This document shows positions 1 through 64,000 of a stretch of 64,000 bases of DNA, piece by piece (the first letter of the stretch is position 1; the number at the start of each line of letters is the position of its first letter). Source of the stretch: Cloeon dipterum (taxonomy: Eukaryota > Arthropoda > Insecta > Ephemeroptera > Baetidae); contig NC_088787.1 of NCBI RefSeq assembly GCF_949628265.1, positions 24,170,501 to 24,234,500 of the forward strand, given 5' to 3'. A program made the position numbers and the translations under genes. The notes beneath the pieces were generated by a model. It did not search any database, was not told where the DNA came from, and saw nothing but the letters and a program-made list of their open reading frames with translations.

Positions 1-3000
1 AAAGGTTTTTGATACAGTTGAGTAAATGATACATGACATGCTAGTAAGCGAAGAATCAGAGTAAAAAATACATATACATCTATCAGAGACTTCAAGATGA
101 ACAAATTTATAGGATAGGAACATATGAGGAAATTATAGCCATTAATATCTTTTGTTAACATATCCCTAAATCTTTATAGTTTGTAATTGTCCAATCAAAT
201 TTTGGCATTTCATGGGATTCATTAAATTTGGGGTCAATGGATCTATTTATTTTTGTTAAAGTCCAAATACTCACTTTTTTCTACTGCTGCTTACCAAAAA
301 TTTGTCGATAGTATGAATATTAAACAAATTTATTTTTAACAAAACTCTGTTACTGTGACCTAAATCTAAAAACTCCAAATTCAATACTATAATGCGATAA
401 AAAAATCTTTGATATCCAAAAAATTACAAAAATTAAACTTAATGCAAATGAGGTTCCTTTTTACAGTGACTATTCGTTTGCAAATCTTAATTAAATTTAA
501 ACACATTTATATTCTTTTTATGAGAATAGAAAAATTGATTTTCACATAAAATTCGTACGTCACATAAAGCATTATGTTGTACAAACCGATGCCACAGGGA
601 ACTGAAAAATAATCATTATGTCCTGAGGTCCCTTGTTCGCGCTGGATTAATTTCATAAATATTTATTTTTCAGTTAATTTGAAATATTTTTGATACATTT
701 TCTTGTGCGATTTTCACTTGCCATCTCTGATGACAAGGGTTGAATTATGCAAGTGTGCAAGAAAGCTTTTATAGCGGCAGGTGTTGCGATCAACTTTATC
801 CAGCGTACGTGAAACGCACGCAGGACTCGGCTTTTATCCCGCAAAGCAAGACGCCCGCAGAAAAGTTGCTTGTTCGACCACCGCCTCGGATCCGCTTGCT
901 GCGTGTGCGGAGAAAACAGTAAAAAAAGGAGCAGAGTTGGCACCCTGCGCTGCAAAAGGCAAGTTTCAATCGTTTAATTGTTTTATGTGTTCGGGGGAGC
1001 AAAAGTGGCGCGACAGCAAGTTGAGAGATCTCTTTTGTGTATATGTGTGCTAGTGTGCAGAGCGCGATCCTCGCTGGCTTTTTGTTTTGCGCGATTAAAT
1101 TGCTTTGCAGCCTTTGCTTTCTTTGTTAGCTGCTTTTGACGCCGTTTATTGGATTCCGCCGCCGCCGCCGCCTAGCGCGTGTGTCCTCCGTCCTCCGCTC
1201 AGCTCCTTCTGCCAAACACACAATGCAAGACGAGACGCAGATGCCAGCAGGCTTTTGACACTTAATGCCGATTGTTTTATTGCTAGATTCCTGTGCTCTC
1301 TTCAACCCTTCCGCCGGCTTTCTCGTCTAAAAGGAAATCTTCCGACTCTTACACTCCTGCGAGGCGAAAAATTATGCAAATTATGGCATGTGTGCTAGAA
1401 TAAAAACACGCTACCAAATATTGTTTCAGAGAGGATTTTTATTGGGTATATCTGCTTAAACTTCTAATGATTCGTACATTCCAAGGCCTCATTTATACCG
1501 GACATATCCATGTTAAAGTTCACTGCTCAAAGATCTTTTTTTCTGGAAACCATATTATTTGATATATTAGCTGGAACAAATGTGATTCGAAGCCATGCTT
1601 TAATAGAACGGATCTTTTTGCAAAATTTATTCGTCCTGCAAACAAACCGTTTTTTCCCTCCAATATTTGCTTGCAGTCACGTGTATAATTTGAATAAAGA
1701 AAGCGGCCCAGTTTGCCATGACTACACTTCTTTGATCTGAGCAGACTCGCACTTTTTCCTCCGCCAGGCACGAATTGTTTAGTTAGACACGTCGGTGGGT
1801 GGCGAGAGAGCGAGCAGAAATCCGGCTCGAGACCTTTATTGGAAACAAGGCGCCCGAATCTGAATGCCAAAGTAGCTGCAGACACTTTTGCTGCCACCGC
1901 CGCTGTCGATCCCTCCTCTTTGCGGAATCCTTTTATTGACAAAGGGCGGAAATTCGATTTGATTTAATTAAAAAAGCGAGCGTACGAAAGGAATCTGCGA
2001 AACGTAGAAAAGAGAGAAAAGGCGCACACTCTCCGCACTTTAATTACTTTTATGCAAAGTCGTCACGTGCGCGTACAGCCAGAATTGCGAATTCCTCAAT
2101 TTGGTTAATCCCGCAAACAAAATTATGGAAATATCCACGGGAACGCCATTACGCACTTTTTATTTTGAAATGTCCATGATCCGAATATTTTCCAGCTTTT
2201 TATTTGCGTCACATAGAACTGCTTGTCAAACGTAAATGCTTTTTAGTTTACACAACTCTCAGGGAGCATTTTACAATTGGGCAAACAAATCGATGAAAGT
2301 TAAATATTTGCGAATTAAATGGCAACATAGCAGCTCTTTCTGTCCTAATTTTCCTAAATATTTAGTTCTTCATTAGTTACAGTATTGGCACAAACCCTAA
2401 TAGCAATAATTTCACATACATAAACTCACTGCTGCTAATCTAAAGGAATGATTTTCAGATTACGTTTCAATTTAGAGAGTAAACATTTCCTGGAAAAATC
2501 CCCTAAATAACTTTGACGCTGAAAATTGATAACTAAACTACGTCATTTTCTGTTGTAGAGAATAATCGATAAGCTCTTGTAGATAAAAAAATTCATTCAT
2601 GCGTTTAAAAAATGAGGAAGATTGCCATTATTTCTAGAGATTGGTGTTTTATGGAATTAATGATAGGTTAACACTCACTGTTATATAGTTGACGAGTCAA
2701 CCATCTATTCAATAAATAAATTAAATATTTTTAAGAATAATAGAAGATTATTTGAGTTGTTAATGATCCGCAGCAAATTTTCAGCCTCTCGGTTATAAAA
2801 GCGAGGTGTTTCGGCGAAAGGGCACGAAGTGAAAAATTGACAGAGGCTGATTAAAATTTAACCGCGTGTGCCCCACCGCGTGTGTCTGACAGCAAGCACT
2901 CTAGCATGCATGTTGATTCATTGATTTGCCCTTTTAATTATTTTCCAATCATCCGGCATTTACGCACGAGCCGAACCATTTGTTATCGAGTTTTAATCCG

Positions 3001-4024
3001 CTCTCTCTTCGTGTCTCTGCTTTTTTGCCCCAGAGTGGATTTTATCTCGCCTCTACTATTTCAAAGTCAATCTAAATTAGTTCTGCGGTCAGGGTGGCGA
3101 GTCGGTTGCTTATCACTGGACGCGATCATCACTAACAAAACACCAAAAGACAATGCTAAATATTTTCACAGTACATCAGCCAAACCCTTTAAGGTTGAAA
3201 TTTTTATTGGTTAATAAAATTGCTTTCATCTCTCATTTAGTTCATTCGAACGAGACGCTTTAAATGATATACAAATATTGCCAATTAGATTTGATTAACT
3301 CTATTGTTTACAAATCTTTGCTTTCCAGTGATAGCCAGATAGAAATAAATTTAGTGGTTACATGCAATTTCAGGGCAGTCTGTATAGGACGAAAACAGTT
3401 TTAAATTAACGCTGCTATGCTATTCTTTCTGCCCGAGAGCGGTAAATGTTCAATTGAATGAACGGGATGCAGGCCGCTGTTTTGAGAGCAAAAGCTGCTG
3501 GGGCGCTTTGTTCTCGCGCCGCAGATTGGAATCAATTACAGTAATTAAATTCCGAATGAGGGCAGTTCGCGATCAATCGTTCAGTCCGAGCCGATAAAAG
3601 GAAAGGCGCGAGACGGTGCGTGAAATCGGCGATCAATTCATTACGCTTTTGTCTAGAACGTCTGGCAATTCGCGTGGATTCGTTGCGGCATTTGTACCAC
3701 CAAAAAAACATTTTCACGCTAGAGTCGATTAAAGAACAGTTAGAGTGATTTACAATAAATTGATTTTACTTGTGTTTGCTCACCATATGCTCACATTAAT
3801 TGCAGAAAAAAACAGACTTAATTATTTCTAAATAAAATGTTTAAAAGTGTTCATGCTGTTTTTCCCATTTAACACTTGTTTTGCCGATGAAATGATGCTT
3901 AACTTTAAATTATTAGTTGGATCATGATTATTGCTGTTTGCAAAATATTTCCCCATTTTTGCACCTAAAAATAGACATTTTAAATAAAACTTTGACGGTA
4001 CTTCACATAGTTTAAATAAATAGT

Positions 4025-4027
<3 letters not shown>

Positions 4028-4091
<64 letters not shown>
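4028..4091. repeat. AT dinucleotide microsatellite, about 32 units
   Basis: An uninterrupted run of alternating A and T spans 64 bases. It lies in gene-poor DNA. Length in such a repeat is prone to assembly and population variation. Shorter AT runs occur near 11792-11808 and 41461-41474. Confidence 0.97.
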
Positions 4092-4094
<3 letters not shown>

Positions 4095-5884
4095 CAGATA
4101 TCTTATTTTTGTTTTCTACATTTTAAGATGGAAACTAGTGATTGGTATTTGTTATGTTGATATTGCTATCAATGAAATATGCGATCTTTCATTTCCCACA
4201 TTTTTCATCAACAACGTACTCAATGTAAATTTTATCGATCCTTCTTCCAGACACTCGGGAAAATAAACTTGTTCCATTGAGCTCTCAATAAGTTGGCAAC
4301 AGCTCTTGCGCGCGCCGAGATGGCAATCTGATGCTGGGCAATTATCCTCCAGATATGCACGCGATTATTGATCACCTCGCGGAAGAGCTCGGTTGGTAAT
4401 CCACTGCGCTTTTTGCTTTCCGCCAAGTGAGAGAGCGAGAGAGAAACTCCACTCTGCTCGCCGCGAGTCGACATCATTATTCAATGCCCCTTTCCATCTT
4501 AACTGCATTATCATTTCCCTTTAAACGCCGAGATGCCATACATACAAAGACGGGGGAGCTAAAGCAGCATCGAGGGAGGCCGACAGATAAGGGTTGTGAA
4601 AAACAGACCAACTTGTAAATCACCGGCACGAAATTTCTGGTTAAGCAAATTTATTCGATATCGCTCAGTACCCATTGTTACGTCAAAATTTCGTCAATGG
4701 ATATAGAAGATCTAAATTTCTGTCAATTTTTATGATTAAGTCTAATTTTTATGTATCACTACAGCTTTCTAGCATCATCTCTAATTAAAATTACACTTCA
4801 CTTAACATCAATTTTTGGCTAACGATTTTTCAAATTGAAATGTTCTACTAAATAAAGAGATTCTTTCAGCATACTAGCTGGGAAGTAATTGAATATTTAT
4901 CATTTGATATTTTTATATCATTTTTAATGCTTCAGTTTTTAAATGGAATTCCCTTTGGAGCTGTTGGAATCGAGTAATAATTGCATTATATTAAGACTAT
5001 TTTGTACACCCCCAAGAGAGATATATCGAAGCGGCGCTTTGGCCCGACGTGGCTGAATTTTCAGGCAAAGAAGAAAATATGGTGCGCCGTCCGGGTTTTT
5101 GGTTTGCGGCTGCTGCGTGCATTATAAAAAAGGTATGAGGGGTGTTTCCATTAACGGCTCCATGTCTCCAGAGCATGCATTATTCAGCAGCCCCACTCGC
5201 CGCGTTATTATGTAGTTACTCTCTCACTCGCTTCCAAAGCTCTGCGCCGCCCCAAGATCAAAAACTGGCGGTTTCCAGCTGCATAATGGGTATGGCAGCT
5301 ATAGGCCAAAGGTGCATCAAATCTAGAAATTCCAAATTATGAATTAAAAAGTAAAATATAAATAATTAATTCCAAATTGTTGTGTACTTCTGGGATTTTG
5401 AATATTTTTTAATTAAGAATAAGTCGCAGCCTATATGTCACCTCAGAGATTGGCCATTGATGAGTTTCGAAGCTGGCAGATTGAGGCTGTGTAAAAAAAT
5501 CAAATCATATATTTTTAATCTTACAAAGTCCTCACTCGTTTACATTGATTGTTGAAAAGCTAGTCAGTAAAAATGTTTACCTGCATTTTCTGATTCATAT
5601 AGGATTGCTATGCAACGATCAAGAACGTGTCACACGGAGTTCTTAAACTCCATCTTTAAAAAAATGCCTTGGAAGCGCTTGTTAGTTTTACAACGCCACT
5701 CTATAATGACACTTTGGAAAAGTGTGTGCCTCCGATGTGGAATATTTTAAACTCAGAGTGACGTAATAATGAAGGGCGCCGACAGAGGAAAATTGGCATT
5801 CGGAAGAGTGTCGAGTGTGTTAAGAGTTGCGCGTTTAATGAAATCTTGAAATTCTCGTTGTAATTCCGACTTGTCCGCGTCGAA

Positions 5885-6040
5885 GGAATAATTGATTGAT
5901 TGACTCAATCAAGCCTTTCCTCTCTCTATCTTGCCGTCGCGTTGGCTCATTATTGATTGCGGAGGCCAATCAAAAAACTCGGCCGCATTGTTCGCTCGGC
6001 TCATCCAATTAGTCCGTGCCGACGAGAAGTGTAATCAATT
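5885..6040. promoter_or_regulatory. Candidate cis-regulatory cluster with odd palindrome
   Basis: A perfect palindrome at 5896-5912 has two 8-base arms (TTGATTGA and TCAATCAA) around one C, and its centre is TGACTCA, an AP-1-type site. It overlaps TGATTGAT, a PBC/Hox-type composite site. Within the next 130 bases lie further ATTGATTG, CCAATCAA, CCAATTAG and GTAATCAATTT words. The clustering is seen directly; a regulatory role is inference. Confidence 0.25.
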
Positions 6041-9000
6041 TATGCTTTCCCTCACGTACTAACATGCTCAGCAATTAGAGATCTAGCCCGAGTTTCGCTC
6101 TAATATTTCCTCACTTGACTTTAGTTACGTCGATGGCTGCCTATATATATATAAAAAACGTAAAAAATTCTCTCTTCGGAATAAATTTTACGCCGGAGAG
6201 CTTCTTATAGAGCTAAGAAATGAATGCGCCTTCCAACTTCAATAACCTTTCCTGCTGGAAAAGAACGCCATTTTAAATGCCGTTGAATGAATTTTTATAA
6301 AAAAAAAGGCTGAAGAAAGAAGGTGTACGCACCCTCTGACTGCCGAGAGAAGCTATTTATACAGTTTCCGCTTTCAATTCGGTACATTATACGTTTCATA
6401 CAAAAAAAATCATGTGCAAAACCATCTCTCGAGAATGTGGAGAGTGATTGTTCTCTTTCTCTGCCTTTTCATCGTTCTTTTTGTTTTCCCAGATGCTCCT
6501 TTTCCGATCCATATCACCAAGAGTGTAGAAAAGGTCCATTTTGTCCCACGAGAGGCTGAACTAACATGCACAAAAGGGAAGCGAGGTAAAATGCACCTAA
6601 GTCAAACACGAGTTCCCCCTGCCCAACATTTGTGTCTCTGATTTTCAAACATTTGCTTAAGAGGGTCCCTTTTGGTCCACAAAATTAAATGAAACCCCAG
6701 TAGAACTCAGCGAAATGTAAACTTGAGTCTCTCAAAGTTTTTTCGTTCAGAGTTGGAAAGGAACTTGATTAATAGAAATCACGTTGAGAGCAACCCTTAG
6801 ATGTATAATAATGTTGATCCAAATTTCTCTGACGTTTTTTATTTCAACTTTTGTCGTTAAGCAATATTTTTCTTCTTTTCTCAAGCAAAACTTGTTATTG
6901 GCTGCATGGAATTCTGCATTAAGCCACGCGCTGACTAAGTTTCGGATTAATCCCCCTCTTTATGCGTGGAATAAATTTGCATCTGTCTTACCAGCCATGT
7001 CTGAGCTAAGAAATAACGCGAAACATGAACTGAATTTGCATTTTAAATCGCGCATATGCTTGCAGCGGACTCATTGCTAAGCGTGCGTGGGGCCGTTTCC
7101 ATTCTGTACATGCGGTTTTTTCTGTAGCTCTATGATATCAACAACACCAAGCTTTTGCAGTAAAAATGTGAGTTGGTACCTTTAGATTGGGCAATAATTC
7201 TAATTGGCTTTTTAGAGCGGAATTTATGAACATTAAAAGCGCATAAAGCAGATCAGATGATTGCAAAAAGTCGTCTTGGGTGAAATCCGGTCGCGTCTGA
7301 TTGCTCGTTCGGTGGAATTATGAAAGGACATGAAACGTGACGTGGTGGACGCGGGCCAGGAAGTGTAAAGGAAAATTGCATTAACTTCTTTTGCCGGCGC
7401 GCGCACTAACGAGGCCCGAGCAAGCCAGACTGCTGGTGATTATGACAACTTTTTCTGCTGGACACGCCGCTTTTCATCCGTCCTGCCTCGCTTTTTGCAT
7501 AGGAATTGGCTAAGTAATTACTCGTCAGCAGTCGCATTTGCCTGCCACGGACACCCACACTCCAATTTCCAGTGTCCTTGAGTGTCACACTCTGGGATAC
7601 ACAAAGGGCCGACGTGTGCCTTCGTCAAAAAGTATATCATTCTTGCCACGTCAGCATTGTACGCATTGTTTCCCTAAATTGACAGGCACACACACTCTTG
7701 CACACAGCCAAATTCAAAAAATGTGTCGTGATGCAAAGTAAATATTTCTTTTGCTCGTTTTGTTGGAAAAATTAGACTGTGACACATGGTTTTTTTGGCC
7801 TCCGTAGCAGTTATTGAAATGCTGGACGTTCATCCATTTATTATGTCATTAATTTATTGTTCATTAGTTCTGGGGTCGGACTACTTGGATCTTTCACTTG
7901 TTGGGTTAGGTAAAGAAAATAAAAATGGCATCGATTTAAGTTTTAAAGAATGATTAAAATCATCAATTTTTATTTTGCAATAACGTTGTAGCGGTTCCCG
8001 CACATACTGGCGCTAACTAAGTTTGTATTAATCTCAACCTATAGATGTCGCTATTCCTGTTTGATAAGCTCTTAACGCGATGATCCTGGATGACCCCGAC
8101 GTAACACAGCAATATGCCCATAGACGCGGAAACTCAGGGAAATTTTGAAATGATGCCGCCAGTACGTCTTGAAAAAATAATAATTATTGTGATAGAAGTA
8201 ATAAAACGTTAAAAGTCAATTGCAGCATTCATACTTATCAACCAAACTACATTTAAGTTTTCATCTAGACGACAATTTTGCAAATTGGTGTCTTCAGCGT
8301 CGCGTTCAGATCAATCAGCTTCAGACACCCACATTCTCAAATTCGAAGTCTCGTAATGCGACATAATTGCAGTAGAAGCTCGGGACCAATCTATTTACAG
8401 CCGTACTGCCAGATTCCAAAAATTGATTAACTGTCATTTAAATCCGCAAACAATGCGAAGCGGCTTTCGGGTCTTGGCAAATTGTGGCCAAAAGCCACTT
8501 TCATGAGACGCGCCCGCACTCGACAAGCTTCATTACTTCTCCCCTGGCTGAGCACAAGCTCCTGCGGACCCACATAAATTCTGAATTTCACGAAGACAAA
8601 TCACAAATATTTCTCGTACACACATTCAGTTGGCGAAATACTGCAGTTGACAGAATATGAACCAACAAAACTCCAAATACTCGCTACACCTTAAAATTAA
8701 TTTACGCATGCTGAATTTAATTAAAGGTGCAAACCGCAGTATCTGGGTGTGATATTCCTCTCATAAATCCAGAGAGAATTGTTATTGGCAATAAAAGTAT
8801 TTCAATCGTAAGCAGCAGTCCGCAATCAACCCCAACATGACTCCAATTCTATCATAGCAATTTCATGCAGTAAATGCGATCAACAACAAAAGCCAAATCG
8901 ACTATTAGTTATTTAAAATATTATTAAAAAACTACTCCCGTATATTTATTTTTGATAAAACCGTCATTATTTATTAATTATGTGACCAACATTTAAAAAA

Positions 9001-9737
9001 GCAAACGAATCTTTGAGAAAATGCATGTTAGTTCAAACTAGCTGATTAAAATAAAAGGGGTTACGAAGCAATGCAAGCAAAAATTATTTACAAAAGTTTA
9101 GCACCGAAAAAAGTATTCTTTTTTAATTTTCCCCTATCTTTAAATATAGCAAATCGCCTCTGGACAAGTGCATTTCCAATTCGCCTTCACCTATAAATGG
9201 TCTTGATGAGCGCGGCACCTTTAGCTGCCATATAATCATCTCGCACTTGCGTTGAATTGCGGGGTCATTGCTTACGAATGGAGAATGCAGCAGCAAGACT
9301 AGACTTTGCGACTTCAGACCAGAAATGGATGCCAATTGCGGCGGCTGCAGAGCAGCCCTTATGGCTAATATCTATGCAGATGGTATGCAAATCAGGCGGA
9401 CACAGAAGTTAGCACAGCAGAAAATGCAAATAGTATTCACCCTCCCTGCGGGTGACCTTTGTGCCTTCACTTAAACTGCCCACCGTATGTACACATTTCT
9501 CAGTCCTATCTGCTCTTTTTACGGCCTCGTTTTCCGCGTATACATGCAACTCGCTGCGAGAGGTCGGACCCGATTTGAAATTTACGGCTGCATGGCTGTG
9601 CCTCCAAAGCGGAATTTGTTTCACAGAAACGTTGGAATAGCTATCACGAAATGCGCACTTTTATTTCTATTCAAATGGATTATTTTAAACATCTATGTTT
9701 TGATAGATGCCACTGAATGAGAGGTTGTCATAATTCT

Positions 9738-9805
9738 CAGAAGAATTAAATGCAGCTACCTCAGTGCGAATAGTCACACTGAGGAAGCGGCATTTAATTC
9801 TTTTG
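9738..9805 (+). ncRNA. Candidate microRNA precursor hairpin
   Basis: Bases 9738-9766 pair with 9777-9805: 27 of 29 positions pair (26 Watson-Crick and one G.U), with only two 1x1 mismatches (9754/9789 and 9758/9785), around a 10-base loop. Size, stem length and loop match animal pre-miRNAs. A 5p product starting at 9747 would begin UAAAUGCA, the same first eight bases as insect miR-277, though the rest differs and miR-277 uses the 3p arm in flies, so this is not simply that gene. The hairpin also folds on the minus strand, so strand is a guess. It lies 2.8 kb upstream of RHBDL4. A short inverted-repeat transposon remnant is the main alternative. Confidence 0.5.
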
Positions 9806-12637
9806 TCAATATTTTGACGAAAACAGAATAAAAGAGGAAATTTACTTTAACCATCATCTACGGTTTCTAAAATGACCATATAGATACTAAAAAATCGGAA
9901 TTCACTATGACACAAAATATATCGTTGGTATTTAAAGATGAAGAGAAAAAATTGTTTTGCTTCTTTTGTGCGGATATATGTGTATTACATGCCCGCATAG
10001 TTCATTGCTTGCTTACATGAAAGTTGATATAGACAAAGAGAAAAGAAACAATGAAACTATAGCTATATTACTGTGTTTACCAACTTGCAATCGCACTACT
10101 CGCATCGCCATACCATAATTTATTTTTCCGCAGTTGAATGGAAAAGATAAACGCTTCAAGCTTAAAGTATTTTACTCCGTGCTACCGCTGGGAAGAAGAT
10201 TATATAATCACCCCAAGGGATTCGCCACAGATACTCTTCCAGATGCGGAAGAAACACTTTGTACTCTTTGCACCACAGCAAGAAGGTTCGAAGTGTTTAA
10301 AAGGAAATTATTGATAACAAGTTTCAATATATAAAAAAGTGAATCGCATAGATTCACTATTCACTTAATATTGAATGCTGGTCTTCGCCCTTTGTTCTAT
10401 TTCGACCAATTTTAGAGTCCCCATAGCGCCCTACCTCATATATGTTGTCAAAATGAACTGTTCTGGTTTTTAATATCTCGAGATTCTAACTTAAAATGAA
10501 TACGCATATTATTTTTATTAGAAATTATCTAATTGAGAGACAGTTTCTTTTACATCAAGGAAAATAAAAAATTAAGTGTAATTTAAATTTAGGAATTCAA
10601 GGAGAAAGAAACAAAAATTCTCATGGGTGCATGGTGAATGGAGGACAAAAAGATGCAAAAGGAAAACAGAGCTTTGTTCTGCCACTGTCACCAATAAGAG
10701 AAGAATTTTATATTCCAATATTCTCTCTTTTCCCTGTCCCCCAGCTTTTGGAAACATAAGAATTTCTATCACAGTAATAAGGACGAATCACTTTTTCAAA
10801 TAACTTTTTTGGTGATTTAATGTCCAGGCTGCTATGACCTTTCTCTCCTCTTGATATTTGATCAGCAAAGCAGCCACCTCTTATTCGTATTTATACGGTT
10901 TTCCTTTTAAGCCACCATGTTGCAACATATCCACTGTGAATAATGTGTTTTCCCAGGAAAGGACTCGTTTTTCTAATGTGAAAAGACATGTGCTCACACA
11001 CAGAAAGCAGCAGCCGAAGACGACTGCTCTATACTCAGTGTCTGTAAATAAGAGTGCATGTACATCCGGGGGCACATATATGTGTATTTGTGCGCCCGCT
11101 TTGTGTAGCCTAGTAGATCAAAGGAGCGCTGGTTATTCAGCCTGATGAATTATGCAATCAGCAGTGCACACACTGTCTGCAAATTGGTTTCACGGCGACA
11201 GCAGACCATATAGCAGGTGCACATGCATGGCTTGACGACGCCTGCCATATCATTATCTGCATCAATTTGCAGTCCTCTTGATGCGACGCCACTGTGTCAT
11301 CCGCATAATATATGCATTAAGTACGTGAGTAACAAATCTCTTTTGCCGCCAGAGACTCGAATTTTGCCAGCAAGCTTGTGGCTCAATTAAATATTTGTCT
11401 CCACATTCGCGGCCTACGAGTACTGAAGTAACATTTTATGCACGTCATAGCCAAGCACTCACGATAATTGGAGCAGTATAGCAGAGCGTACACATCAGCG
11501 GAGATTTAAACCGCACATACACTCGCAAAACGCCTATCTAGTGCGTCTAACACGCAGATAATTTTGTGAAGGAAACAGCACTGTGGTATTTTCAGTAATT
11601 TTTTCCAACAGCTGTTGAAATTTATCGATTTTTCCTGTTAAGGGTGCTGCGACAAAATATTTTTTAATATTCTCACTATTTTCACAAAGTGCCCATAAGA
11701 CAAATTACCGTCACTATGGTTTTCTAAATGCGAATATTAACCCAAACAATTTTTCACAAATAAATTATTGCGTCATAAGTTGATATCAAAACATATATAT
11801 ATATATATGGCAGAAAGGGCGTAGCTAGTAGAAAAAGTCTAGATATTTGCAATAGAACAAAGATTTTTGTAAATTATTTAGCATTTATTTCAACCCGGTC
11901 AGGGGATCAGTTATGAATATTTATTTTCTTGCAAAACGTAGCTAGATGAGATCTGGTAAAATTAAAATTCTTCAGCTTTTCATTCAATTTGGCCCTTTTA
12001 CTCACGCCTGATATGATTCCCCTTCTATCTACAGTTTGTTGGGGAATAGAAAAAAATCTTAAAATTTCTTTTTCAACTTTAAATCGTGTTTCGCTTTGGT
12101 GCTGATGCTGAGCTATTCAAAAATACAATAATATTTTCCTGATACATAATATACAGTTATTATATAACTCGATATAACATTGTAAATTTTAATCAGGCGC
12201 ATTGAACATGAAAAAAATATAACGAACAACAATCATAGCACTCCTCCACGTCACGCGTAACTAAGTTCCCCATCTATCGATCTTTCCCGCAACTTGAACG
12301 GGCCGAGCTGAGCGCCCTTCCTCTAACAAAATAGCGAGCAAGGATTGGTTCAACGTAGCTGACGTTAGCCAATTGCGTCACGACAAATAGTAAACAAGTA
12401 GTTGCTTCTGGTCCTCGTGAAACAAGTTGTTTTTCTTGCATCGTTGTGAATAACATTATTTGATTAAATGTTCTACTTGCTTCTGGATTGTAATTTCACC
12501 GACGGTGTTTTCAATTTTACGGACAATTAAAAGTTCTGTGTAATTTCGTCAACTTAAGACGTGTTTGAGAGCCTCATTCACTAGATACAACTTATGTATA
12601 TGTTTTTTCGCCTGTTCGAGATTCAGATTCAGGATCA

Positions 12638-14396
12638 ATGCAGAGACAAAGAAGAAACCGCGGTCTCGAATATGGAGTTATTCTTTTGATAATGGAACTT
12701 TTTAACATCGGGATCACCAACATTCCTCCTGTCACATTCATATCCATAGTTGGGCAGGTTAGTACCTTTCTGAATTACAAAATAGATAATTATGTATTGC
12801 AAACTCCTGAAACCTTATTCTCATGGAAAAATTTTCAGCTCGCCCTGTATGCAGGTTTCTTGGACGTGCCATGGGACAAATGGGACGTGTGCTTGAACGC
12901 TCGTGACATCATTCGGAATAAGGAATATCGCCGTTTGTTCTTATCGGCCGTGGAGCATGGAGATGACATGCATCTCTACTACAACATGCTGTCCTTCATC
13001 ATCAAAGGTCTGGTTTCATATATCAGTAATCAAACTAGTGTTTTTCAATTGAGATTCAGATATTTCTGCTTGTTCAACACTCTTAACTTTATGTAATAGT
13101 TGCCCAGATTGATCTTTTGCTAATTTTGGCTAAAAATTTCTAAAGGGAATTTAAATAATCATATTTTAAAATTGGAGTGCCACTGCGACTGAATTTTTGT
13201 TAAGACGTGATGGTGAGCATGCAATTAATGTTAAAGGTCGCTCCCTTGAGAGGCGCATGGGCTCCAAGAATTTCCTTCTCACCCTAGCTGTGCTAACAGT
13301 GCTGACCAGTTGCTACTATGTTGGACTGGGTTGGGCCCTGACGCACTTAACAAATGACGTGTACTATTCCAAGGTGTGCGCAGTGGGTTTCTCAGGTAGG
13401 CTAATATCGCCGCAGCTGATCACAGATCACAGGAGAGGCAGAGATAATTTTGAGATTACTACTTGCAGGAGTTATTTTCGCACTGAAAGTGATGACTTCA
13501 GAACAGCAGGACACAAGCATGAGATACGCTGTCTGGTCAGAGCTGATCCTGATCTACCTGCTGGTTCCAGGCTCCTCCTTCATGGGCCACCTGGCTGGCA
13601 TTTTAGCAGGTTTAACTTTTTCCAGAACTAGGATAGGAAAGTTCCTCAAGAAGATTATAGAAGGAGTCACAGGTAGGATAAAATATGTCAAATAAAAACT
13701 GCTGTTGTAAATTCAAAATCTTGAAATATAAAGGCAATAAAAATACTTGTTATAAGTATATAACGCTTCCAACCTTGCAATTAAAACCCGGGAATTTTCA
13801 ATTATAATTTAAGACTTACAAAAATAAACTTTGGTAAAAATGTTCCTCGGTACAATTTCCCACAGTGACTGTGTCTTAGATTCTCAGAACCAGTTTAAAA
13901 AAAATAAAAAAATAATGTTTTGAATTCCAAAGAAATTAGCATATATATTTTAGCACTCGAATGGAAAAAATTCAGAAGACAGCCACAAATTCTTTTGATG
14001 GGGATTTCAAGTACTCGGAAATTTTCCTTTGGGACTTGTTGAGAAATGTATGGAACAGAATGTCCTTCCTTGAAATATACTTCATTAAGGATAGTATTTG
14101 GGGCTTTTGAATAAGTTAAAATATAATAATTTTGAAGAAGTAAATTTTGGTGTGATTCTAATTGTAAGAAGTGTCCGATGTTAAACAAAGATAGCCTAAT
14201 TTATAATTGTTTGTTTTTAGGTGATAGATATGATGGTAACAACTATTACCAGAGTCAACAGCAACAGCAGAACCATGAATTCAATGCACAAGCAAACTTT
14301 TTCAACAATCCGTTTGGGGGCTTTGGCTACAGAAGAGCACCGCCAGCTTATGGATACAGAAATCCTCAAAATGTACCTTATGGATGGAATTTTTAA
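12638..14396 (+). CDS. RHBDL4/RHBDD1: Rhomboid-related protein 4 (rhomboid intramembrane serine protease)
   Basis: ER-membrane rhomboid protease; in mammals it clips unstable membrane proteins in ER quality control. Exons: 12638-12757, 12839-13007, 13237-13395, 13469-13672, 14221-14396, giving 275 residues in frame. The N-terminus carries the family's MQRR...NNIPPVT-type start (here ITNIPPVT). The first-loop motif HGDDMHLYYNM, the catalytic Ser in CAVGFSG (split across exons 3 and 4) and the catalytic His in GHLAGIL are all present, so it should be active. The C-tail is short and Gln/Asn/Tyr-rich, ending YGWNF; I see neither the ubiquitin-interacting motif nor the p97-binding motif of the vertebrate protein. 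Intron 1 is 81 bases, a multiple of three, with no stop. The intron 2 donor (GTCTGG) is weak. Confidence 0.93.
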
Positions 14397-15454
14397 ATGA
14401 CTGACATACACCTTTAAAGCCTGTGATCATAAGACAAATGCCGTGCAAAAGCGCATAGTCGTCTTATTACTTCACTAAAATAAATAGTTCCCTACCTTTT
14501 GATAATTTTGAAATTTCAGTTATTTGTCGTAAAATTTAACATTTTTCTTTTGTTCAAAATAATATGGTGTGGATTTCCCTGCTATCTGATTATGAACGCA
14601 TCCTGCTGTTCAAATCAATGATTCGTTTTTTTTTGCGTAACTATTCAATCACGCCAATCAAATTGATAGGTGGATGCATAAAAAAATCATTTTTTGATCA
14701 CTAAATAAAATTGTAACTTCTGCCGGGATAAGAAAAAGTAAATTTGAGATGTGTTGACTAACACAAGGTGTGTAGTTTCCCCTTTAACCTCACCTCTATC
14801 TGTTTTGGACCAGTGTGGCGTTTTGTTAACTACGCCACAATTTGCATTTCTTTTTGTATGTTTCACAATTTGAAAAAACGAAAATTAAAACAAATTTGTT
14901 AAATCATAAGAAAATGTTGAGCTCATGGAATAGATGTGCTTTAACTGGGGGAAATGTTGCAATTTACTTTTTAATTCACAAGTGAAATTGATCAGTTTTC
15001 TGCTGCTCTGATATATAAAAAGTAAAAAGTCGTAAAAGTAGATCCAAAATTAATTCGATATTTATTTTACTATCGGGATTACCTAATTTAAGTGAACGTC
15101 TAACCATTGGATACGAAATGCTTGTTACCATAAAACTCGTATTATTGCACCCATAATAAAATTCAATCACAACTGATCACAACTAGCCTATCGAAATAAT
15201 TAGAATGAAAACAATTTGAGTAGAATTCCAGCAGTAGCTCGATTACGCAGTGTCGTGTCGTATCCATCCGCTTCTCCCCGTTAATCTTTACCCCCCACTT
15301 CAACCAAACCTCTCCTTTTCCCTCTTCAACACGGCGCGGTCGGCGTAGCCGAAGCCAAGCAGACCGAGCGCCATCATTGCAGAAATGAGACCCACGATGT
15401 CGTAGGCAGTTAATTTGTCGCGTTATTTCGAGCAGATAGAGGACTCTTAAAGGC
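14397..15454. other. RHBDL4 3' end and INTS3 upstream region
   Basis: An AATAAA at 14479-14484, 83 bases after the RHBDL4 stop, is the likely polyadenylation signal. The rest up to the INTS3 start is AT-rich with a CpG-richer, pyrimidine-rich patch at about 15240-15450 that probably holds the INTS3 promoter and 5'UTR. No other gene is seen. Confidence 0.5.
14479..14484 (+). terminator. Polyadenylation signal of RHBDL4
   Basis: Canonical AATAAA 83 bases downstream of the stop codon, same strand. Confidence 0.6.
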
Positions 15455-18400
15455 ATGGAAGTTGCTAATATACCCGCCCCGAGGCTTTTTATTACGACTT
15501 GCGTGGATGCCAGGGATGAGTTCTATGAGGTATTTGCCCTAAATCTTCAATTGAAGTTTGCTTTTGTTTGTCGGCCATAATAGATGGTATACCCGTGGAG
15601 CCGAGAGTTCACCACCAGATGGCCTCTTTGGCGCCACATTTGAATGTTCGAAAATTGAGTCTTTAACTCAATTGACTTTAATTTCTGATCGTATATTGCA
15701 GAAACTCGAAAGAAGTTATTCATTGGTGAACCAAACAACACGCAATTTGTCGGAGAATGATGCACATGAAGCGTTAGCCTCCAGCATCAGTAGAGATCCC
15801 CGTTGTCACGACGATATTTGTCTTGGCCTTATGGTGGCCACACTTCTTGAACCACAGTTGGCTGACAAGGTAAATTTCATTCATAATGTTTTAAGTGCAA
15901 ACGAAGGAGACTAGGATTTGATGATGGACGCTGACCTTGCAATAAAGTCTGTCCAGGATAGTGACTATCAATCAAAACCTTAATGTCTTCACAATTTGTA
16001 GCTTTAGCACCTTTTAATCCCTAATAAAATAATGGTTTCTGTTGTCTCCAGCATTACAGAGACCTGACCTTAATTTCAAGAGATGGAATGCAGGGTGTTG
16101 TCAATTGCTTAATTCATATTGCGGCAGAGAAATTCACAAAGTTATCCGAATCTGCCTTACAACAGTTACTATGGCTTACAAAAGAGTTGATTAAAAACAC
16201 TGTGACAGGGGTGGAACATCTGTGCTTGATTATTTTGAGATGTATTCCTGGAGGTGATATTTCTCCACGCAATCTGCAAGTTGCAGATTTCATGATTGAT
16301 GTATTCAACCAGAATAGGTAATTATTTTGGGTGTCCTCAAAATAATCCGGACAACTCTTGAATTTGTTGCTTAATATAAATTAATTTGCAAAGTTACAAC
16401 TTTTAATATTAACTATTGCCTGTATGCTTTAGATTAATGCAATTCTAATAATTTTGTTTGCAGAAACTGGCTAGATACAATTCCTTTTTTGATCGCATCT
16501 GTTGTCTACACATACTTAAGGCTGATTGATGACCATGGTGGAATTCACTCACAAAATTTAACTCATTTGCGGCAAAAAGAAGTTGCACTCTGCGTAAAAC
16601 TTTTGAGAGAGAGGTTCAATGACTGCATAACGATAGGAAGGGACCTTGTACGCTTACTTCAACATGTTGCTCGAATTCCTGAGTTTGAACGTTTGTGGAG
16701 AGACTTGTTTGATAATCCAAGCGTGTTCAGCCCAACCTTCACAGGTATACACGTTGAAAGGATTCATTTTTAAGCTATTTTAAATATTTGTTTTAGTATC
16801 GCAATAAGTGTAGTTATAATATTAATGAAGTAATGATAATGCAACTAGTAAATGTTATGTTAAGTGCACTCCTATGCTTTGAAAGCACGTGATAGCACTT
16901 ACACTGACCTGTGATTGCGTTTCATTTTCTTCGACACTTTATAATGCTATGTTTCAAGTTATTGAATAAGGGTGATTCGCGTCTAAAAAATCTCAGATTT
17001 ATTTATTTTACATTCAGATATCAATAAAACTGGGTCAATAATTGCTTTCGTAACTAGTAATTGATGGTTTCTCGCAAACTTTGAAAGGGAATGGTTTGGG
17101 GAAGCTTGATCTGAGTGGAAACGGGAACAACTGCTGAGTAAAAAAATTCTACAGCGTTATTTATTTTGCCAGGATAACTTAAATACTTTGTGCTAAGCAG
17201 TTCCTGTGTTGGTTTTTGTTCTCTTTTGTTACTATTCATTGTCAGTTGGTCATTTCCAATTTGTTTTTGTAAATGTTGAGATTTCTCATTTCAATCAATT
17301 TTTGCCCGAACCAAAATTTTCTCAGGCATACAACAGCTGCTGCAAATGAGAACCTCAAGAAGGTGTTTGACGAGCAGAGTAACTCCAGACATGGAGAAAA
17401 AGATTATTTTCCTCACCTCACATGTGCGCTTTGGAAACCACAAAAGATACCAAGACTGGTTCCATAAACAGGTAACATTTTCTGCGTGTTTAATAGCTCA
17501 AGAAAGTTTTAATGCAATATTAAACATATGACTGAATTTGAAGTAATAGAGTATTAGTACATTTATGTGAAAGAACAAGTTATGTTGGCAATTACCTTCT
17601 TAATTCAGTGCAATTAAATTAAATTTCATCGCCCTTGTTCAAAACACTAGCTAACTTAATAGAGACATCAGCACTAGTAACAATGTCACTCAGAGTCAAA
17701 AGATTTGTTTAAGATCAAACATTCTATGGAATATTTAATGTTCAATCATATATTTATTATGTAACTATTATTTAATGGTTTTTAAAAAACTACCAAACAT
17801 TTGTACCTAATGAAAATGCCACAGTTGAAGGCCAATACTCACAAAGTGCACATAAAAAGGTAATATTTGTGATAGGGCTGCCAACCTTCGGATTCCTCCG
17901 GGTTTTGGACTACTTGAACTGGAGTGGCCCGGTCTGTTTTTTGAAAATTTAATAGGGGAGGTATAGGGATCTCTGGTCCCAATATTTAACATGGGCTTAT
18001 TCCGCTTTTTAGCTACGGTTATCTACCATTCCTAATTTGGGATCATCCCTCTACAGTCTTAAATGGTTTTCCATTGAACTCAATGCGATTTAGCAAAATG
18101 TTAGACTGTCAAAGTGTTTTTCTGAGCTTTTTCAAACAGAGATCAGAGTCTAACTAACTATTTAAAAATCTTTTGTCTAGTATCTGAATACAGGAGAGTC
18201 TCAGTCGCTGCGATGCGATCTGATCAGATTCATAGTTGGCGTGATACATCCTACCAATGAGGTGCTTGGCTCGGACATCATTCCCAGGTGGGCAGTCATT
18301 GGCTGGCTGCTGACCTCCTGCAGTTCCACCGTGGCGGCCGCCAATGCCAAACTGGCGCTATTTTACGACTGGCTATTCTTTGACCCTGAGAAGGACAGCA

Positions 18401-21400
18401 TTATGAACATAGAGCCTGCCATCCTGGTCATGCACCACTCATTGCGCTCACACAGCGCAGTCACCTCAACCCTGCTTGATTTCCTAGTTAAGGTAAACTT
18501 ACAATGTTGCCACCTTGAGTACCCTCTTGCCGAATTGGGACAGGCAAGAAATTATAATTATATCCCCTTCAGAATTTTTATCATTTTTTATTGAAAGTGA
18601 GCCCAATGTCGATGTAGGTGCTATAAAAATACATCGAACTTTCAACACCCATTGACGTAAATTTCATGACGTTTTAGTGAAATAATCGCATTAGATGAAC
18701 AAATTGCTTAAATGGCTGATGAATTCATATAAGAAAAAGCATCGATTTGCTCAAATCGAAGTCTGTTTCTGCTTGACATGAACGTGATATGTTCTGGACA
18801 CAGGATTTTCAGGAAGAGAATATCAACTAACTCGAAGATTAATCTTGATTTTATTGTGTTATCTAAACTCCCAAGCTTTTTCAATAAATCTTATTTTAGC
18901 AGTTTTAAGACAGTATATTTAAATCAAATATTGAAATAGGCGATCACTTTTATTTATTTAAAGATGATATCAAATTGATTCAATGCCTGAGGAGGTTACA
19001 GGAGAGCTAAAATATAAAACAATATCAAGCAAGTATGATCAAGAAACAAGATCATCAAATCAACTATTGAAAGTTGGTTAACACCGGTCATATTCATGAT
19101 AGCATTATTATGTGCAAAACTTTGTGCATTCATAATACTTTCTGTGCAAGTGTGTTATTACGAATTTTTAAAAAGTTCACGTAATGCAAATTATATCACG
19201 ATTCTGTGAGAAACTCTCTTCTTCAACTCATATACCAGGTACAAATTTTCATGCCAACGCCATACTTGAGTGACGCGCGAAACTGGCATTTTATCTTTTC
19301 ATGTTTCACCAACTTAACAACTTAAACATTTGAGACATTTTCATAATATCAATTTTTTCGTAAAATCGCAAAAATTAGTTTACTCTGCTACTTCTTGAAG
19401 GTTAAAAAAGGCACTTAAATTCATTTTGCATGATAATAACTCTAATTCAAATTTCGCGCTGAGGTTGGTACTCACTAAACTCCCTGAATCCAGGACGCTT
19501 ACTCCCTAATTATCCCCCACATTTGATCCTTTTGATATTTCTGGTTAAAATCTGTGAAAATCGTGACATTTTCTGCGGATTTAGTTCTATTGAAGTGATA
19601 TATCCTTAACAGGGTAAATAGCTTAATTATGTTTTCATATTTCCATTAAAAAGACTTACGAATTTTTATAAATCTTTGTTACATGCTAGATATAAAATTG
19701 TGTTTGCAGATCATACCAAACTTCTACCCGGCATTAGTTGACAAAGTGCAGGCGGGCGTCTTTGCGTCTCTGAAGACTATCCTTGATAAAAGAGTGCTGC
19801 AATCATTAGACCCAATATTCGACAACCACAAGCTAGACAAAGATTTGCGAGTTGCTGTGCGTGAAAAGTTCAGAGACTTCTGTACTCATCCAGGCACTGA
19901 CGGCAAGTCATTACCGCAACGCAAACCAGCTATGGTTGTTCACGAAAAGGGTTTTGCAGGCTCTGCAAGAGTCGAGGACTTAGTCATGATAGACCTGGCG
20001 CCACTGCCCATCAACAATCATGTGGGTGATGAACCCACATTCAGCGATGACGAAGAAGAAGTTCCTCTTGGTTTGTTATTAATTTTTTTCGCTGTCAGAA
20101 TTTCATTTTGTCTCATTTGTAGCTTCAAAGGTTAATTTTCTGAAGGACAACAAGAAGGAGAATATTGAAGATGTTCTCTCTAACGTTGATGATACTTTGC
20201 GAGCCCATCTGGAAAAACTAAAAATGGATGACTTGGATAAACAGTATGTGTATCCATACTTGTGGTTCCTTTATAATATCAATACTGATTTGTATACTAG
20301 ACGTGAGACAATGGAGAAGTTGATGAATGAAATTGTCAATAAGGGAGCAGACCAAGAAGACACTCACGCTGTTGCCACATACATCCTGTCCATTTTAAAG
20401 GATCACTTCAAAGGCCAACTTATTCCTGAAGACTTAACTGATGAGTAAGAGTGGAAACTGCTGAAAAAATTTAATCATGAAATTGCTAATTTTGTTGTCT
20501 TTTACAGTCTGATCAAGGCAAGCATCGAGAAACCTCTGTTTGCTATGTTTCGGGCTCTGACAAACGCCTTGGACAGTAGTGAAAACACCGGCACCAACAC
20601 CCTGATAAGTTTACTTCACAAGATGCGAGAGAAGGAGCAAAAGATGGGCTATCTCCTACTCTACTATCTCAAGGCTAAGTGAGTGACCTTTTTTTTAATA
20701 GAGCAATAAATATTCTCATCTTCATAGGTAAGTGAAAGAAGCTCAGATGAAATAAAATGAGTATTTATTGGCTAATCTTAATATTTCTACTGTTCTATTA
20801 TAAAAGTCCCAACACATATCTGATATATTTAATAGTCAAAAATGGATGTTTTGCTTCTTAAATTTTGTTGTTCCTGTTAAAATGTTGGGAACAGTATACA
20901 TTTGATAACTTATAAAAGATAGTGTATTAAATACCAATTAATAGTTTCACTGGTAGGAGAGATTAGCACATACCACAAAAGATAATTTTTAGTAGATTAT
21001 CAATGTTTCCAACCTTGTAATTGGTAACTCAATTTGTTTTTTCCTTCACAGCAACTTGGATGGTTACAAGCCTATGTCATCTGTCGCTGCAGTGTACAAA
21101 AAATTCTACAAAGAGTCTGAAACGTCGATTATCGACAACCTGTTAAGAGATATGACGGTAGGAACACAATCCACAATGGGAAACAATATGTTAATCGTTC
21201 CCTCCTCTTAGCTTTGCCAAGATGATGACAGATTTATGTTTGTGTGGCTTGTACCTGAGGTATATCAGCTCTTCCCAGATTTGACTCAGAACAACACGCA
21301 ACTGCTGCATCTCCTTCTCGAAGTTGTTGACGCAAATCAAATGCAACTACTTATATGCTTAGTTCTGCAAGTGAGTATTTTTCTCAATTCTCGAACCATT

Positions 21401-23417
21401 GGAGATAAGGGTTATTTTATAAGTCAACTAGATATGTGCATCATTTTCCTGTTCAAAACCACTTCGAGTAGCGCATATTGCGGGAATATTGGGATTTTCA
21501 TGTGATAATGAATTGTTTATTTGAATAATTGGCAAAAACATAATTGTGCAAAATATTTAATCAAATAAATAATTATCTGTCACAATCATATCCAGCAAAT
21601 TGCAATCAAAAGAAAGACTTCATTTCTTACTTGATTCCAGAATCAAGCTAAAATTTGCATTCCTTGGGTGTTGAGTAATGCGTCTCCTGTGAAAATAGCA
21701 TAACTCTTAAACTTGATTATTTATGACCAGATTTTATGAACTCAATGCTTTGCAGAGTAAACTTGTGATATTTGACAATGCAACACTGTTGCCCGTGCTG
21801 CAAGAGTCACTTAACTGGGAGACGTTCGAACAGTGCTGCTTCTGGCATCTGATTGAGGCACACAATATCCCATTGGACGACCTGATTGCGATCCTGCCCG
21901 AATTGGACTTCAGCAAGCACCACGAGGCGCTGTCTAGTTTGATGCTGTTTATGAAGCAGGAGCGTCCCTCAGCTGAGCTGCTGAAGAATATCATGTTACG
22001 CACGGCCAAGCCATCGGACCTGTTTGTTGTGTCCATTTTACAGTATTGGGTTCTGGAATACGAGGATAAACTGGCCGATATTGTGGCCAACCTGCTGACT
22101 AAGTTGGTTCCAAACTCACCCACCAAGCGAAAGCGTGGCAGCCAGGCCGCTGTTTCCGCCAAGGGTCCTACTCCACCATCGATTGAGCACGTCTTGGCGC
22201 ACCTTGACCAATTGCGTATCGTCAGCAAGCACAACCCCAAGTTCTTCCTTCTGGATAACATGCAGCGAGCTTTGCAGCTCGTGCTAGGCTCAAACTTAGA
22301 CCCTCTGAAGAAGAAGTATCACGACCTGCTTGCGCTGGCTGAGGAACTGCAGCCGCGTGGTTCCGGCACCGGCGGCCGTGGGACTAGAAAGGCCGCCTCG
22401 ACGGCCAAGAGCCAGAACTCCAGGACCTCTCGTGCTGTTCCTGTTGTTTCTGACTCTGCAGACAACACCAGCGAGGTTTGTAAAATTCAGTTTATTCTCT
22501 ACTTCGCGATTGATTGATGAGGGAAATTCCTAAAGAAATTGTTTTAAGTTATGTGAAGGCTGAATTTTTTCATTGAAATTTTTCTATAAGGGGATATTTG
22601 AAAAAATTAAGCCTAGAATAAAGCAACGGGAGACAAAATACACATTGTAAGGATGAAGCGATGCTTAAAGTTAGCCGAAATATAGGTCTGTAGCTGATCT
22701 ACAAAAAAAAATAATTAGGCTTAACTGGCAACAAATTGGTATGGCAGTACTCAACATTCAGGACTGATTTACTTTAATTTGTCTATGTGCAGAACTGCCA
22801 CTTTAACGCTTCACTTAAAATGTTTTTGTCTTCTTTCCATTCTCACTTCAAATTAACTTATCCCATTCCACATTTTCCTCCCATTTTTATCATATTTGGG
22901 TTTAGTGAATGCCGTATACTATTTAATCCAAGTTCAATATTTTCATTTTTATTGTTGGTTCAACAATCTTTGCGCTAAAATGCTTCATACTAATTAAAAA
23001 TTTTAGCTCATAATAAATTATTTGAACCACATCATTGTTAAAAATTGTCCAATTTTTCCTATGATTTTTTAACCTTTCTTTGCCTACCTGGTATTAAAGG
23101 AAAAGCAAAACCTTTATAATGATATTATTTACTTTATTTATTTCCATTCTCATATAATTTACAACTCGCTAAAATAGAGCATTACCAGTAACTAGTATTA
23201 GCGAGTTTTATGTCTCATAAAATTTTTGAAACTGATTTTTAATGGCATTTAGAAACAAGTAGTGTATATATAATGCCCTTTAGTAAATTATTCCATTTTT
23301 AATTTTGATTTTAAATTTAAATTTGACTTTTCTTCCTAAATGTGTTTTTAGGAAGAGGAGGTCAAGCCTAAGCCAGCCAAGAAGCGCAAAAAGGCGAACG
23401 TTGTGGAGAGCGACTAA
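15455..23417 (+). CDS. INTS3: Integrator complex subunit 3
   Basis: Helical-repeat scaffold of the Integrator complex (snRNA 3' processing, promoter-proximal termination) and of the SOSS single-strand DNA complex in animals. Thirteen exons join in phase: 15455-15529, 15702-15869, 16052-16317, 16464-16744, 17326-17471, 18181-18492, 19710-20070, 20123-20453, 20508-20678, 21052-21157, 21212-21370, 21756-22475, 23352-23417, giving 1,053 residues, close to the roughly 1,040 of vertebrates. Strong family matches are the [15 protein letters not shown] segment, [27 protein letters not shown], and the very conserved [13 protein letters not shown] followed by [16 protein letters not shown]. An acidic linker (SDDEEEVP) lies mid-protein. 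The small last exon, after an 876-base intron, adds a Lys-rich nuclear-localisation-like tail ending ESD. Confidence 0.96.
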
Positions 23418-23585
23418 CAAGCACATGTTAGTAAAGGCGATTACAATATCTGTTTCGTAGCGCAGTGTCGGGTAGTTTGACGTCGCCCAGGAGTCGTAGA
23501 TGAGAGCTGTTGCTCATACTGGCCTAAACATCGAGGGAAGCGGGGATACTATACTGTGCTTAATTTTATTTGAAGATCCAGCAGC

Positions 23586-23589
<4 letters not shown>

Positions 23590-23631
<42 letters not shown>
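23590..23631. repeat. AG dinucleotide microsatellite, 21 units
   Basis: Uninterrupted (AG)n of 42 bases in the INTS3 3'UTR, about 175 bases after the stop codon. It would be transcribed as a purine-rich GA tract. Confidence 0.95.
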
Positions 23632-23633
<2 letters not shown>

Positions 23634-24351
23634 GGAATTCTAAATACATTTTTCCTTTCTATACAATTCACTTTTAAAGTCGTTTCAATTTCTTATCATG
23701 TTTTTACATTTTTCTTTTTTGTCAGTTACTGGAACTGTTGTCGGGAAAAGTACATGAAATTTAAAAAAAATGAAATTTAAGGGAAAAAGGTAGATTTTGC
23801 ACTTTGTTGTTTCTGTTTTGACTTAAAAATGGGGCTAAAATTGATAATCAATTCTGGGAAAAATTTCAATTTTTGGAGGAGAGAAACATCCACATTCGGT
23901 TGTTCCACCATCATCACCGCCCGCATTTTAAATGCTCTGGCCAGTAGCAATGCAACAGCTGATTCTTAATTGCGTGACGAAACAATGGTGTCAACCATTG
24001 CTTGCGCGAACTGTGATGCTGCCTTACCTGTGCTGAACCTTCTTGAAATATATCTTTAAAGACTCAGAAAGGCTCACGAAGACCACACAAACTCTCGTGT
24101 CCATTCATGTGATGATACCGAATTGCATTTTTCCACCGACTCTTACTGTTTGAAGCCACATGATGAAAACACCGATAATTTTTAACCAAATGAGGGAATT
24201 GAACGTTTTAGATGCCTAGAGGATGCAACTTGTAACACTTGCAATCGAGCAGTTTTGTGGTTTAAATTAAATCGTGTACATTTGTTTAATATATGCAGAT
24301 TTTGTAATTATTGTTTTGTATTCATTCTTAACAACCTCACAAAATTTATAA

Positions 24352-24357
24352 AATAAA
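24352..24357 (+). terminator. Likely polyadenylation signal of INTS3
   Basis: AATAAA about 935 bases after the INTS3 stop and about 95 bases before the stop of the oppositely oriented PARG-like gene, so the two 3'UTRs probably abut or overlap. No earlier + strand AATAAA closer to the stop was noticed. Confidence 0.4.
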
Positions 24358-24452
24358 CTACACACAATCCAGTAAATTCACATACTGCAATGCAGAAACT
24401 CTGACGCTAACTTTATAATAGGAACAAAAATTGCCAAACACATGTCAGATAT

Positions 24453-26296
24453 TTAATTAACAGCAACCATTGCCGTATTTCGAGTCACACTTGCCAAGGC
24501 ATTTTGGCTCTGCGGAACCCTGTAGCCGTTTCGTTGTAGCATGACGTTCTGGTAGACTACGCCTGCATTATCAATGGTAAATCAGTTACTTAAATAATAC
24601 GAAGCAAGTGAACAAACCAACGGCGTTTCCAGAATGCTTCTCTAGCACATCGTGGAATATTTTATCCAATTTTGTATCGTCAAAAGCATAATAAACCAGA
24701 TTTTTGCCTGCAAGCGAGGCGGCCAGCCATTGGATCTCCAATTTCAACTCGGGGTCTCCCTGTAAACAATACATTCAATAAACCCAGTTCCAGACGGGGG
24801 AGTTGGATTGTCATGCTGGGCAGCAAAACTTTAAAAAGAAACTATACTCGGAAACAACGATGGGATACAAGTAGTCACGATTTAAGATGGTTAAATATTT
24901 TGCTGGCTATATCTAATAATTATTCCACGTTGATAAGATTTTATACCTCAAATCGTCCCCCACCCCAGTTGCCAGTGACGATGGTGTCCCGAGGACAGTT
25001 TTTGAAGCCAGCATAGGCCTTGAGCAGTTCCTTGTCAATGCTTTTCTTTGTATACTGCTCACTCTTGTTGCTGGAGAAATTCTGCGCGTCGATGGCAATA
25101 ACCGTGTCGCAGCAGTTCTTGGGCGAAGCATCAACATAAGCGAATGTTCCGGCGTAACCTTTGACCCTGGCGTATGGGTGTGCCCCAGAGATAACCAGGG
25201 CTTCGTTGTCGCGCAATTGATCGCTGATGATGCTGCAGGCAAGCAGCTCAGGAGTGCTGATGAACTTGCAGTGCTCTTGGGCAGCTATTCCCTCCAAGAC
25301 TGCAGTACCGACGGATCTTAAAAAAAATCGAATAATCATGTTTTATGTTTGAATCTTGAATTCAAGGGATATTATGGAAAGTGGGCCTAAATTTATTGAA
25401 TAACCAATATAATTAATGTCACTTTTGTTTGATATAGAGGATGGATTATTTTTATGATGCTTGAAAAAGCCTACAATTAAATAACACTACTAATGAAATG
25501 TTTCAGTTTGAAATTTCTTACGGGTTAGCAAAGACGACCTGAGCCCATTCCTGCGGGCTGTCGAACATGGAGTCTTTACAGACCTTCTGCAGGGTTGTCA
25601 TGCGATTAAAGCTTTCCTCCCATTTGGGAGACTCTTCTACGCACACTCTATCAAATGTGACCCTTTCTGCATGGAAGCATTTTTAGTAGGTGCAATTATT
25701 ATCCTATACATTAATGAAAAGTCGTACCTTGAGATGTAACGTTCAGGGACTTTCGCCAGTATTCAAACAGGCATTTCAGCTTTTCAACTTTGATCCTGTC
25801 AGAGGTCGCGTCGCGATTTGAATGGTAAAGCCTTGTATATAGTTAATTAATTAATTGGCGAATTAAGAGTTCTAATCATTTTTGTTACTCCTTGAAATCA
25901 ATCGAGCTGTTGCCAAAAGAGCAAAGAAATCCTTTGGCCAGAATCTGCGAAATGGTCTCCTTTGTCAGGGTCAAGCTGTATGTAGCACCAGCGGTTAGTT
26001 TCCCCTGGATGGCGGTGTAATTTTGGGCCCGCTGCTCAACATGCGACACTAATTGAGCAAGAAACGCCTGCTTTTCCTCATCAAGACCCTGCGGGAACCG
26101 CATTAGAGAAAATATAATTTTATGTAATACAATTTATTAAATTTGTTGAATACCAAGAGAGAATCAAAACTATACTATATACCATTAACTCCTCGTATGC
26201 AGTGTGGAAGTTATTGAAGTTGTAATTTTTCAAATCTGAAGTGCTTTTTTCTCGGATATACGACTCCACGCTCTTTGGAGTTTTATATTTCGACAT
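24453..26296 (-). CDS. PARG-like protein with degenerate catalytic loop
   Basis: Homologue of the poly(ADP-ribose) glycohydrolase catalytic core. Exons in reading order: 26296-26183, 26088-25889, 25831-25728, 25666-25522, 25316-24947, 24759-24618, 24562-24453; 394 residues, only the helical and macrodomain core, with no long N-terminal regulatory region. Family landmarks are SLTLTKETISQILAKGFLC, the VxFAN strand, FISTPELLACSII, the GYAGTFAYVD strand, TVIAIDA, ELLKAYAGF and TGNWGGG.F.GD. In active PARG the signature reads VDFANxxxGGGVLGxGxxQEE. Here Asp is Val184, the second and third Gly are Thr192 and Ala193, and the last, catalytic Glu is His203 (codon 25273-25271); Gln201 and Glu202 remain. 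I infer a binding-only pseudoenzyme or one with altered chemistry. The frame is intact throughout, so it is not an obvious pseudogene. Confidence 0.88.
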
Positions 26297-27795
26297 GGTT
26301 TAGTTGCTCGCAAGAGATCTTGAAAAGCAGTATATGAAATTGTTAAATAAAATTAGCACTTGAATCTGCTTTGAAAATTATAATATGTACATTAGAATTA
26401 TTATATAATATGTTGCACTTCTTACCCTATTTAAGCGCTCTTTCTGTTGTGCCTCCCTCTCTTGTTATATCTTCCTTAATGTTCGTATCTGCCCTTAAAT
26501 ATGCGTTAAGCTTCTAAGAGTTCATAGACTTTATGCAACTCATATTACATCGCAGTAGGCAACACGAACTACTGAGACTTAAAAAAGTCTACTAAAACAT
26601 TATTCGTTATTCGATTAAATTCTTATCAGCGAATTTTGCTATCGATGTCCTCCAGTCTTTTACGATTTTTGGTCATTTAAATGTTGATATAATATATTAT
26701 ATTATATATATACACATGATAAGCATCATCAGGACAAATACCAGAATTTATTTTATTCCTGGCAAATATAATATTAACTATTATGCGCGCGTATCCTTAA
26801 TTTTACCTAATTTTACGCGTAATATTGTTAACACCATAATTATTATTTCCAGTTTAATTATTTTGAAAATTTTAAATCTAAACGGTTTTATTGTCCTAGA
26901 AACACTAAAAACTGAACAAACACCATAAATTAATATTGAATTTTGTTTTTCTAACCAGCTTATTCTGCACGTGTTCTTCCAAGTTCATCGCAATAATTAA
27001 ACAGCTCAAACACTCTTTTGCTATAAAAGGTTAAGGTAGGTTAATTCGGTGTAATCCGTTAATTATTTTCAAAGCTGCGCGTAATGGAAATTAATTTGTG
27101 AAAATAAATGGACCAGCACTTATTGAAATGTAGGTGTTGCGGGGTAGCCGGGTAGGAAAAAAGGGAAAAAGGAATAAACTGCTCAGTTTGGCTGCAATAG
27201 AGACTGACTACTTTATTTCACACTTATTCGCACTCCTCTATGCGTGCATGCACAACATACATTAAATACCTGAGTGAAAACTTGGGATATAACACTTATT
27301 TCATGCCAAAAAGAGTTTGATTAAATTAGATTTATTTTATGCCTTTAAAAAAATCATCTGCAAATTTCGTAAATTTGTTATTACTGTAATGGTGTTAATT
27401 ACACACGCTATAGCTCTTCTCGGACAATTTCAGTTCTAGTTTCTCGTATTTTTTTGTGTTTTAATTTTTGACAGCTTCTCTGTTTGCGTTCAAAAGGCTG
27501 TAATATATTAACAAAATAAGCAAGAAATAAAAGGAGAAATCGGTCCTCTTCCCGCGCTTGACTAAAACGAAGGTCATGTCTTGCGCGGGCGCAGATCAGA
27601 GGACTATGTATTTTGGCAGTGTTTGTTTACTTTTAACCCTCTCAGCTGTAATCGGATTGTAGATAGCGAAAAATGATCTGATTTGCATTATATTATATAA
27701 ATCCATTTCCTTAGTAGTTTTCATTCTAATATTATGTATATGTGTATAGTTATTTTTATGACTTTTATTTAAAACTCCGCAAAATTATCTACATT
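26297..27795. other. Divergent intergenic region, PARG-like / POLI
   Basis: About 1.5 kb between two divergent starts, presumably holding both promoters. It is very AT-rich, with an alternating TA patch near 26686-26712. No additional gene or known RNA is recognised. Confidence 0.5.
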
Positions 27796-30700
27796 ATGGA
27801 CGAGGATCAGGTTATGATCCCGCCGGATTGTGTGTCTTCCCTTGGACACTCAAGGACGATAGTCCACATCGACGCCGACTGCTTCTACGCACAGGTTGAG
27901 ATGCTCGAAAACCCTGAGCTCAGGGGCAAACCCTTAGGAGTGCAGCAAAAAAACATTGTAGTAACTTGCAACTACGTTGCTAGGGAAAAGGGTGTTTCGA
28001 AGCTGATGCTTGTTGCAGGTATGTATATATACACACACATTTCATTCTACTCGACCTACTTATAAATCAAGATTTTGTATATTGCTTTCAGAGGCGCGTA
28101 AACTTTGTCCTGGCCTGGTGCTGGTGAACGGCGAGGACTTAGCTCGGTACCGCGTCGTGTCCGACAGGGTGACCGACCTCTTGCAGTCCAGGTTTAGCTC
28201 GCTGGTGGAGCGCCTTGGCCTGGACGAAAACTTTGTCGACGTTAGCGAGATGGTCAAGGCCAGAACACCCACCGCCCAGGTCGCAGGTCACGTCTACGGC
28301 GACTTAGTTCGAGAAGAGGAGGAGCAGGGCCTCGAGTGCCACTGTGGCTGCGACCAGAGGGTAAAGATCGGCTCTCAGGTCGCCCAGGTGATGAGAGAGG
28401 CCATCCGCGAAGAAGTTGGGCTTACCACCTGCGCAGGCGTCTCCTTCAACAAGATGTTGGCCAAGCTGGTCGGCAGTCAGCACAAGCCAAACCAGCAAAC
28501 CACCCTATTCAGCTGGCAAGCCCAGAAGCTTCTCAGTAGTCTTCCAGGCTAGTTTATTGAGTAAAAACACAAATATATACCTCATGTTCTTTCAGTCATT
28601 ATCTAATAATATGAAAAAAAAGTTTAGTATTTTTGTTTTCATTTTGCCATTTTTTGTACAATAGGACCAAAACATAATCATTTAGACGATTGACATTTTT
28701 TCTTTATGTTTATTAGTTAATTTCTATAAAAAGCATTAATTTACTTATTATAGCAAACTTGAAACATGAAGAACGCGATATTCTTGGATCTCGATATTAT
28801 GCAGTTATGATTTTTTAATATTATCACAAAATTTGTATGCTATTAATTTCTTGCAATGAAATTACATATATATGAAATCAAATATTTGTTCTAAAAAATT
28901 ATATAGCTCAATTCGTAGTATTTTAAATTAAAGAAAATAAAGTGAATAAATTACACTGAAGTTACTCGCACTTGCTAAGAAATAGGAAAGGCATTTAAAA
29001 GATACCCTAACAAATTTGAGTAATGTAGAAATCTGAAAAATGTATATTTTAACAAATGCCAGTGAAGTGATATTTTCCTAAACTATCGTTTGATTATTTT
29101 AATTTAAAATTAATAAATTCGCAGGAATATTTTTTTCAATAAAATTATTTTCAAATTTCAAATTCATGTTTGTTGCCAGTTAGCGAGATTTCAACTAGAC
29201 TAAAAGTGTATGATTTGATTTTTCAAATTGAAAATAGCAATTCACACATAACTTTCTAACGTATATTTTTAAATATAATATAATATGAAGGATCGCTATT
29301 TTTGTCTCTTAATTTGTAGGTTAAATCAATTTAATGCAATAAGATGAATCGCCAAATTAATATTTGCAGATTGTTTTATATTGAAGAATAAAAATATTAA
29401 ATACATAAATGCATAGTGGTTCATCAATTACAATTTAGAATGAAAATAATTAAATGTATTGCAAACGTTCCTAACAGACTGAAAAAAAATCATAACATGT
29501 GCATTAATGTTGTTAGGCGGAGTGAGGGCGATTCCAGGCATCGGCAGGCAAATGTCAGACTTGTTAAAGTCTGGGGGAATCTCGTCTCTCTGCGACCTTC
29601 AGCAGGCTGGTCTGGACACCCTGACGACCATCTTTGGCAACCGCGATCGCGCCTCAGTGGTACAGAAGCTGGCCTTTGGCGTGGATGACACACCCGTGAA
29701 GCCGAGTGGACGGCCGAAAAGCCTGGGCATCGAGGACGCAGTCAAGGGTGTGAACTGCGCTCAGGACGCGGAGGCAAAGATAGAGGCCCTGTCCGGACGG
29801 CTTCTAGACCTGCTGACAGCACAGCAAGACGGCCGGCTGCCCGGCACGGTGCGTCTGACCGTGCGCAAGTGGGACAAAGCGACCAAGGAGGCCAGACGTG
29901 AGAGCAGACAAGCTGCCATGCCTGCTCTGCCTCCACTCCACAGCGAGACCTTCAGAGCGAGTTCCCTGGCGAAGATGATGCCCTTGCTGAAAGAGCTATT
30001 TGCCAAGATGGTGCCAGACAAGAATGGTAAGTAAGAAATTTTAAAATATTGTGCATCAGCGTGAATATCAATTTTATAATTGCATTATTAATTATGCTAA
30101 CAAAAGCTCTAAGCTTTTGTTAAAATGCAACAAATTAATCACTAGCATGATTATAAAGGTGATTATTCTTCTTAATACGAAAAAAGTAATTATTTAAATA
30201 ATAAAGCATCACTGGAGATTTTTGTATCAACTTTGAAGCAAAAATATTAATTTCTGAACTGGTAATATGGTTGCTGAAACCAGTCTAGAAATTAAAATTG
30301 GACAATAAAACGTAGGAAAGCTCAAGTTTTTGTTAAATTTGTTCCCCTCTTTTGATATGGGCAACCTCCTGATAGCGCGAAAACTCTGTGTCCGAACAAC
30401 ATCACAAACGAATCGCATGGGCGTATTGGCCTCTCTCATTGGAGGAAGCCCAGTCCAAAAAAGGATCAGCTCGTGTTACTGCCCACGCAACGGGGTCTTT
30501 TTTTATTGAAAAGCTAGACATTCGTCACTTGAAATTATCATTTCACGCATGCTGTAAAGGTAGCGAGTTGGACTGCCGAAAGCAAACCTCCCAAAGCCAA
30601 ATGGGAGGATTCAATTCAAGAGCGCAAATCAGCCCACATTCGACCCCAAACATCGCTTGGATTCTCACATAGCAAGTGCACGCAAAGCATGCCGTCAAAT

Positions 30701-31199
30701 ATGCGAGCCAATGGCTTGATTCATTTTTATTAATATTAAAATTCTAACGTCCCACTACCCTCATAAAATTTACAGCAATTTACCTCCTCTAGCCCTTGTG
30801 TTCCTATCCTAACCAACCAGTTTCAAGGTTTCGACTCACACATTTGAAAAAGCAATTCTTAATTTCACTCTTGAATATGTGTGTATTTTAGAATTCCACC
30901 TGACTCTTCTTGGCGTCGCCTTCACCAACTTCTGCGACCGAAAGTCGGGGAAAGGATCCATCAGCTCTTTTCTGCAGCCCGTGGCGAAGAAGGCTAGGTT
31001 GGATGCGACTGGAGTTGAGGCGTCAACCAGTCATGTTTTGCTCCCTCCCGAGGTGGACCGTGACGTCTTCAATGCGCTTCCTGCTGAAATGCAGGAGGAA
31101 ATACTAGCTGACTGGAAAAACAGACAGCAGACTTTGCCTAGTCCAACCAAGGCCAAAAAGAAATGTACTATTAATGATTATTTCGGTAAGAAGAAATAG
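27796..31199 (+). CDS. POLI: DNA polymerase iota (Y-family translesion polymerase)
   Basis: Nuclear Y-family polymerase that inserts opposite damaged bases. Exons: 27796-28018, 28092 to about 28547, 29517-30026, 30892-31199; 498 residues. Metal ligands are visible in VHIDADCFYAQVE and in RLGLDENFVDVSEM. Other family blocks are GVQQKNIVVTCNYVAREKGV, LVLVNGEDLARYR, CAGVSFNKMLAKLV, the helix-hairpin-helix IPGIGRQ, the little-finger domain, and FHLTLLGVAF. The C-tail has GSISSFLQP (PCNA-binding-like), one ubiquitin-binding motif around LPAEMQEEILADW, and a terminal CTINDYFGKKK resembling a second PIP box. Human POLI has two ubiquitin-binding motifs and is much longer. The donor of intron 2 is uncertain: GT at 28536 or 28539, or GC at 28548, all in the same phase. 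Confidence 0.94.
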
Positions 31200-32581
31200 A
31201 CTGATTTTTTTGTTCTTTAAATTCATCTTTTGTTTCAAAACCCCCATAACCAGGTGTTTGACAATTGATTTTACTTTGCAAAATAGGATATTATATTTCA
31301 AACGAGTGTAGTTAATTTAAATTGAGTTTTATTAGAGAGCACTTGATACATACACACTGCATTACACTTACCTAGCTTGTTTGATATACAAATTTAAACC
31401 TGTGATACATCTTGTTTCTTTTTACGCTACCGTTTGTGATGTGGTCAGTTTAGCTATATATGTACAGAGAGTACAACGTGAAAAGCATTTGACTCTTTTC
31501 CGCACATTTAAAAGTTGCAAAATAAATAGTACACAATGAAAAATTCTGTTGATGCAGTTAAATGTGCAGCGAATGCTTTTTTGAAGAGTAGAGAACAATT
31601 AGTTTGCGAGGTGCATCGTCCGTCAAAGTGTGAGACAATCAGGCTGAGTGCCAAGGCTTGGACAAGGATAAAAATCGCCCCGCGTTTGATTACACTGTGA
31701 ATAAAGGCGAGTAATGTGTGTGAGTGATAAAGCAGCGTTAAAAGGACTCGTTAGCGCTCTATGAAACTATAACTGCTCTACAATTGTGACTTTTACTTTC
31801 GGGTCAGTCTCATTCATAAATGGTGATCTGAAAAGCAATCACATGTTACCTTAACTGGTCTCCGCAAACGTTAAAAAACACAGGAAAAACGACTGGTAAA
31901 ACACTGCACTTCTCTCACTCAGCATGTGCACAATAATTAATTGTAATTCTAACACAAACAATGGTTTGGTTTTTTATACATATCAGTTGGAATTTTGGCT
32001 TAGCTTTATTTATTTACAAAAATTCAATTTGGCCTCCTTCTTGAATGAGAACACGCGTTTTGTAGTTTGTTTGGAAAATGCTCGGAAAAATCCCTTCAAA
32101 ATGAGAGCATTTCACGTTTTCTTTTGGCAACATTCAGGTTTTTTCTTAATTGTGTTTATGGTCCTTACAACAATTTTTAATTGATTCAATTAATTTACAT
32201 CTAGTACATACCGTTGTGCGAATCAATTTCACTGATTAACTGAATTGCGTGGGTGGAGCTCATCAAGGCTGAAATTAATGGCCACGAAACGACTAAAAAA
32301 CTATTACTTCACGGGATTTTTAAATTCATCATTTCCGTGCTGAAAACCAAAATGGTAGAACCAACCAAAAAGGTTTCAGAAAAGGTCAAATCTAGATCTA
32401 CCAACTCTTGAATTATTTCCAGCACGTTTTACGGCAGGAAATACACTACTCTAAAACGGAAAGCTAATGAGTTTAGGAAGATCTGATCTGTGGTAGATCC
32501 CTCTTTGTTCTTCACGAAATCAGTTAACGAAGTAAAGGCATCTTTCCACCCAAATTTTGGCACATGATGATAAGCAAAGGT
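31200..32581. other. Convergent 3' regions of POLI and neurotactin
   Basis: An AATAAA at 31521-31526 on + could end POLI, and overlapping TTTATTTATT at 32005-32014 (AATAAATAAA on -) could end neurotactin about 570 bases past its stop. No other gene is seen. Confidence 0.45.
32005..32014 (-). terminator. Likely polyadenylation signal of neurotactin
   Basis: Two overlapping AATAAA words on the minus strand about 570 bases downstream of the neurotactin stop codon. Confidence 0.4.
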
Positions 32582-35500
32582 TTACTCGTGGCGCGCGTAC
32601 TTGCTAGCGAGCTGCCGCTGGATCCAGAAGTTGCAGTTGTCGTACGAGCTCTTGATAGCCACGTCCTGGTCCACCAGCATGATGTTGTGCGGTAGGGCGG
32701 AGGAGCGGTCGGTGCCCGAGGCGCCTGGCGGCAGCTCCTGGTGCCACACAAATCGGTAGAACGTGTTCTGCATGGCGGAGAGGTAGCGTTTCTCCTCGGG
32801 GCTGTGCGCCTCATACAGGCCCAGGATGGCGTCCATATCGGTGCCCACGTCAGCCACTCCGCCGAAGTAGCTCGTGTTGCGTGGCTGCGTCACCACATAG
32901 AAGTGCACCGACGAGGGGTATCGGTTGCCCGACTTCAAACCTGACAGACGCAAAAAAATGGTTCAATCAATTAATTTTGAGGGGGGAAAACGAAAGGAGA
33001 AAAGTATGTTTTAAAGAGCAATAATCTAAATACAAATATTTTTAAACTCGAACAAAGAATTTGAAAGCTGACAATCATGAAAAAATTAATTAGTTGTTGC
33101 CAGACTACATCCAAGAAACAATTGAAAAAATAATTACAATAAAATAGAGGCGATATTTTCTTTATTTGTGACCATAAAACGCTGAATATAACGTTAGATA
33201 TAGAGCTAAAATACTTCAAAATGATCACACATCAAGAAATGTTTTAGTTCATCCCTATAGCCCCTGGCCAGGAAACAAAATAATTTTCAACTCAATTATT
33301 GTCTTTTGGCAGCTTTAGGAGTCCCATTTATGTCACGTGATTGTTATTTTACTGTTCTCTGTTTGATACCAGCAGATATTTGAATTAACAGCCGACCAGA
33401 GTGGACAAAGTAAAATTCATATTGCAAAAACTGTCCTTGTTTTGGCTTAAAAAAATCCAATAAAATAAGATAATTTGATATAAGATGATATTTGTTGTTG
33501 TTTGAAATGTGGGGATGTATGGAGCATAGTTACTCATCTGCTGATCCACAGTAAAATTATTAAATTTAAAAATATTACAAAAAATTGTTAAATTATTTCA
33601 ATTTTAAATTTGTCGACAGCTAATTAAGTAGACCATTTTCCAACTAATCTCCAAAGAATTTATCAAATACGGATAAAAGCTCTAAAAATTATTTTCATGG
33701 AAGGGTGCCACATTTTTTAAAAATTTTGCTCACACCTATCCAATTAAAATAAGATCAAGTGGACAATTTCTTTGACGAGACAACTATCAAATTAATACAA
33801 ATGTTAATAGATTTCTTACTTGTTGCTTTGACGGTCGCAAGTTCCTTGGCGGTCTGATAAAGGGGGCAGATGGTCCTGAGGTCGCTGATCATGGCGGCGA
33901 GCTGCACCCAAGACGGGGGCTGGTAGCGCTTCAGCACTTCGTCCAGGATGCCGACGGGCACGTTGTTTGAGCCAAGCACTGAGCCGCGCAGGTAGTTCTC
34001 AAAGTTGACTCTTTGGCTCCAGTCCTTCTTGAATCGCAGCTCATTGCTCGCCTCCACGTGTGCGGTTGTACCTGATAACAGTGAAAATTTTCATTTTTAA
34101 AAGTTCCATAATTGAGAAAAGGCTGCACATCTTTTACCTTTATAGTGCGTTCAAACAATAAATTGAGCAAAAATCAATATTCCTATGAAACCTATTATTT
34201 TTCAGATTTGTATAAATATATTTCAATCAAAACTTTTATAAATAAATTCGCAAAATGAACATAATATTGTTTCCCACTCTAAACAAAACATCAAGAAAAT
34301 CTTGAATTTGAGTGCAATTATATTGCATTGTTTTAAATGATAATATTGAAAGGCTTTTCAAATCAAACTGTAAGTGGAAAATAAAGATGATAACTGACCA
34401 ATGACGACCCGGTAGGGTAGTCCATTCTCCCTCCAGGCGTTCATCAAGTTCTGCCTGACGATGACGCCATCCTGGATGATCCAGTGGTGCTGATCAATGG
34501 GTGGTGGGCCGAGCGGAAGTTCTGACTTCCAAATGTTCTTGACCCAGTCATCAGGCACAGCGCCAAGGATTCCTTCAGGGTCAAGCCGACGGATGCAGGC
34601 AGCCGTGGTGCAGCCAGTTTTCTCAAAGAACTCGCGGCCGGACACCTCAGCGTCCTTCAAGGTCTGGTTGGGCAGCACACCTGAGCCGCTACTCAGCCAC
34701 ACCTGGTTGAACAGTCGCTGCACTGGAGCCTCGCGCCGCTTGCTCAGAGCGGTCAGAGCGATGACCAATGAGGCACCCGCCCTGTGTCCCACAACCGTAA
34801 CAGTCTGGAAAGAGAGAAAACATCAGTTTTAATGAAAGGGTTTTGTTTGAGGGTGGCGAATAGTTACATCAGGGTTCCCGCCAAAGTGCTCAATGTTGAT
34901 TTGTACCCACTCCAGGGCGGCGATCAAGTCAGAGAGGGCATAGTTGCCTGAGTGGTGTGGGTAGGTCGTACTGGAGATCAAGTTGGAAGCCAGGAAACCA
35001 AATGGGCCAAATCGGAACCTGAGAACGAGAAAGCAAATTGAAGTATAGGAAATATTTGAAAAATGCGACCACTCGAGGTTGTTTTCATGTTAAATATAGG
35101 AAATAATTTATTTGTCATTTCAAAACTTTTTTCCACCCAAAATAAATAATTAACAGAAAAATATAATGAATATTATATGCAATCAAATATGTATCTCCAA
35201 TTATTGCATGGTTCAGCTACTGAAACCATTAAAACTTAAAAATTGTGCCAACAAAGAATACAACAGATATTTATCTCATCACTGCAGATATTGTTGATCT
35301 AAAATCCTATTTTAATTTTTTAAAAATGAAAGCTGAGGTTCAATGTAATTTATAATTTATACCAGAAAAATACACTTCAGCAAGACCTTATTAGACAAAA
35401 TATAGATGACAAACCTTGGCTGAACAAAGACGACGTCCCGCTGCCGAGCCATTCCTCTGGCCGGTCGCCATGAGTTTCCTCCGACCAGCGTCTCTGAGGA

Positions 35501-38500
35501 CACGAGGACGACGACGGGTAGTGGCGCGTCATGACTGGCCCTGCGCGTGTACACGTCCAGGGTGAGGCAGTCTTCAGAGCCAAAGCGCGAGCCGTTTCGA
35601 TGCAGCTGCCAGCACTGGTTTGGCGGTGACTCAGACTCGTTCTGCCAAGCCCTGAATGTGTCGTTCCAGCACAGCTCCAGACTTCGCAGCGACTTGGCTG
35701 GTGCGAAACGCAGCTCACCCACTGGAGGCGCCGCATATGGGATGCCCTTGAACGTGTACTCGCCTTCGTCCAGCTTTCTGCATTCCAAAGAAAAAGAAAA
35801 ATCATTTAAACTGTTTCTGCGTTGAAATAAATACACTAAATTGAAAATATAGTTAAAATGCAATGTTAACGTTTTTAAACTTTTGCGTTACGCTAAAAAA
35901 CTCACTAAGCTATTTTTGACGAAGTTCTTTCTTAAAAACAGGCGCATATGAGATTGATTTTCATGAAGAATTATCGAGATGAACATTTGAATCGCTTCGT
36001 TAATAACTTGCTTAACTGACTTTATTGTTTGTTTTTTTGATAATAGTAACGCGAGAAGACAATAGCTCAATAATTATTAGAACTTCGTTAGTGCAACTTA
36101 ACGAAAACTGAATGATTAACCCCGTTTGGACACTTATTAAAATAAATCCAGCTAAGACCTGACTATGATTGAATAGGTTATTCCGTAACTTATTAAAAAC
36201 GAATTGAAATTGAAATTAATTATTATTTATAAATCAGTGTGGCAGCATTGAGCATTGTTAATACGTGCAGAGGAATTTGAATTCAGAACACGATTCCAAA
36301 TTGAGTGCGCCAAGCAAAGAGCCGTATGCTTAGGTTTTAATTGAGGTCTGAATAGAGAGGCAAAGGAGCAAGAACGCCTTGGGCTGGAGCCAATTAGCGA
36401 GAGAATAGAATATGGTGAAAGAAGGCACTTGCCCTTGCACAGGACCACAAGAGGTGATGGTGGTGACGTAGGTGCCGCTGACCAGCATGCCGTTGAAGCG
36501 CGGCCGACGAGGTCCGGTAATGGCCAGGATGATCAGCAACAGCAGCAGTGATAGGAACACGATCAAACCAACTGCAACAAAACCGAACGTTCGAGTAAAA
36601 TCTGGACGGATTGAGGATTCCGGTTTGACTCACTGATGAGGAAGCGGTGCTGCTGAAAGGTGTCCCTCAGGTTGCCTACCAAAGATTCTTCATCGCCTTT
36701 GCCCTCTTCAATAGCTTTTTCATTTTTCTACAAAAGCCATAGATATAGTGAGCGTAATTGGACACGTGTTCCTGATAATTTAAAAAAAATGAATTTATTT
36801 ACGGAGAATCATGAATTCAGATCAATTCGAGGCAATTTAAATTTAGAAAAATAATGAAATAGAGCTGACCTGCTCTTCTTCGACGTCGTTGAGCTCAACC
36901 TTTTCAAGACCATCTTCAACGTCTTCTTCCCCCAGCTTCTGCTTCTCTGGGTCTGTTTCTCCAGCCTCCGTGTCCTTGTCCTGCGAACGTCCGATCACCA
37001 TTGAAAATTTTCCTTTTGACCGAATCTGAGCACTCTCGGCCCTCAACTGACTGACTGACTCAATGTAGCATTTTTATCGATCGGGCGAGCGCGCGCCACC
37101 GACTTCACAACAAAGCATCTGAGCGCGCGATCTCACTCTCGCATGCACGCTGAAGGTTGACGCTTTTGACATTAGTATTTGACTCACCTCTCTGTCAACT
37201 CAAAAAGGGCGTCTTGTATTCAATGGGCTAGTAATTTAGGCTCTTCAAACGGAATGATTTGGTGCAACTAGTCGATGTTAAAGGAAAACAATTTATTCTG
37301 GATAAAACTGTCATATTTCAGCACGGAAGGTCATAAATATTAATTTTCTTGACATTTGAACCTATATCTTAATGGTATGGGACAGATAAATCGAAACATC
37401 ATTGTAGTACCTATGATCGGTATAAAAAATTGAATAATAAATCGAGTAAAAAAGGGCAAAAGATGAAGCATCGCCTGCGAGTTGCCACAATGCTAATTGG
37501 ATTGCTCGGCAGAGTGCATGACTGCACGGTAATCCATCGTTTGGCAAAGTCTGCTGCACACCGGCGTGTAAAATCGATTTTCCACGCCCTCAAACTTGGA
37601 GCGCGAAAATATTCATGCGGGCGCCCCTGTTTACATCAGCAAATTTGAGTGAGTGAGAGGAGAGGCGCTTTTGTTTTGTCACCCCAGTGGCAAAAAATTT
37701 TGAACTCAGCTGTCTCAAGTGCGATTGAATGGACAGAGGGATACGAATGCTTTTTTTTAAAATTCAACCAAATGGCTCAGCATTGTCAAAATGCCGAGGG
37801 CGGCACGAAAATTATTCCTTAAAGGTTTACCTTGCTTCTCTTTGGCCAGACGGCTTCCAGGGGCGCCCTGATAGCCTTGAGCAGCTGGGTAGTCTTGGAA
37901 ATAGGAGCCGGCTTTGGCTCCTGCTCTTCCTTGTTCTCCTCTACTCCTTCAACCCCGTCTCCCTCTTTCTTCTCCTCGTCGGCAGTCTCCACGCCGCCCT
38001 CAACATCGTGGTCACCAGTCTCTTTCAGCTCCACCGGCTCGCAGCCCTTTTGACCAGGAGAGCAGAGAGTTTATGTTAGCAGGAGCGACGATGGCTTTTG
38101 CGCAAGACATTAACTAACCTTATTGGACTTTTTGAATGGCATACTGGGCATCTTGACCTTTGGAATCTTTGAGAGCACCTCTTTGGACCAGGAAATGGCG
38201 GTGGGCTTTTCGCCCTTCTCTTCGCCATCCTCGCCCTCGGGTTCTCCCTCCTCAGTCTTTGTGGGAGACATTGGTGGCACCTCTTCACCCTGGAGGAGCT
38301 TCTTGTCCTCCTCATTTTCACCACCTTCGTCGGTTTTCTTATCCTTTTTTGAAGGGAGCAAATATATAAAGGATAAGCTACTACACTGTCAAAACATTTG
38401 GCTTCAGATCTTAGCTACATTTTTTTTAAAAGAAACAGAAAATTGTTTCATTCTTATTTTAAAGCAAAAACTCTTAACCGAACTAAAAATTCTCTTCTGT

Positions 38501-38953
38501 GAAACCCATTAGATTTTAATTTTCTACCTCAATCGCCAGAATATTGCAAAAAGTACATTTTTCTAGTAGGTAATAGTATTTTCTTTAAATTGTTTTATTA
38601 ATTCACTTGGTGAAATTTTAGAAATAAATGCTTCAAATAATTTTTGTACTTACTTTTCTATCCTTTGATTTGCTCCTACTGAAAAGAGGTGGTATTTTGC
38701 TTTTAATGTTGGAGAGCCCCTTCTTAAGGCTGCCTCCCTTCTCTTTGGTCTTGGTTTCACCAGCGGCCTCGTCCTCCTGCTTGGACTCTTCGCCGGCATC
38801 CTTGGCTGCCTCACCGGCCGCCTCATCAGAGGGTGGTGGATCTGGTGGGTCAGCTGGAGGTACGTCCATGTCCTCGGCTAGCCGTTGTTTTTCCTCCTCC
38901 TGGATGTCCAGCTTGTCCTGGCTCTTGCTCACATTTTTCGCTATTTCGCTCAT
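32582..38953 (-). CDS. Nrt: Neurotactin, cholinesterase-like adhesion molecule
   Basis: Single-pass type II membrane protein; in flies it binds Amalgam and mediates cell adhesion and axon guidance. Exons in reading order: 38953-38654, 38343-38119, 38046-37831, 36980-36870, 36727-36634, 36571-36433, 35777-35415, 35018-34868, 34804-34399, 34071-33820, 32940-32582; 871 residues, close to the 846 of Drosophila. The first ~310 residues are charged and cytoplasmic, then one membrane helix (GLIVFLSLLLLLIILAI), then an esterase-like ectodomain with GIPYAAPPVGELRF, CWNDTF, EDCLTLDVYT and SGNYALSDLIAALEWVQ. The nucleophile elbow reads GHRAGA, so the catalytic Ser is replaced by Arg, as in other neurotactins. 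The start ATG follows directly on a 3' splice site, so a 5'UTR exon lies upstream. The intron after 36433 is of the GC-AG type. Confidence 0.94.
36999..37080 (-). promoter_or_regulatory. Candidate internal neurotactin promoter (TATA, Inr, DPE)
   Basis: On the minus strand GATAAAAA (37078-37071) lies about 29 bases before the A (37048) of the third of three tandem TCAGT-type initiators. Exactly 28-32 bases after that A is GGTCA, matching the downstream promoter element RGWYV. The next ATG (37001-36999) is in frame with the exon 36980-36870 and would start MVIGRSQDKD. Repeated GAGCGCGCG words lie just upstream (37085-37125). The resulting protein would be about 631 residues, lacking the first 247 of the long form. 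Confidence 0.5.
38119..38953 (-). other. Modular cytoplasmic exons of neurotactin
   Basis: The first two coding exons, and the third at 38046-37831, are each multiples of three and begin and end between codons. Each encodes an acidic stretch followed by a basic-hydrophobic tail ending in Lys (KSKDRK, FKKSNK, PKRSK). This looks like an exon-level repeat of a phospholipid- or partner-binding module. The layout is seen directly; the repeat origin is inference. Confidence 0.5.
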
Positions 38954-41900
38954 CTGCAGAAATGTAAAAAAATCAAATTTTATTTTAAAATATTTTTTAC
39001 TGGGGATTTATAGCCATGTAAAAGTTGTATGGAAGATATGATTGAGTTCATGAATGGATTGCGTTGCGTGTAAAAGGGCAATTATCGTCTCTGTCTGCCA
39101 TATACCCATTTGCTTTCAACGTTGAGTCAACACGTACCCTCTTAAATTGTGTAACCGTAATATAACTATATTACAATCAAGATTCCAGCGTCGGGTTCAG
39201 GGTCAGATCAGAGCAACTTTCTATTTGATCCGATGAGAAAGAAAATGGAAAAAATTGATAATTTTTTACTCCTCGCTCTCCTCACAAAGAGAAAATTACC
39301 CGTAATTTGACCAAAATTGGATTGGACCTCGTCACAATCAATACTCATACGGAATTCCTCTTCTTATAATTAGATCTGTTTTTTGTGGGCATGTTTCATA
39401 TTTTGGTCCGCACAAAGGAGCTCGTGGCGCAGTGCAATAAGCAACAAAATTGCAAAAATGGTTGCACATACAAGCGGCGTAAGGGTCATGCCTCGCTGGC
39501 CGCAGGCCAACGCTGCCGCTGCGGCCGACAATGGCATCAAATGCGCCGGCACAACAGAATAATAATTTACGCTGCCTGCAAAAACGCCCGATGGAACAGT
39601 GATCACATATTCGTTCAAACCGACTTCAGCGAATGCCGCATCGAATTAAAGCAACCGCACAATTTAATTTTTTAAGTGGTTCTAGCAACATTGGAAGTGA
39701 CGTTTGACCGCAACAATGTTTCAGTTCTCTCCTCTTCAGCTTTGGCTCTTAATGATCACAATCGCCGCGAGTGTGAACCGGACTGTGTCTGCTCAAAGAA
39801 AACGGCGCACAAAGGGCCGAGCGGTTGCACGTGCGTGTGCCTTTGGCAAAGAAAACGATTTCGCGTGTGCCAAAGTCGGCAGGCCGGATGAGAACGAAAA
39901 GAGCCACAGGTGGTACACACGCCCATTCTATTCAACAAAACTTTGTCGGCACTGCTTTTAATTTGCATATTGTTCAAAAGGACTTGAACTGTTTCAATTT
40001 TCTGTTGAAATTCCAACCTCAAATCAAAATTAATAGGAAGATTTGATGTTGCTACTGTGCTTGAATCAAAATATTTCGAAGAAAGAAAATGTAAGCCCAA
40101 TTATCAGGGTTCAAATGTAAATAACCTATTATATATTAAGAAAATCAATAAAATACATATATTACAATGGATTAAGATAAATTAATAATAAAACTTCTTG
40201 CTTCACGTTTGTTCCAGTTTCTACAAATTAAAAAGGTGCCTGAGAAAGGATATATCATACAAATTACTATTAAATAATTCCTTTCAAATTACCTCAACCA
40301 CGGTTGTTCCTTTTGAGTAATTCACGGTCGAGTATTTCAATCTATCCTATTGCATGTATTGCATAGATCGTAAAGCTATATAGGAACGATTAAATGGTAT
40401 CTCAGGTCTTATGCAGGTGGGCCGCATGTATTACGCAGGAAATAACCTCTGATCCGATTTTCCGCTCGTGCCTCTGGCTGAAATTTTGGCCGGGGTAGTG
40501 CGAGGTGTTTGCGCGCTGAAACCGCGCCCTTTTAAAGCTTCTCCAGCTTTTCATACCCATTTGATTGCAGCTCTCGTCACGCTTACGAGTACTAACTTTT
40601 TGCTGCTGCTCAAATTTCGACTTGAATTACTCTGAACGCGATACGCCCTCGCTTTTTCACGGCCGCTCTTCTTGCTCGCAAAGCAGCCGAGAAAATACAT
40701 GCTTTACTTTGCAGAGGCGCGACAATCTTTTTATGGCAATCCACCTGGGACGCTCACGCCGAGGAAGTCTTCCATATTTTACCACTTCCGACTTGTTACG
40801 AGGAATTTTTTTGACGTAAACCGGGTTTGAAAACTAATAATGAGCTTTGTTTGATATTGCGAGAAATTCGAAAGAAAAAACAATAAACAGAGCGGACTAC
40901 AAAACCTTACACGCGGAAAATTAAAGGGTCGATACTTCGCTTTCCACGAAAACAGTTTTCTTAATTAAGGAGGAGCGTCTTATCGAGTTCTTGATTCGTG
41001 TATCAATTGAGCCATGCTTCAAGACTATTATACGGATCGTGACTTTGAAAAAGAAACGCGAGAGCAAGAAGGGGGTCCCGCTCAAGAAGCCATCATCTTT
41101 TCACTCTTGAAATACAAAAAGGGAGTCGCGCCGTAGGATTAATTTGACGTGCTCAACTCTCGTCACATGGGATATATATTAGTCCGATTCAATATACAAA
41201 TCAGCTGAGCAAGCAAAAGGTCATACACCCCGTGACAAATGTGACACTTAAAATTCCACTCGAAACTCATGCGCTTGTTCATATGAGGGCTGACATTCCA
41301 TTGCCAATTATTGACGTTTCAATCACAAGCAGAGAGCAATGGAAGTTGATTTCTATGTAAATTTTGGTTCATCATTTTACTGGAAAATAATAATTGTGAG
41401 ACGTATAAAATTAAGAAATAAGAAACAAATTTGATATTATACAATTTTACAAATATGCGATTATATATATATATGAAAGCTATATACCGAACCATTATAA
41501 TTATTCAAATATTATTGTGCAACTCTGTGTTTGCTCGCGTAATCAATTCAAAAGATTAGTTTTCGGAATTGTTCCCGTTTTGTGCTGATGACATAATTGA
41601 GTCGCTAGGGAATCAGAAACTGGATCCGCACGCGTCTGCTTGGCAATGTCGCGGTCTGTCGCACGCACAATGTGCTCCTCTCAAAGCAATGACGTGTTCG
41701 CCTATTAAAAATAGAGACTGGAGCCTCCTGCAGTTCCTTCTGCGCTTTGCCTGGGGCACTATTGGGAATAAATATGGCAGTAACTCGATTTAAAATTCGC
41801 TTTATAGACACAATCCGATTAGAAACCATGCAGACAGCAAGAGAAACAAATCAATTTCTGCGCAACTTTTGCTTTCGCCTTGAGTCGAAAATAAACAGAA

Positions 41901-44900
41901 GCCCATAAAAGTTATTGACGGGTTTCGACTGTTTGCAGATCTGCAAGTCAGGTGAAATAATATTGTTCTGGATTTATTTTCACTCTCGTTTCTGAACATC
42001 GAGCGCACCGGGGCACGCGTTGTAGTACACATGCTTGGGTGTGGCAGAGTGCAGGCACATAGCGTGGAGAATGATGCACCAGCGAAAGCTAGGGGAGTGC
42101 ACCAAGAAGATGCAGGCTGCCGCGTGATCTCTTTTCGTTGCTAGACTAAATAAAACTCCCGGGGCTTGGGAAACTTAAACAAAAATGGAAACAATTGTAT
42201 GGCTGGGAAATCAAGCGATGAGTTATATTTTTATTTGCTAGCAAACAGTGCATGTTTTTATTTATAGAAAGGCTACGGATATATCCTAAAAAATGCCTCA
42301 AATATTCCATTTAAATCCCCATGCGGAAATAATATTTAATCAATCAGATCCAGCAAGATTTTATTTCAAAAAGCTTTATCTGAGTTTGTCTTGTGAGCAA
42401 AGGTTTTTTATTAAATGCTCTAGCACAGCCATAAAATGTCAAACATATTTAAATGATTTAGAATTCCATGTCTTTCAGCTGAAAAAGTAATGCTTTTTAT
42501 TAGTGGGACTAATAGTTAAGAGATAATTTTAATAAATATATCTTTACTGAACTGATATGGTTTTGTGCTGCAACTCGCCGCACAGCAACCAATTATGTCA
42601 CAGTTTCAAGAGCTCACAAAACAGTTTCATCAACATCATCAAAATGGCAAAATATTTCCAACAAATTTTGAACTTAGCAAAATTCACACGTATTCTAAAT
42701 TTTCCATTATAATATCCGGGCCTCAAACTTTCTTTCAATTTGGCAAAGAGTTTTGGCGGCGCGCGTGCATTCATTTCACATATGGAGTCCGCGTGAATAA
42801 ATAAAAGCAGCGCAAAGGGTGGAAAAGGCGCGTCTCGTCGCACCCGGCGCGTGTTTTGCCTGGTACGAGCGTGCGCACCCTATCCACCCCTCCGAAAGGC
42901 ACAGGGGCGTCGTCGTCTCTTTCTCTTGCGCGGCGCGTGAGAGAGCGAAAGCGATCGATACGCGTGAAGCGGCCAGCGAGAGACGAGAGAGCGCAAAAAA
43001 TATGGAAAACGAGGAAAGTGATAATCAGGTTCAAGGTGCGGGGGAGTGCGTGCCACGAGAGCGGAAAATAAATTCCCATTAAGAGAAAATCCGATGATAA
43101 GCACAAAGAGTGCCATAGAAAGTCAACAGGCGCCAAACTATAGACAGTTGTTGAATGAAGTCGCATTAAAAAAATATTTATTCAAACCACTTGTTTCTTA
43201 AGCGATAATAATAAATAAATATCATATATATTTTAACACTTTCACGAAACCAAACACACAAAGTATTCCAAACTACGATATTTTTGCATTATTAAATATT
43301 TTAAAATCTTTTCAATGAGGTAATGAATGAATATTTATATTTTCAAGAGATAAAATCCGAATCTGAACCTTTCGAAAATTGCATTATGTCGTGGCCTGAA
43401 GGTGGTTGCGTTAAAATTTCCGCTGACTAAATCACTGTGATATCCGCTTGGTGCAACCTCCAAACTACCCCTTTGGTGATAAAGGTGGTCTAATTTTAGC
43501 ACATTCGCTTGTCGCTGAGCTAACATTTCACTTTTCCCTCTCAATTGGGCGCTGACGAGGCAAACGGGGCACTTGTTTGCGCCACCCCTCCCACCCCCAG
43601 CCCTCAAGGGTGGAAAAGCGCGCCAAACCAGGGGTCAGGCACTTTCGGCCGCCGACAGGCTTTTCCGGAAAAGCGTCAGCCGTTTTTCCGACCGGGTGAG
43701 CGACCCTGGAGACAAAAGGGGCGTCGAGTCGTACCTTGCTGGGCCTGCTTCAGCCTGGGTGACACTGCTGGCGGGCCGAAATTCGCACCACTTGACGAGC
43801 TGCTAGACGCGCACGGGGTGTCTCTGCTTCTGACTGCAAACGCCGACTGCAGCAACAACAAACCGGCTCTCCACTGCCGAAAGAGCCAGCCAGCAAGGGA
43901 CGCCGCGCGCTGATTATTTTCCTCTCCCTGCTCCGCTGGCTTCGCTCGCACTGCGCCGCCACTGGGTTCTTCTGCAATCGAACATCGATGCACGCAAGGG
44001 TGGACACGGTGGCCTGCAAAATATTATGAAACACATTTTACTAATCGAGCACCTCTTGAAATTCGTTACAAATATACTTAACAATACTTCAGTTAGTTCC
44101 TTTTGGCACATAAAATAAATAACATTGATCAGGTTGATTTTAACTTTCAAATTCAAAACTTAAGTTTCTGCGAGCACAAGGAAGAGGATTTTTAGATTAT
44201 ATTTCTGCTAAAAATAAATTCCGATAACTAAAAAATAGGCAATTACAAGCCCATGCCAAAATTTCAACCTTTTTGTGCCGAAGAAAATTTTTTGACGTTT
44301 AATTTTTAAGGATTATCGGAAAAAAACCTTGAAATATTGAACATATTTAAACAAGGACCTCGAGCCATGATAACCATATTTACACACTTGAAATTTTTCC
44401 ATAATACTTCGCTACTGTGTTTTGTGCGAATCGAGATATCAACATCGATTGCAGCCGCCCGTTTGTCTCGCCTGCGCGCCTTCAGTACGAAAGGGAACAG
44501 CAGCCCTCCTATGCCTCCCTTTCTGCGAAACAGAGGGTTGCTGCCGCTCTTCCACCCCTCCCGAAACGTGTTTGTGTGTGTGCGTCCCACTAGCTCCTCA
44601 TAATTCGGCCGCTACTGCAATTTTATTGCTCTCCCGCTGCTCCTGATAGCAAATGTTTGCTTTTACCGCCAAATGTACCTCTCCTGTGGACCGGTTTATC
44701 CTTTTCCTTCCCGCGATATCGGAACGCAGCATTCTCAATTAGCCCTTTAAACTTGAAATAATGCACTCTCCGATTTGCTCCCGGAGTCAAGTAGTGGATG
44801 TGCACGTTGCTTTTACGAGACTTCCTTTTGCCACCACTGTGATTTTCCCCCATAATTTACAATTCCGATTTCGTTTGTTTCGTGTTCTCATCACTTCACG

Positions 44901-46694
44901 GTTTGTGATCGCGGGCCGGAAGGCGCGTACAGGATAATTTTTATGATTTTTATTGAGCAGGAGCTAGACGGAAGAAGAGCAAGCACAATATGCATTTCAT
45001 TCCTTTTTAGATAAGCAGATACAAAAAATTTAGAAACCATGGAAGCAATTAAAATATATTAAAAATATCAGTTAGAAAGCTAAATAATATTTGTGATATT
45101 TGTTCTTGTCGTAATCAAAAGTAAATATCTATAAAGTCACATTATGATAAATTTATAGCTCCCAAAAATAAATTTGATTCTGATCACGTAGCTCAATAAA
45201 GAAAATGAGTCTTAAAATTTGATGTTTTTCTATCAACTGCAAGAAGCGTGTTTTTGTGTGTCACCAACGTCAAAAATAAAATTTGGAACTTTTGGGTGCC
45301 TTCACTACTACGTTTTGAAACCACGAACCCAACTGAGTGTGGGGCTTTACTTTGAATTTTACCAGTTTCACCTCCTGGGAACACAAAACGCGACGACGGC
45401 TGTCGGTCGCTCTCTCGCTAATGAGTCGCTTTTGAAAAATTCATGCTTCCAAGTCGGCGAACATGCAAAGGAACGTTTACATACCTCCATGACACTGACG
45501 AAACTGCTATACCCACTCGCAGATAAAAATCGAAATCAGGTGCCACATTTTTTTTGTGAATTTTAGAGTAGAAAATAAAATCTTAATGGATTGAAGCAGA
45601 AATAAAAGAAATTAAGAGATTTTAAACATTTTTTAATTTAAATTGGGCTGGCATGACTGAATCGTTTTGGTTGAGGATTAATCTATTTAATTAATCTTTA
45701 GACACAGCATAAGAATAAGAGCATTAATTCAAATTTTGAACAACGCATTTGCAAACAAAATTATCGGAGTCTGTAGATGTATTGATATTGTTAGAAAATT
45801 ATGACTTGAAAGTCATTAATTTATCATAGCAAATAACATTAAAGGGGCAAACAATAACTGTTAACTGAAAGGATGTGCCTGTCAAAAATTTGACAAGACA
45901 AAAAAAATGATCATAAATATAATATAGCTGAGATTTATAGAATATTTGAAATCACAATTCAGAGCTGACGAGCTGACGAGTGGTAAATCAAAGAAACTAC
46001 TGAATACTATCTGCTGATTTTCTACTCCAATTGTGAATAGAATAATCCACTCCACCAGGTGGATGTAAATTCGTTTCGAATTCTGAATGAAAAGGGCCGC
46101 AGGGGCAGTTGACATTACACGAAAAATAATATATTATAGGGTATAAATGGATTTGAGATAAGAATCTCAAACGCAACAGAAGGCACAAAAGAGAACACGG
46201 AAATCGCGTGTATCCAAGCCCTGCAGTTGTTGTAAAATTTGTTTTTCCACGGAAGTTTGAGTTCTGGAGAAAAAAGCTGAATCAATCAAAGAGCAAATCC
46301 GGCACGCTAATGTTGGGTGTGCGTGACATTGGTGACCAAACGCGCAATTGAAGGGTTTCAAAGTGAAAGCTTTGGGAAAGCTGCTTTTCGTTGAGTAACA
46401 GGAAAATAATGGTCTACGTGCGCCAATTAATTGCAAGGAAGCCAAGTAGTGCGCTGCGCTATTGAATAAAACCGCATGACCCATAATTAGTTTAATATTC
46501 AGCGAGAAAATCGCGGATTTATACAATTTTTTGTGGCCTCTGTTCAAGATTTTATACGGCTCTGTACATACGCAATTATATTATGTATGTATTCTGGGAT
46601 TCAAGTAATGCAATCATAAAAGTTAGGATAACAGAATAATAAAAAGAGCACAACAATTCTAATACTTTCGAATATAAATAATGTAATAAAAAAG
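38954..46694. other. Gene-poor block with CpG-rich islands
   Basis: No exon series can be supported. CpG-rich patches stand out at about 42820-43080, 43540-44010, 44440-44660 and 44830-44930, in AT-rich surroundings. They are candidates for promoters and 5'UTR exons of neurotactin (whose first coding exon starts at a splice acceptor) or for unknown non-coding transcripts. I recognise no protein in the open frames. Confidence 0.5.
43735..44013 (-). other. Candidate 5'UTR exon of neurotactin
   Basis: On the minus strand a good acceptor (AATATTTTGCAG) is followed by 279 CpG-rich bases and a strong donor (CAAG then GTACGA). It lies 4.8 kb upstream of the neurotactin start codon, on the same strand. 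It contains a 23-codon upstream ORF starting at about 43987. Assignment to neurotactin is inference; it could belong to an unknown non-coding transcript. Confidence 0.25.
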
Positions 46695-46766
46695 TTCCCA
46701 TACCGGGAGTCGAACCCGGGCCGCCTGGGTGAAAGCCAGGAATCCTAACCGCTAGACCATATGGGA
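46695..46766 (-). tRNA. trnE-UUC: tRNA-Glu (anticodon UUC)
   Basis: A 72-base cloverleaf on the minus strand: acceptor stem TCCCATA/TATGGGA, D-loop with GGTCTAGCGGTTAGGAT, anticodon stem CCTGG/CCAGG around the loop CTTTCAC (anticodon TTC), T-stem CCGGG/CCCGG around TTCGACT, discriminator A. No intron. A and B boxes are intact, and a run of seven Ts follows directly on the coding strand, as expected for RNA polymerase III termination. Confidence 0.97.
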
Positions 46767-47024
46767 CTGTTGAGGGTGTAATATGTTAGTGACCAAGTGT
46801 TTTCCAAACATGTTCATACAAGTTAATTCTGAAAATCAGCGCTCACTTTGCTATGTGTATTCGTGGAGCGAGAAGCGAGAAGTTTTAATTCTTTCATGGC
46901 ACCACGCTGCACTGCTGACTTCAATTAGAGGCAAAAAAGGTAGATAATATTATGCTTGTATCTATATTGAATTTTTTTACGTGTGTATATCATTATATTA
47001 TGGCAGACTCGCCATTTTCGCCCA

Positions 47025-47094
47025 ACTCACACTCCTCGCTAGGATAGGGCATTAACATTCATTGATTCTTCCCAGCAGAGCGAGAAGTGTGAGT
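47025..47094 (+). ncRNA. Hairpin, possible small structured RNA
   Basis: Bases 47025-47040 pair with 47079-47094: 9 pairs (ACTCACACT with AGTGTGAGT), one C.A mismatch, then 6 pairs (CTCGCT with AGCGAG), closing a 38-base loop in which GGG and CCC could pair further. It is shorter-stemmed and longer-looped than a typical pre-miRNA. Strand is a guess and the function is unknown. Confidence 0.25.
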
Positions 47095-47955
47095 GATCAT
47101 GCCGTACACAAACATGCATAAATGTGGACATTTCTATCCGAAGAGATTGTTCATTTGTTTTTTACGATTCATAAAATATAGAAGAATTGATTTGAGGAAG
47201 TTGATATACATAATAAATGATAAAATGATCAAGCATTACATGTACATATGTATACATACAAATCACACATTGTTGATGCACCCGACCGAAGCTGTATGTA
47301 CCTGCATTAATGGCCCTCATAGATGTTTTATTAATTTTTTTTATTAAATTTACATGTAATTTTGAATCTTCATCATTGCCCAGGAAAATAAGTAGTTTAG
47401 TACACTTTGCACTTACACATGCATGGCTAAAATGTGCATGTATGTACATATTTTTAATATGAAAGGTGAACTGAGAGCAATTTTAATGTATGTATGTATA
47501 TAATATGTTATGCATTAATTTTCAATTTTATAGGGGGTTTTTTATTAATAAGCTAAAATCACAAATATCATTGACTTTAAAATTTCTAGGTCCGCCCTAA
47601 GAATAAGGGAGTGCGTTTCTGTATAAAAATTTTATTTCAATATTATGAATATTATTATGTTATAGTCTATAAACATCAATAATTATATATAATTCTCGTC
47701 AATCCTACAACGAGACGGAAAACTGTCTGAGTGTCTGATACCTTTATTCATTTTAGTCCTGCCCACGCCCACATGAAAATAAAATAATGGTCAATGATAT
47801 GTATTAATAATATTATTCATATTATTACTATCATATTATTCATATACATAATTATGTATCAACGTGGGCTTTCACATTGGCAATAATAACCATTGTGTTG
47901 AAACGAGCGCTGAAGTGACAAGTCGGTCGGTAGCCAATCAAAAGGCGCTGTTGTG

Positions 47956-47965
47956 GTCACGTGAG
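47956..47965 (+). promoter_or_regulatory. CLEAR-like E-box upstream of VMA21
   Basis: GTCACGTGAG, about 125 bases before the VMA21 start codon, differs at one position from the CLEAR element GTCACGTGAC bound by TFEB/Mitf. In flies Mitf drives V-ATPase genes, so the site fits the gene's role. Binding is inference. Confidence 0.4.
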
Positions 47966-48087
47966 CGAATAAGATAGACCGGCGCCGCAGTCGACCACCT
48001 GACCGACGATAACAAACCTGCTAACTCGGCGTGTACGCTCTCGTTGCATGCCATTTTCGACAAATTTACTGACAGATCTCGCACAAA

Positions 48088-48409
48088 ATGATGAAAGATC
48101 AGGTAAGAAACAACCTCAGCTCGAAATCCCGATAGATACAATTTCTTTTACTCGTAGGAGCCGATTCTGCCTGAGAGACAGATGTTCAAGACGGTGTTTT
48201 CATATTGTGTGCTGATCATTGCGGCGCCTGTGCTCACCTTCTTCCTGGCAAAGTACTACTTCTTTGACCTGATGTTTGGTGACGGTGTTCCCAGCAATGT
48301 TTGGTCGGCGCTCAGTTCAGTGGTGGTGCTTCACGTCGCACTCGGCCTCTTCATATACCGCGCGTACTCAGAGGCGACGATAACAAAACCCACCACTAAA
48401 GAGGACTAA
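48088..48409 (+). CDS. VMA21: VMA21-like V-ATPase assembly factor
   Basis: Small ER-membrane chaperone for assembly of the V-ATPase V0 sector. Exons 48088-48102 and 48158-48409 give 88 residues, a normal length for animal VMA21. Two membrane helices are visible (about residues 17-37 and 50-70), separated by YYFFDLMFGDGVPSN, with the family pattern MFKTV...PVLTFFLAKYYFFD. The tail is short and ends TKED; I do not see a clear C-terminal dilysine ER-retrieval signal like that of yeast. The first exon encodes only MMKDQ. The assignment rests on overall pattern, as the family is short and diverse. Confidence 0.8.
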
Positions 48410-48534
48410 AAGAGACTATTCCTCCATTTGCAATGCAGACTAGTCCCTTCACTTCTGACCCCTGTATTATAATTATATGTTATTATCTATTGTGTTAATG
48501 TTCTGTCACTGTGAATCATTCATTCGTGTGGTTG

Positions 48535-48540
48535 AATAAA
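48535..48540 (+). terminator. Polyadenylation signal of VMA21
   Basis: AATAAA 126 bases after the VMA21 stop and about 195 bases before the EXD1 start codon, so the two same-strand genes are closely packed. Confidence 0.6.
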
Positions 48541-48733
48541 TTATAAATTTTGTAACATTTTTGCCTATTTTGTGAACGCAATTCAGTCCTATGACCAATT
48601 TCCTGTTTTCTAAATATTTTTTCAATATTATCAACAACAAATGCGTGGAGCAACTAATATTGAAGACAAGTAATTGCCTACTGCACAATGTTTTTTACAA
48701 GAGTTTTAAAACAAAAAATTTACAGTGTGAAGC

Positions 48734-50794
48734 ATGAACTACAATTTTGCCATCGGCCAGAAGTTAACCCTTACGTGTTTTAACACTCCTTTGACGCACC
48801 ACAAAACCGGCTTCTTTCATTCATTCAACACAGACAAGACCAGGATCACTCTGACCGACGTTGTCTACTACCCCTCTGGAGAGCGTCACCCTAAGCAGTC
48901 GCACTTCTTCTCCAGCGAAGTAAAATCAAGTAATGTCTAATGAGAGCATTCAAATTTTACTAATATATTTTTGGAATAATCGATATTTTACTTTGGTAGT
49001 AACTGCTGAGAAGCCAAAGAACGGAATGAAAGCTTTCATCGACCCTGAGGTGGGGCGGAGCTTGGCCTTCTGCAAAGGTCCTAGTCATCCTCATCTTTCA
49101 TACATGTACAATCAGCCAGAGCGTGGACTGCCTCGTAAAGTATTATTCCATCATTACATCATTAAGCTCATACTCGCTTAATGTAGATCCTGACAGAAAG
49201 CTTCGACCAGACTATGAGAAGTTTAGTCAAAAATATGAGACATTCCAGGTCATTGCAGAGAAAGATGAGCAGTTTGAGCAGGCTGTGAGTATACTGATAT
49301 AGTGTCAATCTTAGTTGCCATTAATATTATATTGGTGGTTTTAAATTCCAAATTTGTCAGTATTGCTATAATTCCTCTTTCCCTGAATAAGTGAGTTCCG
49401 AAAAGAAGTGAGTCCGGAAATGTACCAGCTGCAGTCAAAGCTTTTGGGCCGGTGGCGGCTAACAAATTTTTAAAAGTGAATTTTGATTTTTCCTTCGGCA
49501 CTTTTCGATATTTAACTTTTTGTCTAGCGGCTAGCGCAGCTTTGTCAAATTTACGGTGGCTGGCTGCTTCCCACATAACTCAAAATTAGCGGTCTGGCGC
49601 TGCTGGTTGAGACTTCAAACCGTTCTATTTGAAGCTGCTCTTAGGAATGATCTGGCCCATCTGGCCATTTACATGACAAGACATGCATTTTGTAATATTT
49701 TTCTGTTTCCCTCAATTGCAGATGAAGACGCTTGAAGGATGTCAGGAAGTTGGTGTGGCCTTTGAAGGCAAGCTGATGGGTCGCTTTGGCCAGTTGTGCT
49801 GGGTTAACTTTTCGGACGGCCACACGTCGTACCTCTTTGATGTCTTGGCGCTGGGCCTGGATGACGCCATTGTCAGCATCCTGAAATCTGAAAAGGTGCT
49901 CAAGATTGTCCACGACTCGCGTCTTGTCTCTGACTGTCTCATGCACAAACACGATCTAAAACTTGTCAACACGGTGGACACTCAGGTGAAGTGAAAATTT
50001 TAATATCTCTTCATTTCTAACCATATTTTCGGCCAGGTGTTTGACTTGATGATCATGAGAGCCAAAAGGGAGAACTGTCCTAGCTATGCTAGTGCTTTGA
50101 ACGAGTGCCTCAAAAGTTACCTCGGTATTTCGGAAATGGTGCTGCTCACTCCATTTGTTTGGGAAGAGAAGATTAAGGTTTGGAAATCTGTTTAACCTCT
50201 ATTGCCATTATTTTTGATGGGTTTTAATCTCTCGATTCATGAAGAATACTCTGTGGATTAATGTTATATTCAGGCATATGAATTACACAAAGCTAGGTGA
50301 ATCCCCTTGTTTCTTTAGCAAAGTATTGGTTTTATATATTTAAAAAATATACATATTCTTCTACATGCTTTTTATGCGCCCTAAGCTGTTATTTTTTTTT
50401 TAATCAACTTGTGTTTACGTAACTGTAATGTATGAGTCAGGCTTAATTTTCATTTTTGCTTCAGGACGAGACTGCTAAGTGGGCTAAGCGTCCTCTGGCT
50501 GACCTGGAGTTGGAGCTAGCAGTGCAAAATGTGGCTTTCCTCAAGGATCTGTATGCTAAAATGCAAGTAGTTTACTTTGAACCTGTTAAGGTTGGCTCTG
50601 AGTTCTACCTGAATCATGTGTCCTCTATGACTGACAAAGAAGCTGAGAAATACAATGTGAGAACTCTTGATGCTTTGTTGAAATCTTACGTTTCAATATA
50701 TTTTGCGCTGCAGGCAATGGGCCACCTGACTCCAAGGCAGCTCTACTGGGTTTGCAGGAACAAAAATAGTGAAATTATAAAGCGGAGAGAGTGA
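48734..50794 (+). CDS. EXD1: EXD1-like 3'-5' exonuclease-domain protein (probably inactive)
   Basis: Homologue of EXD1, a piRNA-pathway adaptor that works with Tdrd12 in animals. Exons: 48734-48929, 49000-49134, 49187-49284, 49722-49985, 50037-50177, 50465-50656, 50714-50794; 368 residues. An LSm/Tudor-like N-terminal segment (to about residue 60) precedes a DEDD-type exonuclease fold. The first motif reads VGVAFEG, with Ala where active nucleases have Asp; the second (KIVHDSRLVSDCL) keeps its Asp. The segment VFDLMIM and the C-terminal DETAKWAKRPL are typical of EXD1. Loss of the first Asp matches the known inactivity of EXD1. Splice choices at exons 2-3 are my best phase fit. The last intron is 57 bases, a multiple of three and open. 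Confidence 0.85.
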
Positions 50795-52043
50795 TTTAAA
50801 GTGGCTCTCACCACTTTGAGAAGCAATGACTGGTCACCACTTCTTTCAACAGCAGCTCCATTTCCATTCATTATTTCAAATTGTTTTAAATTAAATCTTT
50901 TATCCAGATGAAATGTCCAGCTAAAGACTTTTATTTAAGGTTTACATACTCTGTTTATTGCTCTGGGCCTGCAGAGAATAATTGCCCTATATCTTCCCAC
51001 ATTGAAAAAATATCTCACAATTTGCATCTATAAACAGTTAGAAGCCTTGATCTGGCTGCAGAATGAAGGTTGCACATGCATTTTCTTTAGTTGGATTGAC
51101 CTTTTAAGCAAAATTTATATTTTTAAAGTGATTATAGGAAGTCTAATTTTGTAAATTTTGCAATGACTTATACTTCCCTCACAGTCATGAATGATTTTAT
51201 TTCCTTAATACTTTGTAGTAGTAAAATGAAACATTTGATATCGATTTGAGGGCAGCATACATAGACATTTTTAAGTCGTTTCCTAACAGGGTTTGGAAGG
51301 GTTTTAAAAGTAAAAATTGATGAGTTTGAATATTTTATTATTCATATAATATGCGTTCTACAATAATATTTTTAAGTCCTTCAGAATGAATTTGTAGCGT
51401 TTTTCTGCAGTGTATTTATTTAGTGATTCAAAACATAATTAACCTTTGAAGTATACATACGTTCTTATGATTTAATATGCTTTATTAAGTTATTTCTCTC
51501 ATTGTAAAACACATATCAGACTGTTAGTCTGTGAATGAGTAAATAATTATACTTCTGCAAAATATCTCCTCTGATTAAATAACAATAATTAAACAAACCA
51601 ATAACACAGCGTATCTTTTATCAATATTAATATAGTTATGCACTAATTTTCTTTAGTCTTTGTAGAAAATAAATAAATTTAGCTTTTCTTAGGTATTTGA
51701 ATACTAGAAAGTGTTAAAATAATAATTTCACATTCACATCAGCAAATCTGTCAAGACGACCAAGATATTTTTGATCTAAAAATTCTAAACCCAAGCTGCA
51801 ACTTACAAGCAGCATAAAGAAAAAAGGTAAAGTCTTAGACTGTGAGATTTTTCGCCTCTGTTGAGGCCCACATGAAATTTGGTGCAGTCAGCCTATTCTT
51901 CTTTTGTTATTGTTTGAACATTTGGATTTTTTTGTTAAACCCAACTCTTCAGCTTCATTTAAAAAGCACAGTTGCCGCCAAATTGAATAAGATTTTTCAT
52001 GATCGGTTGACTCTAATATCTTCCGCACGTATTATCATGATGT
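50795..52043. other. Convergent 3' regions of EXD1 and ZTRAF1
   Basis: An ATTAAA at 50890-50895 is the nearest polyadenylation-like word after the EXD1 stop. The remaining 1.1 kb is AT-rich with no gene seen. Confidence 0.45.
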
Positions 52044-55000
52044 CTACTTTGACACCAAGAACATAATCAGCCTGCAAACAAGCAAATAAAAAAAGGTAAA
52101 TGCGCATTTCAAAAGAATGAATTTCAGTCAATCACCTAAGGCTGAAAGTCTTGGATGCGAGCAGTCTGTTGCATTCGTTGGTGTCTGGAATGGGCAGTGG
52201 CACAACAGGCCCTTCGCAGTTCTGGTCGGAGAACTCTGCCACGTAAGTGCGCGGACCAACCTTCAGGTCACCAAAGGGTCCGCTCAGGATCATGTAATGA
52301 ACAGTCAGAGGCGTCGGAGCGCTTTTCGACTTGAGGACCACCTTAAAGGCCAAGTTGGTGTTACAAACCAATAGTCTGGACTCTGAATGCTAATAAACAG
52401 TTTAAAAAATAAAACAAAACACAAAATGATGTAAAACTATTCAAGGTTTGACAGTGTAGAATATTATGTCTTAACGTCTGCGAATCTAAACAAAACGTTT
52501 CCCTCTCCATTTTTAGCGCTACATAACAGACGGTCTAGCGAGAGTGTAACCTGATAATTCATGTCTCGCTCAGAGCTCTGGGTGGGGTCCCTCAAGTTCT
52601 TGGTGTTGATAAAAGCTTTGACCACCCACTGATTGTTGAAAGCTGTGAAACGAGCCGACTCGTAGAACAACTTGTGCACGAATTCATCTGTTCGGTATGG
52701 CTTCATCTGCAGATCTGCAAAGCAAAAAAAAACCATTAGCTTATTAAACATTATCAGCAGGGCCACACTTACCATTAAAGGTGATTTTCTCAAACGAGAG
52801 GAGATTGACAAGCTGTCTGAAAATGGCATCCTGCGCGTCTGATTTGCAGTCCAGGCTCTCAAGCAAGGGCAGAAGCTCGCGTCCTGAGCGGTTCGGATGC
52901 GGACACTCCTCGGCGTGGCTTTTGGCTTCGTGATGAGGGCCACACCAAGGGCAGCCGAGACGTTTGAACTGGCACTCTGTAATCCTGAATGCACTTGGTT
53001 GAATTTTAAATTCTGATCAAAGCGTCATATATACATATTATTGGTTTTCAGTACTAAGCTTTTGTTCTCAACATTTTTTCCATTTTTTTCATTATAACAT
53101 CACGCTGAGTGATATTAAAAATACTTTTTTATTAATAGCAATGAGAGTGAATGAGAGCTTCATTTTTGTCTATTTTAATTATTTTTTTTGGCTGGTTCAA
53201 ACTAAATATGTTTCAAACATTTGAATTAAATATTAAAACGTTTCGACTAATTGAACACAAATGAAACTCAACAGTCATTTGGATTCATATTTGAATAAAA
53301 ATATATCTTTATCCATTTAAGCCAAATGACACGTTGCATGAATACCAAACCATTTTCGGTTTTCTAATTAATTGCGCATTTCTAAGCTCAAGGTAACACG
53401 CCATAATCAATTAACATTAGCTGTGACTTGCGTCTCTTACGACCATCAATTATTCAGTAACACCTTGACAGGACTCTCATTTCATTTATGTATACTACTT
53501 TACAAATCAAAGGCCTTCGCGATTATCATTTAATAGTTGTTGTTGTTTTTCAATCCTAACCTCTCCTCGCAGAGCTCCTCTTGGTGTCTCTGAAGGATGG
53601 CCCTGGCGAACTCCTTGCCGCAAAAGGTGCAGGGCGCGGGTAGCTCACTGACGGCCTTCTCCACGGCCAGATTGCGGCATGCGGACGCCCTGGACAGCTC
53701 AACGCGGCAGCTGGGACAGGTGGCCACCTCGTCGCGGAGACGGGCGTCGGCCAGCACGTGCGTGAAGCACCCAGCGCACAGCAGGTGTCCATTCGAGCAC
53801 TAAAAAAGAAGAGTTAAAAATCCGTGTAACCCTTAAGGAGTGTAATAAACATAATATAATACATTATTTTATTTAATTAATCTAAAAACGGGCAAAACTG
53901 CTGTTTTAATTCACTTCTGCTAATTCAAATTTCTCATGGATCGTTTAATTAGAACAATATAAAAACGTTCATAATTTTTAGCAATAACATTATTGGTGAT
54001 TTGAGTGAGAGAACATTTTTAAACCACTCCTTTAAAAAAATTCCATTTTAACCCTTAGTTGTTTCATTGATTAAATTGTAGACTTCGTGGATTTGAATAG
54101 TTTTATTTTCGAATTTATAAATTACAAAGGCATGCAGTATAATATTGATCACTTTTGACGTTCGCGGCATCAATTTTTTTAAGTGTGTCAAGGGCTGTAT
54201 CAAGTGACTTTTTGTTTTATTCGGCACACAATGGCATGAAAGGCTGCATCTCGAATTTCGAAAAGCAGAGCTGAATGACTGAGTTGACGGAGCCAGGAGC
54301 ATGCTAGTATGCTATGCTGCTGCAGTGCAGACAGCACGCGGAGACAGGCTGGCGCATGCGAGAGGTCATTGGCATTAGAGAACAGCCTGCGCGCCTCTTA
54401 GTGAAGGTCTCCAATTGGCGCACTCGCTCCCCTTTCGCTGCCAACCCCCACCAATGGCGTGGCGTGTCAGCGAGCAGCGAGTTATGCAACCGTCCAACAG
54501 CTCGACTCCTGCTGCTTGTCCCTCAACTCTTAGCTCGTTAAAAAATTTCTGCATGATGTAATTGCCTGCAACTGCATAGCCTTTTACTCCTGGCTTCGCG
54601 GAAGCATGCTTTACGTCGAATTCCAGGAAGCCCAAATTTTTAGAATTTTCTGAGAATTTGTCATGTTCTAAATATTTTCGTATCTAGCTAGATTTCTCGA
54701 ATCTGATGATTTGGCAAATAAAATAAATTCGGTCAGTGGCACATTAAAATATAACTTGAGCTGGTGTCGTAAATAGTCTAGCAGCGGATTGACAAGCAAG
54801 AATCGTGATTGTTTTGGCGACTGTTTTCATTTCAGCTGACAAAGTTATCAGGCCCACTCCCCTCGGCCAGCTGTTTTTCTACATACCTGGTACACAGCTG
54901 AGCGGGGCAGGTCGAGACACACGGCGCAGCAGAGAATGCCGCCAAGACGGTGTTCCAACTTTTCGTTGTTCTTTTCCGTCTCGATTTTCGGTCTTTTTGC

Positions 55001-55078
55001 TGCGGGTTCCACTTGTTCTGGTTCTTTTAGTGGTTCCGAGAGCGCAGGGCCCGAAGACGAGCTCTCCACCTCAGCCAT
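52044..55078 (-). CDS. ZTRAF1/CYHR1: Zinc finger TRAF-type protein (cysteine/histidine-rich protein 1)
   Basis: Orthologue of CYHR1, a RING plus TRAF-type zinc finger protein whose cellular role is poorly known. Exons in reading order: 55078-54887, 53799-53561, 52984-52773, 52714-52551, 52380-52136, 52071-52044; 359 residues. An acidic/basic N-terminus precedes a RING-like domain (CCAVCLDLP, then [21 protein letters not shown] and CPSCR), the [12 protein letters not shown] helix, zinc-finger pairs [15 protein letters not shown] and [15 protein letters not shown], and the C-terminal domain with [18 protein letters not shown] and ECNRLLASK. Exon 5 fits only with the acceptor AGAG at 52381, so that join is the least certain. 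Reading through the exon 4 donor would add about 30 residues to a stop at 52466. Confidence 0.93.
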
Positions 55079-55111
55079 TTTTAAATTAACTGCGACGTAA
55101 ATTCTGAGTGC

Positions 55112-55120
55112 TCACGTGAC
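55112..55120 (+). promoter_or_regulatory. CACGTG E-box in the ZTRAF1/BOP1 divergent promoter
   Basis: TCACGTGAC lies in the 351-base gap between the two divergent start codons, 34 bases from the ZTRAF1 ATG and about 310 from that of BOP1. CACGTG is the Myc/Max site typical of ribosome-biogenesis gene promoters, and BOP1 is such a gene. Use of the site is inference. Confidence 0.35.
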
Positions 55121-55429
55121 CCCCACCCCAGATGCTTATTGGCTGTAGTACGAGTGCAGATTCCTGCCATAAGATGACGCTTTTGTGTGTTCTGTTTCGT
55201 CGATAAAAAGAAAGATGACTCTACTCTCTGCTCTGACTGTCCAACTCCAGAGTCTAAACTCAGACGCGAAAACAACTGACTAAGCCATGTGTTTTTGTTG
55301 ATGCACGTGCACACATGAAAATAGGAATAATTAGGATCAACCGGGATAAACCTTGTGTTTGCAGCTGCAATCTAATAGTTTTTGCGGCTTTTGCTATTGT
55401 CACCCATAATTCATACATTATACTTTAAA

Positions 55430-58400
55430 ATGGTCAGAGCGGCTTCAAAAAGAAAAGCGTTGGCCGAAACGCGAGTAAAGGAAGCGCCGAAAATTGAGTC
55501 TTTAAAATTGTCAGAGAAGGTTGGTGTTATTTTCTTATTATAAAATGAAAATGATCTAAGAATGCATTTAATTTTGCTATCAGGAACTTGAAAATGAAGA
55601 GGATCTTCTGGGAAACATAGCTTCAAGTGATGATGATAGTGAGGACAGTAATGATTACGAATCTTCAGAAGAGGAACAGCTTGGAGATGAGGAGGAGGAA
55701 GAAGAAGAGCAGTCCAGCGCAAACGAGGAGACCGGAGATTCAGCTAATTCAGGAGGCAGTGACTATGAATCATCTGATGCAGGTCCCTCCAGAGAATTAA
55801 TTAGTGAAGCGAAGGAAGAAACGACAGAAAATGATAAAGACGAATATGAGAGTGGAGACACCTCTGACGAAGAAGTATGTTTGCATGACTAAAATCCGCT
55901 CCGTTTCTTAGTTTTCCCTTCTTTAGGATTTGAGGAACACAGTGGGCAAAATACCAATGCATTGGTACGATGATTACCCAATGCTAGGCTACGACTGGGA
56001 TGGAAAACCAATTTTGAAGCCAGAGAGAAGAGATGAGTTGGATAACTTCCTGAAGAGAATGGAAGATCCTAACTTTTGGTATGTCTCAACACCAAAATTT
56101 TTAAATCGGTTTCTCATGAGCCCATTTAGGAGGACCATTCGAGATCCTAGCACAGGTCAAGATGTAATTCTCAATGAGAAGGACCTGGCTCTGATCAAGC
56201 GCTTGCAAGAGAGGAAAATTCCAAATCCTGATCATGAGGAGTATAAGGTTAGAACGAACAAAAATTAAAATTCTGTGATTTTATATTAGTGACAACGAAA
56301 AGCTCACGATGATTTTGTCATTCTGCAGCCCTGGGTTGACTGGTTCTCAAGCAAGGTGATGACCACAGCACTTAGACCAATTCCAGAGAGCAAAAAGTCG
56401 TTCCTTCCCTCAAGATCAGAGCGTGAAAAAGTTTCCAAAATGGTGCACGCGTTGAAGATGGGATGGCGAGTGCCGAGGGCAGAGTTGGAGGCTCAAAGAG
56501 CAAAGGAAAAGGCAGAAGGTCCAAAATTCTTTGACCTTTGGAGCGCGGATGGTGACGATGAGATTAAGAGAAGAGGCATCATTGACCATATTCCCGCGCC
56601 AAAGAGAACCCTGCCAGGCCACGCTGAATCCTACAATCCACCTGCTGAATACCTCTTTAACGAAAGAGAGGTTTGATTGTTAGCTTTTTTAAGAATGCAA
56701 CTTAAATGTAATATTAATTATTTACAGCTGGAGTTGTGGCACAAGCAGTCTGAGACACCTTGGAAAAGGAAGTGGCATTTTGTTCCGCAGAAGTTCCCGT
56801 CACTCAGAGCAGTGCCTGCATATCCTAGGTTTGTCAAGGAACGTTTCCTCAGGTGCCTTGATTTGTACATGGCGCCCAGAACCAGAAAGAACAAGGTGAG
56901 CCTATAAATAAGACCTGAATGGCAAAATTTATGATTAAAAATGTGCTTGCAGCTCACCATTCAAGCAGAGGACTTACTTCCTGAGCTACCTGACCCTAAG
57001 GACCTGCAGCCTTTCCCCACTGCTCAGAGTCTCATTTACACAGGACACTCAGACATTGTTCGCACCATCTGTCCAGATCCAAGTGGACAGTTCTTAGTGT
57101 CTGGCTCAGATGACTGCAGCATTAGAGGTAATTGAGAAAAATTGCTACCAATGCTGTTAAATACATCTCTAATGAAGATGGTTAGCCAATCAAATGAGCC
57201 CCAGACCAATTATCTAGTCTTTTTATTTATCTAAGTAACAGACTTCCAAATTTGTTCATATTGTATTTATAAAAAGATTAAAAATAGCACTGTCCAGAAA
57301 TACTTAACAGATGCTGTGTAGTAAACAAAGAAAAATTACTAATTTGATTGCAGTTTGGGAGGTGTCCACTGGTCGTTGCCTTAAGATCATTGCTGCAGGA
57401 GCTGAAGTCTCTTCTGTTGCCTGGAACCCAAGCTCTCACCTGAGTCTTCTTGCGGTAGCTGCCGGAAAGAGGTTACTTATCTGCAGCCCTCAGGTTGGCA
57501 GCACTGAAAAACTGACGGCCACTGATGAACTCCTGGCTGTTCCTCCAGAGGTTGACTCCAACACTGTCGGTAAGTGCCTGATTAGTAAAGAATTTGAATT
57601 ATTGAATTTATTTGAACATAAGCCAAATTTATTATCAATAGCCTAAAATAAATGTTAACAATCTTAAAAAATATTTTTGTAGATAAAGTTATGCGCTTCC
57701 AAAAAGGCTGAGAATAAACATGCATTAATTACGTGTCCACAGTACCAGAGAGGGTGCAGACTGCTGTCAAATGGGAGCAGGCAGAAGGCAAGGATTGGGA
57801 TGATGGCCATCGAGTTGTGGTCACACACTTCAAGGATCTTAAGCAGGCAGTGTGGCATGGCAGGGGAGACTACCTAGCTGTCGTGGTTTCAGAGGGCCTC
57901 AACCGGTCTGTCATTGTGCACCAGGTGTCCAAGAGGCGGTCCCAAATCCCCTTCAACAAGGCTAGAGGACTGGTGCAAGCTGTCCAGTTTCATCCTGTCA
58001 GACCTATGCTGTTTGTTGCTGTAAGTTTTGATAAATAACAATGTCTTCCTTCTCATCGAACATATCGCTGTCTTTTTCAGACCCAGCGGTCCATCAGGAT
58101 TTACGACTTGGTGAAGCAACAGCTGGTGAAGAAACTGATGACTGGCTCAGCTTGGATTTCCTCCATGGCCGTACATCCTGGTAAGTTGGTTTTACACACT
58201 TTCAATTTCGGGAAATCATTAGAAACAGGGAAATACTTTGCTCGAGTTACCGAAAAGTTAGCCTGTTGACCAGATGAGCATCTAATGGGAAATTAAAATT
58301 ATTTTAATCACATAATTAAATTTATAAATAATATAGATGGTATTTTCAGCATCATCTCACACATATATATGCATGTAGTTACATTGGAATTTTCCTATCC

Positions 58401-59072
58401 CAAATGAAATCATCATTTTAAAGGATTAGATTAATGTTGGTTCATTTTCTTTTTACAATAAACAAGGAAAACTAATATGTGACCCAACTTAAACTCTAAT
58501 CCAACCTGCTAAAAGCAGCGCATACTGTTTGTTGTTGCTATCCCAATTAATAGTGTATTTTTTCTATTCATTTTGCAAAGTTTTATGATGTCATGGCTAA
58601 ATTTTATGATGAAATTTTTAATCCAAGTAACTTGCTCTTGTTTACATGTATTTCAAACTTTATTAGGTGGTGACAATCTTTTGGTTGGTTGCTATGATTG
58701 CAAGACCTTGTGGTTTGACCTGGACCTGAGTGTCAAGCCCTACCTGAACCTCCGCCTCCACTCAGCGGCTGTGCGAAACGTGGCATTCCACCCCCGCTAC
58801 CCCTTGTTTGCCACCGCCTCAGACGATTGCTCTTTAATTGTCTGCCATGCGCGGGTTTTCAAGTATTTTAATTTTTTCCTATAATGTCACACGTGCTAAT
58901 AAGTTGTTTATTTTCCAGTGATTTACTGCAAAACGCGGCTGTGACGCCAGTTAAAAAGCTGCAATTCCACGCTAGGACAGACGATTACGGCGTTTTCTGT
59001 GCTGCCTTCCACCCCACGCAGCCCTGGTTGTTTTCTGCAGGAGCTGATAAAACAATCAGATTGTACACATAA
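55430..59072 (+). CDS. BOP1: Ribosome biogenesis protein BOP1 (block of proliferation 1)
   Basis: Nucleolar WD-repeat protein; with PES1 and WDR12 it forms the PeBoW complex for 28S/5.8S rRNA maturation. Exons: 55430-55519, 55584-55874, 55927-56078, 56130-56247, 56329-56670, 56728-56895, 56953-57127, 57354-57569, 57743-58020, 58081-58180, 58667-58862, 58919-59072; 759 residues. After a Ser/Glu/Asp-rich N-terminus comes the BOP1 N-terminal domain ([51 protein letters not shown]) and then the WD repeats ([20 protein letters not shown] to the terminal [13 protein letters not shown]). It matches the family along its full length. Its 3' end meets that of RBM8A. Confidence 0.96.
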
Positions 59073-59080
59073 GATTTATG

Positions 59081-59086
59081 AATAAA
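59081..59086 (+). terminator. Polyadenylation signal of BOP1
   Basis: AATAAA nine bases after the BOP1 stop codon, giving a very short 3'UTR that runs into the RBM8A 3'UTR. Confidence 0.6.
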
Positions 59087-59113
59087 ACCCAACATTGATG
59101 ATATTGGAAATAT

Positions 59114-59119
59114 TTTATT
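59114..59119 (-). terminator. Polyadenylation signal of RBM8A
   Basis: AATAAA on the minus strand, 105 bases after the RBM8A stop and only 28 bases from the opposing BOP1 signal. Confidence 0.6.
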
Positions 59120-59223
59120 TCGCTTATTAAATTATTAAACACAAGGACACCAGATGTTACAAAACAAAATTGGTTACAAATGGAAATTGTGGCTTTAAAC
59201 TTCAATTGGACCCAGTAAAATGT

Positions 59224-60214
59224 TTATCGCCTCCTACGACTGCTCTTCTTGTGCCTGGAAATGACAAAATAATTAGTAAAAATGACAAAGTAAGAGCTTG
59301 CAATGTTACTTTTTGGGACCAGTCACAAAGCACCAGTCCACGTTAATGGACTGTCCACACACTTCGGAGCCATTGAGGTTATCCTTGGCAGCTTGCGCCT
59401 CTTTGAATGTTTCGTACTCAACTAGAGCATAGCCCTGAGAAAAAGATGCAAAATTTTGAGTACCTTCCACTGCTAAAACAATTCTATTCAAACCTTAATG
59501 AAGCCAGTACGTCTGTCCAGATTGAGATGAAGATTTTTAATTTCCCCATACTCTGAAAAGAGGTTGTGAATGTCATCTTCTTGCGCCTCCTCATGCACAG
59601 AAGTGACGAACAGGATCCACCCTTCTACAGCTGTAAATAACACTATTAGTAAAAATTTAGTGATAACTAGCAATTTCCTTACATCTCTGTGGGCCAGGTC
59701 CATCTGGGGTGACCGTCTCCTCAACGTCCATCGTTTCATACTGAATTTCCTCTCTAGCAGTGCCTTCATCGTCAAATCCACGACCTTTGCGCTTCTTTGC
59801 CCTCTCCTTCAATTTGTCGACGCGCTCTGTAGAGAAAATAGACAATATTACTTATAATATGTAATAATGATAACATGAAAATGAAGACTCAGTGAATTCC
59901 ATAATATTTATGTTTTAAAGGAATCAAAATATCGAAATTTTTTAATAAGTTGAGTAACATACTATTTAATATTTTTTTATTGAAAACAGAAAGTTTAAAA
60001 ATTTCCTTGCAAGCACATTGCCGGCATCAATAGAGACCAATTTTCAAATCCCAATTGAGGGCACTTAAAAGCGGTTGGTAGCTTCATATTCAATATTATA
60101 AAATATAATAACAACTTAAAAAGAGATTTAAAGTTTAAATTTCGGCTACTTACGATCCCCATCTTCGTCGACTTCGAATTCCTCTGTCTGATCGAGATCT
60201 AGTACGTCTGCCAT
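59224..60214 (-). CDS. RBM8A/tsu: RNA-binding protein 8A / Y14 (exon junction complex)
   Basis: Y14 forms a heterodimer with Mago in the exon junction complex and acts in splicing memory, mRNA localisation and decay. Exons in reading order: 60214-60154, 59826-59683, 59630-59494, 59434-59310, 59254-59224; 165 residues, near the 174 of humans. It begins MADVLDLD and has the [14 protein letters not shown] basic block, [20 protein letters not shown] leading into the RRM (RNP2 ILFVTS, RNP1 KGYALVEY), the [14 protein letters not shown] segment used for Mago contact, and VDWCFV. The C-tail is a short Lys/Ser/Arg run ending in four Arg. Start, splice sites and stop are unambiguous. Confidence 0.97.
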
Positions 60215-61033
60215 GTTTACTGTCAGGGGTTTTTGAGTGTTTTGTTTTTCATTTCAAGCCAAGCGAATGGAAATTTCTTCGCGCGTGCGCAAACCGAAAG
60301 TTTACCGCTTGCACTACGCATTTCAGGGGTATGGTGCTTATGGGAGTGCACAAAGGACCAAATTTTCTAAACAAAAACTTCCTATAATTTCGTTTAATGA
60401 ACTCTAAAAATATAAACACTGATTTTTTTGTTTCACTGCATAATTTTTATTGCAATTTAACTCTGCTATTTCACGTCCTTGTGGATTTTTTCTGAAGTAC
60501 ATTTCAAGTAAATTGAGTGGGCGTTTGTACACCAAATAATGGCGGATGGCGGCCCAACACGTTGCTGCCATCTGCCGCCGTCGGTCTTGAAAAAGTGGCG
60601 CACTGTCGCTTTGCTCAACGACAAAGTTTGCATTTCCTCAACTTAAATAATTGAAACGCATGTTTGACGCGCACTGAGCTCGACTCAATTGCGGTATAAT
60701 AGGCTGTCAGTAGGCTGGTACCTCGGCGACGCATCTGCGGCATCCCATTGCCGAAAGGTAAAACTCCTAAGACTGATTTTGTTGGGGGATCAAAAGAGAG
60801 CTTGGCGGTCTACCACACATGTGCCAACAATAAATTCCAACTGAATTGTACTGCTTTATCAGCCTTGTTCCTTGTGTCAAAATAATATGTATAATTCTTA
60901 TCGCTCATCATATCATTAGGCTCTTAAATTTTTTGATCCGTGTTAATGAGTGTTGAGAGGTGCTCTGACGAATCGATATTACATTTTGGCGTGCATTCAA
61001 CAAGACATTTTTGCTTTACAGGATTGTGTAATC
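60215..61033. promoter_or_regulatory. Divergent promoter region, RBM8A / NUP98
   Basis: About 820 bases separate the two start codons. A CpG-richer stretch at about 60540-60760 includes TATAAT (60695-60700) and a TCAGT initiator-like word at 60707-60711; these are too close together to be a standard TATA/Inr pair. A donor at 60757/60758 (CGAAAG then GTAAAA) suggests a non-coding first NUP98 exon ending there, with its acceptor just before 61021. Confidence 0.4.
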
Positions 61034-64000
61034 ATGTTTAACAACAAAACCACCTTTGGGCAAAACCCGTCCTCCTCTACGTTTGGTAAGTTATTTTAAA
61101 ATCTGATCCATCTAAAGCATATTTGTACTTACAATTTCTTGTTCAGGTTTTGGCGGCGCCCCAACCAGCTCCACCCCGTTTGGCCAGAGCGCGTTCAGCA
61201 AGCCAGCGACTGCAAACCCAGGGTTCCAATCGACAGGGTTTGGCTCAACAGGCAGCACCCTGTTCGGTGGCACAACTGCTCAAGCCACACCTGGTCTTTT
61301 TGGAGGCACTCCAGCGCCTGCATTTGGACAGCAGCCTCAGCAGCAACAGCAGTCAGCCTTCTCGGGATTCAACACTGCTGGCTCAAGCTCTCTGTTTGGC
61401 AGTAACTCGGCCTCCACTTTCGCCCAGCCGAAACCTGCTTTTGGAGCGTTTGGTGCCTCTACCCAGTCTTCTGGGCTCTTTGGCAGCCAGCCCGCCGTAT
61501 CTACGGCTACCTCTAGCGCATCCCTCTTTAACAATCAACCAACTGGTGGTCTCTTTGGCAGCTCAGGTAGTTATAATTTAATATTGATTAGTGTCGCATG
61601 AGACTCAAAATAATTCACCATAAATATCGCAGATAGATTAGTAAAATTTAATTTCGTATTCATTTCTCATAAGAAGGTCTAATATTGGAAACTATTTATC
61701 AGAAATTAATGTGCCTGATCTTTTTTTATCACAATTGTGCTGGAGCTCAAGAGGTTAAGTTAGACTGTGCTAAACAGAAAAATTTGCTTGGTTGGTATAG
61801 GAGGATTCGGCGCGTCTACAAACAACAACAATGTGATCGGTACGCCAATCAAGTTCAACCCCCTGGCGGGCACTGACACAATGGTGAAGAACAATCAGAC
61901 AACCACAATAAGCACTCGCCATCAGTGCATCACATGCATGAAAGAATATGAGAACAAGTCGCTAGAAGAGCTGCGCATGGAAGATTTGCAGGCAGGCAGA
62001 AAGGGGCCCCAGCAAGGGAGTGGCCTCTTTGCTGGCTCTACGCAGCAGCAGCCGCAGCAGCAGACGTCGTTGTTTGGTGGAGCTACCCTGGGCCAGCCAT
62101 CCACCTCATTCGGTGATAAATCTCTCTTTGGAGCCACGCCCACCTCCAGTACTGGCCTCAGTATGCTTTTATTTTATTTTTATACTTTAAGCCTTACCTC
62201 AACTCAATGTCACCTCTAAGCATTTATTATTCTTTTTGTGCTGATTTTTAAACATTTCTGTGTTGAGCAGCCAATACCTTTGGAGGCACAACAGCGTTTG
62301 GCTCTACAGCTCAGGCCAATACTGGTCTCTTTGGCAAACCCACGACTTTTGGGGCGCCTGCCTCAACAGCTTCAACTAATTTTGCTTTTGGTGGAACCAA
62401 TAACAACAACTCAGCAAATCCATTTGGCGGTGCTACTCAGAAGACATTTGGCAATAGTAAGTCTTTTAAACTATCAATTCTCAAATCACATTTACTCATT
62501 AGTTAAAATCCCAATCTAGAGCAAAAATTGTGATGTACTTTAAAAAAATTACAAACTTAAGGCAAATTTTAAAGAAGTGGCATCGCTTTAAATTTTAACT
62601 GGTTTAACCGAATGCTTAGTTACAATTTTTTCATAGGTTGCATTACATACATGAGGGAGCAATTTTATTATTATTATTATTGTGACCAGCATCACAAATA
62701 TTCTGTTATTTTTAAATCTTTGTTCTACCATTTTGCAATATAATCTGAAATTTTAATTCGTCAGCTGGAAGCACTCTTTTTGGCGCTCAGCAGCCAACAT
62801 CTCTTTTTGGCGCCACTCCCACAACCAACACGGGCTTTGGCTTTGGCGCTCAGCAGCCACAGCAGCAACAACAACAACAGGGTATTGGGCTGTTTGGTCA
62901 AAAGCAAACAACCACGCCGTTTGGTATGGCTGCCCCTCAACCAGTGTCTCAACCTGGTTTTGGATTTGGACAGAACACAGCAACCAATACACAAAGTAAG
63001 TAGCTTGAGCATTTTTTGTTGAGGATATTTAGATAAGTTTTTTGGGTTATATTTAAAATTTGTATTAGGATATATCTGGTTTCATAATATTTAAATGTTA
63101 TTAGTAAGTTATTTTATATTCACCGACCAATTAACTCAAAATTTATTGAATCTCAAACCTTTCATCTGTAGCAGCAGGTTTAGTTTCAGCAAAGCACTGA
63201 TTGGATTATGTAATGATAAATATGATGTTCAACAGATTTGTTTGGTAACAAACCTGCAATGGGCACTGGCCTGGGCACTACTTTTGGCGGCGCCACCAGC
63301 TCGCCGTTCGGAGCGAAACCTTTAGGCACCACTCCAGCACCCGCATTTGGATCGGCCTTTGGCGGTCAGCAGCAGACTAATGCCTTGGGCGGAGGTACTT
63401 CGCTCTTTGGTCAGAGCAAACCGGCAGGCACGACCCCCAACTTTGGCTTCGGCCAGCCGCAGCAGACGCTGGCGTTTGGTGGAGCAGGGCTTTCTGCCAA
63501 CAATAATCCTTTCGGTGCCAAGCCGGCCGCGCCCACTAGCCTCTTTGGCGGTGGTGTCATGTCAGCAGGCCTGTTCAGCAACCCGTCAGCCGCACCTGGC
63601 ACGGGTCTATTTGGTGCCTCCAACTTTGGAACTGGCTCAACTGGTCTAACACTTGGCCAAGGTGGCTCATTAGGACTCAACACCGCCAAGCCCTTTGGTG
63701 GTTTTGGTGCCCCTCTTGGTGGTCAAGCCAATGCTGCAGCCTCTCAGAGTCAAGCGGCCCACCAGCACATCTTGGCCCTAACCGCCTACCCATATGGAGA
63801 CCAGCCACTCTTTAGGAATCTGGTGAGCTTCATTTTAATAATTTTGTTGTATGTGGAAAGTAGAATATATTATGCTCAAGTTTTCATGAACTTTGATGAT
63901 TTGAAGATCAGTTAAAGTGGTTCAAATGGATTGATTGCTGTTATTTTTTTTTTTAATTTCAGTAGAGATAACAAATTGATAGGTCTAATTCGCACAGCCT
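61034..64000 (+). CDS. NUP98: Nucleoporin NUP98 (NUP98-96), 5' part
   Basis: FG-repeat nucleoporin of the nuclear pore; in animals the gene normally encodes a NUP98-NUP96 precursor. Exons seen: 61034-61085, 61147-61566, 61801-62160, 62271-62456, 62765-62995, 63236-63822; the rest lies beyond the window. GLFG, FG and FGG repeats fill all exons. The RAE1-binding GLEBS motif is clear in exon 3 (GTPIKFNPLAGTDTMVKN, then STRHQCITCMKEYENKSLEE). The last visible exon ends YPYGDQPLFRNL, the conserved junction before the autoproteolytic domain. After it, the acceptors near 63962 lead to stops in this phase, so the next exon probably begins at about 63998. About 680 residues are seen. Confidence 0.95.

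Follow-up and report, generated by a model that had tools for sequence, protein, structure and literature searches.

A gene on the minus strand of the 64-kb window (the whole stretch of Cloeon dipterum DNA that was analysed) encodes a PARG-like protein that is, on balance, rather likely to be a live homologue of the canonical PARG type which has lost poly(ADP-ribose) hydrolysis, and is hence a pseudoenzyme, and which has kept most of its ADP-ribose cleft. An earlier note, made from the letters of the DNA, had proposed an ADP-ribose-binding pseudoenzyme. This is the best supported reading, because two of the three departures from invariant sites affect catalytic acids, most ligand contacts including E755 are kept, and codons are used as in a live gene; the binding half of the proposal is what we infer from the retained residues, which suggest that the protein is probably an ADP-ribose reader.

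Gene structure and family membership

Rebuilt from the raw sequence, the gene extends from 26296 to 24453 including the stop codon, and its seven exons join to 1182 nt, or 394 codons, with no internal stop (Table 1). All six introns are of the GT-AG type, are 55-205 bases long and agree in phase. The independent rebuild thus reproduced the coordinates, the exon number and the intact frame and exon phases that had been read earlier.

Table 1. Exons of the PARG-like gene and the intron within its catalytic loop, in window coordinates
Feature	Position	Strand	Remarks
Exon 1	26183..26296	-	ATG at 26296-26294; codons 1-38; donor GTATAT
Exon 2	25889..26088	-	Helical accessory domain (PARG_cat_N)
Exon 3	25728..25831	-	Accessory domain
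Exon 4	25522..25666	-	Macrodomain begins; 3' end encodes VVFAN plus two bases of codon 188; Val184 (GTC) for Asp737
Intron 4	25317..25521	-	Interrupts the catalytic loop within codon 188; GTAAGA...TTTAAG; holds no alternative canonical loop
Exon 5	24947..25316	-	Altered catalytic loop SVGTAVLEGIAAQEH; GTA for GGG; His203 (CAC) for Glu756; Tyr clasp GY242; TGNWGGGRF diphosphate loop
Exon 6	24618..24759	-	Macrodomain ends; Phe337 is the adenine-stacking Phe902 of human PARG
Exon 7 and stop	24453..24562	-	Coding 24562-24456; TAA 24455-24453

Both Pfam domains of the PARG family were found in the protein, namely the macrodomain PARG_cat_C (PF05028) at residues 153-343 (167.4 bits against a cut-off of 26.3, E 4.2e-49) and the helical accessory domain (PF20811) at residues 42-146 (45.3 bits against a cut-off of 25.6, E 1.2e-11); no other Pfam family matched the 394 residues at E up to 1, and an NCBIfam search returned nothing above cut-off. 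With E of 0.001 or lower, 15 sequences of solved structures matched; every one of them is a PARG, and rat PARG 3uek is at the top (E 4e-41; identity 35-37%, depending on the alignment). The fly (8adj) and Tetrahymena (4epp, 4epq, 4l2h) chains were matched as well. The diphosphate loop pattern TGNWGxGxF is present as TGNWGGGRF at residues 302-310, and its TGNWG core, at 302-306, had already been reported as kept. A pattern scan of the 394 residues gave no match to the MacroD-type motifs Nx(6)GG[V/L/I] and G[V/I/A][Y/F]G, or to the motifs [V/I/L]xGxGxGx[F/W/Y] and WDxx[S/A]xPGN[D/E] of the arginine-specific DUF4804 macrodomains, as these are quoted in PMC10951314; DUF4804 was not matched in Pfam either. 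By descent and domains, as judged from these similarities, the protein is a member of the PARG family.

The signature GGG-x(6-8)-QEE, described as the defining one of the PARG enzyme (PMC4030884), was not found by pattern search, the protein having GTAVLEGIAAQEH instead, and the three catalytic acids D737, E755 and E756 are represented by Val, Glu and His, respectively. Since the protein lacks these marks of a PARG enzyme, it should be named PARG-like and not PARG.

Catalytic loop and ligand contacts

Aligned to rat PARG 3uek, and in human numbering, D737 corresponds to V184, G744, G745 and G746 to G191, T192 and A193, E755 to E202 and E756 to H203. This alignment confirms the four altered key sites noted earlier (Asp to Val184, GGG to Gly-Thr-Ala and the second Glu of QEE to His203), together with their human numbering, and the loop, which lies at the position of the canonical loop of rat PARG, reads VVFANPSVGTAVLEGIAAQEHCKF. 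Further changes are R741P, F742S, G751I, V753A, Y792V, H828N and A874R, and residues are deleted relative to rat PARG at human 646-657, 803-806, 812-815 and 856-860. The fold-defining strands appear to be retained, as far as sequence similarity can indicate; an AlphaFold2 model of the exon-5 product, made with 8 bacterial relatives, reached a mean pLDDT of 52, which is not good enough to search for similar folds.

In human PARG, Glu756 is described as the likely catalytic acid/base acting on the 1''-OH, Glu755 as holding the 2''-OH and Asn740 the 3''-OH, and the buried Asp737 as supporting Glu755 and possibly relaying protons to Glu756; Phe902 stacks on the adenine, Asn869 holds ribose', and the diphosphate is held by Gln754, Gly871, Gly873, Ala874 and Phe875 (PMC3519477). 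Tyr795 is described as the clasp residue. Counted on the sequence, 8 of the 14 ADP-ribose contacts named for human PARG in PMC3519477 are identical in the window protein, and so is the clasp: E755 (E202), N740 (N187), Q754 (Q201), Y795 (Y242), N869 (N304), G871, G873, F875 (F310) and F902 (F337) are kept. The changed contacts are E756 (His203), Y792 (Val239), A874 (Arg309) and F900 (Tyr), as well as I726 and E727. For the last two the alignments disagree, one placing Phe and Asp there and the other Met and Phe, so that this contact is uncertain. Three of the six (I726, F900 and A874) are reported to be main-chain contacts (PMC3519477; PMC10238386). Arg309 in the diphosphate loop, Val239 in place of Tyr792 and the deletions could nevertheless weaken binding.

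The altered glycines bear on the kind of ligand to be expected. In mouse PARG, the double change GG737/738AA is reported to lower activity, and the glycines concerned possibly recognise the diphosphate of the n-1 unit (PMC3897571); they correspond to human 744 and 745 (an offset of seven), and the second is Thr here. The importance of a conserved signature glycine is also reported for Arabidopsis PARG (PMC4030884). Because the changes lie where mouse PARG may read the n-1 unit, the end unit of a chain or mono-ADP-ribose would be a likelier ligand than the interior of a chain.

Comparison with rat and bacterial PARGs

Columns were counted over 13 rows, consisting of rat PARG and 12 bacterial canonical-type PARGs, a small set that is prokaryotic apart from rat. 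Rat PARG matched 34 ORFs with E of 1e-5 or lower, and 13 of these were retained, the remainder being repeats of the same genes and weak matches with E of 3.7e-11 or worse; L018, a fragment of 228 residues with 90% identity to L017, was excluded from the column counts. A contig scan of prokaryote genomes yielded 8 loci, and PF05028 was found in all 8 source genomes, whereas across two phyla it occurred in 17 of 377 and 3 of 387 genomes, mostly as weak partial matches. No relatives were found in viral contigs by two protein scans and two DNA patterns, and there was no match in phages with rat PARG as the query or in plasmids with the window protein as the query.

Twenty-nine columns are invariant in the 13 rows. 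The window protein matches 26 of them and departs at D737 (Val), E756 (His) and R843 (Lys); the hypergeometric chance that three losses would include at least two of the three catalytic acids is 0.022. By column count, loss in the loop does not significantly exceed loss elsewhere (three column thresholds gave Fisher p values of 0.14, 0.11 and 0.31; p 0.11 is for columns identical in at least 12 of the 13 rows, where 6 of 11 loop columns are kept against 30 of 37 others). In a leave-one-out count over columns on which 11 or more of the 12 other rows agree, all loop positions were kept by 11 of the 13 rows, the exceptions being L021 (11 of 12) and L017 (7 of 12); on a comparable column set the window protein keeps 6 of 11.

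The bacterial exceptions are instructive with respect to the glycines. L017 and its near copy L018 carry HIH for GGG with DFAN and QEE kept, both being the second PF05028 copy of their genome (G002 and G005), which encodes a GGG copy as well; three further bacterial rows (L001, L003 and L007) have GGA in place of GGG. The glycine triplet therefore varies naturally, and, within this set, it is the loss of D737 and E756 that distinguishes the window protein.

Published catalytic mutants and the proposed function

Laboratory mutants of the same acids have been described, and they do not all behave alike. In bovine PARG, D738N and E756N (human D737N and E755N) are reported to abolish activity with little effect on binding of an ADP-HPD analogue, and the bacterial equivalent of E755A to lose much of its affinity for ADP-ribose (PMC3519477); E755 is the sole catalytic acid kept in the window protein. 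The human chain 5a7r, which PMC10238386 refers to as the ADP-ribose dimer complex, carries Asn at 756, and both 5a7r and 4na6 read QEN. For mouse PARG, E748N and E749N are reported to shift the signature loop, no iso-ADP-ribose to have been seen in the active site of any of the four mutants E748N, E748Q, E749N and E749Q, and the two Gln mutants to retain residual activity (PMC3897571). Human E756N is reported to keep marginal activity at branch points (PMC8319183). Taken together, loss of an acid kills or cripples hydrolysis, and ligand binding survives in some, but not all, of the published mutants.

With both D737 and E756 lost, ordinary PAR hydrolysis should be absent or very weak. Without Glu756 the leaving ribose would lack a proton-donating acid, and without Asp737 there would be no relay to residue 756, so that a bound ADP-ribose unit would stay uncut. 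Since some mutants bind but do not catalyse, E755 is kept and a dimer complex of a 756 mutant is available in 5a7r, the likeliest job of the protein is to hold ADP-ribose uncut; it would then serve as a reader, shield or competitor at ADP-ribosylated targets, alongside an active PARG from another locus. The behaviour of the mouse mutants means that His203 may likewise disturb the cleft, or allow a residue of activity, and the marginal activity of human E756N means that a "dead" enzyme may be a very weak one.

Alternative explanations

The altered loop would be trivial if the gene model or the assembly were at fault and the true mRNA used another exon with DFAN...GGG...QEE, a suspicion that the position of intron 4, which cuts the loop within codon 188, might raise. 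However, the key changes are spread over two exons, on either side of that intron, and neither DFAN nor GGG-x(6-8)-QE turned up in any of the six reading frames of the 64 kb, so that no exon in the window could restore the loop, an outcome that the earlier note had named as fatal to its claim. As to assembly errors, another of its provisos, V184, T192, A193 and H203 require a minimum of 1, 2, 1 and 2 base changes, and with at least six changes needed, one or two sequencing errors are insufficient to explain the loop. An artefact is the least probable of the alternatives. Hardly more probable is a decaying pseudogene that is open by chance. The loss of catalytic residues would suit it, as would the low identity to rat PARG (35%, below the 39% of the closest bacterial PARGs of the set), but the gene retains 394 open codons and all 12 splice dinucleotides, and its GC3 of 0.569 resembles that of its neighbours (0.584 over 1585 codons in 12 open stretches, range 0.36 to 0.75), against a GC of 0.32 in noncoding DNA (2679 bases of introns and nearby intergenic DNA). 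In a simulation of random substitution, stops arose well before such divergence, 0.2% of 1000 copies being stop-free with 24% of residues replaced and none of 1000 with 42%. The open frame, the GC3 and the simulation together indicate that selection held the frame for most of the divergence, although a recent relaxation is compatible with them; in these respects the gene is unlike a decaying pseudogene.

The remaining alternatives accept a live gene and differ over what it does. A re-targeted hydrolase, in which His203 and Glu202 form a different acid pair, or substrate-assisted chemistry operates as in other macrodomain classes, and which removes mono-ADP-ribose or another ADP-ribose derivative, is unlikely, although it deserves the most attention of these alternatives; it corresponds to the altered activity with His that the earlier note had offered as a second option. 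Glu202 (E755), Asn187 (N740) and the diphosphate loop are retained, and the residual activity of mouse E749Q (PMC3897571) and the marginal activity of human E756N (PMC8319183) lend it some support. Fly and Tetrahymena PARGs are reported to remove mono-Ser-ADP-ribose (PMC10238386), so that shifts of specificity are known within the family, and the window protein has the same Leu at human 748. On the other hand, the possible relay partner D737 is gone as well, which makes a simple acid swap less likely; the quoted MacroD and DUF4804 motifs are absent, and the two PARG domains are the only Pfam content. A structural or protein-binding role with ADP-ribose binding lost altogether is decidedly unlikely: altered contact positions (Y792V, A874R, E756H and GGG to GTA) and the displaced loop reported for the mouse Asn mutants (PMC3897571) point that way, but eight of the 14 named contacts, the clasp Tyr and TGNWGxGxF would not be expected to persist in an unused cleft. 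Finally, the protein might be the only PARG of the species, with PAR handled by another enzyme such as ARH3, which is an improbable arrangement, albeit one compatible with a pseudoenzyme. Searches by tblastn with the gene model and with rat PARG found no second PARG in the 64-kb window (other matches had E of 0.94 or higher), and ARH3 is present in most animals, although Nematoda, Lepidoptera and most Diptera are reported to lack it (PMC10238386). By contrast, species lacking ARH3 are reported to retain PARG (PMC10238386), a 64-kb window is uninformative on the remaining genome, and PARG duplications are described as quite common, occurring in all major eukaryotic supergroups (PMC4245714), with examples in plants and C. 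elegans (PMC10238386). Because duplications are described as common across eukaryotes, an origin of the PARG-like gene by duplication, as the earlier note had envisaged for the case of an active PARG elsewhere in the genome, is plausible by analogy.

Relation to known PARGs and macrodomains

The PARG-family pseudoenzyme that we favor can be set against several known systems. With canonical PARG (rat 3uek, human 4a0d) it shares the two domains in the same order, TGNWGxGxF, the Tyr clasp, the adenine-stacking Phe, E755, N740 and Q754, and it differs in D737V, G745T, G746A and E756H, in its four deletions and in the lack of a long N-terminal region. It resembles the laboratory mutants (bovine D738N and E756N, 5a7r and 4na6), in which the same acids are substituted and some of which are reported to bind without catalysis (PMC3519477); those mutants are engineered, whereas here two acids and two glycines have changed together in nature, the acids to Val and His. 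The signature likewise varies in eukaryotic PARGs of the bacterial type, for which GGA/H-x7-QEE is quoted (PMC4245714), but that example keeps QEE, while the window protein lacks the second Glu and is of the canonical type with a helical domain. Bacterial L017 and L018 also show a natural loss of the glycine triplet, but with their acids intact. Recurrent loss of hydrolase activity with the fold kept is reported for PARP14 and viral macrodomains (PMC10221186); these are macrodomains of macroPARPs and viruses, whereas the window protein is a stand-alone PARG-like protein. Duplication of PARG and loss of activity in macrodomains have thus both been published before, and the present gene is a further variant of such cases.

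A bolder, and rather doubtful, proposal is that the gene encodes a natural substrate-trap PARG, that is, a reader selected across an animal lineage that would grip poly(ADP-ribose) ends or mono-ADP-ribose in the old cleft and protect or localise its targets against active PARG, the eraser fold having been turned into a reader by the loss of two acids and two glycines. No report of a naturally catalytically dead animal PARG was found in the open-access literature at the level of titles and the beginnings of abstracts, which does not prove that none exists. If the proposal is true, it would matter because the PARG fold is treated as an eraser, and a selected member with most of the contacts but without the acids would give a stand-alone reader or competitor with the PARG fold, as well as a PAR trap ready for use. 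The case would also be a warning against naming PARG activity from domain matches alone, since both Pfam domains score well above cut-off here. If the gene is merely another diverged duplicate, it has little importance beyond annotation.

Other features of the window

A DNA polymerase iota-like gene (PF00817, PF21999 in two stretches) lies on the plus strand from approximately 27796 to at least 30034. It and the PARG-like gene are divergent, with approximately 1.5 kb between their start codons, and this head-to-head placing of a DNA-damage-related pair is possibly due to chance. Another gene with an altered active site, of the carboxylesterase family (PF00135 in two stretches), occupies approximately 32583-35790 on the minus strand. 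The canonical nucleophile elbow of carboxylesterases is of the GESAG type; here the elbow, at 34789-34772, reads GHRAGA, with Arg for the catalytic Ser, and we take the gene to resemble insect neurotactin, a non-catalytic adhesion protein. This resemblance hints at an arthropod source, and the neighbouring genes in general suggest an animal, perhaps an arthropod. The C-terminal stretch of Integrator subunit 3 (PF24566) was found at 21717-22517 on the plus strand, and open stretches upstream of 21717 are presumably the remainder of the same gene. Also on the plus strand are BOP1 (PF08145), at 55927-56268, and, at 61116-63915, a gene for an FG-repeat protein, presumably Nup98, in which the stretch 63226-63912 has no Pfam match. 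A tRNA-Glu (TTC) gene lies at 46694-46766 on the minus strand, and two perfect dinucleotide microsatellites, (AT)32 and (AG)21, occupy 4028-4091 and 23590-23631, respectively.
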